Assembly (NCBI RefSeq): GCF_015864825.1
Contig: NZ_JADYWL010000008.1
Location: 1-64,000, forward strand
Length of the DNA: 64,000 bases
Direction of reading: 5' to 3'
Source: Psychrobacter sp. NZS113
GTDB lineage: Bacteria > Pseudomonadota > Gammaproteobacteria > Pseudomonadales > Moraxellaceae
The notes beneath the pieces are model-generated. The model saw only the letters and a program-made list of their open reading frames with translations. It made no database searches and was not told the DNA's origin. The position numbers and the translations under genes are program-made. The first letter of the stretch is position 1; each line of letters begins with the position of its first letter. Shown piece after piece: positions 1-64,000 of the stretch.

Positions 1-57
1 ATTCGTGAAGGCGGCCGTACTGTAGGCGCTGGTGTTGTTGCTAACGTAAACGTTTAA
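1..57 (+). CDS. tuf: Elongation factor Tu, C-terminal end (partial)
   Basis: The window opens inside a frame that reads IREGGRTVGAGVVANVNV and stops with TAA. This is the C-terminal tail of EF-Tu; the E. coli protein ends with the very similar REGGRTVGAGVVAKVLG. EF-Tu delivers aminoacyl-tRNA to the ribosome. Only the last 18 codons are present. The order tuf, tRNA-Trp, secE, nusG is the usual gammaproteobacterial arrangement and supports the call. Confidence 0.93.
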   Translation: MREGGRTVGAGVVANVNV

Positions 58-86
58 TACTGATCCTAGTATTTAACTTGTTAGTC

Positions 87-121
87 AAAAGCCGTTCTCT
101 TTATTGAGAACGGCTTTTTTT
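87..121 (+). terminator. Rho-independent terminator after tuf
   Basis: A 12-bp stem (AAAGCCGTTCTC pairing with GAGAACGGCTTT) closes a short T-rich loop and is followed by a run of T. It lies 30 bases after the tuf stop and separates tuf from the tRNA-secE-nusG unit. Confidence 0.9.
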
Positions 122-388
122 ATGGGTGGTTATAACTAAAGAAAAGCTATGGGTTTAGCTATCTATAGTCATACTCATTATAGGAGTGAACTTCTAAATA
201 AAGACTATTAACTATAGAGTTAATTTATTTCTAATCTAGACTATTGTAATCTGTAGTATAGCTTGATATATTAACGCAGCTTCTTATCAGGTACTCACAT
301 TATCAGCCTAATTAAATGGTCAGTTGATGGAGTAGGTATGCTGAATAAGAGAAAACTAGGTAAAAATAACAATTTTACCGCTAAAGGC
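122..388. other. Non-coding spacer between tuf terminator and the tRNA-Trp promoter
   Basis: About 270 AT-rich bases with no convincing reading frame or RNA gene. It ends in the promoter described for tRNA-Trp. Confidence 0.6.
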
Positions 389-416
389 TTGCATTTTATG
401 CTCAATATTGTATAAT
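389..416 (+). promoter_or_regulatory. Sigma-70 type promoter for tRNA-Trp-secE-nusG
   Basis: TTGCAT at 389-394 and a perfect TATAAT at 411-416 are separated by 16 bases. Transcription would start about 10 bases before the tRNA. It follows the tuf terminator directly, so the tRNA and probably secE-nusG are transcribed from here. Confidence 0.75.
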
Positions 417-434
417 GCTGTCCTTTACACCCAT

Positions 435-510
435 AGGCGATTGGCTCAATTGGTAGAGCATCGGTCTCCAAAACCGAGGGTTGTAGGTTCGAGTCCTACA
501 TCGCCTGCCA
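435..510 (+). tRNA. trpT: tRNA-Trp (anticodon CCA)
   Basis: A 76-nt cloverleaf. The acceptor arm AGGCGAT pairs with ATCGCCT, then a discriminator G and an encoded CCA end. The anticodon stem TCGGT/ACCGA holds the loop CTCCAAA with anticodon CCA at 468-470. The T arm contains GGTTCGAGTCC. tRNA-Trp immediately upstream of secE is conserved in gammaproteobacteria. Confidence 0.97.
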
Positions 511-561
511 TCTTCTTATCACATCTTTGTTGTACCCCACCATCTCCGAAGCGAGTTCTTT

Positions 562-1047
562 ATGAGCAATAATCAAGATAACCTCGAGACTAAGTTATCT
601 GATGCCAAGGCGGTTGCTGGTGGAATGCTGTCTAAAGATAAGCATATCTCAGCGGTCAATACTTCTGCTGTTGAAGTTGCTAAGACTGGCTCAATCAAAG
701 ATTTGATCTTGTGGCTACTTGCTGCAGCAGTTTTAATTAGCGCGACTCTGGTCAACCAGTATTTACCTGGCTATTGGCAACCTGCCAATGATGTTTGGGT
801 ACGTATTAGTATCATTGTCGCTCTTATTGTATTTGCATTAGTATGCTTGGCATTAACGCATCAAGGCCGCGCTTTTAAAATATTATTAAAAGATGCCGCT
901 GTTGAGCTACGCCGAGTAACATGGCCAGGTAAAGACGAAACCTTTCAATACACATGGCAAGCTATTGTCGTGATTGGTATTGCTGGGCTTTTTGTTTGGC
1001 TGTTAGATAATTTTTTCAATTGGTTCGTTGGCATATTTATCGGTTAA
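562..1047 (+). CDS. secE: Preprotein translocase subunit SecE
   Basis: SecE is the small essential subunit that clamps the SecY channel of the inner-membrane Sec translocon. The 161-residue product has a hydrophilic N-terminus of about 45 residues, then three predicted membrane helices near residues 47-67, 78-98 and 132-158, as in the three-helix E. coli protein (127 aa). The conserved cytoplasmic segment VELRRVTWPGKDET sits before the last helix. It lies between tRNA-Trp and nusG, its standard place. The ATG at 562 has only a weak ribosome binding site, and the N-terminus is longer than in E. coli. The family call is secure; the exact start is less so. Confidence 0.95.
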   Translation: MSNNQDNLETKLSDAKAVAGGMLSKDKHISAVNTSAVEVAKTGSIKDLILWLLAAAVLISATLVNQYLPGYWQPANDVWVRISIIVALIVFALVCLALTHQGRAFKILLKDAAVELRRVTWPGKDETFQYTWQAIVVIGIAGLFVWLLDNFFNWFVGIFIG

Positions 1048-1141
1048 ATATTTGAAGTTGAGCATACTATCGTGTATGACGATTCGCTCTAACTTAAATA
1101 TTGTAACTCAAAATTTTACTTATAACGATTAGGAGCGTGAT

Positions 1142-1672
1142 ATGCGTTGGTATATTGTCCAAGCGTTTTCAGGATATGAAAAGCAAGTACAGCGTTCATT
1201 AACTGATCGTATCAATCGTAGTGACTTCGCTGAATCATTCGGTGACGTATTGGTTCCTACTGAAGAAGTCGTCGAAATGAAAGACGGCAAAAAGCGTAAA
1301 AGTGAGCGTAAATTCTTTCCAGGATATGTTTTGATCCAAATGGAAATGAATGACAATACTTGGCATATCGTTAAAGAGTGTCCACGTATTATGGGTTTCA
1401 TTGGCGGTACGCCTGAAACACCAGCGCCGATTACGCAAGTAGAAGCTGACCGTATTCTAAACCGTTTGAATCAGACTGAAACCGATCCCCGTCCTAAAAC
1501 GCTATTTGAGCCGGGCGAAGAGTTATTGGTTATCGACGGTCCGTTCACTGACTTTAAAGGTATGGTGGAAAAAGTCGATTACGAAAAGTCTAAACTACAT
1601 TTGACAGTAAACGTATTTAATCGACCGACTCAGGTTGAGCTTGAGTTTAGTAAAGTTGAAAAGCTAGACTAA
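1142..1672 (+). CDS. nusG: Transcription termination/antitermination factor NusG
   Basis: NusG binds RNA polymerase, suppresses pausing, and couples transcription to Rho or to the ribosome. The product is 176 aa against 181 in E. coli. The NGN domain begins [17 protein letters not shown] and covers about residues 1-115. It includes [10 protein letters not shown] and the VGG-like loop IMGFIGGT. The C-terminal KOW domain follows at about 123-176 ([19 protein letters not shown]). An AGGAG ribosome binding site lies eight bases before the ATG. It is 94 bases after secE, with which it is probably co-transcribed. Confidence 0.97.
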
Positions 1673-1763
1673 ACCCATAACAAATTCATCAACCGGGGAG
1701 CTATTAGTCAATAAGCTTACATAGCATATTGATTTAGCGTTATTACCCATTTAGGAGAGTATC

Positions 1764-2195
1764 ATGGCTAAGAAGATTGATGGTTACATCAAACTGCAAG
1801 TGCCTGCAGGCAAAGCAAATCCTTCACCACCGATTGGTCCAGCATTGGGTCAAAAAGGCGTGAACATCATGGCGTTCTGTAAAGAATTTAACGCTGCGAC
1901 CTCAAACCAAGAGCCGGGTCTACCGATTCCTACTGAGATCACTGTATATAGCGATAAGTCTTTTACCTTCATCATGAAGTCACCACCAGCTTCATACTTA
2001 CTACGTAAGGCTGCTGGTGTTGCTAAAGGTTCAGGTACACCTAACACTGCTAAAGTCGGTAAAGTTGACCGTGCACAGTTAGAAGAAATCGTTAAGACCA
2101 AAGATAAAGATCTAACTGCAGCTGACCTTGACGCTGCTGTTCGTACCATCGCTGGTACTGCACGTTCAATGGGTATTACCGTGGAGGGTGTGTAA
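1764..2195 (+). CDS. rplK: 50S ribosomal protein L11
   Basis: L11 binds 23S rRNA in the GTPase-associated centre and contacts the translation factors and RelA. The 143-aa product begins [20 protein letters not shown] and contains the [15 protein letters not shown] signature near residue 22. The C-terminal rRNA-binding domain ends [17 protein letters not shown]. Length matches the family (142 in E. coli). AGGAG lies just upstream of the ATG. The stop codon abuts the rplA start, so the two are translated as a coupled pair. Confidence 0.98.
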
Positions 2196-2897
2196 ATGAG
2201 CAAGCTAACCAAACGTCAAAAAGAAATTCAAAGCCGTGTTGATAACGAAAAGCAATACACTATGGAAGAAGCCGTTCAAATCTTAAATGATTTGCCTGCG
2301 CTAAAATTCAAAGAGTCTATTGATATCGCAGTAAACTTGGGCGTTGACCCACGTAAATCTGATCAAGTAGTTCGTGGCGCTACCAACCTACCTGCTGGTA
2401 CTGGTAAAACCAAACGCGTTGCTGTATTCGCTCAAGGCGCTGCTGCTGAAGCCGCTAAAGAAGCTGGTGCAGACATCGTTGGTTTTGAAGACCTAGCAGA
2501 ATCAATCAAAGCTGGTAACATGGACTTTGATATCGTTATTGCTGCTCCTGATGCAATGCGTGTTGTTGGTCAATTAGGTACTATCCTAGGTCCACGTGGT
2601 CTAATGCCTAACCCGAAAGTCGGTACAGTAACGCCAAACGTTGCTGAAGCTGTGAAAAATGCTAAAGCGGGTCAAGCACAGTATCGTGTAGACAAAGCAG
2701 GTATTATTCATACTACTATTGGTCAAGTTGGTTTTACTGCTGAGCAAGTTATTCAAAATGCTGAAGCATTAATCACAGATCTAAAACGTGCTAAGCCTGC
2801 TACTTCTAAAGGTACTTTCATTAAGAAAATTACCTTGTCTAGCACTATGGGTCCAGGTATCACTATTGATGCTGTTCCTTATCGCACTGCTAAATAA
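2196..2897 (+). CDS. rplA: 50S ribosomal protein L1
   Basis: L1 forms the mobile L1 stalk at the ribosomal E site. In E. coli it also represses its own operon by binding the leader mRNA. The 233-aa product (234 in E. coli) carries the L1 motif with [16 protein letters not shown] near residue 130. The ATG starts on the base after the rplK stop, which indicates translational coupling. A 432-base structured spacer follows before rplJ. Confidence 0.98.
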
Positions 2898-3329
2898 TTA
2901 AGTATTCACTCTTCAAATATTTTGAATAATGAGTACAAACAAATTCTAAAAAATTAGGTCAGCGTAGCATATGCTACGCTGTCTAAGACCGTAGGTAGAG
3001 AGTGGTTTAGCGTCATAGATAGCAATTTTCGAATGGTTAGATGTGATAACAAGCTGCTTTTTTTAATCGACTACAGATGAAAATCTCAGTTGTCCTACGC
3101 AGACGGTGATCCACCCAGTTGTTGATAAGAGCCGATAGTTCAATCTATCACTTGATGTCATTCTGATAACGGTGCCGTAATCAGTCGTTACTAATAAAAT
3201 CTATTGCTATAGAGTTTAGAAGTAACGTGTCGTATCAAGTCAGTCTAATTTAGTCGTTTAATAACTGAAAATTTCGGTTTTTAAGAATTAAAATACTGAG
3301 CAGATTGATAAGATTAAAGGAGTCAACTT
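2898..3329 (+). promoter_or_regulatory. Long rplJ leader region (probable L10-type leader and promoter)
   Basis: These 432 bases without a gene separate rplA from rplJ. At 2961-2980 there is a perfect 20-bp palindrome (AGCGTAGCAT/ATGCTACGCT) that extends with TTAG/CTAA outside it. In gammaproteobacteria this spacer normally holds the promoter and the L10-L12 binding leader that autoregulates rplJL. I could not align a specific L10-leader fold by eye, so the assignment rests on position and on visible structure. Confidence 0.5.
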
Positions 3330-3857
3330 ATGGCATTAACGCTAGAGCAAAAACAACAAGTTGTGGCTGAAGTGTCTGAAGTTGCTGCTAATGCTTACTC
3401 AGCAGTAGCTGCCGAATATCATGGTATTGGTGTTGCAAAGCTTACTAAGCTACGCGAACAAGCCCGTGAAAAAGGCGTTGTTTTGAAAGTGGTAAAAAAT
3501 ACACTAGCAAGACGCGCTTTTGAAGGCACTAAGTTTGAGAGCATGTCAGACCGTATGACTGGTCCACTACTTTTGGCTTTCTCTATGGAAGACTTGGGTT
3601 CTGCTGCTAGAGTCGTTTTCGACTTCAGCAAAGAAAACAAAGCTTTAGAGACCAAATTGGTATCAGTTGGTGGTGTTGTTTATGGTCCAGAAGAGCTAGA
3701 GCGCGTATCGAAGCTACCAACTCGCGACGAAGCACTCTCTATCTTGATGGCTACTATGAATGCACCAGTGACCAAGCTTGTCCAGACTATGAACGCAGTT
3801 CCTGGCAAGTTCGTTCGCACTGTCGCAGCAATCAAAGACGCAAAAGAAGCTGCTTAA
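3330..3857 (+). CDS. rplJ: 50S ribosomal protein L10
   Basis: L10 anchors the L7/L12 dimers on the ribosomal stalk. The 175-aa product begins MALTLEQKQQVVAEVSEVA and has the conserved LREQAREKGVVLKVVKNTLARRAFEGT region near residue 40. A C-terminal helix ends RTVAAIKDAKEAA and would bind L12. Length is close to the family norm (165 in E. coli). AAAGGAG lies just before the ATG. rplL follows after 126 bases. Confidence 0.97.
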   Translation: MALTLEQKQQVVAEVSEVAANAYSAVAAEYHGIGVAKLTKLREQAREKGVVLKVVKNTLARRAFEGTKFESMSDRMTGPLLLAFSMEDLGSAARVVFDFSKENKALETKLVSVGGVVYGPEELERVSKLPTRDEALSILMATMNAPVTKLVQTMNAVPGKFVRTVAAIKDAKEAA

Positions 3858-3888
3858 TTGCTTGTTTTAACGTAACTTTGACATCGTT

Positions 3889-3934
3889 GATTGCACTATA
3901 TTGCCAACACTATTTGAAAATTTGGCAAGCAATC
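3889..3934 (+). other. Bipartite hairpin in the rplJ-rplL spacer
   Basis: GATTGC (3889-3894) pairs with GCAATC (3929-3934), and inside it TTGCCAA (3901-3907) pairs with TTGGCAA (3922-3928). A six-base bulge lies on the left side and the apical loop is 14 bases. There is no T run, so it is not a terminator. Confidence 0.55.
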
Positions 3935-3983
3935 CAAGCGATATTAAAATCAATTAATTTTTATCAGATAACGGAGAGTTCTC

Positions 3984-4355
3984 ATGGCACTATCTAAAGA
4001 TGATGTGTTAAACGCAATCGCTGAAATGTCAGTAATGGATATCGTTGAATTAATCAGCGCTATGGAAGAAAAATTCGGCGTAACAGCTGCTGTTGCTGCT
4101 GCACCTGCTGCTGCTGGCCCTGCTGCTGCTGCTGCTGAAGAAAAAGACGAGTTTGACGTAGTTCTTGCCAGCTTTGGCGAGAAGAAAGTTGGCGTAATTA
4201 AAGCCGTACGTGAAGCTACTGGTCTTGGCCTGAAAGAAGCGAAAGATTTGGTTGAAAGCGCTCCAGCTCCAATCAAAGAAGGCGTTAACAAAGCTGAAGC
4301 TGAAGAGTTGAAAAAGAAACTTGAAGAAGCTGGCGCAACTGTTGAACTAAAATAA
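3984..4355 (+). CDS. rplL: 50S ribosomal protein L7/L12
   Basis: L7/L12 forms the flexible ribosomal stalk that recruits translational GTPases. The 123-aa product has the N-terminal dimerisation part ([33 protein letters not shown]). An Ala/Pro hinge follows at about residues 35-53. The globular C-terminal domain contains [31 protein letters not shown] lies upstream of the ATG. It is the last gene before a strong terminator-like hairpin that probably lowers read-through into rpoBC. Confidence 0.98.
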
Positions 4356-4368
4356 GTTTAACAGCTGT

Positions 4369-4413
4369 ACGAAAAAAAGCTGGTAATGCCTTGCATTGCC
4401 AGCTTTTTTTTAC
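4369..4413 (+). terminator. Terminator/attenuator between rplL and rpoB
   Basis: A long stem (AAAGCTGGTAATG against CATTGCCAGCTTT, one G-U pair) with a five-base loop is followed by eight T. It starts 14 bases after rplL. In E. coli a partial terminator in this spacer reduces rpoBC transcription relative to rplJL, and this is the likely equivalent. Confidence 0.85.
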
Positions 4414-5061
4414 TATAATTCGTAGCTTGACCTTTTGTGTCTGCCAACATACGTATGCAACAACACGGTGGATACCCATCAAAAGGACAGACGATATACA
4501 TGCAAGCACACATGCCAGTTATTAAAATCAGTTAATATGAGCTAAACGTCCGTAGATGTTTGGCATTTTTTTGTGTCTGCATGCTTTCCTATTAACACTA
4601 TAGTTTATACTGATTCTGAAAGTTATAGTTACCCCGATTATTGTTATTTCTGAAAAGCTATTGATCTTAGGTTATCCATATAGAATGATTTTACTGTCAG
4701 TATGTAGGCTCGTAGACGGTATATATCAGCGACGATAACAGTTTTGATGATGAATTTTAAACCGCAGTACAAGATATTGTAAGTGTATTTGTAAATTGAG
4801 CCATAAGGGCAATGTATTGTAGATTATATGATATTGAAATTGTCAGTTTGAGTAGGCATATAGACTGACCTAGACACCAATTCCAAGATTGAATGAAGTG
4901 TGCTAAATAAGCATTGATTAGTAAAGTAGTAATTAACCAAAAGACATGAACTGAACACGAACACCCGTTTTATATTATCGTTTACGTCGTCAAGATACAT
5001 AATATCTATGCATCCTGGCCTCGATTTTAATTTGTTTCCACGTTTACTGTAAGGACTCTCG
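4414..5061 (+). promoter_or_regulatory. Long non-coding spacer upstream of rpoB
   Basis: About 650 bases without a credible gene lie between the rplL hairpin and rpoB. This is about twice the length of the E. coli spacer. A 10-bp palindrome CATACGTATG occurs at 4448-4457. A separate rpoB promoter is plausible at this length, but no -35/-10 pair stands out. Confidence 0.4.
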
Positions 5062-8000
5062 ATGGCATATTCTTATACTGAAAAAAAGCGTATTCGCAAA
5101 AGTTTTGCTGAATTGCCCACTGTGATGGACATTCCCTACTTATTGTCTATTCAAGTAGATTCTTATGAGCAATTTTTGCAAGAGCACAAAAAGCCGAAAG
5201 CTCGTGAGAATACTGGTTTGCAAGCTGCGTATTCCTCTATTTTCCCAATTGAGAGTCACTCTGGTAACGCAGAGCTACAATTTGTTGAGTACTATTTAGG
5301 CACGCCTGAATTTGATGAGCGTGAGTGTATCTTACGCGGTTCAACATTTGCTGCGCCGATGCGTGTCAAAATCCGTTTGATCATCAAAGATAAAGACAGC
5401 AAAGATAAAGACAGCAAAGCTGCTATCAAAGATATCCGTGAGCAAAGCGTCTATATGGGCGAAATGCCATTAATGACTGCCAACGGTACCTTTATTATCA
5501 ATGGTACAGAGCGTGTTATCGTATCACAGCTACATCGCTCACCTGGCGTGTTCTTTGACCATGACAAAGGTAAGTCGCATTCAAGTGGTAAAGTGCTTTA
5601 TAACGCACGTATCATTCCTTACCGTGGTTCATGGTTAGATTTTGAATTTGATGCAAAAGATTTAGTATTTGCTCGTATTGACCGTCGTCGTAAGCTACTT
5701 GCTTCAATCATTCTACGTGCACTAGGTCTGACCACTTCTGAAATCTTAGATCTTTTCTTTGATAAAGTAGCTGTTTATAAAGGCGAAGAGACGTTTGAGA
5801 TTGATCTGGTTGCTGATCGCTTGCGCGGTGAGATGGCTCAGTTTGATATCGTGTCGCCTGAAGGTGACGTCATCGTAGAGCAGGGCAAACGTATCAATGC
5901 ACGTCGTATCCGTCAGCTAGAAGAAGCTGGTATGACGAAAATTGCTGTGCCTGATGAATATTTATATGAGCGTATCTTAGCTGAAGATATCGTGGTTAAT
6001 GATGAAGTTATCGCTCGTGCTAACACCTTAATTGACCATGAATTATTGGTTAAATTGAGTGCGTTTGAAGCCAGTGAATCTATCAAAGAATTCAGCATTC
6101 TATTCACCAATGATATCGATCAGGGTAGTTATATTGCTGACACGCTACGTGCTGATAGCACATCGAGCCGTGAAGAAGCATTGATCGAAATCTATAAAGT
6201 AATGCGTCCAGGTGAACCACCAACGGTCGAAACTGCTGAAAAACTGTTCGAAAGCATGTTCTTCAATGCAGATCGTTATGACTTGTCAAACGTTGGTCGT
6301 ATGAAGTTCAATCGCCGTCTAGGGTTGGAATTTGATAATACAGATGATCCAGATATTCAGCGCGAACGTAGTGTCCTGACCAATGCTGACATCGTGAATG
6401 TATTGAAAGAGCTGATTGAGATTCGTAACGGCCGCGGTGAAGTCGATGACATCGATCACTTGGGTAACCGTCGTATTCGTTCAGTGGGCGAGATGGCAGA
6501 AAACCAGTTCCGTGTTGGTCTAGTACGTGTAGAGCGTGCAGTTAAAGAGCGTTTGAGCTCAGCGGAATCTGATAACTTGTCACCACAAGATTTGATTAAC
6601 TCTAAGCCGGTTGCGGCTGCGGTTAAAGAGTTCTTTGGTTCAAGCCAGTTGTCACAGTTTATGGATCAGAACAACCCGTTGTCTGAAGTTACCCATAAAC
6701 GCCGTGTATCAGCACTAGGACCCGGTGGTCTGACTCGTGAACGTGCAGGCTTTGAAGTACGTGACGTACATGATACCCATTATGGCCGTGTATGCCCGAT
6801 TGAGACTCCTGAAGGTCCAAACATTGGTCTTATCAACTCATTGGCAACTTTTGCTAAAACCAACAGCTTTGGCTTCTTAGAAACGCCATATCGCCGTGTG
6901 GTTGACGGTAAAGTAACGGATATCATTGAATATCTATCAGCTATTGAAGAAGTAGGTACTGTCATTGCACAGGCTGACTCACCATTGACTGAAGATGGTG
7001 CACTAAGTGACGAGATGGTCAGTGTCCGTAGCTATGGTGAATTCGTCCGCATGCCGCCAGAAAAAGTGACGCATATGGATGTGTCGCCAAGTCAGGTAGT
7101 ATCGGTCGCAGCAGGTTTGATTCCGTTCCTAGAGCATGATGATGCTAACCGTGCCTTAATGGGATCGAACATGCAGCGTCAGGCTGTTCCTACGCTACGT
7201 GCTGATAAGCCGTTAGTAGGTACTGGCATGGAGCGCTATGTTGCTCGTGATTCTGGTGTTTGTGTGATCGCTAAGCGTGGCGGTGTGATTGAAGATGTTG
7301 ATGCATCACGTATCGTTGTTCGTGTAAACGAAGACGAGATGACTGCTGGTGAAGCGGGTATCGATATTTATAACTTAGTTAAATACACGCGCTCTAACCA
7401 AAACACTTGTATCAACCAACGTATCATCGTTAACCAAGGCGATGAGATTGCTTTGGGTGATATCTTGGCAGATGGTCCATCAACGGATCTTGGTGAGCTA
7501 GCACTAGGTCAGAACATTCGCATCGCATTTATGCCGTGGAATGGTTACAACTTCGAAGATTCAATCTTGCTATCTGAGAAAGTGGTTAAAGAAGATCGTT
7601 TCACCACTATCCATATTCAAGAATTGACTTGTGTGGCGCGTGATACCAAGTTGGGTACAGAAGAGATTACTGCTGATATTCCAAACGTTGGCGAAGCAGC
7701 ACTATCAAGTCTTGACGAAGCAGGTATCGTCTATATCGGTGCTGAAGTTGACGCTGGTGATATCCTAGTTGGTAAAGTGACGCCAAAAGGTGAAACGCAA
7801 CTAACGCCAGAAGAGAAATTGCTCCGGGCTATCTTTGGTGAAAAAGCAGCTGATGTAAAAGACACGTCTTTACGTGTTCCTACATCAAGCAAAGGTACGG
7901 TTATCGACGTACAAGTCTTTACTCGTGATGGTGTCGAAAAAGATGCACGTGCAAAAGCGATTGAAAAATCACAGCTTGATAGCTATCGCAAAGATTTAAA

Positions 8001-9180
8001 AGAAGAGCTACGTATCTTTGAAGAAGCAGCACGTGGTCGTATTGGTAATCTATTAGATGGCCAAAAAGTCAGTGGTGGTTCTGGTCTAAAAGCCGGTACG
8101 GTTATGGCCTTGGCTGATATGAAAGATATGAGCCTTGAGACCTTGCTTGATATTCAGCCAGTTGAAGAAGAAATCTCTGAGCGTCTAACGCAAATCGCTG
8201 AGTACTTAGTTGATAAGCAAAAAGACATCGATGTTAAGTTTGCTGAGAAAAAACGCAAATTGACCGCTGGTGATGATTTACAACATGGTGTCCAAAAAAT
8301 CGTTAAAGTTTATCTAGCGGTTAAGCGTCGTATTCAGCCTGGTGATAAAATGGCTGGTCGTCATGGTAACAAAGGTGTCGTATCACGCATCATGCCAGTC
8401 GAAGATATGCCTTATGATGAACATGGTAATACCGTTGACATCGTATTGAACCCGCTTGGTGTACCATCTCGTATGAACATCGGTCAGGTTCTAGAGACGC
8501 ATTTGGGTATGGCAGCCAAAGGTTTGGGAGAGAAAATCGATGGTATGCTCAAATCGCAAGCAGCGATCAAAGAGCTACGTGGTTTCTTGGACAAAATCTA
8601 TAACCAAGTAGGCGGCGAGCAAGTTGATCTTGATAGCTTGAGTGATGATGACATCATGGCATTATCAGACAACTTACGCGGCGGTGTACCAATGGGTACT
8701 GCAGTGTTTGATGGTGCAAGAGAGAGTCAAGTCAAAGACTTGCTAGAGCTTGCTGGTATGGACCGTGATGGTCAGCAGACATTGTATGATGGCCGTACTG
8801 GTCAGAAGTTTGACCGTAAAGTGACCGTTGGTTATATGTACATGCTCAAACTTAACCATTTGGTTGATGACAAAATGCATGCACGTTCAACTGGTTCTTA
8901 CTCACTAGTCACGCAGCAGCCATTGGGCGGTAAAGCTCAGTTTGGTGGTCAGCGCTTCGGTGAGATGGAAGTCTGGGCACTAGAAGCGTATGGCGCGACT
9001 TACACGTTGCAGGAAATGCTGACTGTTAAGTCGGATGACGTTGAAGGCCGTACGCGTATGTATAAAAACATCGTTGATGGTGAGCAGTATATGGATCCAG
9101 GTATGCCTGAATCGTTTAACGTACTGACCAAAGAAATCAAATCATTGGGTATTAATATTGAGTTAAAGCAAACCCATTAA
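5062..9180 (+). CDS. rpoB: RNA polymerase beta subunit
   Basis: RpoB forms one pincer of RNA polymerase and part of the active site. The product is 1372 aa (1342 in E. coli) and is colinear from [19 protein letters not shown] to the C-terminal [14 protein letters not shown]. The rifampicin-binding region is wild type by eye: [21 protein letters not shown] then [14 protein letters not shown]. The active-site contact [12 protein letters not shown] is present near residue 1093. A perfect 15-bp in-frame tandem duplication at 5386-5415 encodes a doubled KDKDS motif in the N-terminal lobe. AAGGA precedes the ATG. Confidence 0.99.
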
Positions 9181-9242
9181 GCACGGCTGGCTGAGGCTAC
9201 CTTTAACATAGCTTCAGTTAATTATTATCCTTAGTGGTCAAT

Positions 9243-9276
9243 CTAAAAGCAGTACGCGCATAGCTGCTGCTTTTAG
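9243..9276 (+). other. Hairpin in the rpoB-rpoC spacer
   Basis: CTAAAAGCAG (9243-9252) is perfectly complementary to CTGCTTTTAG (9267-9276), with a 14-base loop and no following T run. It could be a processing or stability element in the 188-base spacer. Confidence 0.5.
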
Positions 9277-9368
9277 TGATTTGTCTCAACCCTATTCATT
9301 GCCTTCATTCATCTTATTTGCGTCAAAAATGCGCTATCAGATGATTATAAAGATAACGGAGAAGCAAC

Positions 9369-12300
9369 TTGAAAGATTTACTCGATATCATGCAAAGCCC
9401 TACCGGCAACGGTAACCAAGAGTTTGATAGCATTCAAATTACTTTAGCCTCACCTGACGTCATCAAGTCATGGTCACATGGCGAAGTGAAAAAGCCTGAA
9501 ACTATTAACTATCGTACGTTCAAGCCTGAACGTGATGGTCTTTTTTGTGCCAAAATTTTTGGCCCAGTAAAAGATTTTGAGTGCTTGTGTGGTAAATATA
9601 AGCGCCGTAAGTTCCAAGGCGTTATCTGTGAAAAATGTGGCGTAGAAGTTACGACTGCTAAAGTTCGTCGTGACCGTATGGGCCACATCGACTTGGCTAG
9701 CCCAGTTGCACATATTTGGTTCTTAAAATCATTACCAAGCCGCATCGGTCTATTGTTAGACATGACGCTACGTGATATCGAACGTGTTCTATATTTTGAA
9801 AGCTACATCGTGACTGAGCCTGGTCTAACCAGCTTAGAAAGATATCAGTTGCTTGATGATGAAGATTACTTCAAAGCTCTTGAAGAGTTTGGTGATGAAT
9901 TCACTGCTAAAATGGGTGCTGAAGCGGTTCAAGACTTATTAAAAGATATCGATTTAGATATCGAGATTGATGAGCTACGTGAAGCGATTCCACAAACAGG
10001 TTCTGAAACTAAGCTTAAAAAGATGTCTAAGCGTCTTAAGCTATTAGAAGCATTCCGTGATTCTAATAACAAGCCTGAGTGGATGGTAATGAACATCTTA
10101 CCAGTACTACCACCAGATTTGCGCCCACTAGTACCACTAGAAGGCGGCCGTTTTGCGACTTCGGATCTAAACGATTTGTATCGCCGTGTCATCAACCGTA
10201 ACAACCGTCTAAAGCGTCTGCTTGAGCTAAGCGCTCCTGATATCATCGTACGTAACGAAAAACGTATGTTGCAAGAGTCAGTTGATGCATTGTTAGATAA
10301 CGGTCGTCGCGGTCGTGCCATCACGGGTAGTAACAAGCGTCCATTGAAGTCTTTGGCAGATATGATCAAAGGTAAGCAAGGTCGTTTCCGTCAAAACTTA
10401 CTTGGTAAGCGTGTCGATTACTCTGGTCGTTCGGTTATCGTTGTAGGTCCAACACTACGTTTACATCAGTGTGGTCTACCGAAGAAAATGGCACTTGAAC
10501 TATTCAAGCCATTTACTTATAACAAGCTATTGTCTCATGGTTTGGCAACAACGATTAAAGCCGCCAAAAAGATGGTAGAGCGTGAAGAGCCACAAGTGTG
10601 GGATATGCTGGCCATGGTTATCCGTGAGCATCCAGTGCTTCTTAACCGTGCACCAACACTTCACCGTTTGGGTCTACAGGCATTTGAGCCAGTACTAATC
10701 GAAGGTAAAGCAATCCAATTGCATCCGCTCGTTTGTACCGCATTCAACGCCGATTTCGATGGTGACCAAATGGCCGTTCACGTGCCATTGACGCTAGAAG
10801 CACAGTTAGAATCACGTGCGCTAATGATGTCTACCAACAATATCTTGTCACCTGCGAACGGTGATCCAATCATCGTACCATCACAGGATGTTGTATTGGG
10901 CTTGTACTACATCAGTCGCTCTTCTATCAATGCTAAAGGCGAGAGCATGGTTTTTGCTACCGTCAATGAAGCATTGCGTGCGATTGGTTCAAACGATCTA
11001 CATGTAAATGCTAAAATCAAAGTGCGTGTCACTGAGACGCATATTGATGAAGAAGGTAACCAAACCAAAGAAATCAGTATCAAAGATACGGTTGCTGGTC
11101 GTTTACTTATCTGGAACATCATGCCTAAAGGTATGACGTTTGATGAATGTAACCAAGAAATGACGAAGAAAAACATCTCTCGTCTGATTAACTCTTGCTA
11201 TCGCAAAGTAGGCGTTAAAGAAAGTGTCATGTTTGCTGACCAATTGATGTATCTTGGTTTTGCTCAAGCGACATTGTCTGGCGTGTCTATTGGTATCGAT
11301 GACATGGTCATCCCACCATTGAAGAAGCAAATCATCGAAGTAGCAGAAGGCGAAGTTCGCGAAATCGAAGATCAATTCGAGCAAGGCTTTGTAACTGCTG
11401 GTGAGCGTTATAACAAAGTAGTTGATATCTGGTCACGTACTAATGACAAAGTCGCTAAGGCGATGATGGATAACTTGGCAACAGATAAGATCTTGAATGC
11501 TAAAGGTGAAGAAGAAGAGCAGAAGTCATTCAACTCTATCTTTATCATGTCAGACTCTGGTGCTCGTGGTAGTGCAGCACAGATTCGTCAGTTGGCTGGT
11601 ATGCGTGGTTTGATGGCTAAGCCAGATGGTTCTATCATCGAAACCCCAATTAAAGCTAACTTCCGTGAAGGTTTGACCGTACTACAGTATTTCATCTCAA
11701 CTCACGGTGCACGTAAAGGTCTAGCGGATACGGCACTGAAAACGGCTAACTCAGGTTACCTGACTCGTCGTTTGGTTGATGTCGCACAAGATTTAGTCAT
11801 CACCACTGATGACTGTGGTACCGAGCAAGGCTTGCTCATGAAACCACATATTCAAGGTGGCGAAATCATTGAGAAGTTGGGTGAACTAGTACTTGGTCGT
11901 GTCACTGCACGTGATGTGAATTATAACGATGATGCTGATAAAGTATTGATTCCAGCAGGTACGTTGATCGATGAGCATTGGGTCAATGTGCTTGACGAAA
12001 ACGCTATCGACGATATCTGGGTACGCTCAGTTATTACCTGTAATGTTGAGCATGGCGTTTGTTCACAGTGCTATGGCCGTGATTTGGCTCGTGGTCATAA
12101 AGTGAACATCGGCGAGTCAGTTGGTGTTATGGCTGCACAGTCTATCGGTGAGCCTGGTACTCAGTTAACCATGCGTACTTTCCACGTGGGTGGGGCTGCA
12201 AGCTCTGCATCTGTGGACAATAGCATCTCTGTACGTAATGCTGGTCAAGCGCATTTCGAAAACATGAAAACCGTTCAACATACTGATGGCCATTTGGTTA

Positions 12301-13586
12301 TCGTATCGCGTTCAGCTGAAATTGCATTGACTGATGATCTTGGCCGTGAGCGTGAACGTTATAAAGTACCTTATGGTTCTAGCGTTCTTGTGAAACACGA
12401 AGATCAGGTTGAAGGCGGTCAGACCATCGCTAAATGGGATCCGCACACGCATCCAATCATCACAGAATTTGCTGGTACAGCACGCTTCAGTGACATCACT
12501 GATGGTATGACTGCAACAGTGAAAGTTGATGATGCGACTGGTATGAGCTCATTTGAGATTCTAGCGACTCGTGACCGTTCAAGCTCAGCAAAAGACTTAC
12601 GTCCTGCTATTATCTTGAATACTGATGAAGGTAAAGAAGTAGTTTACTTCCTACCTGCTGAAACTATCATTCGCGTTAGCGATGGTGAAAAAGTAGCAGC
12701 TGGTTCGATCCTAGGTCGTGTACCACAGGCATCATCAGGAACTAAAGATATTACCGGTGGTCTACCACGTGTTGCCGATCTATTCGAAGCACGTCGTCCA
12801 AAAGATCATGCGATCATGGCAGAAATGACAGGTGTCGTAAGCTTTGGTAAAGAGACCAAAGGTAAGAATCGCTTCATCATCACCAATGAAGATGGTGAGA
12901 TTCATGAAGAGCTAATCCCGAAATGGCGTCAAATCAACGTCTTCGAAAACGAGACAGTAGCACGTGGTGAAGTTATCGCTGATGGTCCACAAAACCCGCA
13001 TGATATCTTGCGTCTGAAAGGACAAACTGCACTTGCTGATTATATCGTTAACGAAGTACAGGACGTTTATCGTCTGCAAGGTGTAAAAATCAACGACAAG
13101 CACATCGAAGTTATTATTCGTCAGATGTTGCGTAAAGTTGAAATCACCGACGGCGGCGATTCAAGCCACTTTAAAGGTGATCAAGCAGAGTATGCTGATA
13201 TCAAAGCATTGAATGAAAAACTGGAAGCGGAAGATAAATTCCCAGTACAGTTTGAGCGTCAATTACTGGGTATCACTAAAGCAAGTCTGGCAACAGAAAG
13301 CTTTATCTCAGCTGCGTCATTCCAGGAAACGACACGTGTACTAACTGCGGCTGCCGTTACTGGTAAAGTGGATGAGTTACGTGGCCTGAAAGAAAACGTG
13401 GTTGTTGGTCGTTTGATTCCTGCAGGTACTGGTCTTGCTTATCATAAAGCACGTAAAGAGAAAGCGGATCAAAAGCTACAAGATAAAGATCTTAATGCAG
13501 CGTTTGACATGACTGCTAGCACTGATAGTAAAGACTTTGCTAGCTTTGATGAAGCTTTTGCACAAGAGCTGAACCAAGATAACTAA
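9369..13586 (+). CDS. rpoC: RNA polymerase beta-prime subunit
   Basis: RpoC carries the catalytic magnesium site of RNA polymerase. The product is 1405 aa (1407 in E. coli). The start is TTG at 9369: MKDLLDIMQ aligns with the E. coli N-terminus, itself from a GTG, and AACGGAGAAG lies upstream. The N-terminal zinc site uses C72, C74, C87 and C90. The catalytic loop [12 protein letters not shown] has Asp at 462, 464 and 466. A second zinc site is formed by the Cys in DDCGTEQG and in [14 protein letters not shown] terminator follows 36 bases after the stop. Confidence 0.99.
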
Positions 13587-13622
13587 TAGTATTAGATATT
13601 TTTGATTCACTCTTAGCTTAAT

Positions 13623-13653
13623 AAAAAAGCCAGCCTAAGTTGCTGGCTTTTTT
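13623..13653 (+). terminator. Rho-independent terminator of the rpoBC operon
   Basis: AAAAAAGCCAGC pairs with GCTGGCTTTTTT around a seven-base loop, ending in a T run. Confidence 0.93.
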
Positions 13654-13860
13654 ACGTTTATAGATAAGCAAAGCAATGAGAATAATAGGCCTAATGCTAT
13701 ATCTAGTAAGCTAATAAGTCTTAATATAGCGCCGCTATTTTTTAGCTGATATACTTTCTAGCAAGGTTGTTTCAGTTAGTAGGACACTCAAAACTTCATC
13801 TTATAAGTTATGGATGCGCTAACTGGTTATATTTATGATTAATATAAGGATAAGTAGAAA

Positions 13861-14388
13861 ATGGCAGGTAAAACACGTGTTGCCAAATATCAGGCAGATC
13901 GAACCAATCAAAAACTTTATTTTTGCCGTCTCTCTTGCCAATCAGCAGGAAGTACCAATGATAAGCAGCTGTATCAAGCACATTGTGAGACTGCTATTTT
14001 TCATCTATACGGGGCTTTTCTTGCATTTACTCAAGAGCTTGGTTATTTCTATAATTTGAATATGCCAGCACCAACATTGTCAGATATCGAACAAGCCTTG
14101 AGTGAAAGTACGCAAGTATCTCCTGAGATTCAGCGTCTACAGCAGCTACAGCAGCAAGGGTTTTTGGCCAATATAGAGCGTGCTTACCAGCGCTGTCTTT
14201 ATGCGGTACCACCAGATACAGTCGTTGATGAACAATTAAGCAACAATACGAAGCAGTCATCGGATCTCATCGTTAACGTGGTTACTTTATCGAACCAGTG
14301 GTTACCAGATGAATCAACGATACGCGAATGGCGTCAGCAGTTTTTAGAGCTGATTGAACAGCTTCGTGCTGGAATGGTTGAGTTTTAG
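13861..14388 (+). CDS. Conserved hypothetical protein, DUF6586/PasA-like
   Basis: A 175-aa soluble protein without signal peptide or membrane helix. The N-terminal part contains RTNQKLYFCRLSC and later ETAIFHLYGAFLAFTQELGYFY. These resemble a small Moraxellaceae/Pseudomonas family of unknown function (DUF6586), in which an RTNQK..Y motif and a CLFHLYGA-like helix are conserved. Glutamine-rich helices follow (IQRLQQLQQQGF), and the C-terminus is a helical LPDESTIREWRQQF segment. The start at 13861 keeps MAGKTRVAKYQADRTNQK. It stands alone between the rpoBC terminator and the convergent mrcA. The role is unknown. Confidence 0.7.
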   Translation: MAGKTRVAKYQADRTNQKLYFCRLSCQSAGSTNDKQLYQAHCETAIFHLYGAFLAFTQELGYFYNLNMPAPTLSDIEQALSESTQVSPEIQRLQQLQQQGFLANIERAYQRCLYAVPPDTVVDEQLSNNTKQSSDLIVNVVTLSNQWLPDESTIREWRQQFLELIEQLRAGMVEF

Positions 14389-14484
14389 CAAATCTACCAG
14401 TAGAGTGGTGTAAGTTTGGTGTTGATAGAAAATCTGACTGATAAGCTACGTGAAGCAGGACATCATTGCTATAATTTCCAGATA

Positions 14485-14525
14485 TAAAAAAGCCTGTTTA
14501 GAGTTGTCTAAACAGGCTTTTTTAT
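14485..14525. terminator. Bidirectional terminator between the 13861 gene and mrcA
   Basis: AAAAAAGCCTGTTTAGA pairs with TCTAAACAGGCTTTTTT around a five-base loop. A runs on the left and T runs on the right allow it to serve both convergent genes. Confidence 0.9.
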
Positions 14526-14554
14526 ATTCAACATCAGTTAATATTTTAGATAGT

Positions 14555-17167
14555 TTACTCTGGCATCGGTGGAAGCGTTTCAACTGGCGTTACTGATAGT
14601 GGGTTTTGCGATACCACATCATTATTACGGCGATTCTCTGATCTTGAGGTTTGTGAATTACTTGATTCTGCAGCAGGTTCAGGTGCTACAGGTGTACGCT
14701 GTTGTGTTTGCGTAGAAACTGGTTTCTCAGATGTATTGTCGTCAGTCTTGCTGCTTCTTGTCGTTTTCTTTTTTTGTCTGGTAGGTGTAAAGCCTTGGTC
14801 ATTAGATACCCACTGACGAGGTGTATCCTTAAGCTGGGCTCTCATAAAGTCCATCCAAACAGGTAATGCTGCCACACCACCGTATTCGTGACGGCCCATG
14901 GTAGTTGGTTGATCAAAGCCCATCCATACGACCGTTGCATTGGTAGGGTGAAAGCCTGCAAACCAAGCATCTTTAGCGTCGTTAGTAGTACCTGTTTTTC
15001 CGCCAATATCATCGCGTCCTAGTGCTTTTGCACGTACTGCTGTACCACGCTGAACGACGTCACGTAAAATATCTGCCATATCAAAAGCAACTCTAGGTTT
15101 CAATATTCGAGGCGCTTGTTTGGCCAATGCATACTGAACCGCAGGTGCTTTTAAACGATCCGCTTGTGGGCTAGCATCATAGACACTTAAATCGATGGCT
15201 TTATCGTTTTGTTCAGTACCTTCTACATCTTGTTCTGCAACAGTTACTTCGCTACTGACCGCTTTGCTCTCATCTTCAATCGACTGATTATAATTTTCGA
15301 TTGACTCTTTATTACGCTTTTCGAGATCTTTATTGAAGCATTTGGCACATGCTTGTTGTGGGTTCGCCTGAAATAATAGGTTATTACTATAATTATAAAT
15401 TTGTTCAATGAAATAGGGTTGTACGCGATGGCCACCATTGGCAAAAGTGGCATAGGCAGTTGCCATCTGTAAGGGTGTTGCTTGCCCTGCACCCAGTGCT
15501 AACGATAAAGTGGTTGGAAGTTTCTCTTTATCAAGGCCGAATTGATCTAATAGGCTACGGGTATCAGCAATACCAATGGCTTGTAATAGACGAATAGATA
15601 CTAAGTTACGAGACAAATAAAGGCCACGGCGTAGAGTGATGTCACCTAAGAAGCGTTGATCAGAATTTTTAGGTTTCCATTCACCGACTTGAATAGGACT
15701 ATCTGACACAATACTATCGGGACGATAGCCTTTTTCTAGCGCTGCTGTATAGACAAGTGGTTTAATCGTTGAGCCTGGTTGACGCCAGCCTTGTAACGCT
15801 CGGTTAAACTTGCTGTGATTGAAATCGAAGCCACCCACTAAGGCATTAACGGCACCAGTCGCTGGATTCAATGAAACGAGACTACTTTGTATTTTAGGTA
15901 CTTGTGCCAGCTGCCAATTGTTATTACTGGTTGGAATTAGGCGAATAATATCGTTCTTACTGACTATTTGGCTAGCATTACTAGGAGCGTAGCCAATGCG
16001 ATTAGCAGAGATATATTTACTTGCCCAGCGCATGCCTGACCAATTAACAGTTACCGTTTCACCTGAAGGCATAACGGCATCAAAACTACGAGAGTTTATC
16101 TTGGTTACTTTAGCAGGCGACATATTGCTATAGCGACGGAAGTTTTCTAGAGGTTCATCATTCGCTTCAGCACCTCGCCATCCATGACGATGATCGTAAG
16201 CGACGAGACCTGTCAATACTGCAGCTTCAGCATCTGTTTGTGCTTTACTATCAACGGTAAGGCGAACACGCCAGCCACTCTGCATGACTTGTTTGCCATA
16301 GCGCTGGACCAAAGTGGAGCGCGTCATTTCTGCCAAATATGGCATATTGACGTCAAGCTTCTCTTGATAAAGGTTAATACCAATAGGAGAGGCGATCGCT
16401 TCATCACGTTGAGCTTTAGTGATGTAACCCAACTCATGCATGCGCCCAATGATCCAGTTACGGCGAGTTAACGCACGCTCAGGATTGGCCACAGGGTTGT
16501 ATTTAGAGGGTGCTTTTGGCAGGCCAGCTAACATTGCTGTCTCAGCAATAGTGAGGTTTTCTAGTGATTTACTATAATATTTTTTGGCAGCGGCACGTAC
16601 ACCGTAGGCACCTTCGCCTAAATATATTTTATTGACATAAAGCGTCAAAATATCATTTTTGCTGAGTTCATCTTCAATCTTACGCGCTAAGAACAATTCA
16701 GTTAACTTACGATTTAAGGTCCGCTCTGAACTTAAAAAATAGTTTTTGGCGACTTGCATCGTGATGGTAGAGCCGCCTGTTTGACTATTATCATCGGTGA
16801 CCGCTTCAGTAACAGCGCGCCCTAAACCTTTGATGCTAATACCACTGTGTTGAAAAAAAGAGGCGTCTTCTGCTGCTAAAAAGGCATGAGTAAGGTCTTC
16901 AGGAATATCTTCGAAAGTAATCGGTAGTGATAAGCGATTGCCATACTGACCAATTAGTTTGTCGTCACTACTATATATTTGTAATGGCATCTCTAACTTT
17001 GCCGTCTTGATCTCTTGAGTGCTAGGCAACGTTGGCGATAAATACATCGCCATACCATAAAAACCGATAGGCACAGCAAGGGCTAAGATAACCGCTAATG
17101 CTAAGCAGGCGACAAAAAGCCCTACCAAAAAATGAATCAGTCGGGCGGTAGCATTTTTTTTGATCAT
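14555..17167 (-). CDS. mrcA: Penicillin-binding protein 1A
   Basis: A bifunctional class A PBP that polymerises and cross-links peptidoglycan in the periplasm, anchored by one N-terminal helix (about residues 12-40). The glycosyltransferase domain has the EDASFFQHSG motif with catalytic Glu100 and GGSTITMQVAKNYF. The transpeptidase domain has GSTIKPL (Ser466), the SRN motif, and KTGTTNDAKDAWFAG (Lys724). The C-terminal 90 residues are Ser/Thr/Gln/Pro-rich and probably disordered. I prefer the ATG at 17167 (MIKKNATARL, 870 aa) over an upstream TTG at 17182. Divergent transcription from pilM is conserved in pseudomonads, where the gene is called ponA. Confidence 0.96.
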   Translation of the reverse strand: MIKKNATARLIHFLVGLFVACLALAVILALAVPIGFYGMAMYLSPTLPSTQEIKTAKLEMPLQIYSSDDKLIGQYGNRLSLPITFEDIPEDLTHAFLAAEDASFFQHSGISIKGLGRAVTEAVTDDNSQTGGSTITMQVAKNYFLSSERTLNRKLTELFLARKIEDELSKNDILTLYVNKIYLGEGAYGVRAAAKKYYSKSLENLTIAETAMLAGLPKAPSKYNPVANPERALTRRNWIIGRMHELGYITKAQRDEAIASPIGINLYQEKLDVNMPYLAEMTRSTLVQRYGKQVMQSGWRVRLTVDSKAQTDAEAAVLTGLVAYDHRHGWRGAEANDEPLENFRRYSNMSPAKVTKINSRSFDAVMPSGETVTVNWSGMRWASKYISANRIGYAPSNASQIVSKNDIIRLIPTSNNNWQLAQVPKIQSSLVSLNPATGAVNALVGGFDFNHSKFNRALQGWRQPGSTIKPLVYTAALEKGYRPDSIVSDSPIQVGEWKPKNSDQRFLGDITLRRGLYLSRNLVSIRLLQAIGIADTRSLLDQFGLDKEKLPTTLSLALGAGQATPLQMATAYATFANGGHRVQPYFIEQIYNYSNNLLFQANPQQACAKCFNKDLEKRNKESIENYNQSIEDESKAVSSEVTVAEQDVEGTEQNDKAIDLSVYDASPQADRLKAPAVQYALAKQAPRILKPRVAFDMADILRDVVQRGTAVRAKALGRDDIGGKTGTTNDAKDAWFAGFHPTNATVVWMGFDQPTTMGRHEYGGVAALPVWMDFMRAQLKDTPRQWVSNDQGFTPTRQKKKTTRSSKTDDNTSEKPVSTQTQQRTPVAPEPAAESSNSQTSRSENRRNNDVVSQNPLSVTPVETLPPMPE

Positions 17168-17205
17168 AAGGAGACTTATCAATTAAAATTTGCAACAGAT
17201 AAGGT

Positions 17206-17234
17206 ATTATACCTTGAACAAAATAAGCAGGTCA
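17206..17234 (-). promoter_or_regulatory. Probable mrcA promoter
   Basis: On the minus strand, TGACCT (17229-17234) is followed after 17 bases by TATAAT (17206-17211). The -10 box lies in a 7-bp inverted repeat (AAGGTAT T ATACCTT), which could be an operator. Confidence 0.45.
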
Positions 17235-17360
17235 TAATAAATGTGTAAGTTAGCCTTAATAACTTATTTAAATGCTTGAATCTATCTATTAAGTAAAGTA
17301 TTGTATTCAATTATTACAAATAACTATCAGATTGTACACTTAATATAAGGTATAGAGTTT

Positions 17361-18416
17361 GTGAGGCTATTTACTTCCAAAAGTCAACATTTGATTGGTG
17401 TGGATATCTGTGCCACTTCAGTGAAATTGGTTGACATACAGCGCCAACAAGGCATGTTTCATCTAAAATCTTATGGCATTGAGAGACTGCCGGAAGGGGT
17501 AGTCGTCGATAAACTTCTCTTAGACACTGAAGCGGTTGGTAATACGATTACCAACTTAGCCAAACGTTGCCATGTCGCTGGTGCTGATGCTGCTACGGCG
17601 GTTTCAGGGTCTGCCGTGATTACCAAAATAATTGACATGGATACTGCATTGAGCGATGTTGAGCGTGAAGCTCAAATACGTTTGGATGCTGATCAATATG
17701 TACCTTATCCACTAGAAGACGTTAACTTGGACTTTGAGGTTCTGGGTCCTTCTTTAGTTAGTGATGAGATGGTTCAAGTATTGCTTGCTGCATCTCGCTC
17801 GGAGAATGTCGACCAACGAGTTGACGCTTTAACCTTCGGTGGCTTGAAAACCAAGGTTATGGATATCGAGTCTCATGCCATTGAGCGTGCTTTTGGGCTT
17901 ATGGTGGACAACTTACCAAATAACCCAGAGTTGGTTGCATTGGTTGACATTGGTCACAATCAAACGACTCTATATGTCGCTAAAAATGGCGAATTTATAT
18001 ACAGTCGTGAGCAGTTGTTTGGCGGTGTCCAATTGACAGAAGCGATACAAAATCGTTATGGACTATCTGCTGAAGAAGCGGCGATAAGCAAACGTGAACG
18101 TACGTTGCCTGACGATTATTACCTCGATGTGCTGACGCCTTTTATTGAAAATACCATTCAACAAATTACTCGCTCATTGCAGTTTTATTTTTCATCAAGC
18201 CAATACAGTAGTATTGACCATGTAGTGTTGGCTGGTGGTAGTAGTTCTATCGCTGGTCTTGCAGGCATGGCACAACAAAAACTGGGTGTGACGGTCAGTA
18301 TTGCTAATCCTTTTACCAATATGACCATTGCGCCAAATATTGACAATGAGCAACTAGCAATTGATGCACCAAGCTTAATGGCCGCGTGCGGTCTTGCGTT
18401 AAGGAGCTTCGACTAA
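17361..18416 (+). CDS. pilM: Type IV pilus inner-membrane platform protein PilM
   Basis: PilM is an actin-like cytoplasmic ATP-binding protein that docks the N-terminal tail of PilN and organises the pilus alignment complex. The 351-aa product has the actin-fold start IGVDICATSVKLVDI and a second phosphate loop, LVALVDIGHNQTTLYV. The C-terminal VVLAGGSSSIAGLAG is the adenosine motif. The start is GTG at 17361, ten bases after an AAGG. The stop overlaps the pilN start by one base, as expected for a coupled pilMNOPQ operon. Confidence 0.96.
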   Translation: MRLFTSKSQHLIGVDICATSVKLVDIQRQQGMFHLKSYGIERLPEGVVVDKLLLDTEAVGNTITNLAKRCHVAGADAATAVSGSAVITKIIDMDTALSDVEREAQIRLDADQYVPYPLEDVNLDFEVLGPSLVSDEMVQVLLAASRSENVDQRVDALTFGGLKTKVMDIESHAIERAFGLMVDNLPNNPELVALVDIGHNQTTLYVAKNGEFIYSREQLFGGVQLTEAIQNRYGLSAEEAAISKRERTLPDDYYLDVLTPFIENTIQQITRSLQFYFSSSQYSSIDHVVLAGGSSSIAGLAGMAQQKLGVTVSIANPFTNMTIAPNIDNEQLAIDAPSLMAACGLALRSFD

Positions 18417-19069
18417 TGGCTCGTATTAACCTCTTACCATGGCGACAAGAAGAACGCGAACGTCGCAACAAAGAATTTATAACGTTGGTGGTTGCGGTGA
18501 TTTTACTCAGTCTACTGGCTGCGTTTGCTTCATGGAGCTACTTTAATAATGCGCTTGCTGAGCAGCGTGATGCGAATGCTTTGATTGAACAAGAAAACGT
18601 TCTTTTAGACACAGCATTGGTTGAAATTGATAGCTTAGAGCAGCGTCGTGAAGATATTATCTCACGTATGCAAGTCATTCAGGATTTACAAGGACGACGT
18701 CCTGTACCTGTACGTTTATGGGATGATCTTGCTAAAGCTATGCCACCTGCGCTTTACTTAAACAACCTAAAACGTGAAGGCGACACGCTTACTTTAACAG
18801 GTCGGGCTGATAACCCTTATATTGTGTCAAGACTGATTCTAAATCTTGATAATAGTAAATGGATGGGTAACTCAGCAGTGAGCAATATTCAACAGAATAT
18901 CAGCGCTTACGAGTCTGCACCAGTGCTCAACAATACGGTCACTACTGGTGGGCAGTCTCGTCCCATTTATCCTGAAGACAGCTATGTTCAGTTTGTGGTA
19001 ACGACTAAGGTTCAGTCGGAGACCGCCGCACCTGATGATGCCAGTACTGGGCCTGGAGGTGAGTTATGA
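18416..19069 (+). CDS. pilN: Type IV pilus assembly protein PilN
   Basis: PilN is a bitopic inner-membrane protein whose cytoplasmic tail binds PilM. The 217-aa product begins MARINLLPWRQEERERRNKEF, which contains the INLLPWR motif that docks in PilM. One membrane helix follows at about residues 20-42, then a coiled coil and a periplasmic ferredoxin-like domain. The start at 18416 overlaps the pilM stop (TAATG). A ten-codon longer start would be needless, because INLLPWR normally lies at the extreme N-terminus. Confidence 0.95.
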   Translation: MARINLLPWRQEERERRNKEFITLVVAVILLSLLAAFASWSYFNNALAEQRDANALIEQENVLLDTALVEIDSLEQRREDIISRMQVIQDLQGRRPVPVRLWDDLAKAMPPALYLNNLKREGDTLTLTGRADNPYIVSRLILNLDNSKWMGNSAVSNIQQNISAYESAPVLNNTVTTGGQSRPIYPEDSYVQFVVTTKVQSETAAPDDASTGPGGEL

Positions 19070-19785
19070 AGCTTAGCCGTAAAAAAAGCCTAATCAAAAC
19101 CAAAAAAACTGCCTCAAAATCAAAGAAACAATTTGATTTGCAGGAGTTTCGCCGCAGCTTTGAATCGTTAGATTCTGAAAACTATGGTAGCTGGCCACTA
19201 CCTGTAAAAGTCACCGTCATTGGTCTTATTGTTACGCTGATAGCAGCATTGTCATGGTCACTACCAATCAGTAGTAAAATTGATGAGATAACCGCTGCTG
19301 AAAGCCAGCAAAATACGTTGCTTGAAAGCTACCGTGAAAAAGAATCACGTGCGCGTCACTTAGATGCGTATAAAGCACAAGTAGTTCAAATGGAAACAGA
19401 ATTCAATACTTTATTGGATCAGTTACCGAAAGATACTCGTGTATCAGAGTTGGTAGAAGGTATCAATATGACGGGTGTTGGCAGCAACATACGTTTTCAA
19501 GATATTTCTGTAGAGCCTGAAATTGAAAATGAATTCTTTATTGAGCAGCCTATTCGTATCGCTGCTTTAGGTGAGTTTCATCAGTTCGGTAGCTTTATCA
19601 GTGGTCTTGCAGCGCTACCACGAATCATTACCATGCACGATTTTGAAGTCAGCAACCCGCAGCCAACATTAGATGTCTTACCAGAACTTAATTTGGTACT
19701 GAACACTAAAACGTATCGCTCAAAAGAAGCTGATCCTGAGGCTGTTGATACTGTCGCTACCACTGATAATGCAGGAGGCAACTAA
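19066..19785 (+). CDS. pilO: Type IV pilus assembly protein PilO
   Basis: PilO pairs with PilN in the periplasm as part of the complex that connects the inner-membrane motor with the PilQ secretin. The 239-aa product has a basic cytoplasmic tail (about 30 residues) and one membrane helix near residues 48-68. A coiled-coil stretch follows (about 75-125), then a periplasmic ferredoxin-like domain. It overlaps pilN by four bases (ATGA) and pilP by one. Order and sizes match pseudomonad pilO. Confidence 0.95.
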   Translation: MKLSRKKSLIKTKKTASKSKKQFDLQEFRRSFESLDSENYGSWPLPVKVTVIGLIVTLIAALSWSLPISSKIDEITAAESQQNTLLESYREKESRARHLDAYKAQVVQMETEFNTLLDQLPKDTRVSELVEGINMTGVGSNIRFQDISVEPEIENEFFIEQPIRIAALGEFHQFGSFISGLAALPRIITMHDFEVSNPQPTLDVLPELNLVLNTKTYRSKEADPEAVDTVATTDNAGGN

Positions 19786-20318
19786 TGACTATTCAAAAAC
19801 TGCCTATGCTACTGGCTTTAAGCGTTGCTGTTTTATCAATGACAGGATGTGCGGATCGTATTGGTATGGCAGAGCAGGCAATGGCGGATATCCGTAATCA
19901 GCCCGCAAAAGCCATCGAGCCACCGCCTAAGGCTGAGCTTGTAGAAGATTTTGTCTATAGTGCGAGTGCACAGCGTAGCCCATTTCTGCCACCTAGTTTG
20001 GTTAATACACAAGGTCCTACCACGTCTATCGATGGTGTTCGCCCTGATATTACCAGAGTAAAAGAACCACTTGAGCAATATGAATTGTCACAACTGGTCT
20101 TTCGCGGCGTCGTCGTTTCACCTGAAGGTCAGCGCTACGCTTTGATACAACGTCCTGATGGTTCAGTCGCGAGCGTTAAAGTGGGTGATTATCTTGGAGT
20201 AAATGACGGCCGTATTGTTGAAATCACGCCGACTCAGATTAACTTGATTGAAATTATGCCAGACAGCCGCGCAGGGTTTGTTGAAAAACCCCAGTCGTTG
20301 GTTTCCCCTATAAGCTAA
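19785..20318 (+). CDS. pilP: Type IV pilus assembly lipoprotein PilP
   Basis: PilP is an inner-membrane lipoprotein whose homology region binds the N0 domain of PilQ. The 177-aa product starts with a signal peptide ending in the lipobox SMTGC (Cys at residue 22). A Pro-rich linker and a C-terminal beta domain follow (YELSQLVFRGVVVSPEGQRYALIQ). It overlaps the pilO stop by one base and ends 26 bases before pilQ. Confidence 0.95.
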   Translation: MTIQKLPMLLALSVAVLSMTGCADRIGMAEQAMADIRNQPAKAIEPPPKAELVEDFVYSASAQRSPFLPPSLVNTQGPTTSIDGVRPDITRVKEPLEQYELSQLVFRGVVVSPEGQRYALIQRPDGSVASVKVGDYLGVNDGRIVEITPTQINLIEIMPDSRAGFVEKPQSLVSPIS

Positions 20319-20344
20319 GTCGGCAGATTTTTGAGGAATAAATA

Positions 20345-22657
20345 ATGACAGTACGCAATAACAAGGTAATGATGATGAGCAACCGCGTAACTTCTGCTTT
20401 TGCCATTTCAGCATTGGCAATCAGCATGGTAGCAGTGAGTAACAGTGCCTATGCTGCACAGCGCATTAATAATGTCTCTGTGGTACAAACTGCTCCAGCA
20501 GTGACGCAAATACGTTTAGGCTTTGCAGGTGTGCCAGTATTGCCTGCAGCCTATCAGCTTGATGATCCTAGCCGCTTGGTACTAGATTTTGAACAAGTGC
20601 AAAATGGACTTGCAAGTCGTTTTAGCGAATACAATATTGGTATAGTTAATGATGTCACTACCCTAAGTAGTGACAGTACCACGCGTCTGATTATTGGTTT
20701 AAAGCAGACAGGTACTTATACGACAACGATTGATGGTAATGACTTAGTATTGACCATTACCGATCCGAGCCGTTCAGTGAGAACTAATGACCCTGTCCAA
20801 GACGTGCTTAATAATGCAATCACAACGACACCGATTGTAGAAACCAGTAGCGCATATACTGCTGTTGATACGACCAGTAAGACTGTGACTAAAAATCAAG
20901 TACCAGCGGATACGATGGTTGTCAGAGTCAATCCGTTGTTAAGTCCACAGCTTTCTGCGTCGCAAGTAAGCAAGCAGTATAGCTATGATGGCCTGAGTGC
21001 AGTTAATTTTGCAGCAGGCAATGATGGTGGTGGTAACGTCAGTATCGCCCTGACCAATGAAGCAATACCAGTTGATGTACAACGCCAAGGTAATAAGTTG
21101 GTGGTAAACTTAACGGGTAGTACGGTGCCAAGAAATCTATTACGTCGTTTGAATATCGATAGCGGTCTCGTTAATAGCATTGATACCAAGAATCAAGGTC
21201 AAAATGGTGTTATTACCATTAATATGACCGATGATTATGAGTATCAAGCCTATCAGTCGGGTAATCAATTAAATATTAGCATCAATAAGCCTGCATTATT
21301 ACGTGAGCCAACACTTGAAGAACGTGTATATAGTGGTGAGCCCTTGTCTATGGAGTTCCAAGACGTTGAGATTCGCAGTGTCTTAGATATCCTAGCACAG
21401 TTTACTGAAATGAATATTGTCGCTAATGACTCTGTTTCTGGCAATATTACATTACGTCTTATTAACGTGCCATGGGATCAGGCACTTGATATTATCTTAA
21501 AGAGTAAAAATTTAGGTAAGCGTGAAAATGGCAATGTAATCTTGGTTGCACCTGCTACTGAGCTTGCCGAGCAAGAGGCACGTGAGCTTGAAGCACAGCA
21601 AGCTGTTGATTCGTATTCACCATTGCGTACTGAATACATTCGTTTAAGCTATGCTAAAGCACAAGATGTATTAACGTTAATTTCTCAAGGGAAAGGGTCA
21701 TCAAGTACCACTAGCACTACTGGGAATTCTAATAGTAGTAATAGCTTATTATCCAACCGTGGCACAGTAACCGTAGATGAGCGCACCAATACTCTCATTA
21801 TTAAAGATGTGGCTGACAGTATTCAAAACATTCATAAACTCATTGCAAAAATTGATATTCCAGTCCGTCAAGTTATGATTGAAGCACGTATTGTAAGTGC
21901 TTCAGATACCTTCAGTAAAGAGATTGGGGTGAGCTGGGGTCTTTTATCTGATGGTACTGCAACTAACAGTAGTTTACTGGTTGGTGGTAGTGATCAGACT
22001 TTATGGGACCTTAGAGACTTTGATACAGATAGTGATACTGGTGCGTTTTCGTACGATATCACGAGTCCTGATAACTTAAACGTTGATCTTGGTGTTTCTA
22101 ATCCGGCTGGTAGTATTGCATTTGGCTTGCTTGGGTTGTCAGGTTATACACTGGATCTTGAATTATCAGCTATGCAAGCGGATAATCGTGGTGAAGTGAT
22201 TTCTACACCTAAGATTTTGACCGCAGACAAACAAACGGCGAAAATATCTTCTGGTACGCAAATTGCTTATCAAGAAGCATCAGCTAGTGGCGCAACGACA
22301 ACTAGCTTCAAAGAAGCTGCACTTAGCTTGGAAGCCACGCCGAATATTACGCCTGATGGTAAAATCAGCCTAAGCTTAAACATCAAGAACGGTTCGCCAA
22401 CGACTTATAATGGTGATGTGGCAATTTCTGAAGACTCTATCTCGACCAACATTATTGTAGAAGATGGTCAAACCGTTGTACTTGGTGGTGTCTTCAAAAA
22501 TATCACCTCTGAGTCTGTCGAAAAAGTACCATTCTTGGGTGACTTACCATATGTTGGTCGTTTGTTCCGGAATGATTCGACCAGCAATGAGAAACAAGAG
22601 CTGTTGATATTCATTACGACTAAGTTGATTAACGATGGTGTTAGTCGTTTAGAGTAA
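20345..22657 (+). CDS. pilQ: Type IV pilus secretin PilQ
   Basis: PilQ is the outer-membrane secretin through which the pilus passes. The 770-aa product has a signal peptide cleaved near residue 37 (SAYA/AQ). Two AMIN domains that bind peptidoglycan follow (about 40-130 and 200-310). Next comes the N0/STN region (MEFQDVEIRSVLDILAQFTEMN, near 335-400), an N1 domain with a Ser/Thr/Asn-rich insert near residue 460, and the secretin barrel ending VPFLGDLPYVGRLFR near 730. A terminator follows, so pilMNOPQ looks like a complete operon. GAGGAA lies before the ATG. Confidence 0.97.
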   Translation: MTVRNNKVMMMSNRVTSAFAISALAISMVAVSNSAYAAQRINNVSVVQTAPAVTQIRLGFAGVPVLPAAYQLDDPSRLVLDFEQVQNGLASRFSEYNIGIVNDVTTLSSDSTTRLIIGLKQTGTYTTTIDGNDLVLTITDPSRSVRTNDPVQDVLNNAITTTPIVETSSAYTAVDTTSKTVTKNQVPADTMVVRVNPLLSPQLSASQVSKQYSYDGLSAVNFAAGNDGGGNVSIALTNEAIPVDVQRQGNKLVVNLTGSTVPRNLLRRLNIDSGLVNSIDTKNQGQNGVITINMTDDYEYQAYQSGNQLNISINKPALLREPTLEERVYSGEPLSMEFQDVEIRSVLDILAQFTEMNIVANDSVSGNITLRLINVPWDQALDIILKSKNLGKRENGNVILVAPATELAEQEARELEAQQAVDSYSPLRTEYIRLSYAKAQDVLTLISQGKGSSSTTSTTGNSNSSNSLLSNRGTVTVDERTNTLIIKDVADSIQNIHKLIAKIDIPVRQVMIEARIVSASDTFSKEIGVSWGLLSDGTATNSSLLVGGSDQTLWDLRDFDTDSDTGAFSYDITSPDNLNVDLGVSNPAGSIAFGLLGLSGYTLDLELSAMQADNRGEVISTPKILTADKQTAKISSGTQIAYQEASASGATTTSFKEAALSLEATPNITPDGKISLSLNIKNGSPTTYNGDVAISEDSISTNIIVEDGQTVVLGGVFKNITSESVEKVPFLGDLPYVGRLFRNDSTSNEKQELLIFITTKLINDGVSRLE

Positions 22658-22708
22658 TCATGATATTGGTTATGTGAAACCAAAACAATACTTTGTTATC
22701 TCACAAAA

Positions 22709-22740
22709 GAAAAAAGCAAGCCTAGGAGCTTGCTTTTTTC
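22709..22740 (+). terminator. Terminator after pilQ
   Basis: GAAAAAAGCAAGC and GCTTGCTTTTTTC form a stem around CTAGGA with a final T run, 50 bases after the pilQ stop. Confidence 0.9.
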
Positions 22741-22848
22741 TTGCCTTATTTTTACTATGAGCTAATTTTTACTGGTAATAATCAAGCCTCATTACTAGCC
22801 AGAATATCGATGACGTTGTATGATAGCTAATTTAACTGAGTAAGTATT

Positions 22849-23415
22849 ATGGTTGAGGAATTGCCATCGGTGTTTTTAGTAGGACCGATGGGAGCAGGGA
22901 AGACGACAATCGGTAAACTGCTTGCTAAGCAGTTAGGTCGCACTTTTGTAGACAGTGATTGGTATGTCGAATCACAGACAGGTGCTGATATCGCTTGGAT
23001 ATTTGCGAAAGAAGGTGAAGCGGGCTTTCGTGAGCGTGAGACGCGAGCCATCGATGAGCTGACCCAAAAAAACCAAATCGTATTAGCGACTGGTGGTGGT
23101 GCCGTCATGTGTGCTGAAAACAGAGCTTTTTTACAGCAACGTGGTATCGTCGTTTATTTGAATGCACCAGTTGATGTGCAAATGGCTCGTACTGCCAAAG
23201 ACAAATCACGCCCGTTACTACAGCAGCCTAATCCTAGAAAAATATTGCAAGACTTATATAGCAAGCGCGATCCACTATATCGTCAAGTCGCCCATATTAT
23301 TATGCCAACCGGACATACTTATCCCCGTCATATGGTCAGTCAGCTCTTACAACAACTAGAGTCGTTGAATAACTCTGCTGCTATAACACCAGAACATAAA
23401 GAAAATGAATCATAA
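22849..23415 (+). CDS. aroK: Shikimate kinase
   Basis: AroK phosphorylates shikimate at O3 with ATP, the fifth step of the shikimate pathway, in the cytoplasm. The 188-aa product has a Walker A loop GPMGAGKTTIG (Lys18), the substrate-binding DSD and FREREXR-type region (FRERETRAIDEL), the GGGAV segment, and a lid region with Arg (KDKSRPLL). It sits between pilQ and aroB, as in pseudomonads. The start lacks a strong ribosome binding site. AroB is encoded next, so two consecutive-pathway enzymes are adjacent. Confidence 0.95.
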   Translation: MVEELPSVFLVGPMGAGKTTIGKLLAKQLGRTFVDSDWYVESQTGADIAWIFAKEGEAGFRERETRAIDELTQKNQIVLATGGGAVMCAENRAFLQQRGIVVYLNAPVDVQMARTAKDKSRPLLQQPNPRKILQDLYSKRDPLYRQVAHIIMPTGHTYPRHMVSQLLQQLESLNNSAAITPEHKENES

Positions 23416-23501
23416 ATAATAAGAAACCAATAGCACTTAAATTATGGTTACTCACATTTAACTACTTTCATCTCATTAATAATGCTTAAGGAGTGTTGGC
23501 A

Positions 23502-24605
23502 ATGTCACTGTTTCATGATGGTTTGACCGTTCATACGCAAAGTCATGACTATCCAATTGTCATCACAGAAAACACTGCGATAGAAAATAGTAGTATGGCA
23601 AAACAGGTAGCGCCATATATTAGTGGTCGTCAAGTACTGATTGTCACTAATGAAACTGTGGCGCCTTTGTATTTAAGCGCCTTAGAAGAAGCATTAGCAG
23701 AGCAGTTTACTGTCAGAGTCTGTGTACTGCCAGATGGTGAGCAATATAAAAACCAAGCCAGTATCAACCAAATTTATGATGCATTGATGGCGGAGCATTT
23801 CAATCGAGACGTCACGCTTATTGCGTTGGGTGGCGGCGTCATTGGTGATATGACGGGTTTTGCTGCAGCAAGCTTTATGCGTGGGGTAAATTTTATCCAA
23901 ATTCCAACGACGCTTTTGTCGCAGGTAGACTCAAGTGTGGGTGGCAAAACGGGTATCAATCATCCTCAGGGTAAGAACATGATTGGTGCTTTTTGGCAGC
24001 CACAAATGGTGCTTGCTGACATGAGTACGCTCAAAACTTTGCCTGCTCGTGAGCTATCAGCAGGGTTGGCTGAGGTCATCAAATATGCGCTCATTATGGA
24101 TGAGGCATTTTTAACCTGGCTTGAGGAAAACCTACCTGCAATGATGGCATTAGATTTGGCTGTACTTGGCGAAGCGGTAAAGCGTTGTTGTCAGTATAAA
24201 GCAGATGTGGTTGCACAAGATGAGAGAGAGTCCGGTGTGCGTGCGCTATTGAACTTTGGTCATACCTTTGGTCATGTGATTGAAACGCATCAAGGTTATG
24301 GTAATTGGTTACATGGTGAGGCTGTTGCTGCTGGTATGGTACAAGCTGCTGAGCTGTCACAAAAAATTGGCTGGTTAACGATCGATGAAGTCGCTCGTAT
24401 TAAACGTCTTTTAACATTGGCAAACTTACCCATCACTGCACCACCTATTGATACACAGACTGCTTTGAGTCTGATGGGGCATGATAAAAAAGTGAAACAA
24501 GGACAAATTCGCCTTATTTTGTTAAAATCACTGGGTAAGGCTGTATTGACCGATGATTTTGATGCCCAGCTTTTGACAGAAGTATTGTCACAACAGAACG
24601 TATAA
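23502..24605 (+). CDS. aroB: 3-dehydroquinate synthase
   Basis: AroB converts DAHP to 3-dehydroquinate with NAD and a divalent metal, the second step of the shikimate pathway. The 367-aa product (362 in E. coli) has DGEQYKN, the NAD-binding [15 protein letters not shown], and [25 protein letters not shown]. Zinc ligands lie in [12 protein letters not shown] and [16 protein letters not shown] lies eight bases before the ATG at 23502, so I use this rather than a TTG three codons upstream. It follows aroK by 86 bases. Confidence 0.97.
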
Positions 24606-24734
24606 TGTATCAAAAAATTAGCTTTCATAAGTGCATACTGAGATTAAGCGCTTATAAGAGCTGATTCACAGTAATGCTAATTACCTGTGCATCTATTTAA
24701 TGCAGTCAATTTTATTTTTACCAAGGATACTCCC

Positions 24735-25820
24735 ATGGCAGCATCAAGACCGACGCCGCGTAGCGCTAGCCAATCTTATCGACGTCAAGCATTGATCTGG
24801 CTGGTAGTGACTTTGCTGTTAGGCGTGCTAACGGCTCTGATTTGGATGTTTAGTCAAACGCCAGCGATGGGTGCCAAAATTGAAAATGCGCCGATATCCG
24901 CACCGGAAACACTGAGTACTGAGCTTGAGCAACCTTTAAAAATCGAATCGTTGCATGAGCTAGATACGGATGTACAGCCACTCAGTTTTGATGCAGCGAT
25001 TCAAGATTTGCGTAATTATCCCGATGAGTTCAAAGACAAGAGTTATTTGCTGGCCAATAAGGGTAAATGGACTGTGCAGGTGATGAATGTCGCTGAAAAC
25101 GATGTGATTATTAGTTATCTAGAAGGTCGCAAAGACCGTAACAAATTTGCTTATTTCCGTTATCTCGATGATGAAAAGCAAGTGCGTTATATGCTGACTT
25201 ACGGACTGATGAGCAGCCCGCAAGAAGCAGTTGGAGCAGCCAAGCTCATTGACTTTAGACTACCTGCTGATGTGCGTGTATTACCAGAAGAAATCAATCG
25301 ATATGTCGGTATTATCGATAACTACACACGTGCTGATCCGATGAAAGATTTGAGCGCTAAACGCACCCGTTCTATTGATTTAGAACCGACCAAGCGGGAA
25401 GTGCCAGTGCGTCAGAAAAAACCAGTTGCTGAAACAGCAGAAAGCAATACAAATGGTACTGAAAGCATTCGTCAGTCAGCGGATACCTCTGACACCTTAT
25501 CTGTTAATGAACAGCGTACAGTGGTGAACGAAGAGCAGTCAACATCAGTCACGACAACTAAAGATGATGGTGCTACCAGTAAAGCTGAGCAGGATAACAA
25601 AAAGCCGGCGACATCAGGTACTGAGAGTGCTACTCCAAAGCCGCCAGTAGTGCCAACACCGAAACCACCAACTGCTACGCCAAAGCCACCAGTAGTACCA
25701 GCACCTAAGACACCAAGTACGGCTAATAGCACAAATTCTAGTAACACAACAGCTAATGCCAACTCTCCTAAAAATGGTAGTGATAGCATCAAAACATTGA
25801 TAGACGCCAAAAGTAATTAA
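24735..25820 (+). CDS. SPOR-like inner-membrane protein in the DamX position
   Basis: A 361-aa protein with a basic cytoplasmic tail, one membrane helix at about residues 20-41, a periplasmic domain, and a long low-complexity tail. The domain near residues 105-190 (KWTVQVMNVAENDV, then RYMLTYGLMSSPQEAVGAAKL) looks like a SPOR fold. SPOR domains bind denuded glycan strands at division sites. The tail from about residue 215 is Thr/Ser/Pro-rich with TPKPPVVP-type repeats. After aroB, gammaproteobacteria usually carry DamX, a SPOR protein, and the pseudomonad version also has an AAA ATPase. No Walker motif is visible here. The ATG at 24735 has AAGGA upstream. SPOR membership is inferred by eye. 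Confidence 0.7.
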   Translation: MAASRPTPRSASQSYRRQALIWLVVTLLLGVLTALIWMFSQTPAMGAKIENAPISAPETLSTELEQPLKIESLHELDTDVQPLSFDAAIQDLRNYPDEFKDKSYLLANKGKWTVQVMNVAENDVIISYLEGRKDRNKFAYFRYLDDEKQVRYMLTYGLMSSPQEAVGAAKLIDFRLPADVRVLPEEINRYVGIIDNYTRADPMKDLSAKRTRSIDLEPTKREVPVRQKKPVAETAESNTNGTESIRQSADTSDTLSVNEQRTVVNEEQSTSVTTTKDDGATSKAEQDNKKPATSGTESATPKPPVVPTPKPPTATPKPPVVPAPKTPSTANSTNSSNTTANANSPKNGSDSIKTLIDAKSN

Positions 25821-25842
25821 TCTTTTACTATTGTCATCATTT

Positions 25843-25879
25843 AAAAACCTACTAATGACATTATTAGTGGGTTTTTTTA
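25843..25879 (+). terminator. Terminator after the SPOR-like gene
   Basis: AAAAACCTACTAAT pairs with ATTAGTGGGTTTTT around GACATT and continues into a T run, closing the aroK-aroB-SPOR unit. Confidence 0.9.
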
Positions 25880-26693
25880 TGGCGATTTATATAGCATTTT
25901 ATTAATATTAAAAATAAGTATTTCGATGAGGTAAACCTAAATTAACTATTTCAGACAAACACAGTAACAGCTACTTTATATTAAGTTTCGCAAACAGTTT
26001 TTAGCTGTCTCATAACCAATAGTAATAAGTTCTCTTACAAAATATGGTTGATGAATCCGTAGAAAAGACTAGATTTTTTGGTCATCATTAACTAATATAA
26101 CTGTGGGCGACGTTCTGTATAGTTATCGTAAAAACTACTTATTTAACAGTCAATTAGTAAAATCCCACTATTTATAAAATAGGTTACTAATTATTTTGGC
26201 TCAAGCGCTGCTACTTATTATTCACATTCAAGTGATCGCAAGTGGAGCAACCTCTCTTATTGTCACCCTTTATTAGGGTTGATAACGCGCTTGAATACAG
26301 AGCGTCAGATATTCAAGATTAATCAAATGCATTGTTATTAACTGTTCAGCTAATTGGCTTCAAGTGCTGTACAGTGTTTAATAACGAGCGATACTCAAGA
26401 TAACGATATTACGTTATTGGTAACTAAGTAATTGGTATAGAGGGCAGGGCTTTCTCCCATGCCAAAGGCAATTACTTACTATCTATTAAGACGCTAATTA
26501 TTTATTGAGACATCTGCTAACATTAAAAGAGTTGAAGGTTTTACCTTACTCTTAGAGCATGATGTCAATGAGCGTTGCATCATTTATTGAATCCGGTATA
26601 TGAATATTAATTATCAGCCCGTTCTGCTTACGGGGCTCAGCTTATGTGCCGCATTGGATATATAGGCGACCCGTTTACTCAAAAGGACCAGCT
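25880..26693 (+). promoter_or_regulatory. Long gltB upstream region with structured element
   Basis: About 810 bases without a credible gene. At 26425-26478 the arms TAAGTAATTG and CAATTACTTA enclose a further GGTAT/ATGCC pairing, giving a 54-nt hairpin with bulges about 215 bases before gltB. An imperfect direct repeat (TTGGCTCAAGCGCTG at 26196 and TTGGCTTCAAGTGCTG at 26354) lies further upstream. No sigma-54 GG/GC pair was seen. It is probably a long leader with regulatory sites. Confidence 0.45.
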
Positions 26694-29600
26694 ATGTCAA
26701 TGATCTCCTCGCAAACTCACCTGGCTACACCAGATGACTTTTCTGATAACTGTGGTTTTGGTTTGATTGCTCATATTGAAGGGCAAGCCAGTCATGATTT
26801 GGTAAAAACAGCTATTCATAGTCTAAGCTGTATGACTCACCGTGGCGGTGTTGCTGCTGATGGTAAAACTGGTGATGGCTGTGGTTTATTACTGGCCACG
26901 CCTATTGATTTTTTTAGAAAGATTGCTGATGAGCAACAATTAGCCATTACCGAAAACTTTGCCGTTGGTATGGTATTCGTCAATTTAGATGAGGATAAAG
27001 CCAAGCATAGCCAACAAGTGCTAAGTGATGAGATTGTAGCGCAAGGGTTAGAGATTGCTGGCTGGCGCGATGTGCCACTTGACCTTAGTATTGTGGGTGA
27101 GATTGGCCGTGAGACGTTACCAGATTTTAAGCAGGTATTCGTCAATGCTCCTGATGATTTGGCTGCGGATGACTTTAACCGCAAGCTGTTTGTGGCACGC
27201 AAAAAAGCAGAACAGCAGTTGACTGATGATGAACTATTCTATGTTTGTTCATTAAACTGTCAGACTATTATTTATAAAGGTTTGGTGATGCCATCAGACT
27301 TGCCAGCGTTCTTCTTAGATTTGCAAGATGCGCGTTTGGCGTCACATATTGTGGTGTTCCATCAACGTTTTTCGACCAATACTTTACCGCGTTGGCCATT
27401 AGCACAGCCATTCCGTTATCTCGCTCACAATGGTGAATTGAATACTATTACTGGTAATCGTAATTGGTCTGAAGCTCGTACGCCAAAGTTAAAATCAGAC
27501 AAACTGCCTAACTTGAATGAATTGACACCATTGGTAAACAGCAGTGGTTCTGACTCATCAAGCTTAGACAATATGCTTGAAGTACTGATGTCAGGTGGCA
27601 TGAATTTGTTCCATGCGATGTCGATACTCGTACCGCCAGCATGGCAGAACGTCGATAGCATGGATATGGACTTGCGCGCATTTTATGAGTTCTATTCGCA
27701 GCACATGGAAGCATGGGATGGCCCTGCTGGTTTGGTCATTCAGGATGGACGTTATGCTGTCTGTATGCTTGACAGAAACGGCCTACGCCCGTCACGTTGG
27801 GTAACGACTAAGAATGGCTATATCACTGTCGCCTCCGAAGTTGGCGTTTGGGATTATGATCCTAAGGATGTGTTGGCAAAAGGTCGTGTTGGTCCAGGTC
27901 AGATGCTGGTCATTGATACGCTAACGGGTCAGATTTTAGATACTAAAGCCATTGCTACCTTGCTCAAAAAAGCGCATCCATATCGTAAGTGGTTACGTGA
28001 AGAAGCGACCCGTATCCGTGATGATGAGCGCCTAGAAGAAGAGCTAGCAGCGCAATCATGTCGCGGTGATCAGCTGAAAACATTGCAAAAAATGTATCAC
28101 ATTACCAATGAAGAGCGCACCGAAATCATTCGCCCTAATGCCGAAAACGGACAAGAGCCTGTGGGTTCGATGGGTGATGATACGCCAATGGCAGTGCTGT
28201 CACAGCAAATTCGTCATGTTGGTGATTTTTTCCGTCAGCAGTTCGCGCAGGTGACCAATCCACCGATTGATCCATTACGTGAATCCATTGTCATGTCGCT
28301 ACAGACTTGCTTGGGTGCCGAGACCAACGTGTTTGCGCCATCAGCGCGAGATGCACATCGTATTATCTTATCATCGCCAGTATTGTCAGCCAGCAAGATG
28401 CATCAGCTTGAAGCCTTGGACGATCCAGCGTTCAAGATGGCTCGTATTGATCTGAACTATGATCGTACTCTAGAGTTATCAGAAGCCATCACCGCTATTT
28501 GTGAGCAAGTGGCAACTACTATCCGTGCTGGTAATACTTTAATCGTGTTGTCTGACAAAGACATTGATGCAGATAAAGTACCGGCCAATGCCATTATGGT
28601 GACCGGTGCAGTGCATCATTATCTTATTGGTCAAGGTATCCGTACCGATGCTAACTTAATCATTGAGACAGGTCTGGCTCGTGACTCACATCAAGTAGCG
28701 GTATTGATTGGCTTTGGCGCGACCTGCGTGTATCCATACTTAGCTTATGATGTCATCGATGATTTGGTGGCGACGGGTGAGCTGCTTGGTGATCCGATTC
28801 AGGCGCGGGTTAATTTCCGTAAAGGCTTGGATAAAGGACTGCTAAAAATCTTATCAAAAATGGGTATTTCTACTATTGTCTCGTATCGTGCTGCTCAGTT
28901 GTTTGAAGCAGTTGGGCTATCTGAAGAAGTGGTCAGCTTGTGTTTCAAAGGCGTGCAAAGCCGTATTAAAGGCGCTACCTTTGCTGACTTGGCTGCAGAT
29001 CAAGCGCAATTAGCAGCCAATGCCTTTAAGCGTCGCGCACCGCTCGATCAAGGTGGTCTGCTCAAGTTTGTCTTTAATAAAGAGTACCATGCCTTTAACC
29101 CAGATGTGATCAACAGTCTGCATACGGCTGTACGCACTGGTGACTATGAAAACTACCGTCGCTATGCGGATTTGGTTAATAGTCGTCCAGTCACCACTTT
29201 ACGTGATTTGTTAAAGTTAAAAACTGACAATTCTATTGATGTAAATGATGTCGAAGATATCTCCAGAATCCTGACACGTTTTGACTCCGCTGGCATGTCA
29301 CTAGGAGCATTGTCACCTGAAGCGCATGAATCAATTGCCATGGCGATGAACACCATTGGTGGTCGCTCAAACTCTGGTGAGGGCGGTGAAGATCCAGTAC
29401 GTTACGGCACGTTGCGTAACTCGAAAATCAAGCAAATTGCTTCTGGTCGTTTTGGGGTAACACCTGCGTATCTACGCTCAGCAGAAGTCATGCAGATCAA
29501 AGTTGCTCAGGGTGCTAAGCCGGGCGAGGGTGGTCAGCTACCCGGTGGTAAGGTCAATGCTCTGATTGCACGCTTGCGTTATTCAGTGCCGGGCGTCACA

Positions 29601-31157
29601 TTGATTTCACCACCGCCGCATCATGATATTTATTCTATTGAAGATTTGGCACAGCTGATTTTTGATTTGAAGCAAGTCAATCCTGATGCCTTAGTTTCTG
29701 TGAAGCTAGTATCCCGTCCAGGCGTTGGTACTATCGCTACAGGTGTGGCAAAAGCCTATGCTGACCTAATTACTATCTCAGGCTATGATGGCGGCACAGC
29801 AGCCTCTCCGCTGTCCTCTATCCATCATGCAGGCTCACCATGGGAGCTAGGTCTGGCAGAGACTCATCAGTCGCTACGGGTCAATGGGCTACGAGATAAA
29901 GTACGTGTGCAAACTGATGGTGGTCTAAAGACTGGTCTTGATGTGGTCAAAGCAGCCATTCTTGGTGCAGAAAGCTTTGGGTTTGGTACCACGCCGATGA
30001 TTGCGGTTGGTTGTAAGTATCTACGTATCTGTCACCTGAACAACTGCCCAACAGGCGTTGCTACTCAAAAAGCCAAGTTACGCGATGAGCATTTCATTGG
30101 TGAAGCTGAGATGTTAATTAACTTCTTCAAATTTGTGGCGACCGAAACTCGTGAGTGGTTAGCGGCACTTGGTGTCAGTAGTATGGAAGAGCTGGTCGGG
30201 CGTACTGACTTACTTGAGGTGCTAGAAGGCAATACTGACAAGCAGCGCCATCTTGATTTGACACCGTTATTGTTTAGCCATCCAGCGAGTGCTGGTAAAG
30301 CACAAACCTGTCAAGTAGAGCGAAATGAGCCATTTGATAAAGGTTTGCTCGCTGAACAAATGGTTAGCGATATGCTGCTTAATATTCGTCAAGGAATAGG
30401 CGGGGATTATAGTTATTATGTCGGTAACTGTGATCGCTCTATCGGTGCGCGTATTTCTGGTGAAATCGCGCAAGTATGGGGCAATCTTGGCATGAGTGAC
30501 ATGCCAGTAAGATTGCATCTGACTGGTACTGCAGGGCAGAGTTTGGGCGTTTGGAACGCAGGTGGTCTAAATATTGAGCTTGAAGGCGATGCCAATGACT
30601 ATGTTGGTAAAGGCATGGCAGGCGGTGAGATTGTCATTTATCCACCGAAAGACTCAGTCTTTACAGCGCAAGATACTGCTATCATTGGTAACACCTGTCT
30701 ATATGGTGCAACAGGTGGTAAGTTGTATGCTGCGGGTACGGCAGGTGAGCGCTTTGGTGTTCGTAACTCTGGCGCGCATGCTGTCATCGAAGGTACTGGC
30801 GATCATTGCTGTGAATACATGACAGGTGGCATCGTCACCATCCTTGGACGTACAGGCCTTAACTTTGGGGCTGGTATGACGGGCGGTTTCGCTTATGTGC
30901 TAGATATGGATGGTGATTTCTTTGACCGCTGCAACCATGAGCTGATCGATCTTAACCGTATTTCAAGTGAGCAAACTGAGGAACACCGTATCCACTTGCA
31001 ACAAGTGATTGAAACACATGTAGCTAAAACAGGCAGTGCATGGGGTCAGACAATATTAGATGACTTTGAACACTACGTCCGTAAGTTTTACTTGGTAAAA
31101 CCAAAAGCGGCGAACATTGCAAGCCTTCTTAAAACGACAATGGCTGATCCGCAATAG
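26694..31157 (+). CDS. gltB: Glutamate synthase (NADPH) large subunit
   Basis: GltB hydrolyses glutamine and transfers the ammonia to 2-oxoglutarate on FMN, giving glutamate. From the ATG at 26694 (AAAAGGA just upstream) the protein is 1487 aa. The N-terminal nucleophile is Cys20 in [13 protein letters not shown], so a 19-residue propeptide must be removed. Class II amidotransferase motifs follow ([19 protein letters not shown]). The FMN/synthase domain has [13 protein letters not shown] and [11 protein letters not shown] [3Fe-4S] site is in [12 protein letters not shown], and the beta-helix GXGXG-rich domain lies at the C-terminus. A GTG 16 codons upstream is less likely. gltD follows after 143 bases. 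Confidence 0.98.
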
Positions 31158-31288
31158 CGCAATGGCCGATATGTTTTAAGATACGTTTTAACTCACAAGT
31201 TTTAAGCAGGTAAGTGACAGCAATGATATTCATATCTTATATGTCATCAAATGAATCAGTCATCGTTGGCTGTCACCGCCCACTATAG

Positions 31289-32722
<1,434 letters not shown>

Positions 32723-33080
32723 GGCATGTCCTCAATTCAAGCGATAGTCATCTAACTGGTCTAAAAATGGCTAAATTTGTCAAACAGCGTCAAATAGCTG
32801 GTTAATATCTCGATATTATCTGAACTATTTTCTTGTTTGACGGCAATTTATCTCATTTTTATCTCCATTTTTGAAATGAGGACACACCTTAACTGGCTTT
32901 ATTTAAGTGCAGTTAGTTGTTAGTAGATTCTGAACGTAAACGTCTTTTGTCTTTCGATAGGCAAGAGGCGTTTTTTTTGATTATTGCTTTGTAAATAGAG
33001 TCGCGGCTGCTAGCATGTCCGTTAGGAAACCATGGTTTTCATTATTCATCCTGCCTATCAACTAAAAAGAGTAACCTTGC
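32723..33080 (+). other. Spacer between gltD and the FUSC-type gene
   Basis: 358 bases with no gene, containing the gltD terminator at 32936-32980. A promoter for the next gene is expected after 32980, but no clear box pair is visible. Confidence 0.5.
32936..32980 (+). terminator. Terminator downstream of gltD
   Basis: AAACGTCTTTTG pairs, with G-U pairs, with CAAGAGGCGTTT, followed by a run of eight T. Confidence 0.75.
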
Positions 33081-34292
33081 GTGAAATCAATCCTCTGGCA
33101 GCGTGTGTCTGCTCCGTTTGTTGAGCCTTATGTCCGCTATCAATATGCGGATATTTTGCATGCCATACGCTTAGGTGTGGCTGTAATATTAGCCTTGCTA
33201 GTCAATGTCCTTACTGGTTTTCCACATGGTGAATGGACAACCATCACCGTATTCATCATTTTGGGTTTATTGCAGTATCAAGGTGCTATTTATACCAAGG
33301 CCAAAGAGCGGATACTCGGTACGCTATTAGGTATTGTCGCCGCTTTTAGTATTTTATGGTTTAGCGACAGTGTCAATGCATGGACATGGGTTTATTATGC
33401 ACTGATTGGTTTGGTGAGTGGCTTTATCGGCTATTTAGCCGTCAGAAAGCTTGGTTATACAGGTCTGCTGACAGGTATTACTATGTTGATGATTGTCTCA
33501 AATCTGGGGCAAAGCAATATGAGCCAAGACGGGATTTATCGTGCGCTGAATATCTTATTAGGTACTGGCGTTTCGGTAGCCGTGACGCTCATCTTGCCAC
33601 TGAAATCGACGTTGATGTGGCGATTTCTACTGAGCAGCAACCTCGATGCTTGTAGCAACTTGTATGCTGGTGTGGGCAAGCATATTGACGCGACTGAGGA
33701 CACGCCAGTCAACGTGAATACAAAGCTCAACTCAGTTGTCTTTCCTGATGACGGCGTACCTGTAAATAAGACATTGGTCACCGCGCTACAACAGATTAAT
33801 AAGCGTCTGCTAGCCGTTCGCCCACATATCGCGGCGACTGCCAGTGAGTCAGGTATTAACAAGACAACGCTGGAGACCATTCAACGTACCCACCGCAATA
33901 TCATTGGCACCATTGACTTACTGCTGAGTGCAGCCCCACGTTTAGCAAACATTGAAATCGATGATGACAATCATATCTTATTGATTCATTATCAAAGCGA
34001 GCTGACGCAAGCCATGCAGCATATAGCAGCGGTATTGCGTAGTCCGAGTGATGAGGTGTTCAGGCCCATTACTCGTATTGCCGTTTCAGAATATCCAAGT
34101 GTCCAGCATTTGGCATTTGAATGGCAAGGATATTTTTGGCTGACCCAAACTTTACAGACCCAACTACAGCAGCTAAGTGAATTGCTACAAACGACCAAGC
34201 CACAATGGTATGCAGCATCTGGGCTTGGCTATCAACGCCGTGAGCAGCGCAGAATGAAAGAGCAGGGCGGTGAAGGCGGTTTGGACGTATAG
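33081..34292 (+). CDS. FUSC-family inner-membrane protein (aromatic-acid-exporter-like)
   Basis: A 403-aa protein. The N-terminal half has about six hydrophobic helices (about residues 25-175), with the FUSC-like stretch HAIRLGVAVILALLVN, WTTITVFIILGLLQYQGAIYTKAKERILGTLLG. The C-terminal half is a soluble, helical cytoplasmic domain. FUSC/ArAE proteins include the aromatic carboxylate efflux pump AaeB and uncharacterised YccS/YeeA relatives. The substrate cannot be deduced. The start is GTG at 33081 with AAAGAG nine bases upstream. It is monocistronic and ends in a bidirectional terminator shared with potD. Confidence 0.8.
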   Translation: MKSILWQRVSAPFVEPYVRYQYADILHAIRLGVAVILALLVNVLTGFPHGEWTTITVFIILGLLQYQGAIYTKAKERILGTLLGIVAAFSILWFSDSVNAWTWVYYALIGLVSGFIGYLAVRKLGYTGLLTGITMLMIVSNLGQSNMSQDGIYRALNILLGTGVSVAVTLILPLKSTLMWRFLLSSNLDACSNLYAGVGKHIDATEDTPVNVNTKLNSVVFPDDGVPVNKTLVTALQQINKRLLAVRPHIAATASESGINKTTLETIQRTHRNIIGTIDLLLSAAPRLANIEIDDDNHILLIHYQSELTQAMQHIAAVLRSPSDEVFRPITRIAVSEYPSVQHLAFEWQGYFWLTQTLQTQLQQLSELLQTTKPQWYAASGLGYQRREQRRMKEQGGEGGLDV

Positions 34293-34330
34293 TAAAAAAC
34301 GCTGACTATCTAAAGTCAGCGTTTTTATTT
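34293..34330. terminator. Bidirectional terminator between the FUSC gene and potD
   Basis: AAAAAACGCTGAC pairs with GTCAGCGTTTTT around an eight-base loop between two convergent genes. Confidence 0.9.
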
Positions 34331-34374
34331 ATGGATGTTTATTTTCTTTAACGCGAGGGTTAACTGCTTTGGTA

Positions 34375-35508
34375 TTAACGACCAGTTTTTAGTTTATCCC
34401 AGTACTGCTGATACACTTGTAAGGCATCATCGCCTACGTCTTCTTGGAACTCAGCTTTTGCTAGTACTTCTTTTGAAGGGTAAATCGTTGGATTATTACG
34501 TACCTCTTCGTCCATTAACTCGCGTGCTGCTATATTTGGTGAGGCATAACCAATTTCTTCACTAACGATTTTGGCATTTTCAGGACGTAGTAAGTAATCA
34601 ATAAATTTGTGTGCAGCATCAACCTGTTTGGCATTTTTGGGAATAACAAAGTTGTCCATCCATAGGATAGCCCCCTCCGTTGGATACTTATAAACCAAAC
34701 TGGTCAAGCCTTCATCATTAGCCATGACCGCTTCACCATTCCATGTCATACCAAGTGAGGTCTCACCTTCAATGTAAGGCATGCGAGTGGCATCTGAGTT
34801 AAAGGTTTTGACATTGGGCATCAAGGCGGTGAGTTTGTCGTAAGCTGCTTCGATTTCATCAGGGTTGGTGCTATTACCTGAGAAGCCAAGCGTGAGTAGC
34901 GCCATGCCAAACACTTCACGTAAGTCATTGGTAAGCATGACCTGCCCTTTGTATTTGGGATCCCACAAGTCATTCCAGCTATTGACGGTTGCAGGGTCGA
35001 CGCTGTCACCATTGATTGCTAGACCTGTACTGCCCCACATATAAGGAATAGAATATTTGTTTTCAGGATCTACTTTGGTATTGGTAAATGAGGTATCTAG
35101 ATTCTTAAAATTGCTCAATTTAGATTTATCTAACTCTTGTAATAGCCCTTCTTTTGCCATCTTTTCGACATAATAGGTCGACGGAATTGCTAAATCATAC
35201 TGGCTAGAATCATCAAGAAGTTTCAGCTTGGCATACATCGCTTCGTTAGAATCAAAAGTGGTGTAATTAACCGAAATGCCAGTCTCTTCTTCAAAACCAT
35301 CAAGGATTTCTTGTGGCATATACTCTGACCAGTTGTATAAGTTAAGCGTCTCATTGCTCGCAGTCGCACTACTATCAGCAGCAGCATTATCAGAGTTGCT
35401 ACAGCTGGCAAGTACGAAACCGACCGCCATGGTCAATAGTGCTTTTGGTACTATACGGCCAATACGAGCCGACATGCTCGATGACAAATGGGATGATGAA
35501 CGTGTCAA
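34375..35508 (-). CDS. potD: Spermidine/putrescine-binding lipoprotein PotD
   Basis: PotD is the extracytoplasmic binding component of a polyamine ABC importer. The product aligns throughout with E. coli PotD: LYNWSEYMPQEILDGFEEETG, then STYYVEKMAKEGLL, NSWNDLWDPKYKGQVMLTND and REVFGMALLTLGFSGN. The C-terminus is QVYQQYWDKLKTGR. The N-terminus is a signal peptide with lipobox LASC, so it is probably a lipoprotein. I use the TTG at 35508 (377 aa) because AGGAGA lies seven bases before it; an ATG 11 codons later is possible. No potABC permease or ATPase genes are adjacent, so its transporter must be encoded elsewhere. Confidence 0.93.
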   Translation of the reverse strand: MTRSSSHLSSSMSARIGRIVPKALLTMAVGFVLASCSNSDNAAADSSATASNETLNLYNWSEYMPQEILDGFEEETGISVNYTTFDSNEAMYAKLKLLDDSSQYDLAIPSTYYVEKMAKEGLLQELDKSKLSNFKNLDTSFTNTKVDPENKYSIPYMWGSTGLAINGDSVDPATVNSWNDLWDPKYKGQVMLTNDLREVFGMALLTLGFSGNSTNPDEIEAAYDKLTALMPNVKTFNSDATRMPYIEGETSLGMTWNGEAVMANDEGLTSLVYKYPTEGAILWMDNFVIPKNAKQVDAAHKFIDYLLRPENAKIVSEEIGYASPNIAARELMDEEVRNNPTIYPSKEVLAKAEFQEDVGDDALQVYQQYWDKLKTGR

Positions 35509-35824
35509 AATATCTCTCCTAAACAAAGAATGATGCCAATCAGTGAAAAGTATCGATTGGTAAATGCTACTTAATATAGATAGTTACACTATTATGGCTA
35601 TTTGTTTCAGTGATTTAAAGGGCAATTAAGGCAATCAATGTGAGTCGCTATGATGAAGCACTGATTTTCCGTCAATAATAAAGGTTTGATATAGGGTTTG
35701 GTACTAGATTTGGTCAGTCTAGTGACAGTATATAATCATGCTATGATTAAGAGCTTAGTGTGTCATGCTACTATTTTTTATCGTGCATAGATTCAACCAT
35801 ACCATAATAATAAGGATGTAAAAT
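35509..35824. promoter_or_regulatory. Divergent promoter region between potD and the SDR gene
   Basis: 316 bases between divergent genes. The SDR side holds a promoter and operator-like repeats at 35703-35747. No clear potD promoter was picked out by eye. Confidence 0.5.
35703..35747 (+). promoter_or_regulatory. Promoter with operator-like inverted repeats upstream of the SDR gene
   Basis: TTTGGT (35709-35714) and TATAAT (35731-35736) are 16 bases apart. The -35 is bracketed by ACTAGA (35703-35708) and TCTAGT (35718-35723), a 6-bp inverted repeat. ATCAT GCT ATGAT overlaps the downstream edge of the -10. This layout suggests control by a dimeric regulator. Confidence 0.5.
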
Positions 35825-36631
35825 ATGACTCAGAGCCATTCAGCAGATGCAGTGATTCCAATGCTTCTCAAAGACAAGGTTGCTATTGTCACAGGGGCTA
35901 GCCGCGGCCTCGGCGCACAAATTGCCAAACAGATGGCAGCAGCGGGGGCCAATGTATGCGTCAATTACCTGAACAGTAAAGATGCTGCCGAAGCGGTAGT
36001 GGCTGATATTAAAGCGACAGGTGGGCAAGCTTTTGCTTATCAAGGGGATGTGACTGACGCCATGCAAATGCAAGCACTGGCAGCGGCAGTTATTGAGCAT
36101 TTCGGTGCAATTGATATATTGGTCAATAATGCCTTGCCTAGTTACCAGTTCAATCCTAGTGCGGACTATACCAGTATCGAAACTGTGAACTGGGCGCACT
36201 TCTCTCAGCAGATGGATGGCATCGTCAAGGGTGCAGTCAATACGGTACAAGCGGTATTACCACAGATGAAAGCGCAGAAAATGGGCAAGATTATCAATAT
36301 TTCAACCAACCTCGTTTATAATCCGGTGGTTACTTATTACGACTATACCACTGCTAAATCAGCGCTAATCGGGCTGACACGTAACTTGGCAGCTGAATTG
36401 GGGCAGTATGGTATCCGTGTCAATCTGTTGGCAGGCGGACTCTTAAAGACGACTGATGCGAGTAACCTGACCACAGAAGAGGTATTTGATTATATTGCTA
36501 CTACGACACCACTGCGTCAAGCGACCTCAGTAGCTGACTTTGCCAATTCTGTACTGCTAATGGCGTCTGACTTGAGTGCAGCCATCACAGGACAATCCAT
36601 CGCTGTTGACGGTGGCTTGACAATGCCTTAA
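35825..36631 (+). CDS. Short-chain dehydrogenase/reductase, FabG-like
   Basis: A 268-aa classical SDR oxidoreductase. The NAD(P)-binding motif TGASRGLG is at residues 23-30, and NNA follows in ILVNNALPS. The catalytic residues are Ser160 (NISTN), Tyr174 and Lys178 (YTTAK). The C-terminal ITGQSIAVDGGLTMP is typical of FabG-like 3-oxoacyl-ACP reductases and related enzymes. The substrate cannot be told from sequence. AAGGATG precedes the ATG by several bases. A small membrane protein gene follows 41 bases downstream and is probably co-transcribed. Confidence 0.88.
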   Translation: MTQSHSADAVIPMLLKDKVAIVTGASRGLGAQIAKQMAAAGANVCVNYLNSKDAAEAVVADIKATGGQAFAYQGDVTDAMQMQALAAAVIEHFGAIDILVNNALPSYQFNPSADYTSIETVNWAHFSQQMDGIVKGAVNTVQAVLPQMKAQKMGKIINISTNLVYNPVVTYYDYTTAKSALIGLTRNLAAELGQYGIRVNLLAGGLLKTTDASNLTTEEVFDYIATTTPLRQATSVADFANSVLLMASDLSAAITGQSIAVDGGLTMP

Positions 36632-36672
36632 CCGATGCCTTAACGTTTGATTGGATTTGTAAAAGGGACAAA

Positions 36673-36936
36673 ATGAATATTCGTCAAGGTGCTGGAGTCG
36701 TCACCGCTATGCTGGCCATAGTTGCCTTTATGACATTGCTTAATTCTGGCTCAACGATACCTATGGTGAATTGGCCAGTTGAGACCTATATGGGTCTGAC
36801 ATTCACGATTGGCTGGTTGAGTGGCGTACCTAATTGGTTGGCTTACATGTTGGCAGCAGTGGTGCTTATTCTTATCGTTGTAGGGTTTTATAAAATGGGC
36901 AGCTGGGTTTATGGTTTGATAGCGGATAAGTTGTAA
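36673..36936 (+). CDS. Small two-helix membrane protein
   Basis: An 87-aa protein with hydrophobic segments at about residues 7-24 and 54-74, plus a moderately hydrophobic middle (MGLTFTIGWLSGVPNWL). I do not recognise the family. AAAGGGA lies upstream of the ATG, and it is 41 bases after the SDR gene and before a strong terminator, so a two-gene transcript is likely. Function unknown. Confidence 0.7.
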   Translation: MNIRQGAGVVTAMLAIVAFMTLLNSGSTIPMVNWPVETYMGLTFTIGWLSGVPNWLAYMLAAVVLILIVVGFYKMGSWVYGLIADKL

Positions 36937-36965
36937 ATATTCTAAAAGCCTTTCATAAAAAACGT

Positions 36966-37009
36966 CATTAAGAAGCCCTTGTCAGATACTGACAAGGGCT
37001 TCTTAACAA
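36966..37009. terminator. Long bidirectional terminator hairpin
   Basis: GTTAAGAAGCCCTTGTCA-type arms form an almost uninterrupted inverted repeat (TTAAGAAGCCCTTGTCA and TGACAAGGGCTTCTTAA) with a four-base loop. It lies between the small membrane protein gene and the convergent HAD gene. Confidence 0.85.
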
Positions 37010-37024
37010 TTTTAGAAAGTATTC

Positions 37025-37858
37025 TTATGATGCTGTTTTCAACTGATCAAGTACCGTCTGTATACCATATTCTTCAATCGTTCCAGTGACAAAGTCAGCA
37101 CGTTCTATCAGCGCTGGTTGCGCATCTCCCATGGCTACGGCAAACCCGACCAAATCAAACATCTCTAGGTCATTCATACCATCACCAAATGCCATGCACT
37201 CGCTTGCATCCACTTCATAGTATTTACACACATCTTTAATACCTCGTGCTTTGGATGCTTCTATCGGCAATATATCAGCGCCAATATGATGCCAATACAC
37301 CAGTTTTAAATCGTATTGATCAAAATCAATATCTTGCATTTTGTCTTCTTGATTATTAAAGAAAACAGAACATTGATACACGGTGTTTGATTTATAGTAA
37401 TCAGGGGCGACGATAGAGTTGGGTGTGATGGCATTGAACTCACGTAAACGCTCGTTTTCACCTGACCAAGCAATATGAGTCGCTGAGTCAAACTTATGAA
37501 TAAACTCACCTTTTATGCACAGGTTTGCAATTTTATCCGTTTGTTCTGTGGACAACGGGTAATGGCTGATTCGGCCAGCGTTGTCGAAGCTATATTGTCC
37601 ATTCATACAAATAATAGCATCCAACACATTTGACTCTAGCAAGGCTAAGATGTCATCCGGCAATATTGCTTTAGAGCGCCCTGTTGATATCACTAGCTTG
37701 ATATCAGTCTCAGCAAGCTGCTTCAACGTGGCTTGGTTATGTTCAGCGATAATACCGTTGCGACTGAGTGTATCATCGATATCAAAAAATATGATTTTGG
37801 GCATAGGTATGGTGCTCTGTGCCATAATTTCTGTAGCAGTTTTATCTTCAACAAACAT
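37025..37858 (-). CDS. Cof-type HAD-superfamily phosphatase
   Basis: A 277-aa HAD-IIB hydrolase of the Cof type, which usually dephosphorylates sugar phosphates or cofactors such as PLP or HMP-PP. Motif I is FFDIDDTLS with nucleophile Asp26 and acid Asp28. Motif II is ISTGRS, motif III is the Lys in SKARGIK, and motif IV is GDGMNDLEMF. A C2 cap lies between motifs II and III. I use the ATG at 37858, which has AGGAT just upstream; an ATG eight codons earlier has no ribosome binding site. The substrate is unknown. Confidence 0.88.
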   Translation of the reverse strand: MFVEDKTATEIMAQSTIPMPKIIFFDIDDTLSRNGIIAEHNQATLKQLAETDIKLVISTGRSKAILPDDILALLESNVLDAIICMNGQYSFDNAGRISHYPLSTEQTDKIANLCIKGEFIHKFDSATHIAWSGENERLREFNAITPNSIVAPDYYKSNTVYQCSVFFNNQEDKMQDIDFDQYDLKLVYWHHIGADILPIEASKARGIKDVCKYYEVDASECMAFGDGMNDLEMFDLVGFAVAMGDAQPALIERADFVTGTIEEYGIQTVLDQLKTAS

Positions 37859-38170
37859 GATGATCCTATTATTTTTATTCATTCAGGGGTCAGTGACTTA
37901 AATACTACTATAACCACGTAAAGGAAGACCATAGCTATAAGGTAACGTACCCATAGATATTTTCTCTTGGTAGGCTGAGATGATTCTACCAACTTTAATA
38001 TTATTTCTTTTTAATTCAAATAGTTAACAAAAACCCTAAAATATATGATTAGCTTAATAATGATAATTTATTATAAAGTTATATTTAATCATCACTGTTA
38101 ACGTTTACTTTTAATTAAAGAGTAAGCCCTTCCGTATTCACTGATAACTTAACTGATTAAAGGAATAACG
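37859..38170 (+). promoter_or_regulatory. Divergent spacer upstream of the PEBP-like gene
   Basis: 312 AT-rich bases. AATAATGATAATTTATTAT at 38057-38075 has two perfect NATAAT hexamers of a Fur-box type array, but the third is poor, so Fur control is only a possibility. No other feature was seen. Confidence 0.3.
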
Positions 38171-38677
38171 ATGCAAGTTTTTACACTAAAGAAAGTAGTC
38201 GCCCTAACCGCACTCGCTTTGTCTACCAGTACCTTTGCGATGGATGTCACGTTCAATGATAAAACGTGGGATGCGGATCACATACCTGAAGGTCAGCAGT
38301 GTCTAGATTACGGTGGCAAAAGCCCAGCCACACCGAGTATGACGGTATCAAATATCCCTGAGGGGGCTGATAGTCTGGTATTTGTCTATAACGATGTGAG
38401 CAACAAGCGCATGCAAAAGGGCGGGCATGGGATTGTCAGTTATGCATTGTCAGGTGGCAAAACCAGTGTAGAGGTGCCGCGAGTGTTTGGCCATACTTAT
38501 GAAGTGCCAGTCGGTATAGAGATGGTGGCTGAGTATCGTAGCCGCCAGGGCGATGTCCGAGGAGCGTATAAGCCACCATGCTCAGGTGGTAAGGATCATC
38601 TGTATACGATAGACGTGCAGTCATGGCAGGGCGATATGATGACTGCTGAGACAACGGTTGAGATGGGTCGGTATTAG
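38171..38677 (+). CDS. Secreted PEBP-like (YbhB/YbcL-related) protein
   Basis: A 168-aa exported protein with a signal peptide cleaved after STFA (residue 23). The body resembles the phosphatidylethanolamine-binding fold: PATPSMTVSNIPEGADSLVFVYND, then GGHGIVSYAL, and YKPPCSGGKDHLYTIDVQ, which matches the CR2 GxHxY block. The usual DPDAP anion-site motif is replaced by NDVSN, so ligand binding may differ. AAAGGA lies just before the ATG. It stands alone, followed by a terminator of the repeated AAAAAGCCGTCTATA type. Confidence 0.72.
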   Translation: MQVFTLKKVVALTALALSTSTFAMDVTFNDKTWDADHIPEGQQCLDYGGKSPATPSMTVSNIPEGADSLVFVYNDVSNKRMQKGGHGIVSYALSGGKTSVEVPRVFGHTYEVPVGIEMVAEYRSRQGDVRGAYKPPCSGGKDHLYTIDVQSWQGDMMTAETTVEMGRY

Positions 38678-38699
38678 TCAATCAGACACTGTAGTCAGC

Positions 38700-38739
38700 G
38701 TAAAAAGCCGTCTATACAGTGTTTAGGCGGCTTTTTAAT
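38700..38739 (+). terminator. Terminator after the PEBP-like gene (repeat type A)
   Basis: AAAAAGCCGTCTATACA pairs imperfectly with TGTTTAGGCGGCTTTTT. The same left arm recurs at 39665, 40364 and 40931. Confidence 0.85.
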
Positions 38740-39120
38740 GATGGTAAGTTATGTTCCAGATGTCTATAAAAGATGTCTATAAAATTTGCTAGCTTAGTCA
38801 ATAGACAACGCTTTGATTGAGGCTTGCAACATCCGACCGCTGAGTAAGCATAGGTCAACCGTATGATGTAATTAAGGCAGGGCTATAGGAAAATATAGAT
38901 TAGACATTATAATTATTAGAATAATGATATCGCCATGATTGGGACAGTTTTTGTAGTACACTTGTACTCTGATACAAGTTGGTATGTTCTCTCATTAAAA
39001 ATTTCATGTCATAGCTATAAAAATGATAATAGATGTTAACAAACTGGTCAAATTGCAACAATTTCATTGATTATATTTTATAATAAAGTATATCTTAATT
39101 TTTTATAAATGGATTTTCTT
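38740..39120 (+). promoter_or_regulatory. Upstream region of the first BLUF-like gene
   Basis: About 380 bases without a gene. A 7-bp inverted repeat ACTTGTA-N6-TACAAGT lies at 38960-38979. From 39041 to 39120 the sequence is recognisably duplicated at 39746-39835 before the second paralogue (AAACTGGTCAA, then ATTGATTA exactly 25 bases later, then TATAATA). The second block probably holds the promoter. Confidence 0.5.
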
Positions 39121-39600
39121 ATGCATATCACTACAAGTCGACCTTCAGAAAATAGAAAAAGACATGGTGAGCACATTCTTGTCAACATGACATATATCGC
39201 CAAAAATGTCGATCTAGATTCGGGGATTGAGCTGACTCGCGCACTTGAGTATTGGCGCAGATATTTTGAAGAAAATAATATAGTTTCAGCTTTAGTCATT
39301 AGTGAAGATTATTTCGTCCAAAGTTTTCAAGGGACAAGGCCTGCTATCAATACTGCCTTGGAAAAGATACTTGATGAGCATTCAACCATTTTTCCTAATA
39401 TTGTTAATATAGAGGAAATAGAATCGCGTCAATGGAAGGGGTTTTTAGTCAAACATCTAACATCAAGTATTGAAGACGAAGAGTATGCCCTAAAGAGCTT
39501 CTCAGCAGGATCTGACTACAATCCCTATCTAATGAAAAGTACTCAGATTGACAGTTTTTTGAAAGCAGTATTTGAAAATGCTGAGTCTAATAAATTTTAA
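39121..39600 (+). CDS. BLUF-like protein, copy 1 (flavin-site Asn replaced by Phe)
   Basis: A 159-aa protein that I read as a short BLUF domain. BLUF proteins sense blue light through FAD. Tyr25 (MTYIAKN) and Gln67 (DYFVQSFQG) are spaced 42 residues apart, exactly like Tyr21 and Gln63 of AppA. The AppA Asn45 position is Phe49 here (WRRYFEEN), and the AppA Trp104 position is Phe108. This copy may therefore bind flavin poorly or not at all. All three paralogues share a basic 17-residue N-terminal extension and a C-terminal YNPYLMKS block. I start at MHITTS because all three genes are then exactly 159 codons. An in-frame ATG four codons upstream exists in copies 1 and 2 only. Confidence 0.72.
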   Translation: MHITTSRPSENRKRHGEHILVNMTYIAKNVDLDSGIELTRALEYWRRYFEENNIVSALVISEDYFVQSFQGTRPAINTALEKILDEHSTIFPNIVNIEEIESRQWKGFLVKHLTSSIEDEEYALKSFSAGSDYNPYLMKSTQIDSFLKAVFENAESNKF

Positions 39601-39662
39601 ATGAGTAAGATTTATTTCTTAGGTATTTGATTCTTAGAATAATTATTGGTTCTAGCTAGAAT

Positions 39663-39702
39663 AGAAAAGCCGTCTATACGTGTGTGTAGGCGGCTTTTTG
39701 GT
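39663..39702 (+). terminator. Terminator after BLUF-like copy 1 (repeat type A)
   Basis: AAAAGCCGTCTATAC on the left and GTAGGCGGCTTTTT on the right form an imperfect stem ending in T, nearly identical to the one after the PEBP-like gene. Confidence 0.85.
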
Positions 39703-39835
39703 GATTCCTATTTTTGTCGTATCATTTTAAGGTGTAGACGATAAGAAACTGGTCAATTACCAAGAGTTTTATTGATTACACCTTATAATAGAGTGTATAT
39801 TAATTTATATACTTATTATATAAATGGATTTTCTT

Positions 39836-40315
39836 ATGCATATAACGACAAGTCAAAATTCAGAAAATAGAAAAAGACATGGCGAGCATCTTCTGATTAG
39901 CCTAACGTATATCGGTAAAAACATCGAAATGAAAACAGGTATAGAATTAACTCGTGCTCTTGAGCAGTGGCGGAGATACTTTGAGGAGAGTGGGTTAGTT
40001 GCAGCGCTTGTGATCAATGACGGTTACTTTATTCAAAACATTCAAGGCTCAAGACCAGCTGTTAATGCCGCTCTGGCGAAGATAATTGATGAGCACTTCA
40101 AAATCCTCCCTAATGTTGTCAAGGTGGAAGAGATAGAAGCGCTTCGATGGGATGGGTTTGTAACCAAACACCTGACGGAAAGTGTCGAAGATGAGGAATA
40201 TGCCCTAAAGAGCTTCTCAGCAGGTTTTGACTTCAATCCTTATCTAATGAAAAGCAGTCAGATTGAAAGCTTTTTAAAAGCGATATTTGAAGATGCTGAA
40301 GCCAATAAGTTTTAA
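39836..40315 (+). CDS. BLUF-like protein, copy 2 (flavin-site Asn replaced by Phe)
   Basis: A 159-aa tandem paralogue of the genes on either side, collinear without gaps. Tyr25 (LTYIGKN) and Gln67 (GYFIQNIQG) of the BLUF flavin site are kept, while the Asn position is Phe49 (RRYFEESG), as in copy 1. The Trp position is Phe108 in RWDGF. BLUF proteins of this short type, such as BlsA of Acinetobacter, have no fused output domain and act through protein partners. It has its own upstream promoter-like block copied from copy 1. No clear terminator follows, because the repeat downstream has lost its right arm, so copy 3 may be read from the same transcript. Confidence 0.72.
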   Translation: MHITTSQNSENRKRHGEHLLISLTYIGKNIEMKTGIELTRALEQWRRYFEESGLVAALVINDGYFIQNIQGSRPAVNAALAKIIDEHFKILPNVVKVEEIEALRWDGFVTKHLTESVEDEEYALKSFSAGFDFNPYLMKSSQIESFLKAIFEDAEANKF

Positions 40316-40360
40316 ATGAGTAGTATTTGTTTCCTAGAATATTTACTTGTTCTAGCTAGT

Positions 40361-40392
40361 ATTAAAAAGCTGTCTATAAAGTATCTTTTGAT
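40361..40392 (+). repeat. Broken type-A terminator repeat between copies 2 and 3
   Basis: TTAAAAAGCTGTCTATAAAGT matches the left arm of the type-A terminators seen at 38702, 39665 and 40931, but the GGCGGCTTTTT right arm is absent. The spacer between copies 2 and 3 is only 108 bases, against 235 between copies 1 and 2, which fits a deletion of the right arm and the promoter block. Confidence 0.6.
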
Positions 40393-40423
40393 TTAGATAA
40401 TTTTTTTATAAATAAGGTTTCTT

Positions 40424-40903
40424 ATGCATATCACTACCAGCCGACCTTCAGAAAATAGAAAAAGACATGGTGAGCATATTATTCTCAGCCTGACGTATAT
40501 TGGCAAAAATAGTGACAGTAATAATGGAATAGAATTGGCTCGTCTTCTTGAGCAATGGCGAAGAAACAATGAAAAAAGTGGTGTAACCTCAGCGCTTGTC
40601 GTTAATGACAATTACTTCATCCAAAATATCGAAGGTCCAAGACCTCTTATCAATGACATATTAGTAAAGTTGATCAATGAATATTCTTACCTAGGACCTC
40701 ATCTCAGTATGGTTGAAGAAGTAGAAGTACGTAGATGGGATGGGTTTTTATTAAAATATTTAACATCAAGCGTAGAAGACGAAGAATATACCCTAAAAAG
40801 CTTCTCAGCAGGTGCTGACTTTAATCCTTATCTAATGAAAAGCACTCAGATTACAAGCTTCCTGAAAGCGATATTTGAGGATACCGAATCCAATAAGTCT
40901 TAG
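40424..40903 (+). CDS. BLUF-like protein, copy 3 (intact flavin-site residues)
   Basis: A 159-aa BLUF-like protein and the most canonical of the three. Tyr25 (LTYIGKN), Asn49 (WRRNNEKSGVTSAL) and Gln67 (NYFIQNIEGPRP) reproduce the AppA triad Tyr21-Asn45-Gln63 at identical spacing. The position of AppA Trp104 is Phe108. The stretch LLEQWRRNNEKSGVTSALVV reads like the core of characterised BLUF domains. This copy is the likely functional blue-light receptor. AAGG lies six bases before the ATG. The first 35 bases after codon 6 are almost identical to copy 1. A terminator shared with parC follows. Confidence 0.78.
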   Translation: MHITTSRPSENRKRHGEHIILSLTYIGKNSDSNNGIELARLLEQWRRNNEKSGVTSALVVNDNYFIQNIEGPRPLINDILVKLINEYSYLGPHLSMVEEVEVRRWDGFLLKYLTSSVEDEEYTLKSFSAGADFNPYLMKSTQITSFLKAIFEDTESNKS

Positions 40904-40926
40904 ATAAGTTCTATATTCTGATTGGC

Positions 40927-40971
40927 GTAAAAAAGCCGTCTATACATTACATCGTATAGGCGGCTTTTTGA
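40927..40971. terminator. Bidirectional terminator between BLUF-like copy 3 and parC (repeat type A)
   Basis: AAAAAAGCCGTCTATAC pairs with GTATAGGCGGCTTTTT around a short loop. It can serve the convergent parC as well. Confidence 0.88.
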
Positions 40972-41035
40972 TAGGAGTTGTTTAATTTTATCAGCCAGAT
41001 TTTGAACTAGGATTTCCAAAATTTAAATAGTCAAA

Positions 41036-43342
41036 TTAGCCAACTTCAACACTCGTCACATTCTGAAAGCCTCTTGGCAACTGCCCACCACGATTACCAC
41101 GCACACCCGTATAGTTAGCCAAATCATTTGGCTTGAGTGTCACGTGACGCTTACCGGCAGTAATGACAAGGCTATCTTGCTGACTCAGTGGCGTGATAGT
41201 AAGTACTTCTTCGCCGTCCTTTAGCTTGATCAGCTTATTACCTTTACCGCGCGCCTGTTCAGGCAGATCATCGAGGCCAAATATCAGTAAGTATCCTGCA
41301 TTGGTCGTGACGGCGACGTGGTCAGGTGCCACACTTGTATTGCTATTCTCACCTTCGGCATTAACGGTCGCATCTACTGGCGCATCGATACGTGCGACAG
41401 GAAGCAAGCGACTATCAGCCGCTAGGTTAATGATGTTTTTACCCGCTTTTTGATTGCTATCGAGATTGCCAATGGTATTGATAAAGCCATAACCTGCGGA
41501 GCTGGCGAGAATAATGCGTTGATCGTCAGCACCCGTTAGTAGCTGCTCAAAGCTGGCACCTGCTGGCGGTTTTAACACACTGGTCAGCGGATCGCCTTGA
41601 CCACGCGCAGACGCTAAGTTATGCGCATCGATACTATAGCTGCGTCCAGTGCTGTCGAGCACGTAGATTCGCTCATTGGATTTACCGCGGACGTGCGCTT
41701 GATAGCTATCACCTGAGCGGTAACTCATACCGGCAGCATCGACATCATGGCCTTTGGCTGCGCGAATCCAGCCCGCTTTTGATAGGATAGCAGTGACAGG
41801 TTCGCTAGGTACGAGGTCTGACTCTTTTAATGCTTGCGCTTCTTCGCGCTCTGCCAGTGGTGATACGCGCTCATTGCCGTGTTCTTTCATATCGGCTGTC
41901 AGCTCGTCAATCATCAGATTGGTTAGACTGTCTGGATTGTCCAAGTACTCTTGAATAATGGCACGTTCGGCAGCCAGTTCATCTTGCTCGCGGCGCAGCT
42001 CAATCTCTTCTAACTTTGCCAATTGACGCAGACGAATATCCAAAATCGCATTGGCTTGAATGTCAGTCAGGTCATAGTTCTGCATTAACGTCGCTTTTGG
42101 ATCTTCCTCTTCACGAATGATGCGAATGACTTCATCAATATTAAGATAAGCAATTAGTAAACCTGCCAAGATGTGCAAGCGTTTATCGATTTTATCAAGA
42201 CGATATTGCAAGCGGCGTGTGACCACAGAACGGCGACAGACGAGCCATTCTTCCAATATTTCTTTTAGGTTTTTGACCTGCGGCTTACCGTTTAGGCCAA
42301 TCATGTTCATATTGACGCGATAATTGCTCTCAAGCTCAGTACTAGCAAACAGGTGACTCATGACGCGAGCAACATCGACTCGGGTTGATTTTAGCTCAAG
42401 CACGATACGACAGGCATTTTCGTGATCTGACTCATCATGAATATCAGTAATCCAAGGCAGCTTCTTATCGGTCATGAGCTTGGCGATTTGCTCTTGGATT
42501 TTGTTGCCTGATACTTGGTAAGGAAGCGCATCAATGATGACGAGATTCTTTTCTTTAGGATCAACATGGAACGTCGCACGCATTTTATAGCTGCCACGAC
42601 CCGTTTCATACATCGCTTGCAAATCTTTTTTACTGGTAATGATTTCAGCAGGTGTTGGCAGATCAGGTGCTGGTATTGATTGGGTAAGCTGCTTGACCGA
42701 CAGTTCAGGATTTTTAAGTAACCGAATCGCTGCACGTACTACTTCATTGAGATTATGTGGCGGAATGTCTGTTGCCATACCGACCGCGATACCTGTCGTG
42801 CCGTTTAGTAAAATATTAGGTAGGCGGGCAGGTAGGGTAGTTGGCTCTTGCATCGTACCGTCAAAGTTGTCTTGCCAATCGACTGTGCCTTGTCCGAGTT
42901 CTGCTAGCAACGTATTGGCATAAGCGGACATTTTGGCTTCGGTATAACGCATCGCCGCAAAGGATTTAGGATCATCAGGGCTACCCCAGTTACCTTGACC
43001 AGTGATGAGTGGATAGCGATAGCTGAACGGCTGTGCCATTAGAACCATGGCTTCGTAACAAGCACTATCACCATGCGGATGGTATTTACCCAAGACGTCA
43101 CCGACCGTACGTGCCGATTTTTTGGCCTTGGCAGTCGATTTTAGCCCCAGCTCGCTCATGGCGTAGACGATGCGGCGCTGTACAGGTTTTAGACCGTCAG
43201 CGATATTTGGCAGCGCTCGATCCATGATGACGTACATGGCATAGTTGAGATAGGCTTGCTCAGTGAACTCTGCGACTGAGCGAGTATCCATCGGTTCAGT
43301 GGGAATGATTGGGACAATCGTATTATCAATAACATCAGACAT
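41036..43342 (-). CDS. parC: DNA topoisomerase IV subunit A
   Basis: ParC is the DNA-cleaving subunit of topoisomerase IV, which decatenates daughter chromosomes. The 768-aa product has the catalytic Tyr133 in MRYTEAKM and the quinolone-determining region [14 protein letters not shown]. That region has the susceptible-type Ser93 and Glu97 (Ser80 and Glu84 in E. coli). The middle carries coiled-coil segments, and the C-terminal beta-pinwheel begins near residue 500. I start at ATG 43342 ([17 protein letters not shown]). The frame stays open upstream, but that extra part encodes an unrelated hydrophobic stretch. parE is not adjacent. Confidence 0.97.
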
Positions 43343-43988
43343 AAAATAGGATTCACTTATCAGTTTTAATAGGTATAGATAATTGGTGCAAGCGTACAAA
43401 TAGGATAGTGCTATCGTAAAGGAAATTGGCAGAATTAAAAAGGTATAAGTCAGAATAGACGACAGGACGTGACGCGCTTTATTAGGTTTATCTATCACAC
43501 TTTGCTTGATGGCTTTTACAAAACAGGTCAAGCTAGCAACAATTAGTATTGCCCGTCAGTTAAGCAATGATAAGGACGGCACTCGCCGTAACTTTGTGAC
43601 TTTAACAGAATTGGCTAGCGCCCTTGACAGTACAAAGTAATGAACGGGTAACAAACCATAGGACTTCTATGGATGAATGTTCGACAATTGAGTGCTAAAA
43701 ACTCATTGGTTTTTATTATTAAGAATTTGATATAAAAGGTTTTATTTTCCGTCAAGCTTGTTTGCGAACTCAAGCAGCAATCTTTTATATTGAGTAGTTT
43801 GTACAAAGTGTGTATGTTAATAAACAAAGGGCTATTTACCGCTATATTGTTTGCTCAGCACTGTACGATTGCGCCATAGCCTTGCTTACCACCGTAATGG
43901 TCAGCAAAGGCTTGGCATTTCGTATGTTTATCACACTGTGATTAGTATACGCTGACGGTAATGTACTATTACTAGGAGAAAAAAGATT
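43343..43988. other. Divergent spacer between parC and fadD
   Basis: 646 bases. A 43-codon open frame at 43509-43640 has no ribosome binding site and is not called. Promoters for both flanking genes are expected, but no clear box pair stands out. Confidence 0.4.
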
Positions 43989-45716
43989 ATGGAAAATCAA
44001 GTAAATTTTACCCGTCGTGACGATAAAGTTTGGCTAAAAACGTATGAAGAGCTTGGACTGGATTACAACATTGAAATGCCAGCTGACGACACCTCACTCA
44101 TCGATGTTTTTGAGAAAAGCTTTGCTGAGAATAGTGATAAGACTGCCTATATTTGCATGGGTTCATCATTAAGCTTTAAAGAAGTAGATTTATACAGTCG
44201 CCAAATGGCTGCCTATCTACAGTCATTAGGACTGGTCAAAGGTGACAAAGTTGCGGTCATGATGCCCAATATTCTGCAATTGCCAATCTCTGTCATTGCA
44301 GTACTGCGTGCAGGTTTTACCTTAGTCAACGTCAATCCGTTATATACCACCAGAGAGCTTGAGCATCAATTGACTGACTCAGACGCAAAAGTGCTGATCA
44401 TGGTTGAAAACTTCGCCAAAACCTATCAAGACATCGGCCGTAGTCTAGTCGATAAGGTCGTGATTACAGGTATGGGCGATTTGATGGGTACGCTCAAAGG
44501 ATTCATGGTCAATACGGTCGTTCGCCATGTGAAAAAAATGGTGCCCGCCTATAGCATTAGCAATAGCATCACCTTCAAAAGTGCGCTGAGTCATAGCGCT
44601 GCGAGTAAATATAAACGCCCAAGCAATATCACGCTCGATGACATCGCCGTCCTACAATATACCGGTGGTACGACAGGTGTGGCAAAAGGCGCGATGCTGA
44701 CGCACAAAAACTTAGTGGCAAACTTAATTCAATCCAATACCTTTTTGGGCACTGCTTTTGATGATTTCGATCAAAGAGGTGAGCAGCCTGTCATTATGAC
44801 AGCATTGCCGATGTATCATATTTTCTCATTTACTGTGTGCGGTATGTTTGGTCTATATCGCGGTTGTGTGGTGCTATTAGTACCAAACCCACGTGATCTT
44901 GATAGCTTATTAAAAGCATATAAAGCCAATCCACCAGCATTCTTCCCAGCGGTCAACACGTTGTTCAACGCGCTTGCCAATAACGAAGAATTTATCGCGA
45001 TGGATCATAGCAAGCTGCGTCAATCAATGGGCGGCGGCATGGCAGTACTGAGTCCAACCGCTGAAAAATGGCGCCAAGTAACGGGTAATATCATTATCCA
45101 AGGTTATGGATTGTCTGAAACAGCACCGGTTGCGACCTCTAACCCTAGCAATAGTAAAACATTCACAGGTACTATTGGTGTACCGATGCCAGCGACTGAT
45201 GTTGCCATCTTAGATGATGCGGGTAATGAAGTAGAGCTTGGTGAGCGCGGCGAGATTAGTGTTCGTGGCCCACAGGTTATGAAAGGCTATTGGAATCGTG
45301 AAGATGCTACCGCCGAAGTGATGACAGCAGACGGATTCTTCCGTACAGGCGACATTGGTATAATGGCTGACAATGGCTACGTGACGATCGTTGACCGCAA
45401 AAAAGATATGATTTTGGTGTCTGGTTTCAACGTTTATCCTAACGAAGTCGAAGAAGTCATGGCGGGTCATCCTAAAATTCTAGAGTGCGGTGTCATTGGT
45501 ATTAGTGACGAAAAGAGCGGCGAGACTCCTAAGATTTATGTCGTACGCAACGATCCTAGCCTGACTACTGAAGAAGTGCTTGCTTATGGCAAAGAAAATC
45601 TAACCGGTTACAAACGTCCTCGCCATGTTGAGTTTATCGATGAATTGCCAAAATCTAACGTGGGTAAAATCCTACGTAAAGATTTGCGATTGCTTGAAGA
45701 AAAGAACCATGGCTAA
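43989..45716 (+). CDS. fadD: Long-chain fatty acid-CoA ligase, copy 1
   Basis: FadD activates fatty acids to acyl-CoA with ATP at the inner membrane for beta-oxidation. The 575-aa product has the AMP-binding P-loop YTGGTTGVAKGAML near residue 224, IIQGYGLSETAPVAT, and the adenylate-binding TGDIGIMADNGYVTIVDR. The linker and FACS signature follow (KKDMILVSGFNVYPNEVEEV), then the C-terminal Lys in SNVGKILRKDLR. Length is close to E. coli FadD (561 aa). AGGAG precedes the ATG. A closely similar second copy follows, the fadD1-fadD2 pattern known in pseudomonads. Confidence 0.93.
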   Translation: MENQVNFTRRDDKVWLKTYEELGLDYNIEMPADDTSLIDVFEKSFAENSDKTAYICMGSSLSFKEVDLYSRQMAAYLQSLGLVKGDKVAVMMPNILQLPISVIAVLRAGFTLVNVNPLYTTRELEHQLTDSDAKVLIMVENFAKTYQDIGRSLVDKVVITGMGDLMGTLKGFMVNTVVRHVKKMVPAYSISNSITFKSALSHSAASKYKRPSNITLDDIAVLQYTGGTTGVAKGAMLTHKNLVANLIQSNTFLGTAFDDFDQRGEQPVIMTALPMYHIFSFTVCGMFGLYRGCVVLLVPNPRDLDSLLKAYKANPPAFFPAVNTLFNALANNEEFIAMDHSKLRQSMGGGMAVLSPTAEKWRQVTGNIIIQGYGLSETAPVATSNPSNSKTFTGTIGVPMPATDVAILDDAGNEVELGERGEISVRGPQVMKGYWNREDATAEVMTADGFFRTGDIGIMADNGYVTIVDRKKDMILVSGFNVYPNEVEEVMAGHPKILECGVIGISDEKSGETPKIYVVRNDPSLTTEEVLAYGKENLTGYKRPRHVEFIDELPKSNVGKILRKDLRLLEEKNHG

Positions 45717-46391
45717 TTGATTGATACTCAATACTCAAAAGCTAGTTATGAGTGATTACAAAGACTCAGCGCTCATAACTAATCGTAATACAGAGTAGGG
45801 TCTCCACTAAAAATGATAAGATTGCTTACATGCTATCTTGTCATTTTTTTGCGTCTATTTTGTCTTTAAGATGTCGCTAGGGCGAGTCTTTATTTCAAAA
45901 GCCGTAATCAATTAACAAGTATTGAAATCAAAAGAAAACAATGACGTCGACAATATCGAGATATTAATCAGCTATGTGTTACTGTTTGGCAAAACCTAAC
46001 CATCATTAGCCTCGTCATCATTAGACTAGTTAGATAGTCAGCGATTGAGTTGAGAGCAGGACTTAGTATAGATAGAGAATTTTTGGCAAAACTGCTATAG
46101 TGCTCATCAGCGTATAGTTATATTTAACTATAATACGATATGATTTTTTCTCTATATTCCTTGTAAAATCAACATTATAGGTGTGAATGTTAATTTATCC
46201 TTGTTGAGTTATTACACCACTTATCATGGACCTAATACTGCGCTTTGATTTACAAATCTTGTGAATAACGAATGCTATTACCTTATCATCGTTTCTTATT
46301 CACAAGTTTTGCTGTCATTGATCAACCACAAAAATAATGGTGTTTCCATTAGATTATTCTACGTTTTTAACGGCAACATTTAGGAAAAGTT
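45717..46391 (+). promoter_or_regulatory. Spacer between the two fadD genes
   Basis: 675 bases without a gene. It has a terminator at 45808-45852 and a perfect 8-bp inverted repeat TATAGTTA-TATT-TAACTATA at 46113-46132. The latter is AT-rich and could be an operator or promoter element for the second fadD. Confidence 0.5.
45808..45852 (+). terminator. Terminator after fadD copy 1
   Basis: AAAAATGATAAGAT pairs, with one G-U pair, with ATCTTGTCATTTTT around a 12-base loop and ends in a T run. Confidence 0.8.
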
Positions 46392-48164
46392 ATGACCGAC
46401 AGTACCAATAAAAAGACCACAAACAATAATGCTGCGACTAATAATAACGACAGCGCATTTCCTACTATGCCGATGATACCGAGTGATAGCCCATGGTTAG
46501 GTACTTATGAGCGCTATGGTATTGCGGCTACTATCGATATGCCGGATGATAATACTTCTTTATTGGAGGTGTTTGAGCGTAATTTTAGCCGTTATGGCCA
46601 AAAGCCTGCTTATATCTGTATGGGTGCATCGATTACCTTTAAGCAATTGGATTTGTTTAGTCGTCAAATTGCCAGTTACTTACAATCGTTAGGATTGGTC
46701 AAGGGTGATAAAGTTGGGGTAATGATGCCCAATCTCCTGCAGTATCCAGTGGTTGCATTAGGTATCATCCGCGCAGGTATGGTGCTAGTCAACGTCAACC
46801 CTTTATATACGAGCCGCGAGTTATCACATCAGCTGCACGATAGCGGCACAAAAGCTTTATTTATCGTAGAGAATTTTGCAAAAACGTATCAAGAAGCGGA
46901 AGATAAAGGTCAAGTCGAGCACGTCATCGTTTGTAAGATTGGCGATATGCTAGGCACGATCAAAGGAGCCGTGGTCAACCTCGTTGCGCGCCATATCAAA
47001 AAAATGATTCCTGCTTATAGCTTGCCAGAGAGTGTGAGCTTCAAGCATGCCTTGAATGCTGTTTCTGCTAGCAAATATAAACGTCCTGATTTGAATTTAG
47101 GCGACGTGGCATTGCTGCAATATACCGGTGGTACTACAGGTGTGGCTAAAGGGGCAATGCTGTCACATGGTAACTTAGTGGCCAACATGCTACAGATCAG
47201 TGCGTTGATGAACAGTGCATTTGACGATGACGCTGATGCCGACGAGGTTATCTTGACGGCGTTACCTCTCTATCATGTGTTCTCATTTATGGTTTGCGGT
47301 ATGTATGGCATGTACCAAGGCTATGCGGGTTTGCTTATCCCGAATCCACGTGATCTCGATGGTCTGATTAAAGAGATGGGCAAATATAAACCATCATTTA
47401 TTCCTGCGGTAAATACGTTATTCAATGGCTTGGTACACAAAGACAGCTTTGCGGATTTAGACTTTTCTAATCTAAAAGCCTCTATCGGCGGCGGCATGTC
47501 AGTACTACCAAGCGTGGCAAAAGAGTGGCATAAAATCACAGGCTTGCCTATCGTTGAGGGTTATGGTCTGTCTGAAACCTCGCCAGTGGTTGCTTTTAAC
47601 CCAATGACCATTGCTGAATTCACTGGCAAGATTGGTATTCCTGCTTCTAGCACAGATGTGATACTGATTGATGATGATGAAAAAGAAGTCGCTCTGGGTG
47701 ACCGTGGCGAGATTTGTGTCAAAGGTCCGCAAGTGATGATTGGGTATCAAAACCGTCCAGAGGAAACAAAGGAAACCTTTACTGCCAATGGTTATCTCAA
47801 AACTGGTGATATCGGTATCATGGATGAAAAAGGCTTTATTAAAATCGTTGATCGCAAAAAAGACATGATCTTAGTCTCTGGTTTTAATGTTTATCCAAAT
47901 GAGATTGAAGAGGCCATGAGCGAGCATCCAGCAGTGGTTGAGTGCGGTGCGATCGGTGTTCCTAACGAAAACCGCGGTGAAGAGCCAAAGTTATTTGTGG
48001 TCAAAAAAGGCGAGGTGACAGAGCAAGAGCTACTCGATTTTGGCAAAAAGCAACTGACCGGCTATAAACGTCCGCGTAGCATCCAGTTCGTTGATGAATT
48101 ACCAAAGTCAAACGTAGGCAAAATCCTACGTAAAGAATTGCGTAAGATGGAAGGTTTAGAATAA
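46392..48164 (+). CDS. fadD: Long-chain fatty acid-CoA ligase, copy 2
   Basis: A 590-aa paralogue of the preceding acyl-CoA synthetase, similar along its full length. It has a 25-residue Asn/Thr-rich N-terminal extension (TNKKTTNNNAATNNND). The P-loop YTGGTTGVAKGAML is near residue 244, and VEGYGLSETSPVVAF, KTGDIGIMDEKGFIKIVDR and KDMILVSGFNVYPNEIEEA follow. The catalytic Lys lies in SNVGKILRKELR. AGGAAAAG lies before the ATG. A terminator in between suggests that the two copies are regulated separately, and they may differ in chain-length preference. A strong hairpin without T run follows the gene. Confidence 0.93.
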   Translation: MTDSTNKKTTNNNAATNNNDSAFPTMPMIPSDSPWLGTYERYGIAATIDMPDDNTSLLEVFERNFSRYGQKPAYICMGASITFKQLDLFSRQIASYLQSLGLVKGDKVGVMMPNLLQYPVVALGIIRAGMVLVNVNPLYTSRELSHQLHDSGTKALFIVENFAKTYQEAEDKGQVEHVIVCKIGDMLGTIKGAVVNLVARHIKKMIPAYSLPESVSFKHALNAVSASKYKRPDLNLGDVALLQYTGGTTGVAKGAMLSHGNLVANMLQISALMNSAFDDDADADEVILTALPLYHVFSFMVCGMYGMYQGYAGLLIPNPRDLDGLIKEMGKYKPSFIPAVNTLFNGLVHKDSFADLDFSNLKASIGGGMSVLPSVAKEWHKITGLPIVEGYGLSETSPVVAFNPMTIAEFTGKIGIPASSTDVILIDDDEKEVALGDRGEICVKGPQVMIGYQNRPEETKETFTANGYLKTGDIGIMDEKGFIKIVDRKKDMILVSGFNVYPNEIEEAMSEHPAVVECGAIGVPNENRGEEPKLFVVKKGEVTEQELLDFGKKQLTGYKRPRSIQFVDELPKSNVGKILRKELRKMEGLE

Positions 48165-48187
48165 ATTTAACACCACACTTTACTGAA

Positions 48188-48232
48188 ACAGCGGCGTAAT
48201 AGCGTGGGTGAATCTTGCTATTGCGCCGCTGT
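48188..48232 (+). other. Strong hairpin after fadD copy 2
   Basis: A 16-bp stem (ACAGCGGCGTAATAGC with GCTATTGCGCCGCTGT, one G-U pair) and a 13-base loop follow the stop by 24 bases. The following bases are CACGTTAGG with no T run, so it may stabilise the mRNA 3' end rather than terminate. Confidence 0.6.
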
Positions 48233-48439
48233 CACGTTAGGATATCTCCATATTTGCGTCCACTAAGGCACGCAGTCGCTATTTGTATTCGAGTTATATT
48301 CGTATATGTCAATTTTCATGAGCTGGTATGCGATTAATAAATATACGATAATAAATAATGCTCTGCCATGTAGCGACAACATTTTATTTTATAGCCATTT
48401 TTATCACCCTGCTTTTCAAACATTGTACTAGGAATTTTT

Positions 48440-49156
48440 ATGCGTAATGACAATCGTGAGCTTGACCAACTTCGCTCTATCAGCTTTGAGCGCCATTATA
48501 CTAAGCATGCCGAAGGGTCAGTGTTAGTGAGCTTTGGCGATACCAAAGTATTATGTACTGCTAGTGTCGAGTCTGGTGTACCGCGTTGGTTGAAAGGCAA
48601 AGGCAAAGGTTGGATTACCGCTGAATACGGTATGCTGCCACGCGCGACCAATACCCGTAATCAACGTGAAGCGGCACGCGGCAAGCAATCAGGTCGTACC
48701 CAAGAGATTCAGCGTTTAATCGGTCGTAGCTTACGTGCGATGATTGACTTGAGTAAGTTGGGTGAAAACACCATTTATCTTGACTGTGATGTACTGCAAG
48801 CTGATGGTGGTACTCGTACTGCTAGCGTAACTGGTGCAGCGATTGCACTGATTGACGCACTAGAGACGGTCCAAAAAGCCAAAAAACTAAAAGCAGATCC
48901 ATTGATTGGTTTAGTTGCTGCTGTGTCTGTCGGTATGAAAGATGGTGAAGCGTATCTAGATTTGAATTATGAAGAAGACTCTAGCTGCGATACCGATTTG
49001 AACGTCGTTATGACTCAAAAAGGCGAGTTCATTGAGCTGCAAGGTACTGCGGAAGAAAAACCATTCACTCGCGCTCAAGCGGACGATATGCTGATTCTTG
49101 CCGAAAAAGGAATTGCCGAATTGATTAAAATGCAGCAAACTGCTTTAGGTTGGTAA
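48440..49156 (+). CDS. rph: Ribonuclease PH
   Basis: RNase PH trims nucleotides after the CCA end of tRNA precursors by phosphorolysis. The 238-aa product equals the E. coli length and aligns end to end: [40 protein letters not shown], then [21 protein letters not shown] and [15 protein letters not shown]. The phosphate-binding Arg/Thr in GGTRT are present. AGGAATTTTT lies before the ATG. It is monocistronic by eye. Confidence 0.97.
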
Positions 49157-49280
49157 TCTACTTTTACTCAATTATAAACGGTGCTGATTTTTTAACACTA
49201 CAACGACCTCTAACAGATAGTTGGCTTTTAATATCCCGCTATCTGTTGCCAAATAGATATCTCGCAACAGGTAATCATGC

Positions 49281-49772
49281 ATGCTTAAGCTGACCGACGA
49301 TGGCGCCAAAATCACCTTGCAAGGTCCGTCCCAAACGACTGATAACGGTATGTTTTGGTTTGGCTCTGCCTTATTGGTCGGGGCAGTTGCAGTCGCCTTT
49401 GCAATGAGTGTGCTACCTGAGCGCTTGGCTATCGGTGCGCTAGCGTTGCTAATTATTGGCAGTTTTATTTTTAATCGACAACGCCAAAAACATAAAAAAG
49501 CTATGGTTGGCGCTATCAGTAGCGGCACACTGTGGGTGCGTGCTGGTGAGCTGGTGCATGACAATCAGGGTAAGCGAGAGCATATCCATTTGATCGACAG
49601 TGACAAGGTAACGCTGATCGGCGAGCAGTTACAGATTGTCGATAGTAGTGACACACGTAAGTACAATATCAGTGGCTTTGAAAGTATCCAAGAAGCCACT
49701 GCTGCTAAAGCTATCCTACAAGGCCAAGCGTTATCTAAGCGCCATGTTAATATCAAAATGAGTGATAATTAG
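49281..49772 (+). CDS. Uncharacterised two-helix membrane protein
   Basis: A 163-aa protein with a short cytoplasmic start and two adjacent hydrophobic helices at about residues 24-43 and 47-66. A basic stretch follows (RQRQKHKK), then a soluble C-terminal domain of about 90 residues with alternating beta pattern (TLWVRAGELVHDNQGK, KVTLIGEQLQIVDSSDTRKYNI). The layout suggests a small membrane-anchored PH-like or YcxB-like fold, but I cannot assign a family. It follows rph by 124 bases with no terminator between them, so co-transcription is possible. Confidence 0.65.
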   Translation: MLKLTDDGAKITLQGPSQTTDNGMFWFGSALLVGAVAVAFAMSVLPERLAIGALALLIIGSFIFNRQRQKHKKAMVGAISSGTLWVRAGELVHDNQGKREHIHLIDSDKVTLIGEQLQIVDSSDTRKYNISGFESIQEATAAKAILQGQALSKRHVNIKMSDN

Positions 49773-50035
49773 TAGTTGTCTCTCATATCCTATCCAAATC
49801 AAATTTTTCTAAAAGCGTATATATCACCTGCCTAGCCTTTAGTACTATCTTGATTTACCCCTCCTAATTTTGCATTGTGACTCCACCATTAATCTATATT
49901 TTAATACCTTCTATCATCTATTCAGAATGAATAGTGCTTGCAGATTCATGCCTAAATAGTTTATAAGTAAACTTGAAAAGCGCCTATTATTGTTGCTTAT
50001 GTCATTATTTATATCTTATAGACAAGGAATCAGTC

Positions 50036-50677
50036 ATGTTGCGTTTGCCTACATTGATGTCATCAATTACAGCGTCATGCAGTCTATTATTTACCGTTAG
50101 CCTAATAGGTCAAGCTCATGCAGATAGTATGAGCTCACTGATCGCTCAAAAATCTGCCCAATTAACGACAACTACTTCCTATCGTTATCCAGACTTATCT
50201 CGTCAAGCGCCCACAGTGCTCCCTGCGTTTTTATCTGGGAACTATGACAATGTCGATAGTGAGTACTTACCGTTACTGAGTAATGCGGAGATACAAAGCA
50301 GTCCCGCTGCCCGTGAGGTCGTCAGTACTGCTCGCAAGATGGCGCTAAATGAGCGCACCATCATTCAAGGTGGCTGCTGGGACTACTTAAATGCCGTATT
50401 TAATCGAGCAGGGGTGACACGCAATACCATACATAAAGGCACGTACGGACAAGGTCCTTATGCTAATAGTAGCGAGATTGAGGCGGGTGATTGGCTCTAC
50501 TATATCAACCATGGCTATAATGGCGTCGAGCACAGTGGGCTATTTGTGGGCTGGGTCGATGAGCGCGCGAAGCAAGCATTGATATTAAGCTATGCTGGCG
50601 AAAACCGCCGTGAGCCAGCTCGTTACCGTGTTTATGATCTGAGTAACGTCTATCAAATCATGCGCCCTAGTGTTTAA
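50036..50677 (+). CDS. Secreted Cys/His hydrolase-like protein (NlpC/P60 or CHAP-like)
   Basis: A 213-aa protein with a signal peptide cleaved near AHA/DS (residue 29). The C-terminal half has the pattern of a papain-like cell-wall amidase: a Cys at the start of a helix (QGGCWDYLNAVFNRAG, Cys114), then GDWLYYINHGYNGVEHSGLFVGW with His166, and a final beta strand LILSYAG. NlpC/P60 and CHAP enzymes cut peptidoglycan stem peptides or cross-links. Membership is inferred from motif order and needs a structural comparison. The ATG at 50036 has AAGGA upstream; a start 21 codons earlier would spoil the signal peptide. A bidirectional terminator follows. Confidence 0.68.
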   Translation: MLRLPTLMSSITASCSLLFTVSLIGQAHADSMSSLIAQKSAQLTTTTSYRYPDLSRQAPTVLPAFLSGNYDNVDSEYLPLLSNAEIQSSPAAREVVSTARKMALNERTIIQGGCWDYLNAVFNRAGVTRNTIHKGTYGQGPYANSSEIEAGDWLYYINHGYNGVEHSGLFVGWVDERAKQALILSYAGENRREPARYRVYDLSNVYQIMRPSV

Positions 50678-50751
50678 TATTTAACGTTTGATACCAACTT
50701 CAGAAATATGGTCAGCGGTATCAAGGTAGTTCAAGCTACTAGATATAATAG

Positions 50752-50797
50752 GTCAAAAAAAGCGTCCGTCACTGATAAAGTGGCGGACGCTTTTAGT
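50752..50797. terminator. Bidirectional terminator between the hydrolase-like gene and hemJ
   Basis: AAAAAAAGCGTCCGTCACT pairs with GTGGCGGACGCTTTT with a short loop between convergent genes. Confidence 0.88.
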
Positions 50798-50836
50798 TTG
50801 TAGATATCAATTATTCTTCTGGTTTTGGCGCTAATT

Positions 50837-51271
50837 TTAGAAAGGTTTTACCACAACTAAAATGACGATAATCACCAAAGCAAAAACGGGTATTTCGTTA
50901 AACCAACGCCAAAACTTATGAGATTTATAGTGTGGATTATCAATCAGTTTTTTGCGATACAAGCCGCAAGCACCATGATAGCCGGATAGCAGTACCACTA
51001 GTAAGAGCTTGACGTGCAGCCAACCTTGAGTTTTATAGACATCCCAGCCCAGCCCCAACATCCATAGACCAAAGACCCATGTCGCTATCATCGATGGGGT
51101 CATGATGCCACGATACAGCTTACGCTCCATAATGGCAAAGCGCTCTTGGCTGATGGTATCATCACTCATCGCATGATAAACAAACAGACGTGGCAAGTAG
51201 AAAATCGCCGCAAACCAGCAAACCATAGAAATAATATGTGCTGCTTTGATCCAGTTAAAATAATCTGCCAT
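50837..51271 (-). CDS. hemJ: Protoporphyrinogen IX oxidase HemJ
   Basis: HemJ oxidises protoporphyrinogen IX to protoporphyrin IX in haem synthesis and is the form used in Acinetobacter and many other bacteria instead of HemG. The 144-aa product has four membrane helices. The conserved His of the family is in WIKAAHIISMVCWFAAIFYLPRLFVYH, and the later basic motif is in WLHVKLLLVVLLSGYHGACG. Length is typical (about 140). It follows bioB on the minus strand by 146 bases, so the two may be co-transcribed. Confidence 0.9.
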   Translation of the reverse strand: MADYFNWIKAAHIISMVCWFAAIFYLPRLFVYHAMSDDTISQERFAIMERKLYRGIMTPSMIATWVFGLWMLGLGWDVYKTQGWLHVKLLLVVLLSGYHGACGLYRKKLIDNPHYKSHKFWRWFNEIPVFALVIIVILVVVKPF

Positions 51272-51417
51272 TACTTAATCTCTTGTTATCAGTCATTTGG
51301 AATAAGGACACACCCTAGGCTTATTTTCATACGCTTTTTATAAGGGCTAATTGATGACACAGCCCAAATGCAAGTGCAATGCAGGTTATTGATGAATAGT
51401 CGCTGCACACCATCAAA

Positions 51418-52569
51418 CTAGTCAGCCAATATTACTTGTGTTTGATGACCATTCATCGCATCCATGACAGGCAGTACTCTAGGCGCTCTTGGTGCTGCAA
51501 ATTGCTTGGTTAGTCCAAGCTCACGCATGAGTCTGTCGTCGCCTGATTGACTGGCATTCCCAGTCGTCAGCAGTTTATCACCATAAAAGAACGAGTTGGC
51601 ACCTGCCATAAAGGCCAAGGCTTGCTCGGAGTCAGAGAGGCTTTCGCGGCCAGCAGATAGACGCACATAGCTGGTTGGGCAACATATACGCGCTACGGCA
51701 ATGGTACGAATCCACTCAAGCACAGACAGCTGACCTTCGGCAAGTACTTTGTCACCGATAGGAGTACCGGCGATAGGGACGAGCAAGTTGACTGGGATCG
51801 ACTCTGGCGCTTTTGGCATTTTGAGCAATTCATGTACCCAGTCGATGCGGTCATCACGGCTTTCACCCATACCAACGATATTACCACTACAGACATTGAT
51901 GCCTGAGTTGCGCACATTGTCTATCGTATCCAGACGTTCATCATAGCTGCGCGTGCTGACGACTTGTTCATAATAGCTGCGTGAGGTATCTAGATTATGA
52001 TTGTAATAGTCCAATCCGGCATCCGCCAATTGCGTCGCTTGATTGGTATCTAACATACCAAGCGTCATACAGGTCTCAAGCCCCAATGCCTTGACTTCTT
52101 TAACTAACTCAACCACGTAAGGCATGTCTTTTGCACTTGGATGTTTCCATGCAGCACCCATGCAGAAACGTGATGAACCACTGTTTTTGGCACGTTTAGC
52201 AGCGGCAATGACTTTGTCCACTTCGATGCGTTTCTCTGCTTGTAATTTAGTCGTGTCGCGGTGGTGACCTGATTGAGAGCAGTAGCCGCAATCTTCAGGG
52301 CAATTACCTGTTTTAATCGACAACAAGGTGCTGATTTGTACTTCATTGGCAGTAAAGTGTGCCCGATGTATTGTTTGTGCTTGCAACAACAAATCCATCA
52401 ATGGCAAATCAAACAGTGCGGCGATTTCTTCGCGGCTATGCTTGTGCGGAGTTGGTTGGTTGGCATCGGTGACTAAACTGGCCAAAAAATCATCGTTACT
52501 GTTTTGATGATTGAGTGTCTGAGCGTGGCTATCGGCATTGGGTTCTGAGATGTTAAGTAATCCTGCCAT
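51418..52569 (-). CDS. bioB: Biotin synthase
   Basis: BioB is a radical-SAM enzyme that inserts sulfur into dethiobiotin, the last step of biotin synthesis. The 383-aa product has the SAM-cluster motif CPEDCGYC with Cys90, Cys94 and Cys97, and the family blocks [27 protein letters not shown] and [13 protein letters not shown]-type ([13 protein letters not shown]). An N-terminal extension of about 36 residues precedes the E. coli-like core. AAGGA lies upstream of the ATG at 52569. No other bio gene is in the window. Confidence 0.97.
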
Positions 52570-52631
52570 GAGATAAATCCTTTTATAACGGTATTGGGTA
52601 CATCTAAATGTTTTTGTGTTTTTAAAATAAT

Positions 52632-52669
52632 AAAAAAGGCTGCGATATAGTATACCGTAACCTTTTTAG
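52632..52669 (-). terminator. Terminator downstream of the SCP2-like gene
   Basis: AAAAAGG and CCTTTTT bracket a second, mostly paired segment (TGCGATATA against TATACCGTA). Reading on the minus strand it ends in a T run and lies 110 bases after the SCP2-like stop. Confidence 0.7.
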
Positions 52670-52778
52670 AAAATCAGAGTGCTGTTAAATAGTATTTATA
52701 TTGAATACAATAAAGTAGGTCAATAGTAACTATTTGCTGTTCATTTTGCTATTTAACGGTCTAATTATTTGTATCTGG

Positions 52779-53285
52779 TTATTTGCCCAGTTTATGCTTG
52801 GCAACACCAATCCAATGGTTTGCAAAGTTCTGTGCTTTATAAGCATAAGGCTTGGCTTTGTCCAGATAAGGTTTGCACTCTTCTGGCACCGCTGGAACGA
52901 TATGCTTGGCAAGCTTGTTAAACCACATCATGAGGCTGTAGTCGCCTTCAATGCTTAAATTGCCTTCTTGAACCGCTGTCATAAATGCTGGAAGGTTACC
53001 TTTGGTCAAAAGCTTAACACCAGTCATAGAATCTTTGAAGTTGATAGTGAGGTCTGCTGATTTTGCATGACCGCTAGATTGGCTAAAGCTACCATTATCA
53101 AAGACAAAATAACGGGCGATGTCCGCTTCAGTGCTGGCAAGTTCAATCGTGACATTACGATCAGCGAATAGCTTTTTGACAGCTTCATCGTCGCTATCAG
53201 CTAGCATAGATAAACGATAACCGATCACAGCCAACAACACGTCTAAAGGATCAGACTTAATATCTAGAACAGGAATAGTAAACAT
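52779..53285 (-). CDS. SCP2 sterol-carrier-like domain protein
   Basis: A 168-aa soluble protein. The stretch RYFVFDNGSFSQSSGHAKSADLTINFKDSMTGVKLLTKGNLPAFMTAVQEGNLSIEGD follows the SCP2 pattern: a beta strand with G-x-A-xx-AD-x-T, then helices around the lipid tunnel and the final beta/helix G-x-L-x-IEGD. SCP2 domains bind hydrophobic ligands such as fatty acyl chains. The C-terminal helices end in a basic AKHKLGK. It is monocistronic with AGGAG upstream of the ATG. The physiological ligand is unknown. Confidence 0.8.
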   Translation of the reverse strand: MFTIPVLDIKSDPLDVLLAVIGYRLSMLADSDDEAVKKLFADRNVTIELASTEADIARYFVFDNGSFSQSSGHAKSADLTINFKDSMTGVKLLTKGNLPAFMTAVQEGNLSIEGDYSLMMWFNKLAKHIVPAVPEECKPYLDKAKPYAYKAQNFANHWIGVAKHKLGK

Positions 53286-53567
53286 AATCGAACTCCTAAA
53301 AAATGAGACGCAAAATAATACGTACTTTATAACAATTTTTGTGACAAATATATAATTACATTATAAACGATGGACAGGTTGTTATTCTTTAGGAGTTACG
53401 TAGAGAGCGTTAAGTATCTTGTAACATTCAATGACGGCAGTATGGTTTATATAGAGTTGGCTATAGTCGGTTCAATATAACTGGGTTGCAAAGAAAGCGA
53501 GTGACAGTACTACGAATAGTAGGCTAAGCAAGACTGACACCGTATCCAATTTATATAGGACTAAATG

Positions 53568-53969
53568 TTAGTGAAAGCGCGGTTGGTAATCATCATCGTA
53601 GACGGGCGTATGCTCGATATAGCGTGCAGCCTCTAATTCACGCTGCAGCTGAACCGATTGACTGACATCGTCGTAACGTAGCGCTCGATATAGCACCCAG
53701 GCCGCTAAAGGCAACCAGCTGAGACCCATGGCGATGATATAGCTGTGCCAATCTGATAACTCTGACAGCATCAGACGACTCGATAATATACTGTGAATGA
53801 CTTCCACGCTTAGCCAATACGCCATACCGCCAAATAGATATAAGAGCAGCCAGCGCTGAGACGAGAAGGCGAGCGCCGCTATGAGCACTGCCAACAAGCC
53901 GTAGCCAAGTAGAGCAGCATTGCTCCATGTCGCTATGTCGATAAAAGAAAATATAGTTAGTAACATCAT
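53568..53969 (-). CDS. Uncharacterised three-helix membrane protein
   Basis: A 133-aa protein with hydrophobic helices at about residues 16-36, 41-61 and 76-96, and a C-terminal cytoplasmic tail (VQLQRELEAARYIEHTPVYDDDYQPRFH). I do not recognise the family. The reading frame has codon use like its neighbours and lies alone on the minus strand between the SCP2-like gene and the PopT gene. Function unknown. Confidence 0.6.
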   Translation of the reverse strand: MMLLTIFSFIDIATWSNAALLGYGLLAVLIAALAFSSQRWLLLYLFGGMAYWLSVEVIHSILSSRLMLSELSDWHSYIIAMGLSWLPLAAWVLYRALRYDDVSQSVQLQRELEAARYIEHTPVYDDDYQPRFH

Positions 53970-54194
53970 TCATCTCGCTATTCATAAGGTGAATTCCAAT
54001 AAGACTATTATGAAAGTTTGCGAGGCAAAGCTAAAGAGGGTACAGGCGAGTTTGCGACAACCGATGACGTTTGGTTTTTTAGGATGTTTCGATGATTTTT
54101 TATTGTAGATTTGGAGAGTAAGCGCCGTAAGGGGAGGCGCTTGTTTCTCTCTCAAAGTAAGAGTTTTCCTAATCAATAGCAACTAAAATTGTTA

Positions 54195-55181
54195 TCAATG
54201 ATGGTTATTACGCTTGCCCCACCACGATAACAGTGATACCAACACAGCACCTAATAACATTAGCCCCAGTGTGCTGAGCCAGTGTGGACCAGTAGGGTAG
54301 TGCCACGGCATGACGTTGTTTATTGCCTCGTTATCTAAGGTGTTTAAGATATCTACTTTCCACGGCCATATTTTCATCAAAGAGCCAGCGATAAAGCCGG
54401 TGAGCAGCGCTAGGGTCGCTTGATAGTAGCGAGCCAATAGCCATTTTAGTGCATGGGTGAACAGTAGCAGTCCAGTGACCATACCAGCCATGAGAGTGAA
54501 AATAACTGTAAAATTAAGGGTATGTACGGCTTCTAATACCGTGTCATAAGCACCTAACAATAATAAAATAAAGGAGCCTGATATACCCGGCAATATCATG
54601 GCGCAAATCGCGATTGCTCCTGCAAAAAACAGATAAGGTAAGCTTGGCGTGCCGGTGAGTAATGGCAAACTACTGATAACCATTGCACTAACGAGACCGA
54701 CGCCAAACAAGGCAATACGTCCTATATTCCAACGCTTAATTTCAGTTAGTAATATAAATATAGTTGCAACGACCAATCCAAAAAAGAACGACCAAATCAG
54801 CAGTGGTTGATTGTCTAGCAAGTACTTAATCATGCCTGCCAAAGTGGCGAAACTGGTGGCGATACCTAATAATAAGAATAATAAAAATGTCGCATCGACC
54901 TGTCGCCACACAGCAAGCAAACCTTTGATGCCACCTTCCTTTCGAAATGTCTGCCAAAGTTTGGGGCCAATACTGCCAAGCGCATTAATCAATCGCTCAT
55001 AAATACCAGCAATCAGCGCAATAGTACCGCCAGAGACGCCAGGTACGATATCGGCTGCACCCATGGCCATTCCTTTGATATAGACACCTAACAGCTGTTT
55101 TGGATTGTCCGTAGTAACACTAGTATCTAATGGTTGCGGTGCTGACGACTCGCTTGGTTTGGGGGATTGGGGTGCCGTCAT
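54195..55181 (-). CDS. DUF368 polyprenyl-phosphate transporter (PopT-like)
   Basis: A 328-aa inner-membrane protein with about eight to ten helices. It has the two signature repeats of the DUF368 family, MGAADIVPGVSGGTIALI and AICAMILPGISGSFILLLLG, in inverted-repeat positions near residues 36-53 and 193-212. DUF368 (PopT) proteins were recently shown to recycle undecaprenyl phosphate from the outer to the inner leaflet for cell-wall synthesis. The N-terminal 30 residues are Ser/Pro-rich and cytoplasmic. Three 16-bp tandem repeats lie 45-90 bases upstream of its start. Confidence 0.88.
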   Translation of the reverse strand: MTAPQSPKPSESSAPQPLDTSVTTDNPKQLLGVYIKGMAMGAADIVPGVSGGTIALIAGIYERLINALGSIGPKLWQTFRKEGGIKGLLAVWRQVDATFLLFLLLGIATSFATLAGMIKYLLDNQPLLIWSFFFGLVVATIFILLTEIKRWNIGRIALFGVGLVSAMVISSLPLLTGTPSLPYLFFAGAIAICAMILPGISGSFILLLLGAYDTVLEAVHTLNFTVIFTLMAGMVTGLLLFTHALKWLLARYYQATLALLTGFIAGSLMKIWPWKVDILNTLDNEAINNVMPWHYPTGPHWLSTLGLMLLGAVLVSLLSWWGKRNNHH

Positions 55182-55225
55182 GGACAGTCCTTGATTTAAG
55201 ATGAGCGTTGAAAGTGAGTGACTAC

Positions 55226-55273
55226 AGTTAGACTAAAGTATAGTTAGACTAAATTGTAGTTATACCAAAGTAA
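55226..55273. repeat. Three tandem 16-bp repeats upstream of the PopT-like gene
   Basis: AGTTAGACTAAAGTAT, AGTTAGACTAAATTGT and AGTTATACCAAAGTAA lie head to tail at 55226, 55242 and 55258. The first two share a perfect 12-bp core. They sit 45-92 bases before the minus-strand gene start. Confidence 0.8.
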
Positions 55274-55415
55274 TGCTCAGGCGGTAAGATTCAAATGGTT
55301 TGATTAAAATAGCATCATGACCAGTGGCAACAAAGTATAAAAGCTAGAAAGATAAAAGCCAGATTAATGATAAAACATCAACCTAGCTTTTTATACGATT
55401 GCGAGCATTTAGCAC

Positions 55416-56606
55416 TTATTTAGTAGGAGCAAGCGCTGGATAGCCAAGGGCATAAAGCGTGCCTTCAAGACCAGTCACATTTACCGCGGCATCAGCACGT
55501 GCTTGGACGATAGGTTTTGCGTGATAAGCGACGCCTAGATCAGCAATGGCCATCATTGGCAAGTCATTAGCACCGTCGCCAATACAGACCACTTGTGACA
55601 TATCAATGCCTAAGCGCTCAGCTGTGTGTTCAACGATTGCGGCTTTTTTGGCACCATTGACAATGGGTAATTGTACATGACCGGTTACCTTACCTTTCTC
55701 AATATCTAAAAAGTTGGCATGAACCTCGTCCATACCCAACTGATCTGCAATATAGCGGGCAAAATAAGTAAAGCCGCCCGATACTAGTACGGTGTGATAA
55801 CCCAAGGCTTTGAGCGCACTGATCGTAGTGCGTGCGCCTACTGATAATATTAAACGGCTGCAAATATCATCTAGCACGTCAGTTGAAATGTCTTTTAATA
55901 GTGCCACACGCTTGGCAAAAGATTCATCAAAATCAATCTCACCACGCATCGCCGCTTCAGTAATGGCTTCAACTTCTTCGCCAATCCCAGCGGTTTTTGC
56001 CAGTTCAACGATGACTTCTTGCTCAATCAAAGTAGAGTCCATATCGAAGCAGGCAAGCTTGTGGGTACGTAGCATATGACCGACAGATAAAATATGGCAA
56101 TCAACGACATTCAAATCATCCACACTGTCAGCGCTGCGAGTATTCTTATATTCTTCGGCCAAATCACGACGCAAGCGTGTGGTTAACTGGTCATCAATGA
56201 TGTGAGCGGCAGCCGTCTTTTTGGCAGGGTGCATGAGCGTATCAGTGACCGGTACCAATAGATAGCGGAATACTTGTGACTGTGTAAAAGGAAGGCGTTG
56301 TGCATTGCCGGATGTTGGTTCTGTGTCAGAGACAGTAATATTCACAAAACTTGCATCGGTATCTTCATCGACAGTGACCAGATGCCAGTTGGGCTGCTCA
56401 TCGACCCACGACTGTACATACTGATGGATATCAAGGGTTGAGACTTTGGTCGGTAGCACCACAATTAGTGCAAAAACGGGTAGGGACTGTAGCGCGTCAA
56501 AATCCTGCAGATCGGTACCGTCAGGTAGGAGCGATGCAATAGAGTCAACGGCTTGTTGCCATGCTTTGCTGTCTTTTGGTAACGAATAAGATGTATTGTT
56601 TGGCAT
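55416..56606 (-). CDS. serB: Phosphoserine phosphatase SerB
   Basis: SerB hydrolyses phosphoserine, the last step of serine synthesis. The 396-aa product has an N-terminal ACT-like region (about residues 40-150) and a C-terminal HAD domain. Motif I is FDMDSTLIEQEVI with nucleophile Asp188 and acid Asp190, followed by the SGGFTYFA motif II. The Lys is in NGAKKAAIV, and motif IV is GDGANDLPMM. The long two-domain form is typical of Pseudomonas/Acinetobacter. It is divergent from an Smp-like gene, an arrangement also conserved in E. coli. Confidence 0.95.
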   Translation of the reverse strand: MPNNTSYSLPKDSKAWQQAVDSIASLLPDGTDLQDFDALQSLPVFALIVVLPTKVSTLDIHQYVQSWVDEQPNWHLVTVDEDTDASFVNITVSDTEPTSGNAQRLPFTQSQVFRYLLVPVTDTLMHPAKKTAAAHIIDDQLTTRLRRDLAEEYKNTRSADSVDDLNVVDCHILSVGHMLRTHKLACFDMDSTLIEQEVIVELAKTAGIGEEVEAITEAAMRGEIDFDESFAKRVALLKDISTDVLDDICSRLILSVGARTTISALKALGYHTVLVSGGFTYFARYIADQLGMDEVHANFLDIEKGKVTGHVQLPIVNGAKKAAIVEHTAERLGIDMSQVVCIGDGANDLPMMAIADLGVAYHAKPIVQARADAAVNVTGLEGTLYALGYPALAPTK

Positions 56607-57125
56607 GGCTTAATTGTCCCTTGTATGCTCGTATAAGATTGGGAATAATAGCAGCTTTCATCGGCAGCGCCTATAGATGACATGCAAAGTATCATGGTTA
56701 ACTAAAAAGGGCTGTACCAGACAGAAAAGCGTTTGAAATTGAATGTTATTATGATGACAAATTTATAAAGCTGCTAATGCTATAAGGTTTATTATGGTGA
56801 TATAGTAGATAGCATAAACGAGTTGTATTTATGATAATGTGTTTAGTCATAACAAGTCTACTATGCGGTCGTTTATCCTATAGTCCTTCTACTATAAAAG
56901 TATGACAGCGTTAACCTCGCTTGAAGTATCACATATACATCTACACTCGGTTGCCTTGCACTACTCTTGAATTGAATCGACTATAAGCAATGGTTTACCC
57001 AGATATACGTTATAAAGACACGCGTTACAAAAAAAATGCCTGCATCACCGTTTTTGAAAAATAGCCAAAAAATGAGCAATAGCCTTGTTTTTTAATTTCT
57101 TTTATCCAAAAAAGTTTAACATATC
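56607..57125. other. Divergent spacer between serB and the Smp-like gene
   Basis: 519 bases without a convincing gene. It is AT-rich and should contain promoters for both directions, but none is clear by eye. The Smp-like start has no obvious ribosome binding site. Confidence 0.4.
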
Positions 57126-58586
57126 ATGACGTATTTAGCGCCGCGGCAAGGGTTGTTTGCCATTATTCTTCTGGTTAGTTTTTGTTTGCAGACTCTACTA
57201 TTGGTTATCAGCACCGATCAACAGTTGAGCAACAGTCGTGCGTTAAAAGGCGAGCAGATGGTTGCTCAGCTGATTGATGAGGCAAGGTTGTCTTTAGAAA
57301 ATAAAGACCGTGTCAGTCTAAGCGTGATTGCCAATCGCTATACCAGCGAGCAAGACGTGACGAAGATATTGATCACAGACAATAACGACGATATCTTGGT
57401 ACCAGTCGGCAATGCGCCTATGCAGCAAGGTGATACGATTCGTCAAATTGCCACCAACGGTGATGCTGTGATCGGTAGTGTAGCACTGACATTAAAGGAC
57501 ATTAGCAAAGGTGAGATTATCGCCATGCAGTGGCCGTTTGTCATCGGTACTATGCTGCTACATTTATTGCTATGGCTGATTTACGGTTATCTTGCTCGTC
57601 CAACCAAAGAGCAAATCAATGCGCTCAGTCGTGATATACAAGATTTGCATCGTGAGCAGTATATGCAAATCGATCAGCGCAGCCGTAACCACGAGCGCCG
57701 TTCAGCTGACCGTCAAACAAACGACTCTCAAACAATGGGCAGCTTGGATGAGGGTGATTCAGAGCACAAGCCAGCCGACCTTCGTAAATTTGATGTGAAT
57801 AGTGAAGTAAACCAGTATTTAAGAACACAACAAAACCAAAGTGCGGCGAGTGATACTGCTCATTCTAGTACTACTGTTGATGGTGCGGCAGATGATCAAG
57901 TAGAAGAAAGTACGCAAGACGATGTGAGCGGTAGTAGTACTCATAGATCTAGCAGCGCCTCGCGATTGTCTGCCACACGAGCATTCGACAGCGTGAGAGT
58001 ACAGATTGTATTCCATGACGAGTTTAATATGCTTGAGCGTCTTGCACCTGCCCAGCGCTTGCCTTATTTAGCATTATGCACTCAGCTGTTGAACCAAGCA
58101 GCGACCGAGCTACTCAAACAGCCATTGTTGCTAGGTGTCAGCATGATAAATGAGCCTAAGTTCGATGACAGCGGTGCGAGCGTGCTATTAAAAGCTGATA
58201 ATAGCCATGCCAAAGTTGCACTAGCAGGCGTGATGCTTGGTAAGTTGTATTTAATGCTTAATAAGATTATCCATGATAAGCATATCGAGCTGTCGCGCTT
58301 TGCATTACCTGCCAAAGCGGGTATCAGTGATGATGCGCAAAGTGATGCGATGACGCAATTGCTGCACAGTGTTGGCAAAAAAGAGCAGATGCTGATCTTG
58401 TTACCGAATGCTGGACTCAAGCAAATCAGTCATCATATACAAGTGCAAAGCATCATGCGTCCAACGACCGTTTATGAGCGTGAATGTGCCGTATTCGATG
58501 GTGGGAATGATTCAATGATTCAACGCTTGGCGGATGTCCGAAATTCGGTACTGATGATTGAAAATGAAGATGAGTCACATATTTAA
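57126..58586 (+). CDS. Smp/YtjB (AhpA)-like membrane protein with cytoplasmic extension
   Basis: A 486-aa protein with a membrane helix at about residues 10-30, a periplasmic domain of about 100 residues (VTKILITDNNDDILVPVGNA), and a second helix near 132-155. A long cytoplasmic part follows. The N-terminal architecture and the divergent position next to serB match Smp/YtjB of E. coli (about 214 aa), whose role is unclear. The cytoplasmic part has a charged, Ser/Gln-rich linker (about 170-280) and a helical C-terminal domain (about 285-486) that I cannot assign. It is over twice the length of E. coli Smp, which makes the extension notable. Confidence 0.68.
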   Translation: MTYLAPRQGLFAIILLVSFCLQTLLLVISTDQQLSNSRALKGEQMVAQLIDEARLSLENKDRVSLSVIANRYTSEQDVTKILITDNNDDILVPVGNAPMQQGDTIRQIATNGDAVIGSVALTLKDISKGEIIAMQWPFVIGTMLLHLLLWLIYGYLARPTKEQINALSRDIQDLHREQYMQIDQRSRNHERRSADRQTNDSQTMGSLDEGDSEHKPADLRKFDVNSEVNQYLRTQQNQSAASDTAHSSTTVDGAADDQVEESTQDDVSGSSTHRSSSASRLSATRAFDSVRVQIVFHDEFNMLERLAPAQRLPYLALCTQLLNQAATELLKQPLLLGVSMINEPKFDDSGASVLLKADNSHAKVALAGVMLGKLYLMLNKIIHDKHIELSRFALPAKAGISDDAQSDAMTQLLHSVGKKEQMLILLPNAGLKQISHHIQVQSIMRPTTVYERECAVFDGGNDSMIQRLADVRNSVLMIENEDESHI

Positions 58587-58712
58587 TAGTATCTATGTAA
58601 TGATGTTTAACTAATGGCAATTTTTCTGTTTTTATGTACACAATTGTCTGTTATATTGCCCACATCATTACCTTGGTATTGTAGCCAAAATAGGCCATAG
58701 TGATAAAAAGCA

Positions 58713-58741
58713 TTGACAACGTTCAGTAGAGACTTTATAAG
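58713..58741 (+). promoter_or_regulatory. Near-consensus promoter for the acidic small protein
   Basis: TTGACA (58713-58718) and TATAAG (58736-58741) are exactly 17 bases apart, 57 bases before the ATG at 58798. It is one of the best sigma-70 promoters in the window. Confidence 0.8.
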
Positions 58742-58797
58742 GCATATATATATTAATGTATTCTTAATACCTTTGCCAAAAATGATAGGAGTTTGTC

Positions 58798-59034
58798 ATG
58801 AGTGACGCTGATATTGACAACGATTTTGATGATGATTTCATCGATGATGATGATGCAAAGATGGTGGAAGAGGCTGAGACGAGTGTACGTACGCGCTTAA
58901 GCAGTCTTGAGAAACGTCGTCTAATCGATAATTTGCTAGAAGAAAAACGATTGGCTAAAGAGCTAAAAGACGATTTAGATGACATCGATAACTTCGATGA
59001 AGATGGCGATGACTGGGATGATGACGACTTTTAG
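58798..59034 (+). CDS. Very acidic small protein (PA3496-like)
   Basis: A 78-aa protein rich in Asp/Glu at both ends with a basic helical middle (VRTRLSSLEKRRLIDNLLEEKRLAKELKD). A conserved R-x-IE-x-x-LE-x-KRL-x-x-x-L helix with acidic flanks is seen in a family named after Pseudomonas PA3496. The resemblance is by eye and modest. AGGAG lies before the ATG and a near-consensus promoter precedes it, so it is probably well expressed. Function unknown; the acidic tails suggest a partner-binding or nucleic-acid-mimic role, which is speculation. Confidence 0.72.
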   Translation: MSDADIDNDFDDDFIDDDDAKMVEEAETSVRTRLSSLEKRRLIDNLLEEKRLAKELKDDLDDIDNFDEDGDDWDDDDF

Positions 59035-59327
59035 ATTTTAGAATAAAGTCCTCACGCAATATAAGAAAGTTCAGTCATTTAAGCCGACTAAAGCCACGTA
59101 ATAATGGCTCATTACCTGATGGTATTAGGGTGATGATATCTTATTTATTACTTTTCTATGGTTGCTAGCAGCCCATTCTATGCAGTAGTTCTGATTTTAT
59201 AATGGTTGTTTGAATGTTTATTCGAATGACCTTTATCCTCAAATTATCACTGATTTTTCACGTAACTGAACGTTTATTGCGCATTTATTAAGACTGTCGT
59301 AATCCACCTTTCAAGGACAATTACACC

Positions 59328-59885
59328 ATGAGTAACCAATTAAGTTTTGACGAATTACTAGACTATATGGACAATCAAGAGAGCCAGTTTGTGCTTGACA
59401 GTGTTGCTGCGCATGGTTTTTTGACGGCGACAGTCATCGGTCTCCCATTGCCTAACTGGATGGATGCATTGTTTGAAGGCCACACTAGTGAGATTCCAGA
59501 AAACGTGATCGATGGCATCACACGCTGGCGTGACTCAATCATCGCTGAGTTAAAAAACGAGACGCCTATCGCGCTACCGTTTAATGAAGACGCTGGTGAT
59601 GAAGAAGTAGCCGTCGACTTTTCAGATGACTCAGATATCGTTGCTTGGTCAATCGGCTTTGTCGATGCAATGTATGGTGATGAAGCCAGTGATTGGTTTG
59701 AAGATGAAGAAACCGCAGAAGACGTAGCGGTTTTGACTTTACCAATGATTGTGTTGAGCGGTATCGATGACGAAGATCCAGAGCTTGCTGAGATGCGTAA
59801 AGATGAAGATAAGCTGGCGCAAATGGCCAATAGCATTGAAGGCAATTTGACTGAGCTGTTTTTGTTGTTTCATACCAACGATTAA
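59328..59885 (+). CDS. YecA/YgfB (UPF0149) family protein
   Basis: A 185-aa acidic soluble protein. The pattern FDELLDYMDNQ...VAAHGFLTATVIGLPLPNWMDALF, then VAWSIGFVDAMYGDEASDWF and VLTLPMIVLSGIDDEDPE, matches the UPF0149 (YgfB/YecA) family, all-helical proteins of about 180-220 aa. No C-terminal SEC-C zinc tail is present. In Pseudomonas YgfB affects beta-lactam resistance through AmpD control; whether this applies here is unknown. CAAGGA lies upstream of the ATG. A weak hairpin follows the gene. Confidence 0.82.
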   Translation: MSNQLSFDELLDYMDNQESQFVLDSVAAHGFLTATVIGLPLPNWMDALFEGHTSEIPENVIDGITRWRDSIIAELKNETPIALPFNEDAGDEEVAVDFSDDSDIVAWSIGFVDAMYGDEASDWFEDEETAEDVAVLTLPMIVLSGIDDEDPELAEMRKDEDKLAQMANSIEGNLTELFLLFHTND

Positions 59886-59898
59886 TACTTTTGTATTT

Positions 59899-59930
59899 AA
59901 TAAGCAGTACTATCAATAGCGCTGCTTATT
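59899..59930 (+). terminator. Weak terminator-like hairpin after the YgfB-family gene
   Basis: AATAAGCAG and CTGCTTATT pair around a 14-base loop and are followed by ATATTT rather than a clean T run. Confidence 0.4.
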
Positions 59931-59979
59931 ATATTTCATGCAGTTTTACACCTCTTTAACTCACTGATAAGGTCGTAAC

Positions 59980-60426
59980 ATGACTGTGCAGCTTTCCAAT
60001 CTTGAGCACTTACCCAATTATCAAATTACCGAGCGTTTAGATGTGGTGTACGGCAGTACGGTACGCTCAAAGCACGTTGGTAAAGACTTGTTTGCTGGAC
60101 TAAAAAACATCGTCGGTGGTGAGCTGACAGCTTATACCGAGCTGCTAGAAGAATCGCGCCAAGAAGCGATAGACCGCATGATTGTCAAGGCAGAGTCTTT
60201 GGGTGCTGATGCAGTCGTTGGTTTGCGTTTTTCGACCTCTAGCATCGCGCAGGGAGCCTCTGAGCTATTTGTTTATGGCACTGCTGTCAAAGCAATACCA
60301 ATGCCACAGCAATCACATCAAAATCCGACAAACGACTTTCATCATCACTCAGGTCAACACCCAAGTACGCAAATCCCATCATCAGAACCTACTGATGAGT
60401 TGCCACGTTTCAATCCTTTTGGTTAG
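59980..60426 (+). CDS. YbjQ/UPF0145 family protein (soluble)
   Basis: A 148-aa protein whose first 110 residues match the YbjQ fold: YGSTVRSKHVGKDLFAGLKNIVGGELTAYTELLEESRQEAIDRMIVKAESLGADAVVGLRFSTSSI, ending LFVYGTAVK. YbjQ proteins form pentamers of beta/alpha domains whose role is not settled; some are called heavy-metal-binding. The C-terminal 40 residues are His/Gln/Pro-rich (HQNPTNDFHHHSGQHP), which could bind metal. Its neighbour downstream is a membrane-anchored paralogue, 50 bases away, so they probably form an operon. Confidence 0.88.
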   Translation: MTVQLSNLEHLPNYQITERLDVVYGSTVRSKHVGKDLFAGLKNIVGGELTAYTELLEESRQEAIDRMIVKAESLGADAVVGLRFSTSSIAQGASELFVYGTAVKAIPMPQQSHQNPTNDFHHHSGQHPSTQIPSSEPTDELPRFNPFG

Positions 60427-60475
60427 TTAACCGAATCTTAAAGCATTGATGCTTTTGTATGATAAGAGACGTGCC

Positions 60476-61009
60476 ATGAACAACTCCCTTACCCAATTTC
60501 TCATCAACTATGCACCGTTTGTTTTATTATTCGCGGCTGGTTGGTTTTTTGGCACGCGTCACGAGCGTCAGCATTTGGCACAGTTGAGCATCGACGAGCA
60601 AGCACTGAGTCATATCATTGTATCAAGCGAACGCTTTTATCGTCCCAATATCGCGGCTAATAGTCAGGGTGAGCTGGTACTAGGTAGTGTGGTGATTGGT
60701 CAAGATTATTTCAAAATGATTATCGCCCGTGTCTTAAGTATCTTTGGTAAAAATCTGACCACCTACGAGACGTTATTAGATCGCGCCCGCCGTGAGGCTA
60801 TCGTACGGATGCGTACCGAGGCCAATGCCAAAGGTTGTAATCACATTTATGGTCTACGCCTTGAGGTGACTAACGTCAATCAACTAGGCAGCATGGTAGA
60901 AGCCATTGCTTATGGCACAGCAGTCATCAGTACTGACCATACACCTATCGTTTCTGCGACACACGCATCACCTGCACGTGTATCTTCTGCATTTCCTAGC
61001 ATCTCTTAA
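60476..61009 (+). CDS. YbjQ/UPF0145-like protein with N-terminal membrane anchor
   Basis: A 177-aa protein with one membrane helix at about residues 8-25 (YAPFVLLFAAGWFFG), then a cytoplasmic YbjQ-like domain. GSVVIGQDYFKMIIARVLSIFGKNLTTYETLLDRARREAIVRMRTEANAKGCNHIYGLRLE parallels the soluble neighbour, and the final strand is AIAYGTAVI. The ATG at 60476 is preferred over an in-frame start ten codons upstream because the helix then begins near the N-terminus. The pair of soluble and anchored paralogues suggests a membrane-recruited hetero-oligomer, which is an inference. Confidence 0.82.
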   Translation: MNNSLTQFLINYAPFVLLFAAGWFFGTRHERQHLAQLSIDEQALSHIIVSSERFYRPNIAANSQGELVLGSVVIGQDYFKMIIARVLSIFGKNLTTYETLLDRARREAIVRMRTEANAKGCNHIYGLRLEVTNVNQLGSMVEAIAYGTAVISTDHTPIVSATHASPARVSSAFPSIS

Positions 61010-61318
61010 CACCTCGTAGCACTGCTATTTAGATTCTCCTCTGTGGTTGTCGCAGCACAAAACTCAACGTTGACTGACCAGTAGTCAAAAAAATCAAATA
61101 CATACACTTTTACAAAGATATACTTTATGTTACCGCTCTATTACGATTACTGAATATATGTGAAAGATGGCATGGAATGCTGTCAAGTAATGTTGTCATA
61201 CAAAACATTGATGACGTCGATGGCTTTTACCAAAAATTTCAGCAGGATTGGCTGATTAAGCATCACAAAGTTGTCATAAAACTGCCTATGTAAAGGCTCT
61301 ATCTACAAGGATGTAGTT
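61010..61318 (+). promoter_or_regulatory. Upstream region of the BASS transporter with possible Pho box
   Basis: 309 bases without a gene. TTGTCATAAAA followed by CTGCCTATGTA at 61271-61292 resembles the Pho-box 11-bp tandem; the first half is good and the second is degenerate. Two more TGTCA motifs occur at 61181 and 61194. Confidence 0.35.
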
Positions 61319-62242
61319 ATGGAAGGTGTGGAGTTAGTCACGTTTGTAAATTCAAAAGTCATTCCCATTGGTATCTTTTTGATCATGATGGGGATGGGTC
61401 TGTCCTTAGTTACCAATGACTTTAAAAGAGTCGTCAAATACCCCAAAGCAGTCGCAATAGGCCTAACCAATCAGCTGATCTTCTTACCATTGGTTGGTTT
61501 TGCCTTGGCAACCTCGATGTCCTTAGAACCTGAATATGCCGTTGGGGTTATGTTACTGGTGCTTTGTCCTGGCGGCACCACCTCAAACCTATTCACTTAT
61601 TTGGCCAAAGGTGACGTCGCACTGTCGGTTACCATGACCGCTATTGCAAGCGTCATTACCGTGTTTACCATTCCTATCGTCCTCAGTTTTTCGCTCGTGT
61701 ATTTCATGGGCGCGGGTAGTGAGTTTCAGTTGCCAGTGGTCAAAACCATGGTCAGCTTGATTGCTCTGACTATCTTACCTGTGAGCGTTGGTATGCTGAT
61801 TAAACGCTATGCGCCTACGGTTGCAGATAAAACACAGGTCATGGTTTCTCGTTTTGGCGTGATATTCCTGAGCTTCTTGGTGCTATTCCTAAGCTATGTG
61901 CAAAAAGACATCATTGTAGAAGCCTTGATAGCCACTGGCCCTGTATCATTGATATTGAACGTATCGACGATGGCGCTTGGTTATTACACCAGTAAATGGT
62001 TTGGTCTGAATCCCGCACAAAGAAGATCGATCACTATGGAAGTCGGCCTACAGAACAGTACGCTTTCTATGTTTATGGCATTGACACTATTAGCCAATTA
62101 CAAAATGTCGCTGACGCCAGCTATTTATACACTAATCATGTTCTTAACCGCAGGTATCATGGTGAGAGTATTCAGTGCGCAACACAATAAGGCGAAGCAA
62201 ACTGAGATAGACAGTAGTGTGATGGCAGCACGTAGACTTTAA
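61319..62242 (+). CDS. Bile acid:sodium symporter (BASS) family transporter
   Basis: A 307-aa inner-membrane protein with about nine to ten helices. It has the BASS-type repeats IGIFLIMMGMGLSLVTNDFKRV and VLCPGGTTSNLFTYLAKGDVALSVTMTAIAS, and the crossover motif EVGLQNSTLSMFMALTLL of the second half. Bacterial members carry organic anions with sodium; the substrate cannot be inferred. AAGG lies eight bases before the ATG. It is convergent with the formate/nitrite-transporter-family gene and shares a terminator with it. Confidence 0.88.
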   Translation: MEGVELVTFVNSKVIPIGIFLIMMGMGLSLVTNDFKRVVKYPKAVAIGLTNQLIFLPLVGFALATSMSLEPEYAVGVMLLVLCPGGTTSNLFTYLAKGDVALSVTMTAIASVITVFTIPIVLSFSLVYFMGAGSEFQLPVVKTMVSLIALTILPVSVGMLIKRYAPTVADKTQVMVSRFGVIFLSFLVLFLSYVQKDIIVEALIATGPVSLILNVSTMALGYYTSKWFGLNPAQRRSITMEVGLQNSTLSMFMALTLLANYKMSLTPAIYTLIMFLTAGIMVRVFSAQHNKAKQTEIDSSVMAARRL

Positions 62243-62282
62243 TCTTAAGACTATAAATTACTTAAACGTCTTTTAATTAACT

Positions 62283-62331
62283 GAACCCCATAACCAGCTT
62301 GATCTTTTAAAGCTGGTTATGGGGTTTTTGC
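62283..62331. terminator. Bidirectional terminator after the BASS gene
   Basis: AACCCCATAACCAGCTT pairs perfectly with AAGCTGGTTATGGGGTT around a nine-base loop, then T5. Confidence 0.92.
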
Positions 62332-62401
62332 ATGTATAGTTGATATATTCCATTGCATACAGTCTGTAGAATATAGCGCAAGACAGGATTGAGGATAGCG
62401 T

Positions 62402-63502
62402 TTAACGATGACGGACATCTACTCTTGCTTTAGCATTAGCGGTTTGCTCTTTTACTTTTTCAATTTCAAACAAGAAGGTGCGGTTCTTCAGTACTGCGAC
62501 AAACACCACACCGCCGACGGTATTACCCACCAACACCACTGCTAAAAATACTAAATAGCGCCATAGGCTGACGGTATTGCCATACAGTAAGGCAGAAAAT
62601 ACCTCAATATTACCCACGATACTGTGATGTAAACCCAAAAATCCGATACTGCCAGTAATGATGGTGACTAAGACAATGCGGCTAAGGGTATCGCGTGCTG
62701 AGGTCACAAGCCATGCGGTCACACCCATCATCCAACCTGCCAGTACGGCGCTACCAAATATCACCCACCACGCAAACCCTAAGATATGCTCGGCATAGAC
62801 ATCGATGGCATGGTCTGTAAACAGATGCATATGTAGGCCTAAGCCAACCATTAATGCAGCAAATAGACAGCCGCCAACGATATTGCCCGCAATCACAATG
62901 CCCCATAGCCGTAGCAATTTGTGCAGTGGTTCAATTTTATTTAAGACCGGCAAGCTCAAGAGCGAGGTCTGCTCGGTGAATAATAAAGACTGACCAATGA
63001 CAACGATAATAAAGCCGATCGGATACAGTAGGGATGACAGCACCATGGCATAGTGACTTGGTATCACCTCATTTAGGAGCGCAAACGCCGATAAAATCAT
63101 AAAGAAACTAATACCAATCTCAAGCCCAGCGGTAAAGGCACTGGTAAAGAGTGAGCCAAGCGAGCGCTCAAACGTTTCTTTGGCGTCCATGACTTGCTCA
63201 ACTAAGATGCTGGCATAGCTTTTTGCGTGACTCAAATTATCGTCATTGGCGACTTTTTTGATGGTTTCTTTGTCTTCGTCACTGATTTCTTCTGGCAGAT
63301 CGTTATCTTTTAGGTCTTCAGTGACTTTTGTCTCATTGGTGTTGCCATTAGCTTTGCCATCAACGTTGTCATTAACGTTGTTATTAGAGCTGCTTTCTTG
63401 TTGGCCTTCTCTATGACTGTCATCCGCCAAATGCTCATCATCTGTAAATGAGGCTTGCGGGTCTTTTTTATGATTAGTATGACTATCAATATCTTGGGGC
63501 AC
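62402..63502 (-). CDS. Formate/nitrite transporter family protein (YfdC-like)
   Basis: A 366-aa protein with a charged, Asn/Asp-rich N-terminus of about 95 residues and then six membrane helices of the FNT fold. Segments such as LEIGISFFMILSAFALLNEVIP and LLFTEQTSLLSLPVLNK match the larger YfdC-type subgroup rather than FocA/NirC, as do GIVIAGNIVGGCLFAALMV and NTVGGVVFVAVLKNR. FNT channels carry small monovalent anions; YfdC-like members are uncharacterised. It is divergent from valS. The low-complexity N-terminus may be unstructured. Confidence 0.85.
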   Translation of the reverse strand: MPQDIDSHTNHKKDPQASFTDDEHLADDSHREGQQESSSNNNVNDNVDGKANGNTNETKVTEDLKDNDLPEEISDEDKETIKKVANDDNLSHAKSYASILVEQVMDAKETFERSLGSLFTSAFTAGLEIGISFFMILSAFALLNEVIPSHYAMVLSSLLYPIGFIIVVIGQSLLFTEQTSLLSLPVLNKIEPLHKLLRLWGIVIAGNIVGGCLFAALMVGLGLHMHLFTDHAIDVYAEHILGFAWWVIFGSAVLAGWMMGVTAWLVTSARDTLSRIVLVTIITGSIGFLGLHHSIVGNIEVFSALLYGNTVSLWRYLVFLAVVLVGNTVGGVVFVAVLKNRTFLFEIEKVKEQTANAKARVDVRHR

Positions 63503-63819
63503 GGTAAGCTCACTGGTTAAAAGATAATAGTTTTGCTATATAGGATGTGTCTAACGTAGAGACAGAAGCTATATTGAGATAGAAGCTATATTCTATCGCA
63601 TGACGATCGCTGTTTATGTTTAGCATTGAGCTGATTGCTGTTGTTAATTGATTAATAATTTGCTCAAAAACTGCCTTCAGGCTTTATAAATTGCCTTACC
63701 ATCTAACAAAATCTGCCTATCTGCGTTAAAATCACTCTATTCATGATTTTCCTAATTTTCATATTCGCTTTAATTCAATTAACTTTGATCACATTCAATC
63801 AATAAAAGATAATGCCATT
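63503..63819. other. Divergent spacer between the FNT-family gene and valS
   Basis: 317 AT-rich bases. A 12-bp direct repeat AGAAGCTATATT occurs at 63564 and 63581, 17 bases apart. No gene or clear promoter seen. Confidence 0.4.
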
Positions 63820-64000
63820 ATGAGTAACCACAACCTAACCGCCTCTATCCAAGCGGCCTTAAGCCAACTTGAAAACGCCTATAATCCTGCGGAAGTCGAA
63901 GCAGGCATGTATCAAGGCTGGGAAGAAAGCGGCTATTTTCAGCCGACTTTTGACAAAGACGAGTCATTTTCTATCGCGCTACCACCGCCGAACGTCACTG
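63820..64000 (+). CDS. valS: Valyl-tRNA synthetase, N-terminal part (partial)
   Basis: The window ends inside a frame starting MSNHNLTASIQAALSQLENA. It continues YNPAEVEAGMYQGWEESGYF, then ALPPPNVT, which is the N-terminus of ValRS just before the HMGH signature (PPNVTGSLHMGH in the family). ValRS charges tRNA-Val. Sixty codons are present and the rest lies outside. No strong ribosome binding site is visible. Confidence 0.93.
   Translation, partial: MSNHNLTASIQAALSQLENAYNPAEVEAGMYQGWEESGYFQPTFDKDESFSIALPPPNVT

Follow-up and report, generated by a model that had tools for sequence, protein, structure and literature searches.

Among described BLUF proteins, PixD (Slr1694) and Tll0078 come closest to the Psychrobacter family analysed here, which resembles them in length, in predicted fold and in the photoswitch Tyr and Gln. 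The differences lie in other residues: the sites that we take to be Ser28, Arg65, Trp91 and Met93 of PixD are changed in all three copies of our locus, and the presumed Asn32 is changed in copies 1 and 2. As described in the part of the review PMC5899715 used here, PixD forms a decamer, the exchange of Trp91 to Phe makes its recovery about 50-fold slower, and the Met93Ala variant, functionally locked in the signalling state, still shows the red shift. The same part reports that replacing the residue equivalent to Asn45 of AppA did not abolish BLUF photoactivity.

BlsA of Acinetobacter is likewise a short Moraxellaceae BLUF and carries an aromatic residue, Phe32, at the AppA His44 position. Unlike copies 1 and 2, it has an Asn aligned to Asn45 in the alignment made here and, unlike all the copies, it has Ala29 and Trp92; BlsA keeps light sensing (PMC6695109, cited in part). 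Since Phe32 corresponds to the His44 site, one residue earlier, it was rejected as a precedent for Phe49 (same part of PMC6695109). The axonemal proteins MOT7 and TEX47 share a BLUF-type domain with the family, there within a structural complex; they differ in being eukaryotic, and MOT7 is still proposed as a light sensor, with the flavin not resolved, in the part of PMC10266980 used here. Within the genome under study, the closest other BLUF is a canonical short protein of 176 aa (L154:3734-4264), 37-44% identical to the copies, which shares with the family a related leader ending in RHGEH and an FNPYLM segment. Unlike the copies, it has the canonical residues and a C-terminal KKKxWF tail, and its gene stands in tandem with that of a 146-aa BLUF. 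An ORF of 215 aa with no Pfam or NCBIfam match precedes these two genes (L154:2991-4754) and may encode a partner of the two canonical proteins.

Fold and flavin-site residues of three tandem copies

The window, that is, the whole stretch of 64,000 nucleotides that was analysed, contains three head-to-tail ORFs of 159 codons each on the + strand (Table 1). ORF calls and alignment bear out what the initial annotation had read from the letters: the genes are adjacent and align without gaps, the spacings between Tyr25, position 49, Gln67 and position 108 (24, 18 and 41 residues) equal those between AppA positions 21, 45, 63 and 104, and position 49 is Phe in copies 1 and 2 and Asn in copy 3 alone. 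We take positions 25, 49, 67 and 108 to be Tyr21, Asn45, Gln63 and Trp104 of AppA, numbers that agree with the cited papers; AppA numbering is family numbering minus four, without gaps. In the gapless alignment, identity to copy 1 is 69% for copy 2 and 63% for copy 3, and an extra in-frame ATG four codons upstream is present in copies 1 and 2 only.

Table 1. Positions in the window of the three copies, the surrounding signals and the flanking genes
Feature	Position	Strand	Detail
Cof-type HAD hydrolase, upstream-side neighbour	37025..37882	-	
PEBP-like (phosphatidylethanolamine-binding-protein) ORF, frequent neighbour	38171..38677	+	19 bits, below Pfam cut-off 24
Promoter-like box upstream of copy 1, dyad in spacer	39067..39092	+	
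Copy 1, BLUF-fold protein, 159 aa	39121..39600	+	Y25 W45 Y48 F49 Q67 F108 V110
Likely terminator behind copy 1, strong hairpin with T run	39664..39699	+	-23.3 kcal/mol, z -7.55
Same promoter-like box, upstream of copy 2	39772..39797	+	
Copy 2, BLUF-fold protein, 159 aa	39836..40315	+	Y25 W45 Y48 F49 Q67 F108 T110
Stretch between copies 2 and 3, lacking a box and any convincing hairpin	40360..40412	+	z -0.76
Copy 3, BLUF-fold protein, 159 aa	40424..40903	+	Y25 W45 N48 N49 Q67 F108 L110
Likely terminator behind copy 3, strong hairpin with T run	40930..40969	+	-23.4 kcal/mol, z -9.32
parC, downstream-side neighbour	41036..43531	-	

The proposed BLUF identity was supported by profile, by model and by structure search. 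All three copies exceed the gathering cut-off of 25 bits of the Pfam BLUF profile PF04940, with 29.7, 26.6 and 43.8 bits for copies 1, 2 and 3 (E-values 7e-7, 7e-6 and 3e-11). For copies 1 and 3, AlphaFold2 predicted the strand and helix order of a BLUF domain, with C-terminal helices (mean pLDDT 73.6 and 76.7), and the best Foldseek matches of the two models, 2hfo_C (E 8e-10) and 8i98_F (E 4e-9), are PixD/Slr1694 and Tll0078. A chain of 8glv, which we take to be MOT7, was also among the matches of the copy 1 model. When solved BLUFs were searched with sequence only, copy 3 gave E 1.3e-5 and copy 1 just E 0.24; the latter counts against the explanation preferred below. PADLOC gave no match for copies 1-3 at E 0.01, so a defence role found no backing there. 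The genome of 3.4 Mb holds nine BLUF matches (G000:C38, C1 and the window), and other members of the genus have at most nine; the six besides copies 1-3 score 81-96 bits.

Eighty BLUFs, hand-picked down the ranking of a Pseudomonadota search with weak matches included, were aligned with the three copies. The photoswitch residues Tyr21 (Y in 76/80) and Gln63 (Q in 78/80) are present in copies 1-3, and most other sites depart from the surveyed proteins. The Ser41 site is A, S, C or G in 80/80 and Trp in every copy; the Asn45 site, which contacts the flavin C4=O, is N in 79 and D in one, against F, F and N in copies 1, 2 and 3. In the same copy order, the His85 site (H in 79/80) reads T, K, Y, the Arg84 site (R in 72/80) S, F, S, and Glu66 (E in 80/80) Q, Q, E. 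The output pair Trp104/Met106 is not universal in the surveyed set (71 and 72 of 80, three gaps each) and is replaced by F, F, F and V, T, L; the Phe at position 108 had gone unmentioned in the initial annotation. Copies 1 and 2 have the two lowest scores among the matches listed in the Pseudomonadota search.

These residues leave the initial annotation half right. Its BLUF identity stood, whereas its view of copy 3 as an intact sensor did not, this copy having Trp at the Ser41 site and lacking Arg84, His85, Trp104 and Met106. Its use of the missing Asn as a mark of light death is likewise doubtful, in view of the photoactive Asn replacement mentioned above (PMC5899715, in part). The cluster models of AppA described in the part of PMC4630285 used here have Ser41 interacting with the flavin, so that a Trp at this position may obstruct the flavin ring; the models of copies 1 and 3 are ligand-free.

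Copy sets, selection and likely order of change in Psychrobacter

A search with a profile of the three copies found relatives within the genus; outside it, matches occurred in only two among 299 genomes drawn from the taxonomic family, at about 1e-16. A search of genome contigs with copy 3 returned 28 loci, all from Psychrobacter, the nearest in P. fozii (97%). Among the searches made here, clear family members occur only in Psychrobacter. Loci were taken from the 54 genomes with cluster-type matches, that of the window included, and rows were counted when they span at least 139 of 159 model positions, shorter pieces being left out. This gave 99 rows from 53 genomes, the 54th (G061) holding fragments only. 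Position 49 is F in 66 rows, L in four and N in 29, while Tyr25 is present in 99/99 and Gln67 in 98/99. Among the open-licence papers listed, as screened by titles and abstract starts, none deals with this family or with a BLUF in which Phe naturally replaces Asn45; the part of PMC3554667 used here mentions one BLUF from P. cryohalolentis.

The full-length sets per genome are F (21 genomes), FFN (13), FN (9), FF (4), LN (3), FNN (2) and L (1). An F or L form is thus present in 53/53 genomes and the N form alone in 0/53; the Phe form is the core of the family. Twenty-two genomes have a single row, one of them at a contig end (G083) and another with broken further copies (G049); in the other 20 (19 F, one L) an intact copy stands alone, with both flanks present and no Asn copy. 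The canonical 176-aa BLUF was looked for in 26 genomes and found in G000 (99%), G010 (89%) and G033 (65%), with the 146-aa type only in G028 (48%). The remaining 22, all family-bearing, showed neither canonical type (G049 and G095 are 84% and 89% complete); the cluster copies rank first among their matches, and next come distant BLUFs with lengths from about 200 aa upwards. Together with the lone F/L copies, this indicates that the family can do without an Asn copy and without its canonical relative. Some BLUF match is present in all 105 genomes of the genus.

The broken copies in G049 and G061 may reflect decay or assembly errors. Partial BLUF-like ORFs of 91-107 aa at the cluster locus (L128:4421-4741, L139:2467-2787, L134:4515-4787) are perhaps relics of further copies.

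Selection was estimated as Nei-Gojobori dN/dS over pairs with dS 0.15-1.5. For the copy-1, copy-2 and copy-3 types the medians are 0.160, 0.122 and 0.163, computed from 43 rows (776 pairs), 19 rows (107 pairs) and 20/29 N rows (111 pairs), respectively; the canonical 176-aa BLUF gave 0.182 (11 rows, 11 pairs). The family is therefore under purifying selection, at a dN/dS about that of ordinary BLUFs. Recent degeneration or a pseudogene state was rejected, since the window copies have no stops and dN/dS is 0.12-0.16 in the three types; Phe at position 49 is old and selected, not a recent loss.

A long branch separates the family from the canonical 176-aa BLUF in the tree. With columns 48-49 removed, the tree of 114 rows unites 67 of the F/L rows in a single clade (SH-aLRT 99); the remaining three, all L, stand apart from it. 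The free trees need three changes when F, L and N are treated as three states over the 114 rows, and two for F/L versus N over 61 of them; a single F/L clade is not rejected (AU p 0.083), which allows one or two origins of the F/L form. Trp104, Met106 and, at its aligned place, Arg84 occur in 0/99 rows. Five early-branching N49 rows carry an Arg one residue before the Arg84 place and keep A or S at position 45 as well as His89. The other 24 N49 rows have W45, with His89 kept in seven. All 70 F/L rows have both W45 and Y48; His89 is missing from 69 and Gln stands for Glu66 in 66.

This distribution of residues suggests a likely order, in which Trp104/Met106 and Arg84 would have been lost before Trp appeared at the Ser41 site and Asn45 then gave way to Phe or Leu after a Tyr; some deep nodes of the tree are weak, so that the order of these steps is likely, not proven. 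Tyr21 and Gln63 were retained throughout, 98 of 99 rows having the dyad. According to the part of the 2015 review PMC4630285 used here, functional studies on AppA Asn45 were not available, and one Asn replacement in another BLUF is cited in the part of PMC5899715 used here. A selected natural series, running from canonical BLUFs through loss of Trp104/Met106 to Trp at Ser41 and Phe/Leu at Asn45 with Tyr/Gln nearly always kept, would directly test which residues of a BLUF pocket matter, and for what. The family is also a caution against reading every BLUF annotation as a photoreceptor.

Predicted transcription units, similar ends and proposed function

The box upstream of copies 1 and 2 has the pattern TTGATT, an 18-base spacer with a dyad, and TATNTT. 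In the window's genome it occurs twice, before these two copies and nowhere else (control 0). A search of 38 genomes, that of the window among them, gave 19 matches, of which 17 fall at the cluster and the other two, in G016 and G096, outside it; the control gave one, and the cluster-bearing G004, G007 and G104 none. Scored with a matrix trained on the same family rows, the box exceeds every shuffle upstream of 62/66 F rows, 8/29 N rows, 0/4 L rows and 0/15 canonical rows. A consensus scan of the window gave 15 promoter-like sites against 10.4 expected and is by itself no evidence; it included the copy 2 box (9 of 12) but missed the copy 1 box and both terminator-like hairpins. With hairpins after copies 1 and 3 and none after copy 2, copy 1 would form one unit and copies 2 and 3 another, and the latter two look like a single predicted operon.

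Upstream of the lone F copy of G008, G009, G010 and their relatives, the box is altered and its right half different, as would fit the loss of a short segment flanked by two TATCTTAA repeats. Hairpin repeats of the GCCGTCTATA type follow the PEBP-like gene (38700-38740), copy 1 (39664-39702) and copy 3 (40929-40972).

The paralogues are more alike at their ends than in their cores. In six three-copy genomes, codons 1-18 are 76-94% identical between paralogues and codons 79-98 only 42-72%; for copies 1 and 3 of the window, identity over codons 1-18 reaches 94%. Between copy 1 and its orthologue in G048, identity is 81% over codons 1-18 against 87-95% over codons 19-138; for copies 2 and 3, comparison with the orthologues gives 93% each over codons 1-18, with no comparable drop. 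This pattern suggests exchange among copies at the ends for copy 1 only; the end similarity of the others may reflect constraint.

We favour, at a probability of roughly 0.55, the reading that these proteins form a Psychrobacter clade of BLUF fold that has probably lost the standard flavin switch and serves as light-independent, or differently liganded, interaction modules. The normal flavin photoswitch would be gone, the most likely reason being that the proteins hold flavin weakly, if at all, and they would work independently of light as PixD-like modules for protein-protein contacts. The similar ends would serve a common partner or oligomer interface, the distinct cores would give each copy its own fixed state, and one promoter would drive copy 1 by itself, another copies 2 and 3 together. 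No partner of copies 1-3 was found in the analysis. LitR or class II LitR was considered and dismissed, the genome having no LitR-type MerR regulator with a large C-terminal domain and three MerR_1 matches of 134, 135 and 143 aa. We also offer, tentatively, a picture in which Trp45 and Phe/Leu49 would plug the flavin niche, the Tyr/Gln switch would serve another input, and mixed oligomers of up to three copies would work without light; the whole clade would then be a BLUF turned sensor or scaffold, with exchanged ends and protected, different cores.

The strongest argument against proteins that are simply free of flavin is the kept dyad of Tyr25 and Gln67, and the finding that Asn replacement alone leaves a BLUF photoactive (PMC5899715, in part) also argues against the light-independent modules. 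Because of these mutant results and those on PixD Trp91Phe (slow recovery) and Met93Ala (red-shifting), a photoreceptor with a tuned photocycle stays the chief rival, to which we allow a modest chance: copies 1-3 would bind flavin and photoswitch with altered kinetics and output, in keeping with a Tyr21/Gln63 dyad retained in 98/99 rows. It has to accommodate, however, a Trp where all 80 surveyed proteins have A, S, C or G, and the loss of Arg84 and His85 as well. The clade-wide rebuilding of the pocket (W45, Y48, F/L49, F108), with Tyr/Gln kept under purifying selection, would also suit replacement of flavin by another ligand or a redox signal that the Tyr/Gln pair reads; we consider this unlikely, as no ligand or metabolic neighbour points there and the similarity of the HAD gene to a riboflavin phosphatase is far below cut-off. 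Still less probable is the proposal of the initial annotation that copies 1 and 2, light-dead themselves, serve a light-sensing copy 3 as partners or decoys. The similar ends and the PixD decamer (PMC5899715, in part) speak for it and, since copies 2 and 3 look co-transcribed, mixed oligomers are possible in the window; but copy 3 itself deviates at Ser41, Arg84, His85, Trp104 and Met106, and the proposal fails as a general case, 20/53 genomes having one intact F/L copy by itself, with no Asn copy beside it.

Chromosomal interval of the cluster

The cluster lies between the HAD hydrolase gene and parC in the 44 of 56 stretches where both were found. Eleven of the other 12 end at a contig end, and L136 has no parC match in its 3 kb; parC is not always adjacent, its start being 1-3 kb away in some genomes. 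The HAD hydrolase of the window scores 75 bits against a riboflavin-metabolism phosphatase model, far below the 220-bit cut-off.

Some 1.5 kb beyond parC was searched in 20 hand-picked Psychrobacter genomes that lack the cluster (L273-L292), and a BLUF copy was present there in 0/20. The HAD-parC interval looks variable: several of these genomes have unrelated ORFs, which encode a TIR protein (L276), an Mrr-type endonuclease (L288), a SEC-C protein (L278), an NYN/OST-HTH protein (L279), an IS200-like transposase (L283) and a photolyase-related protein (L285).
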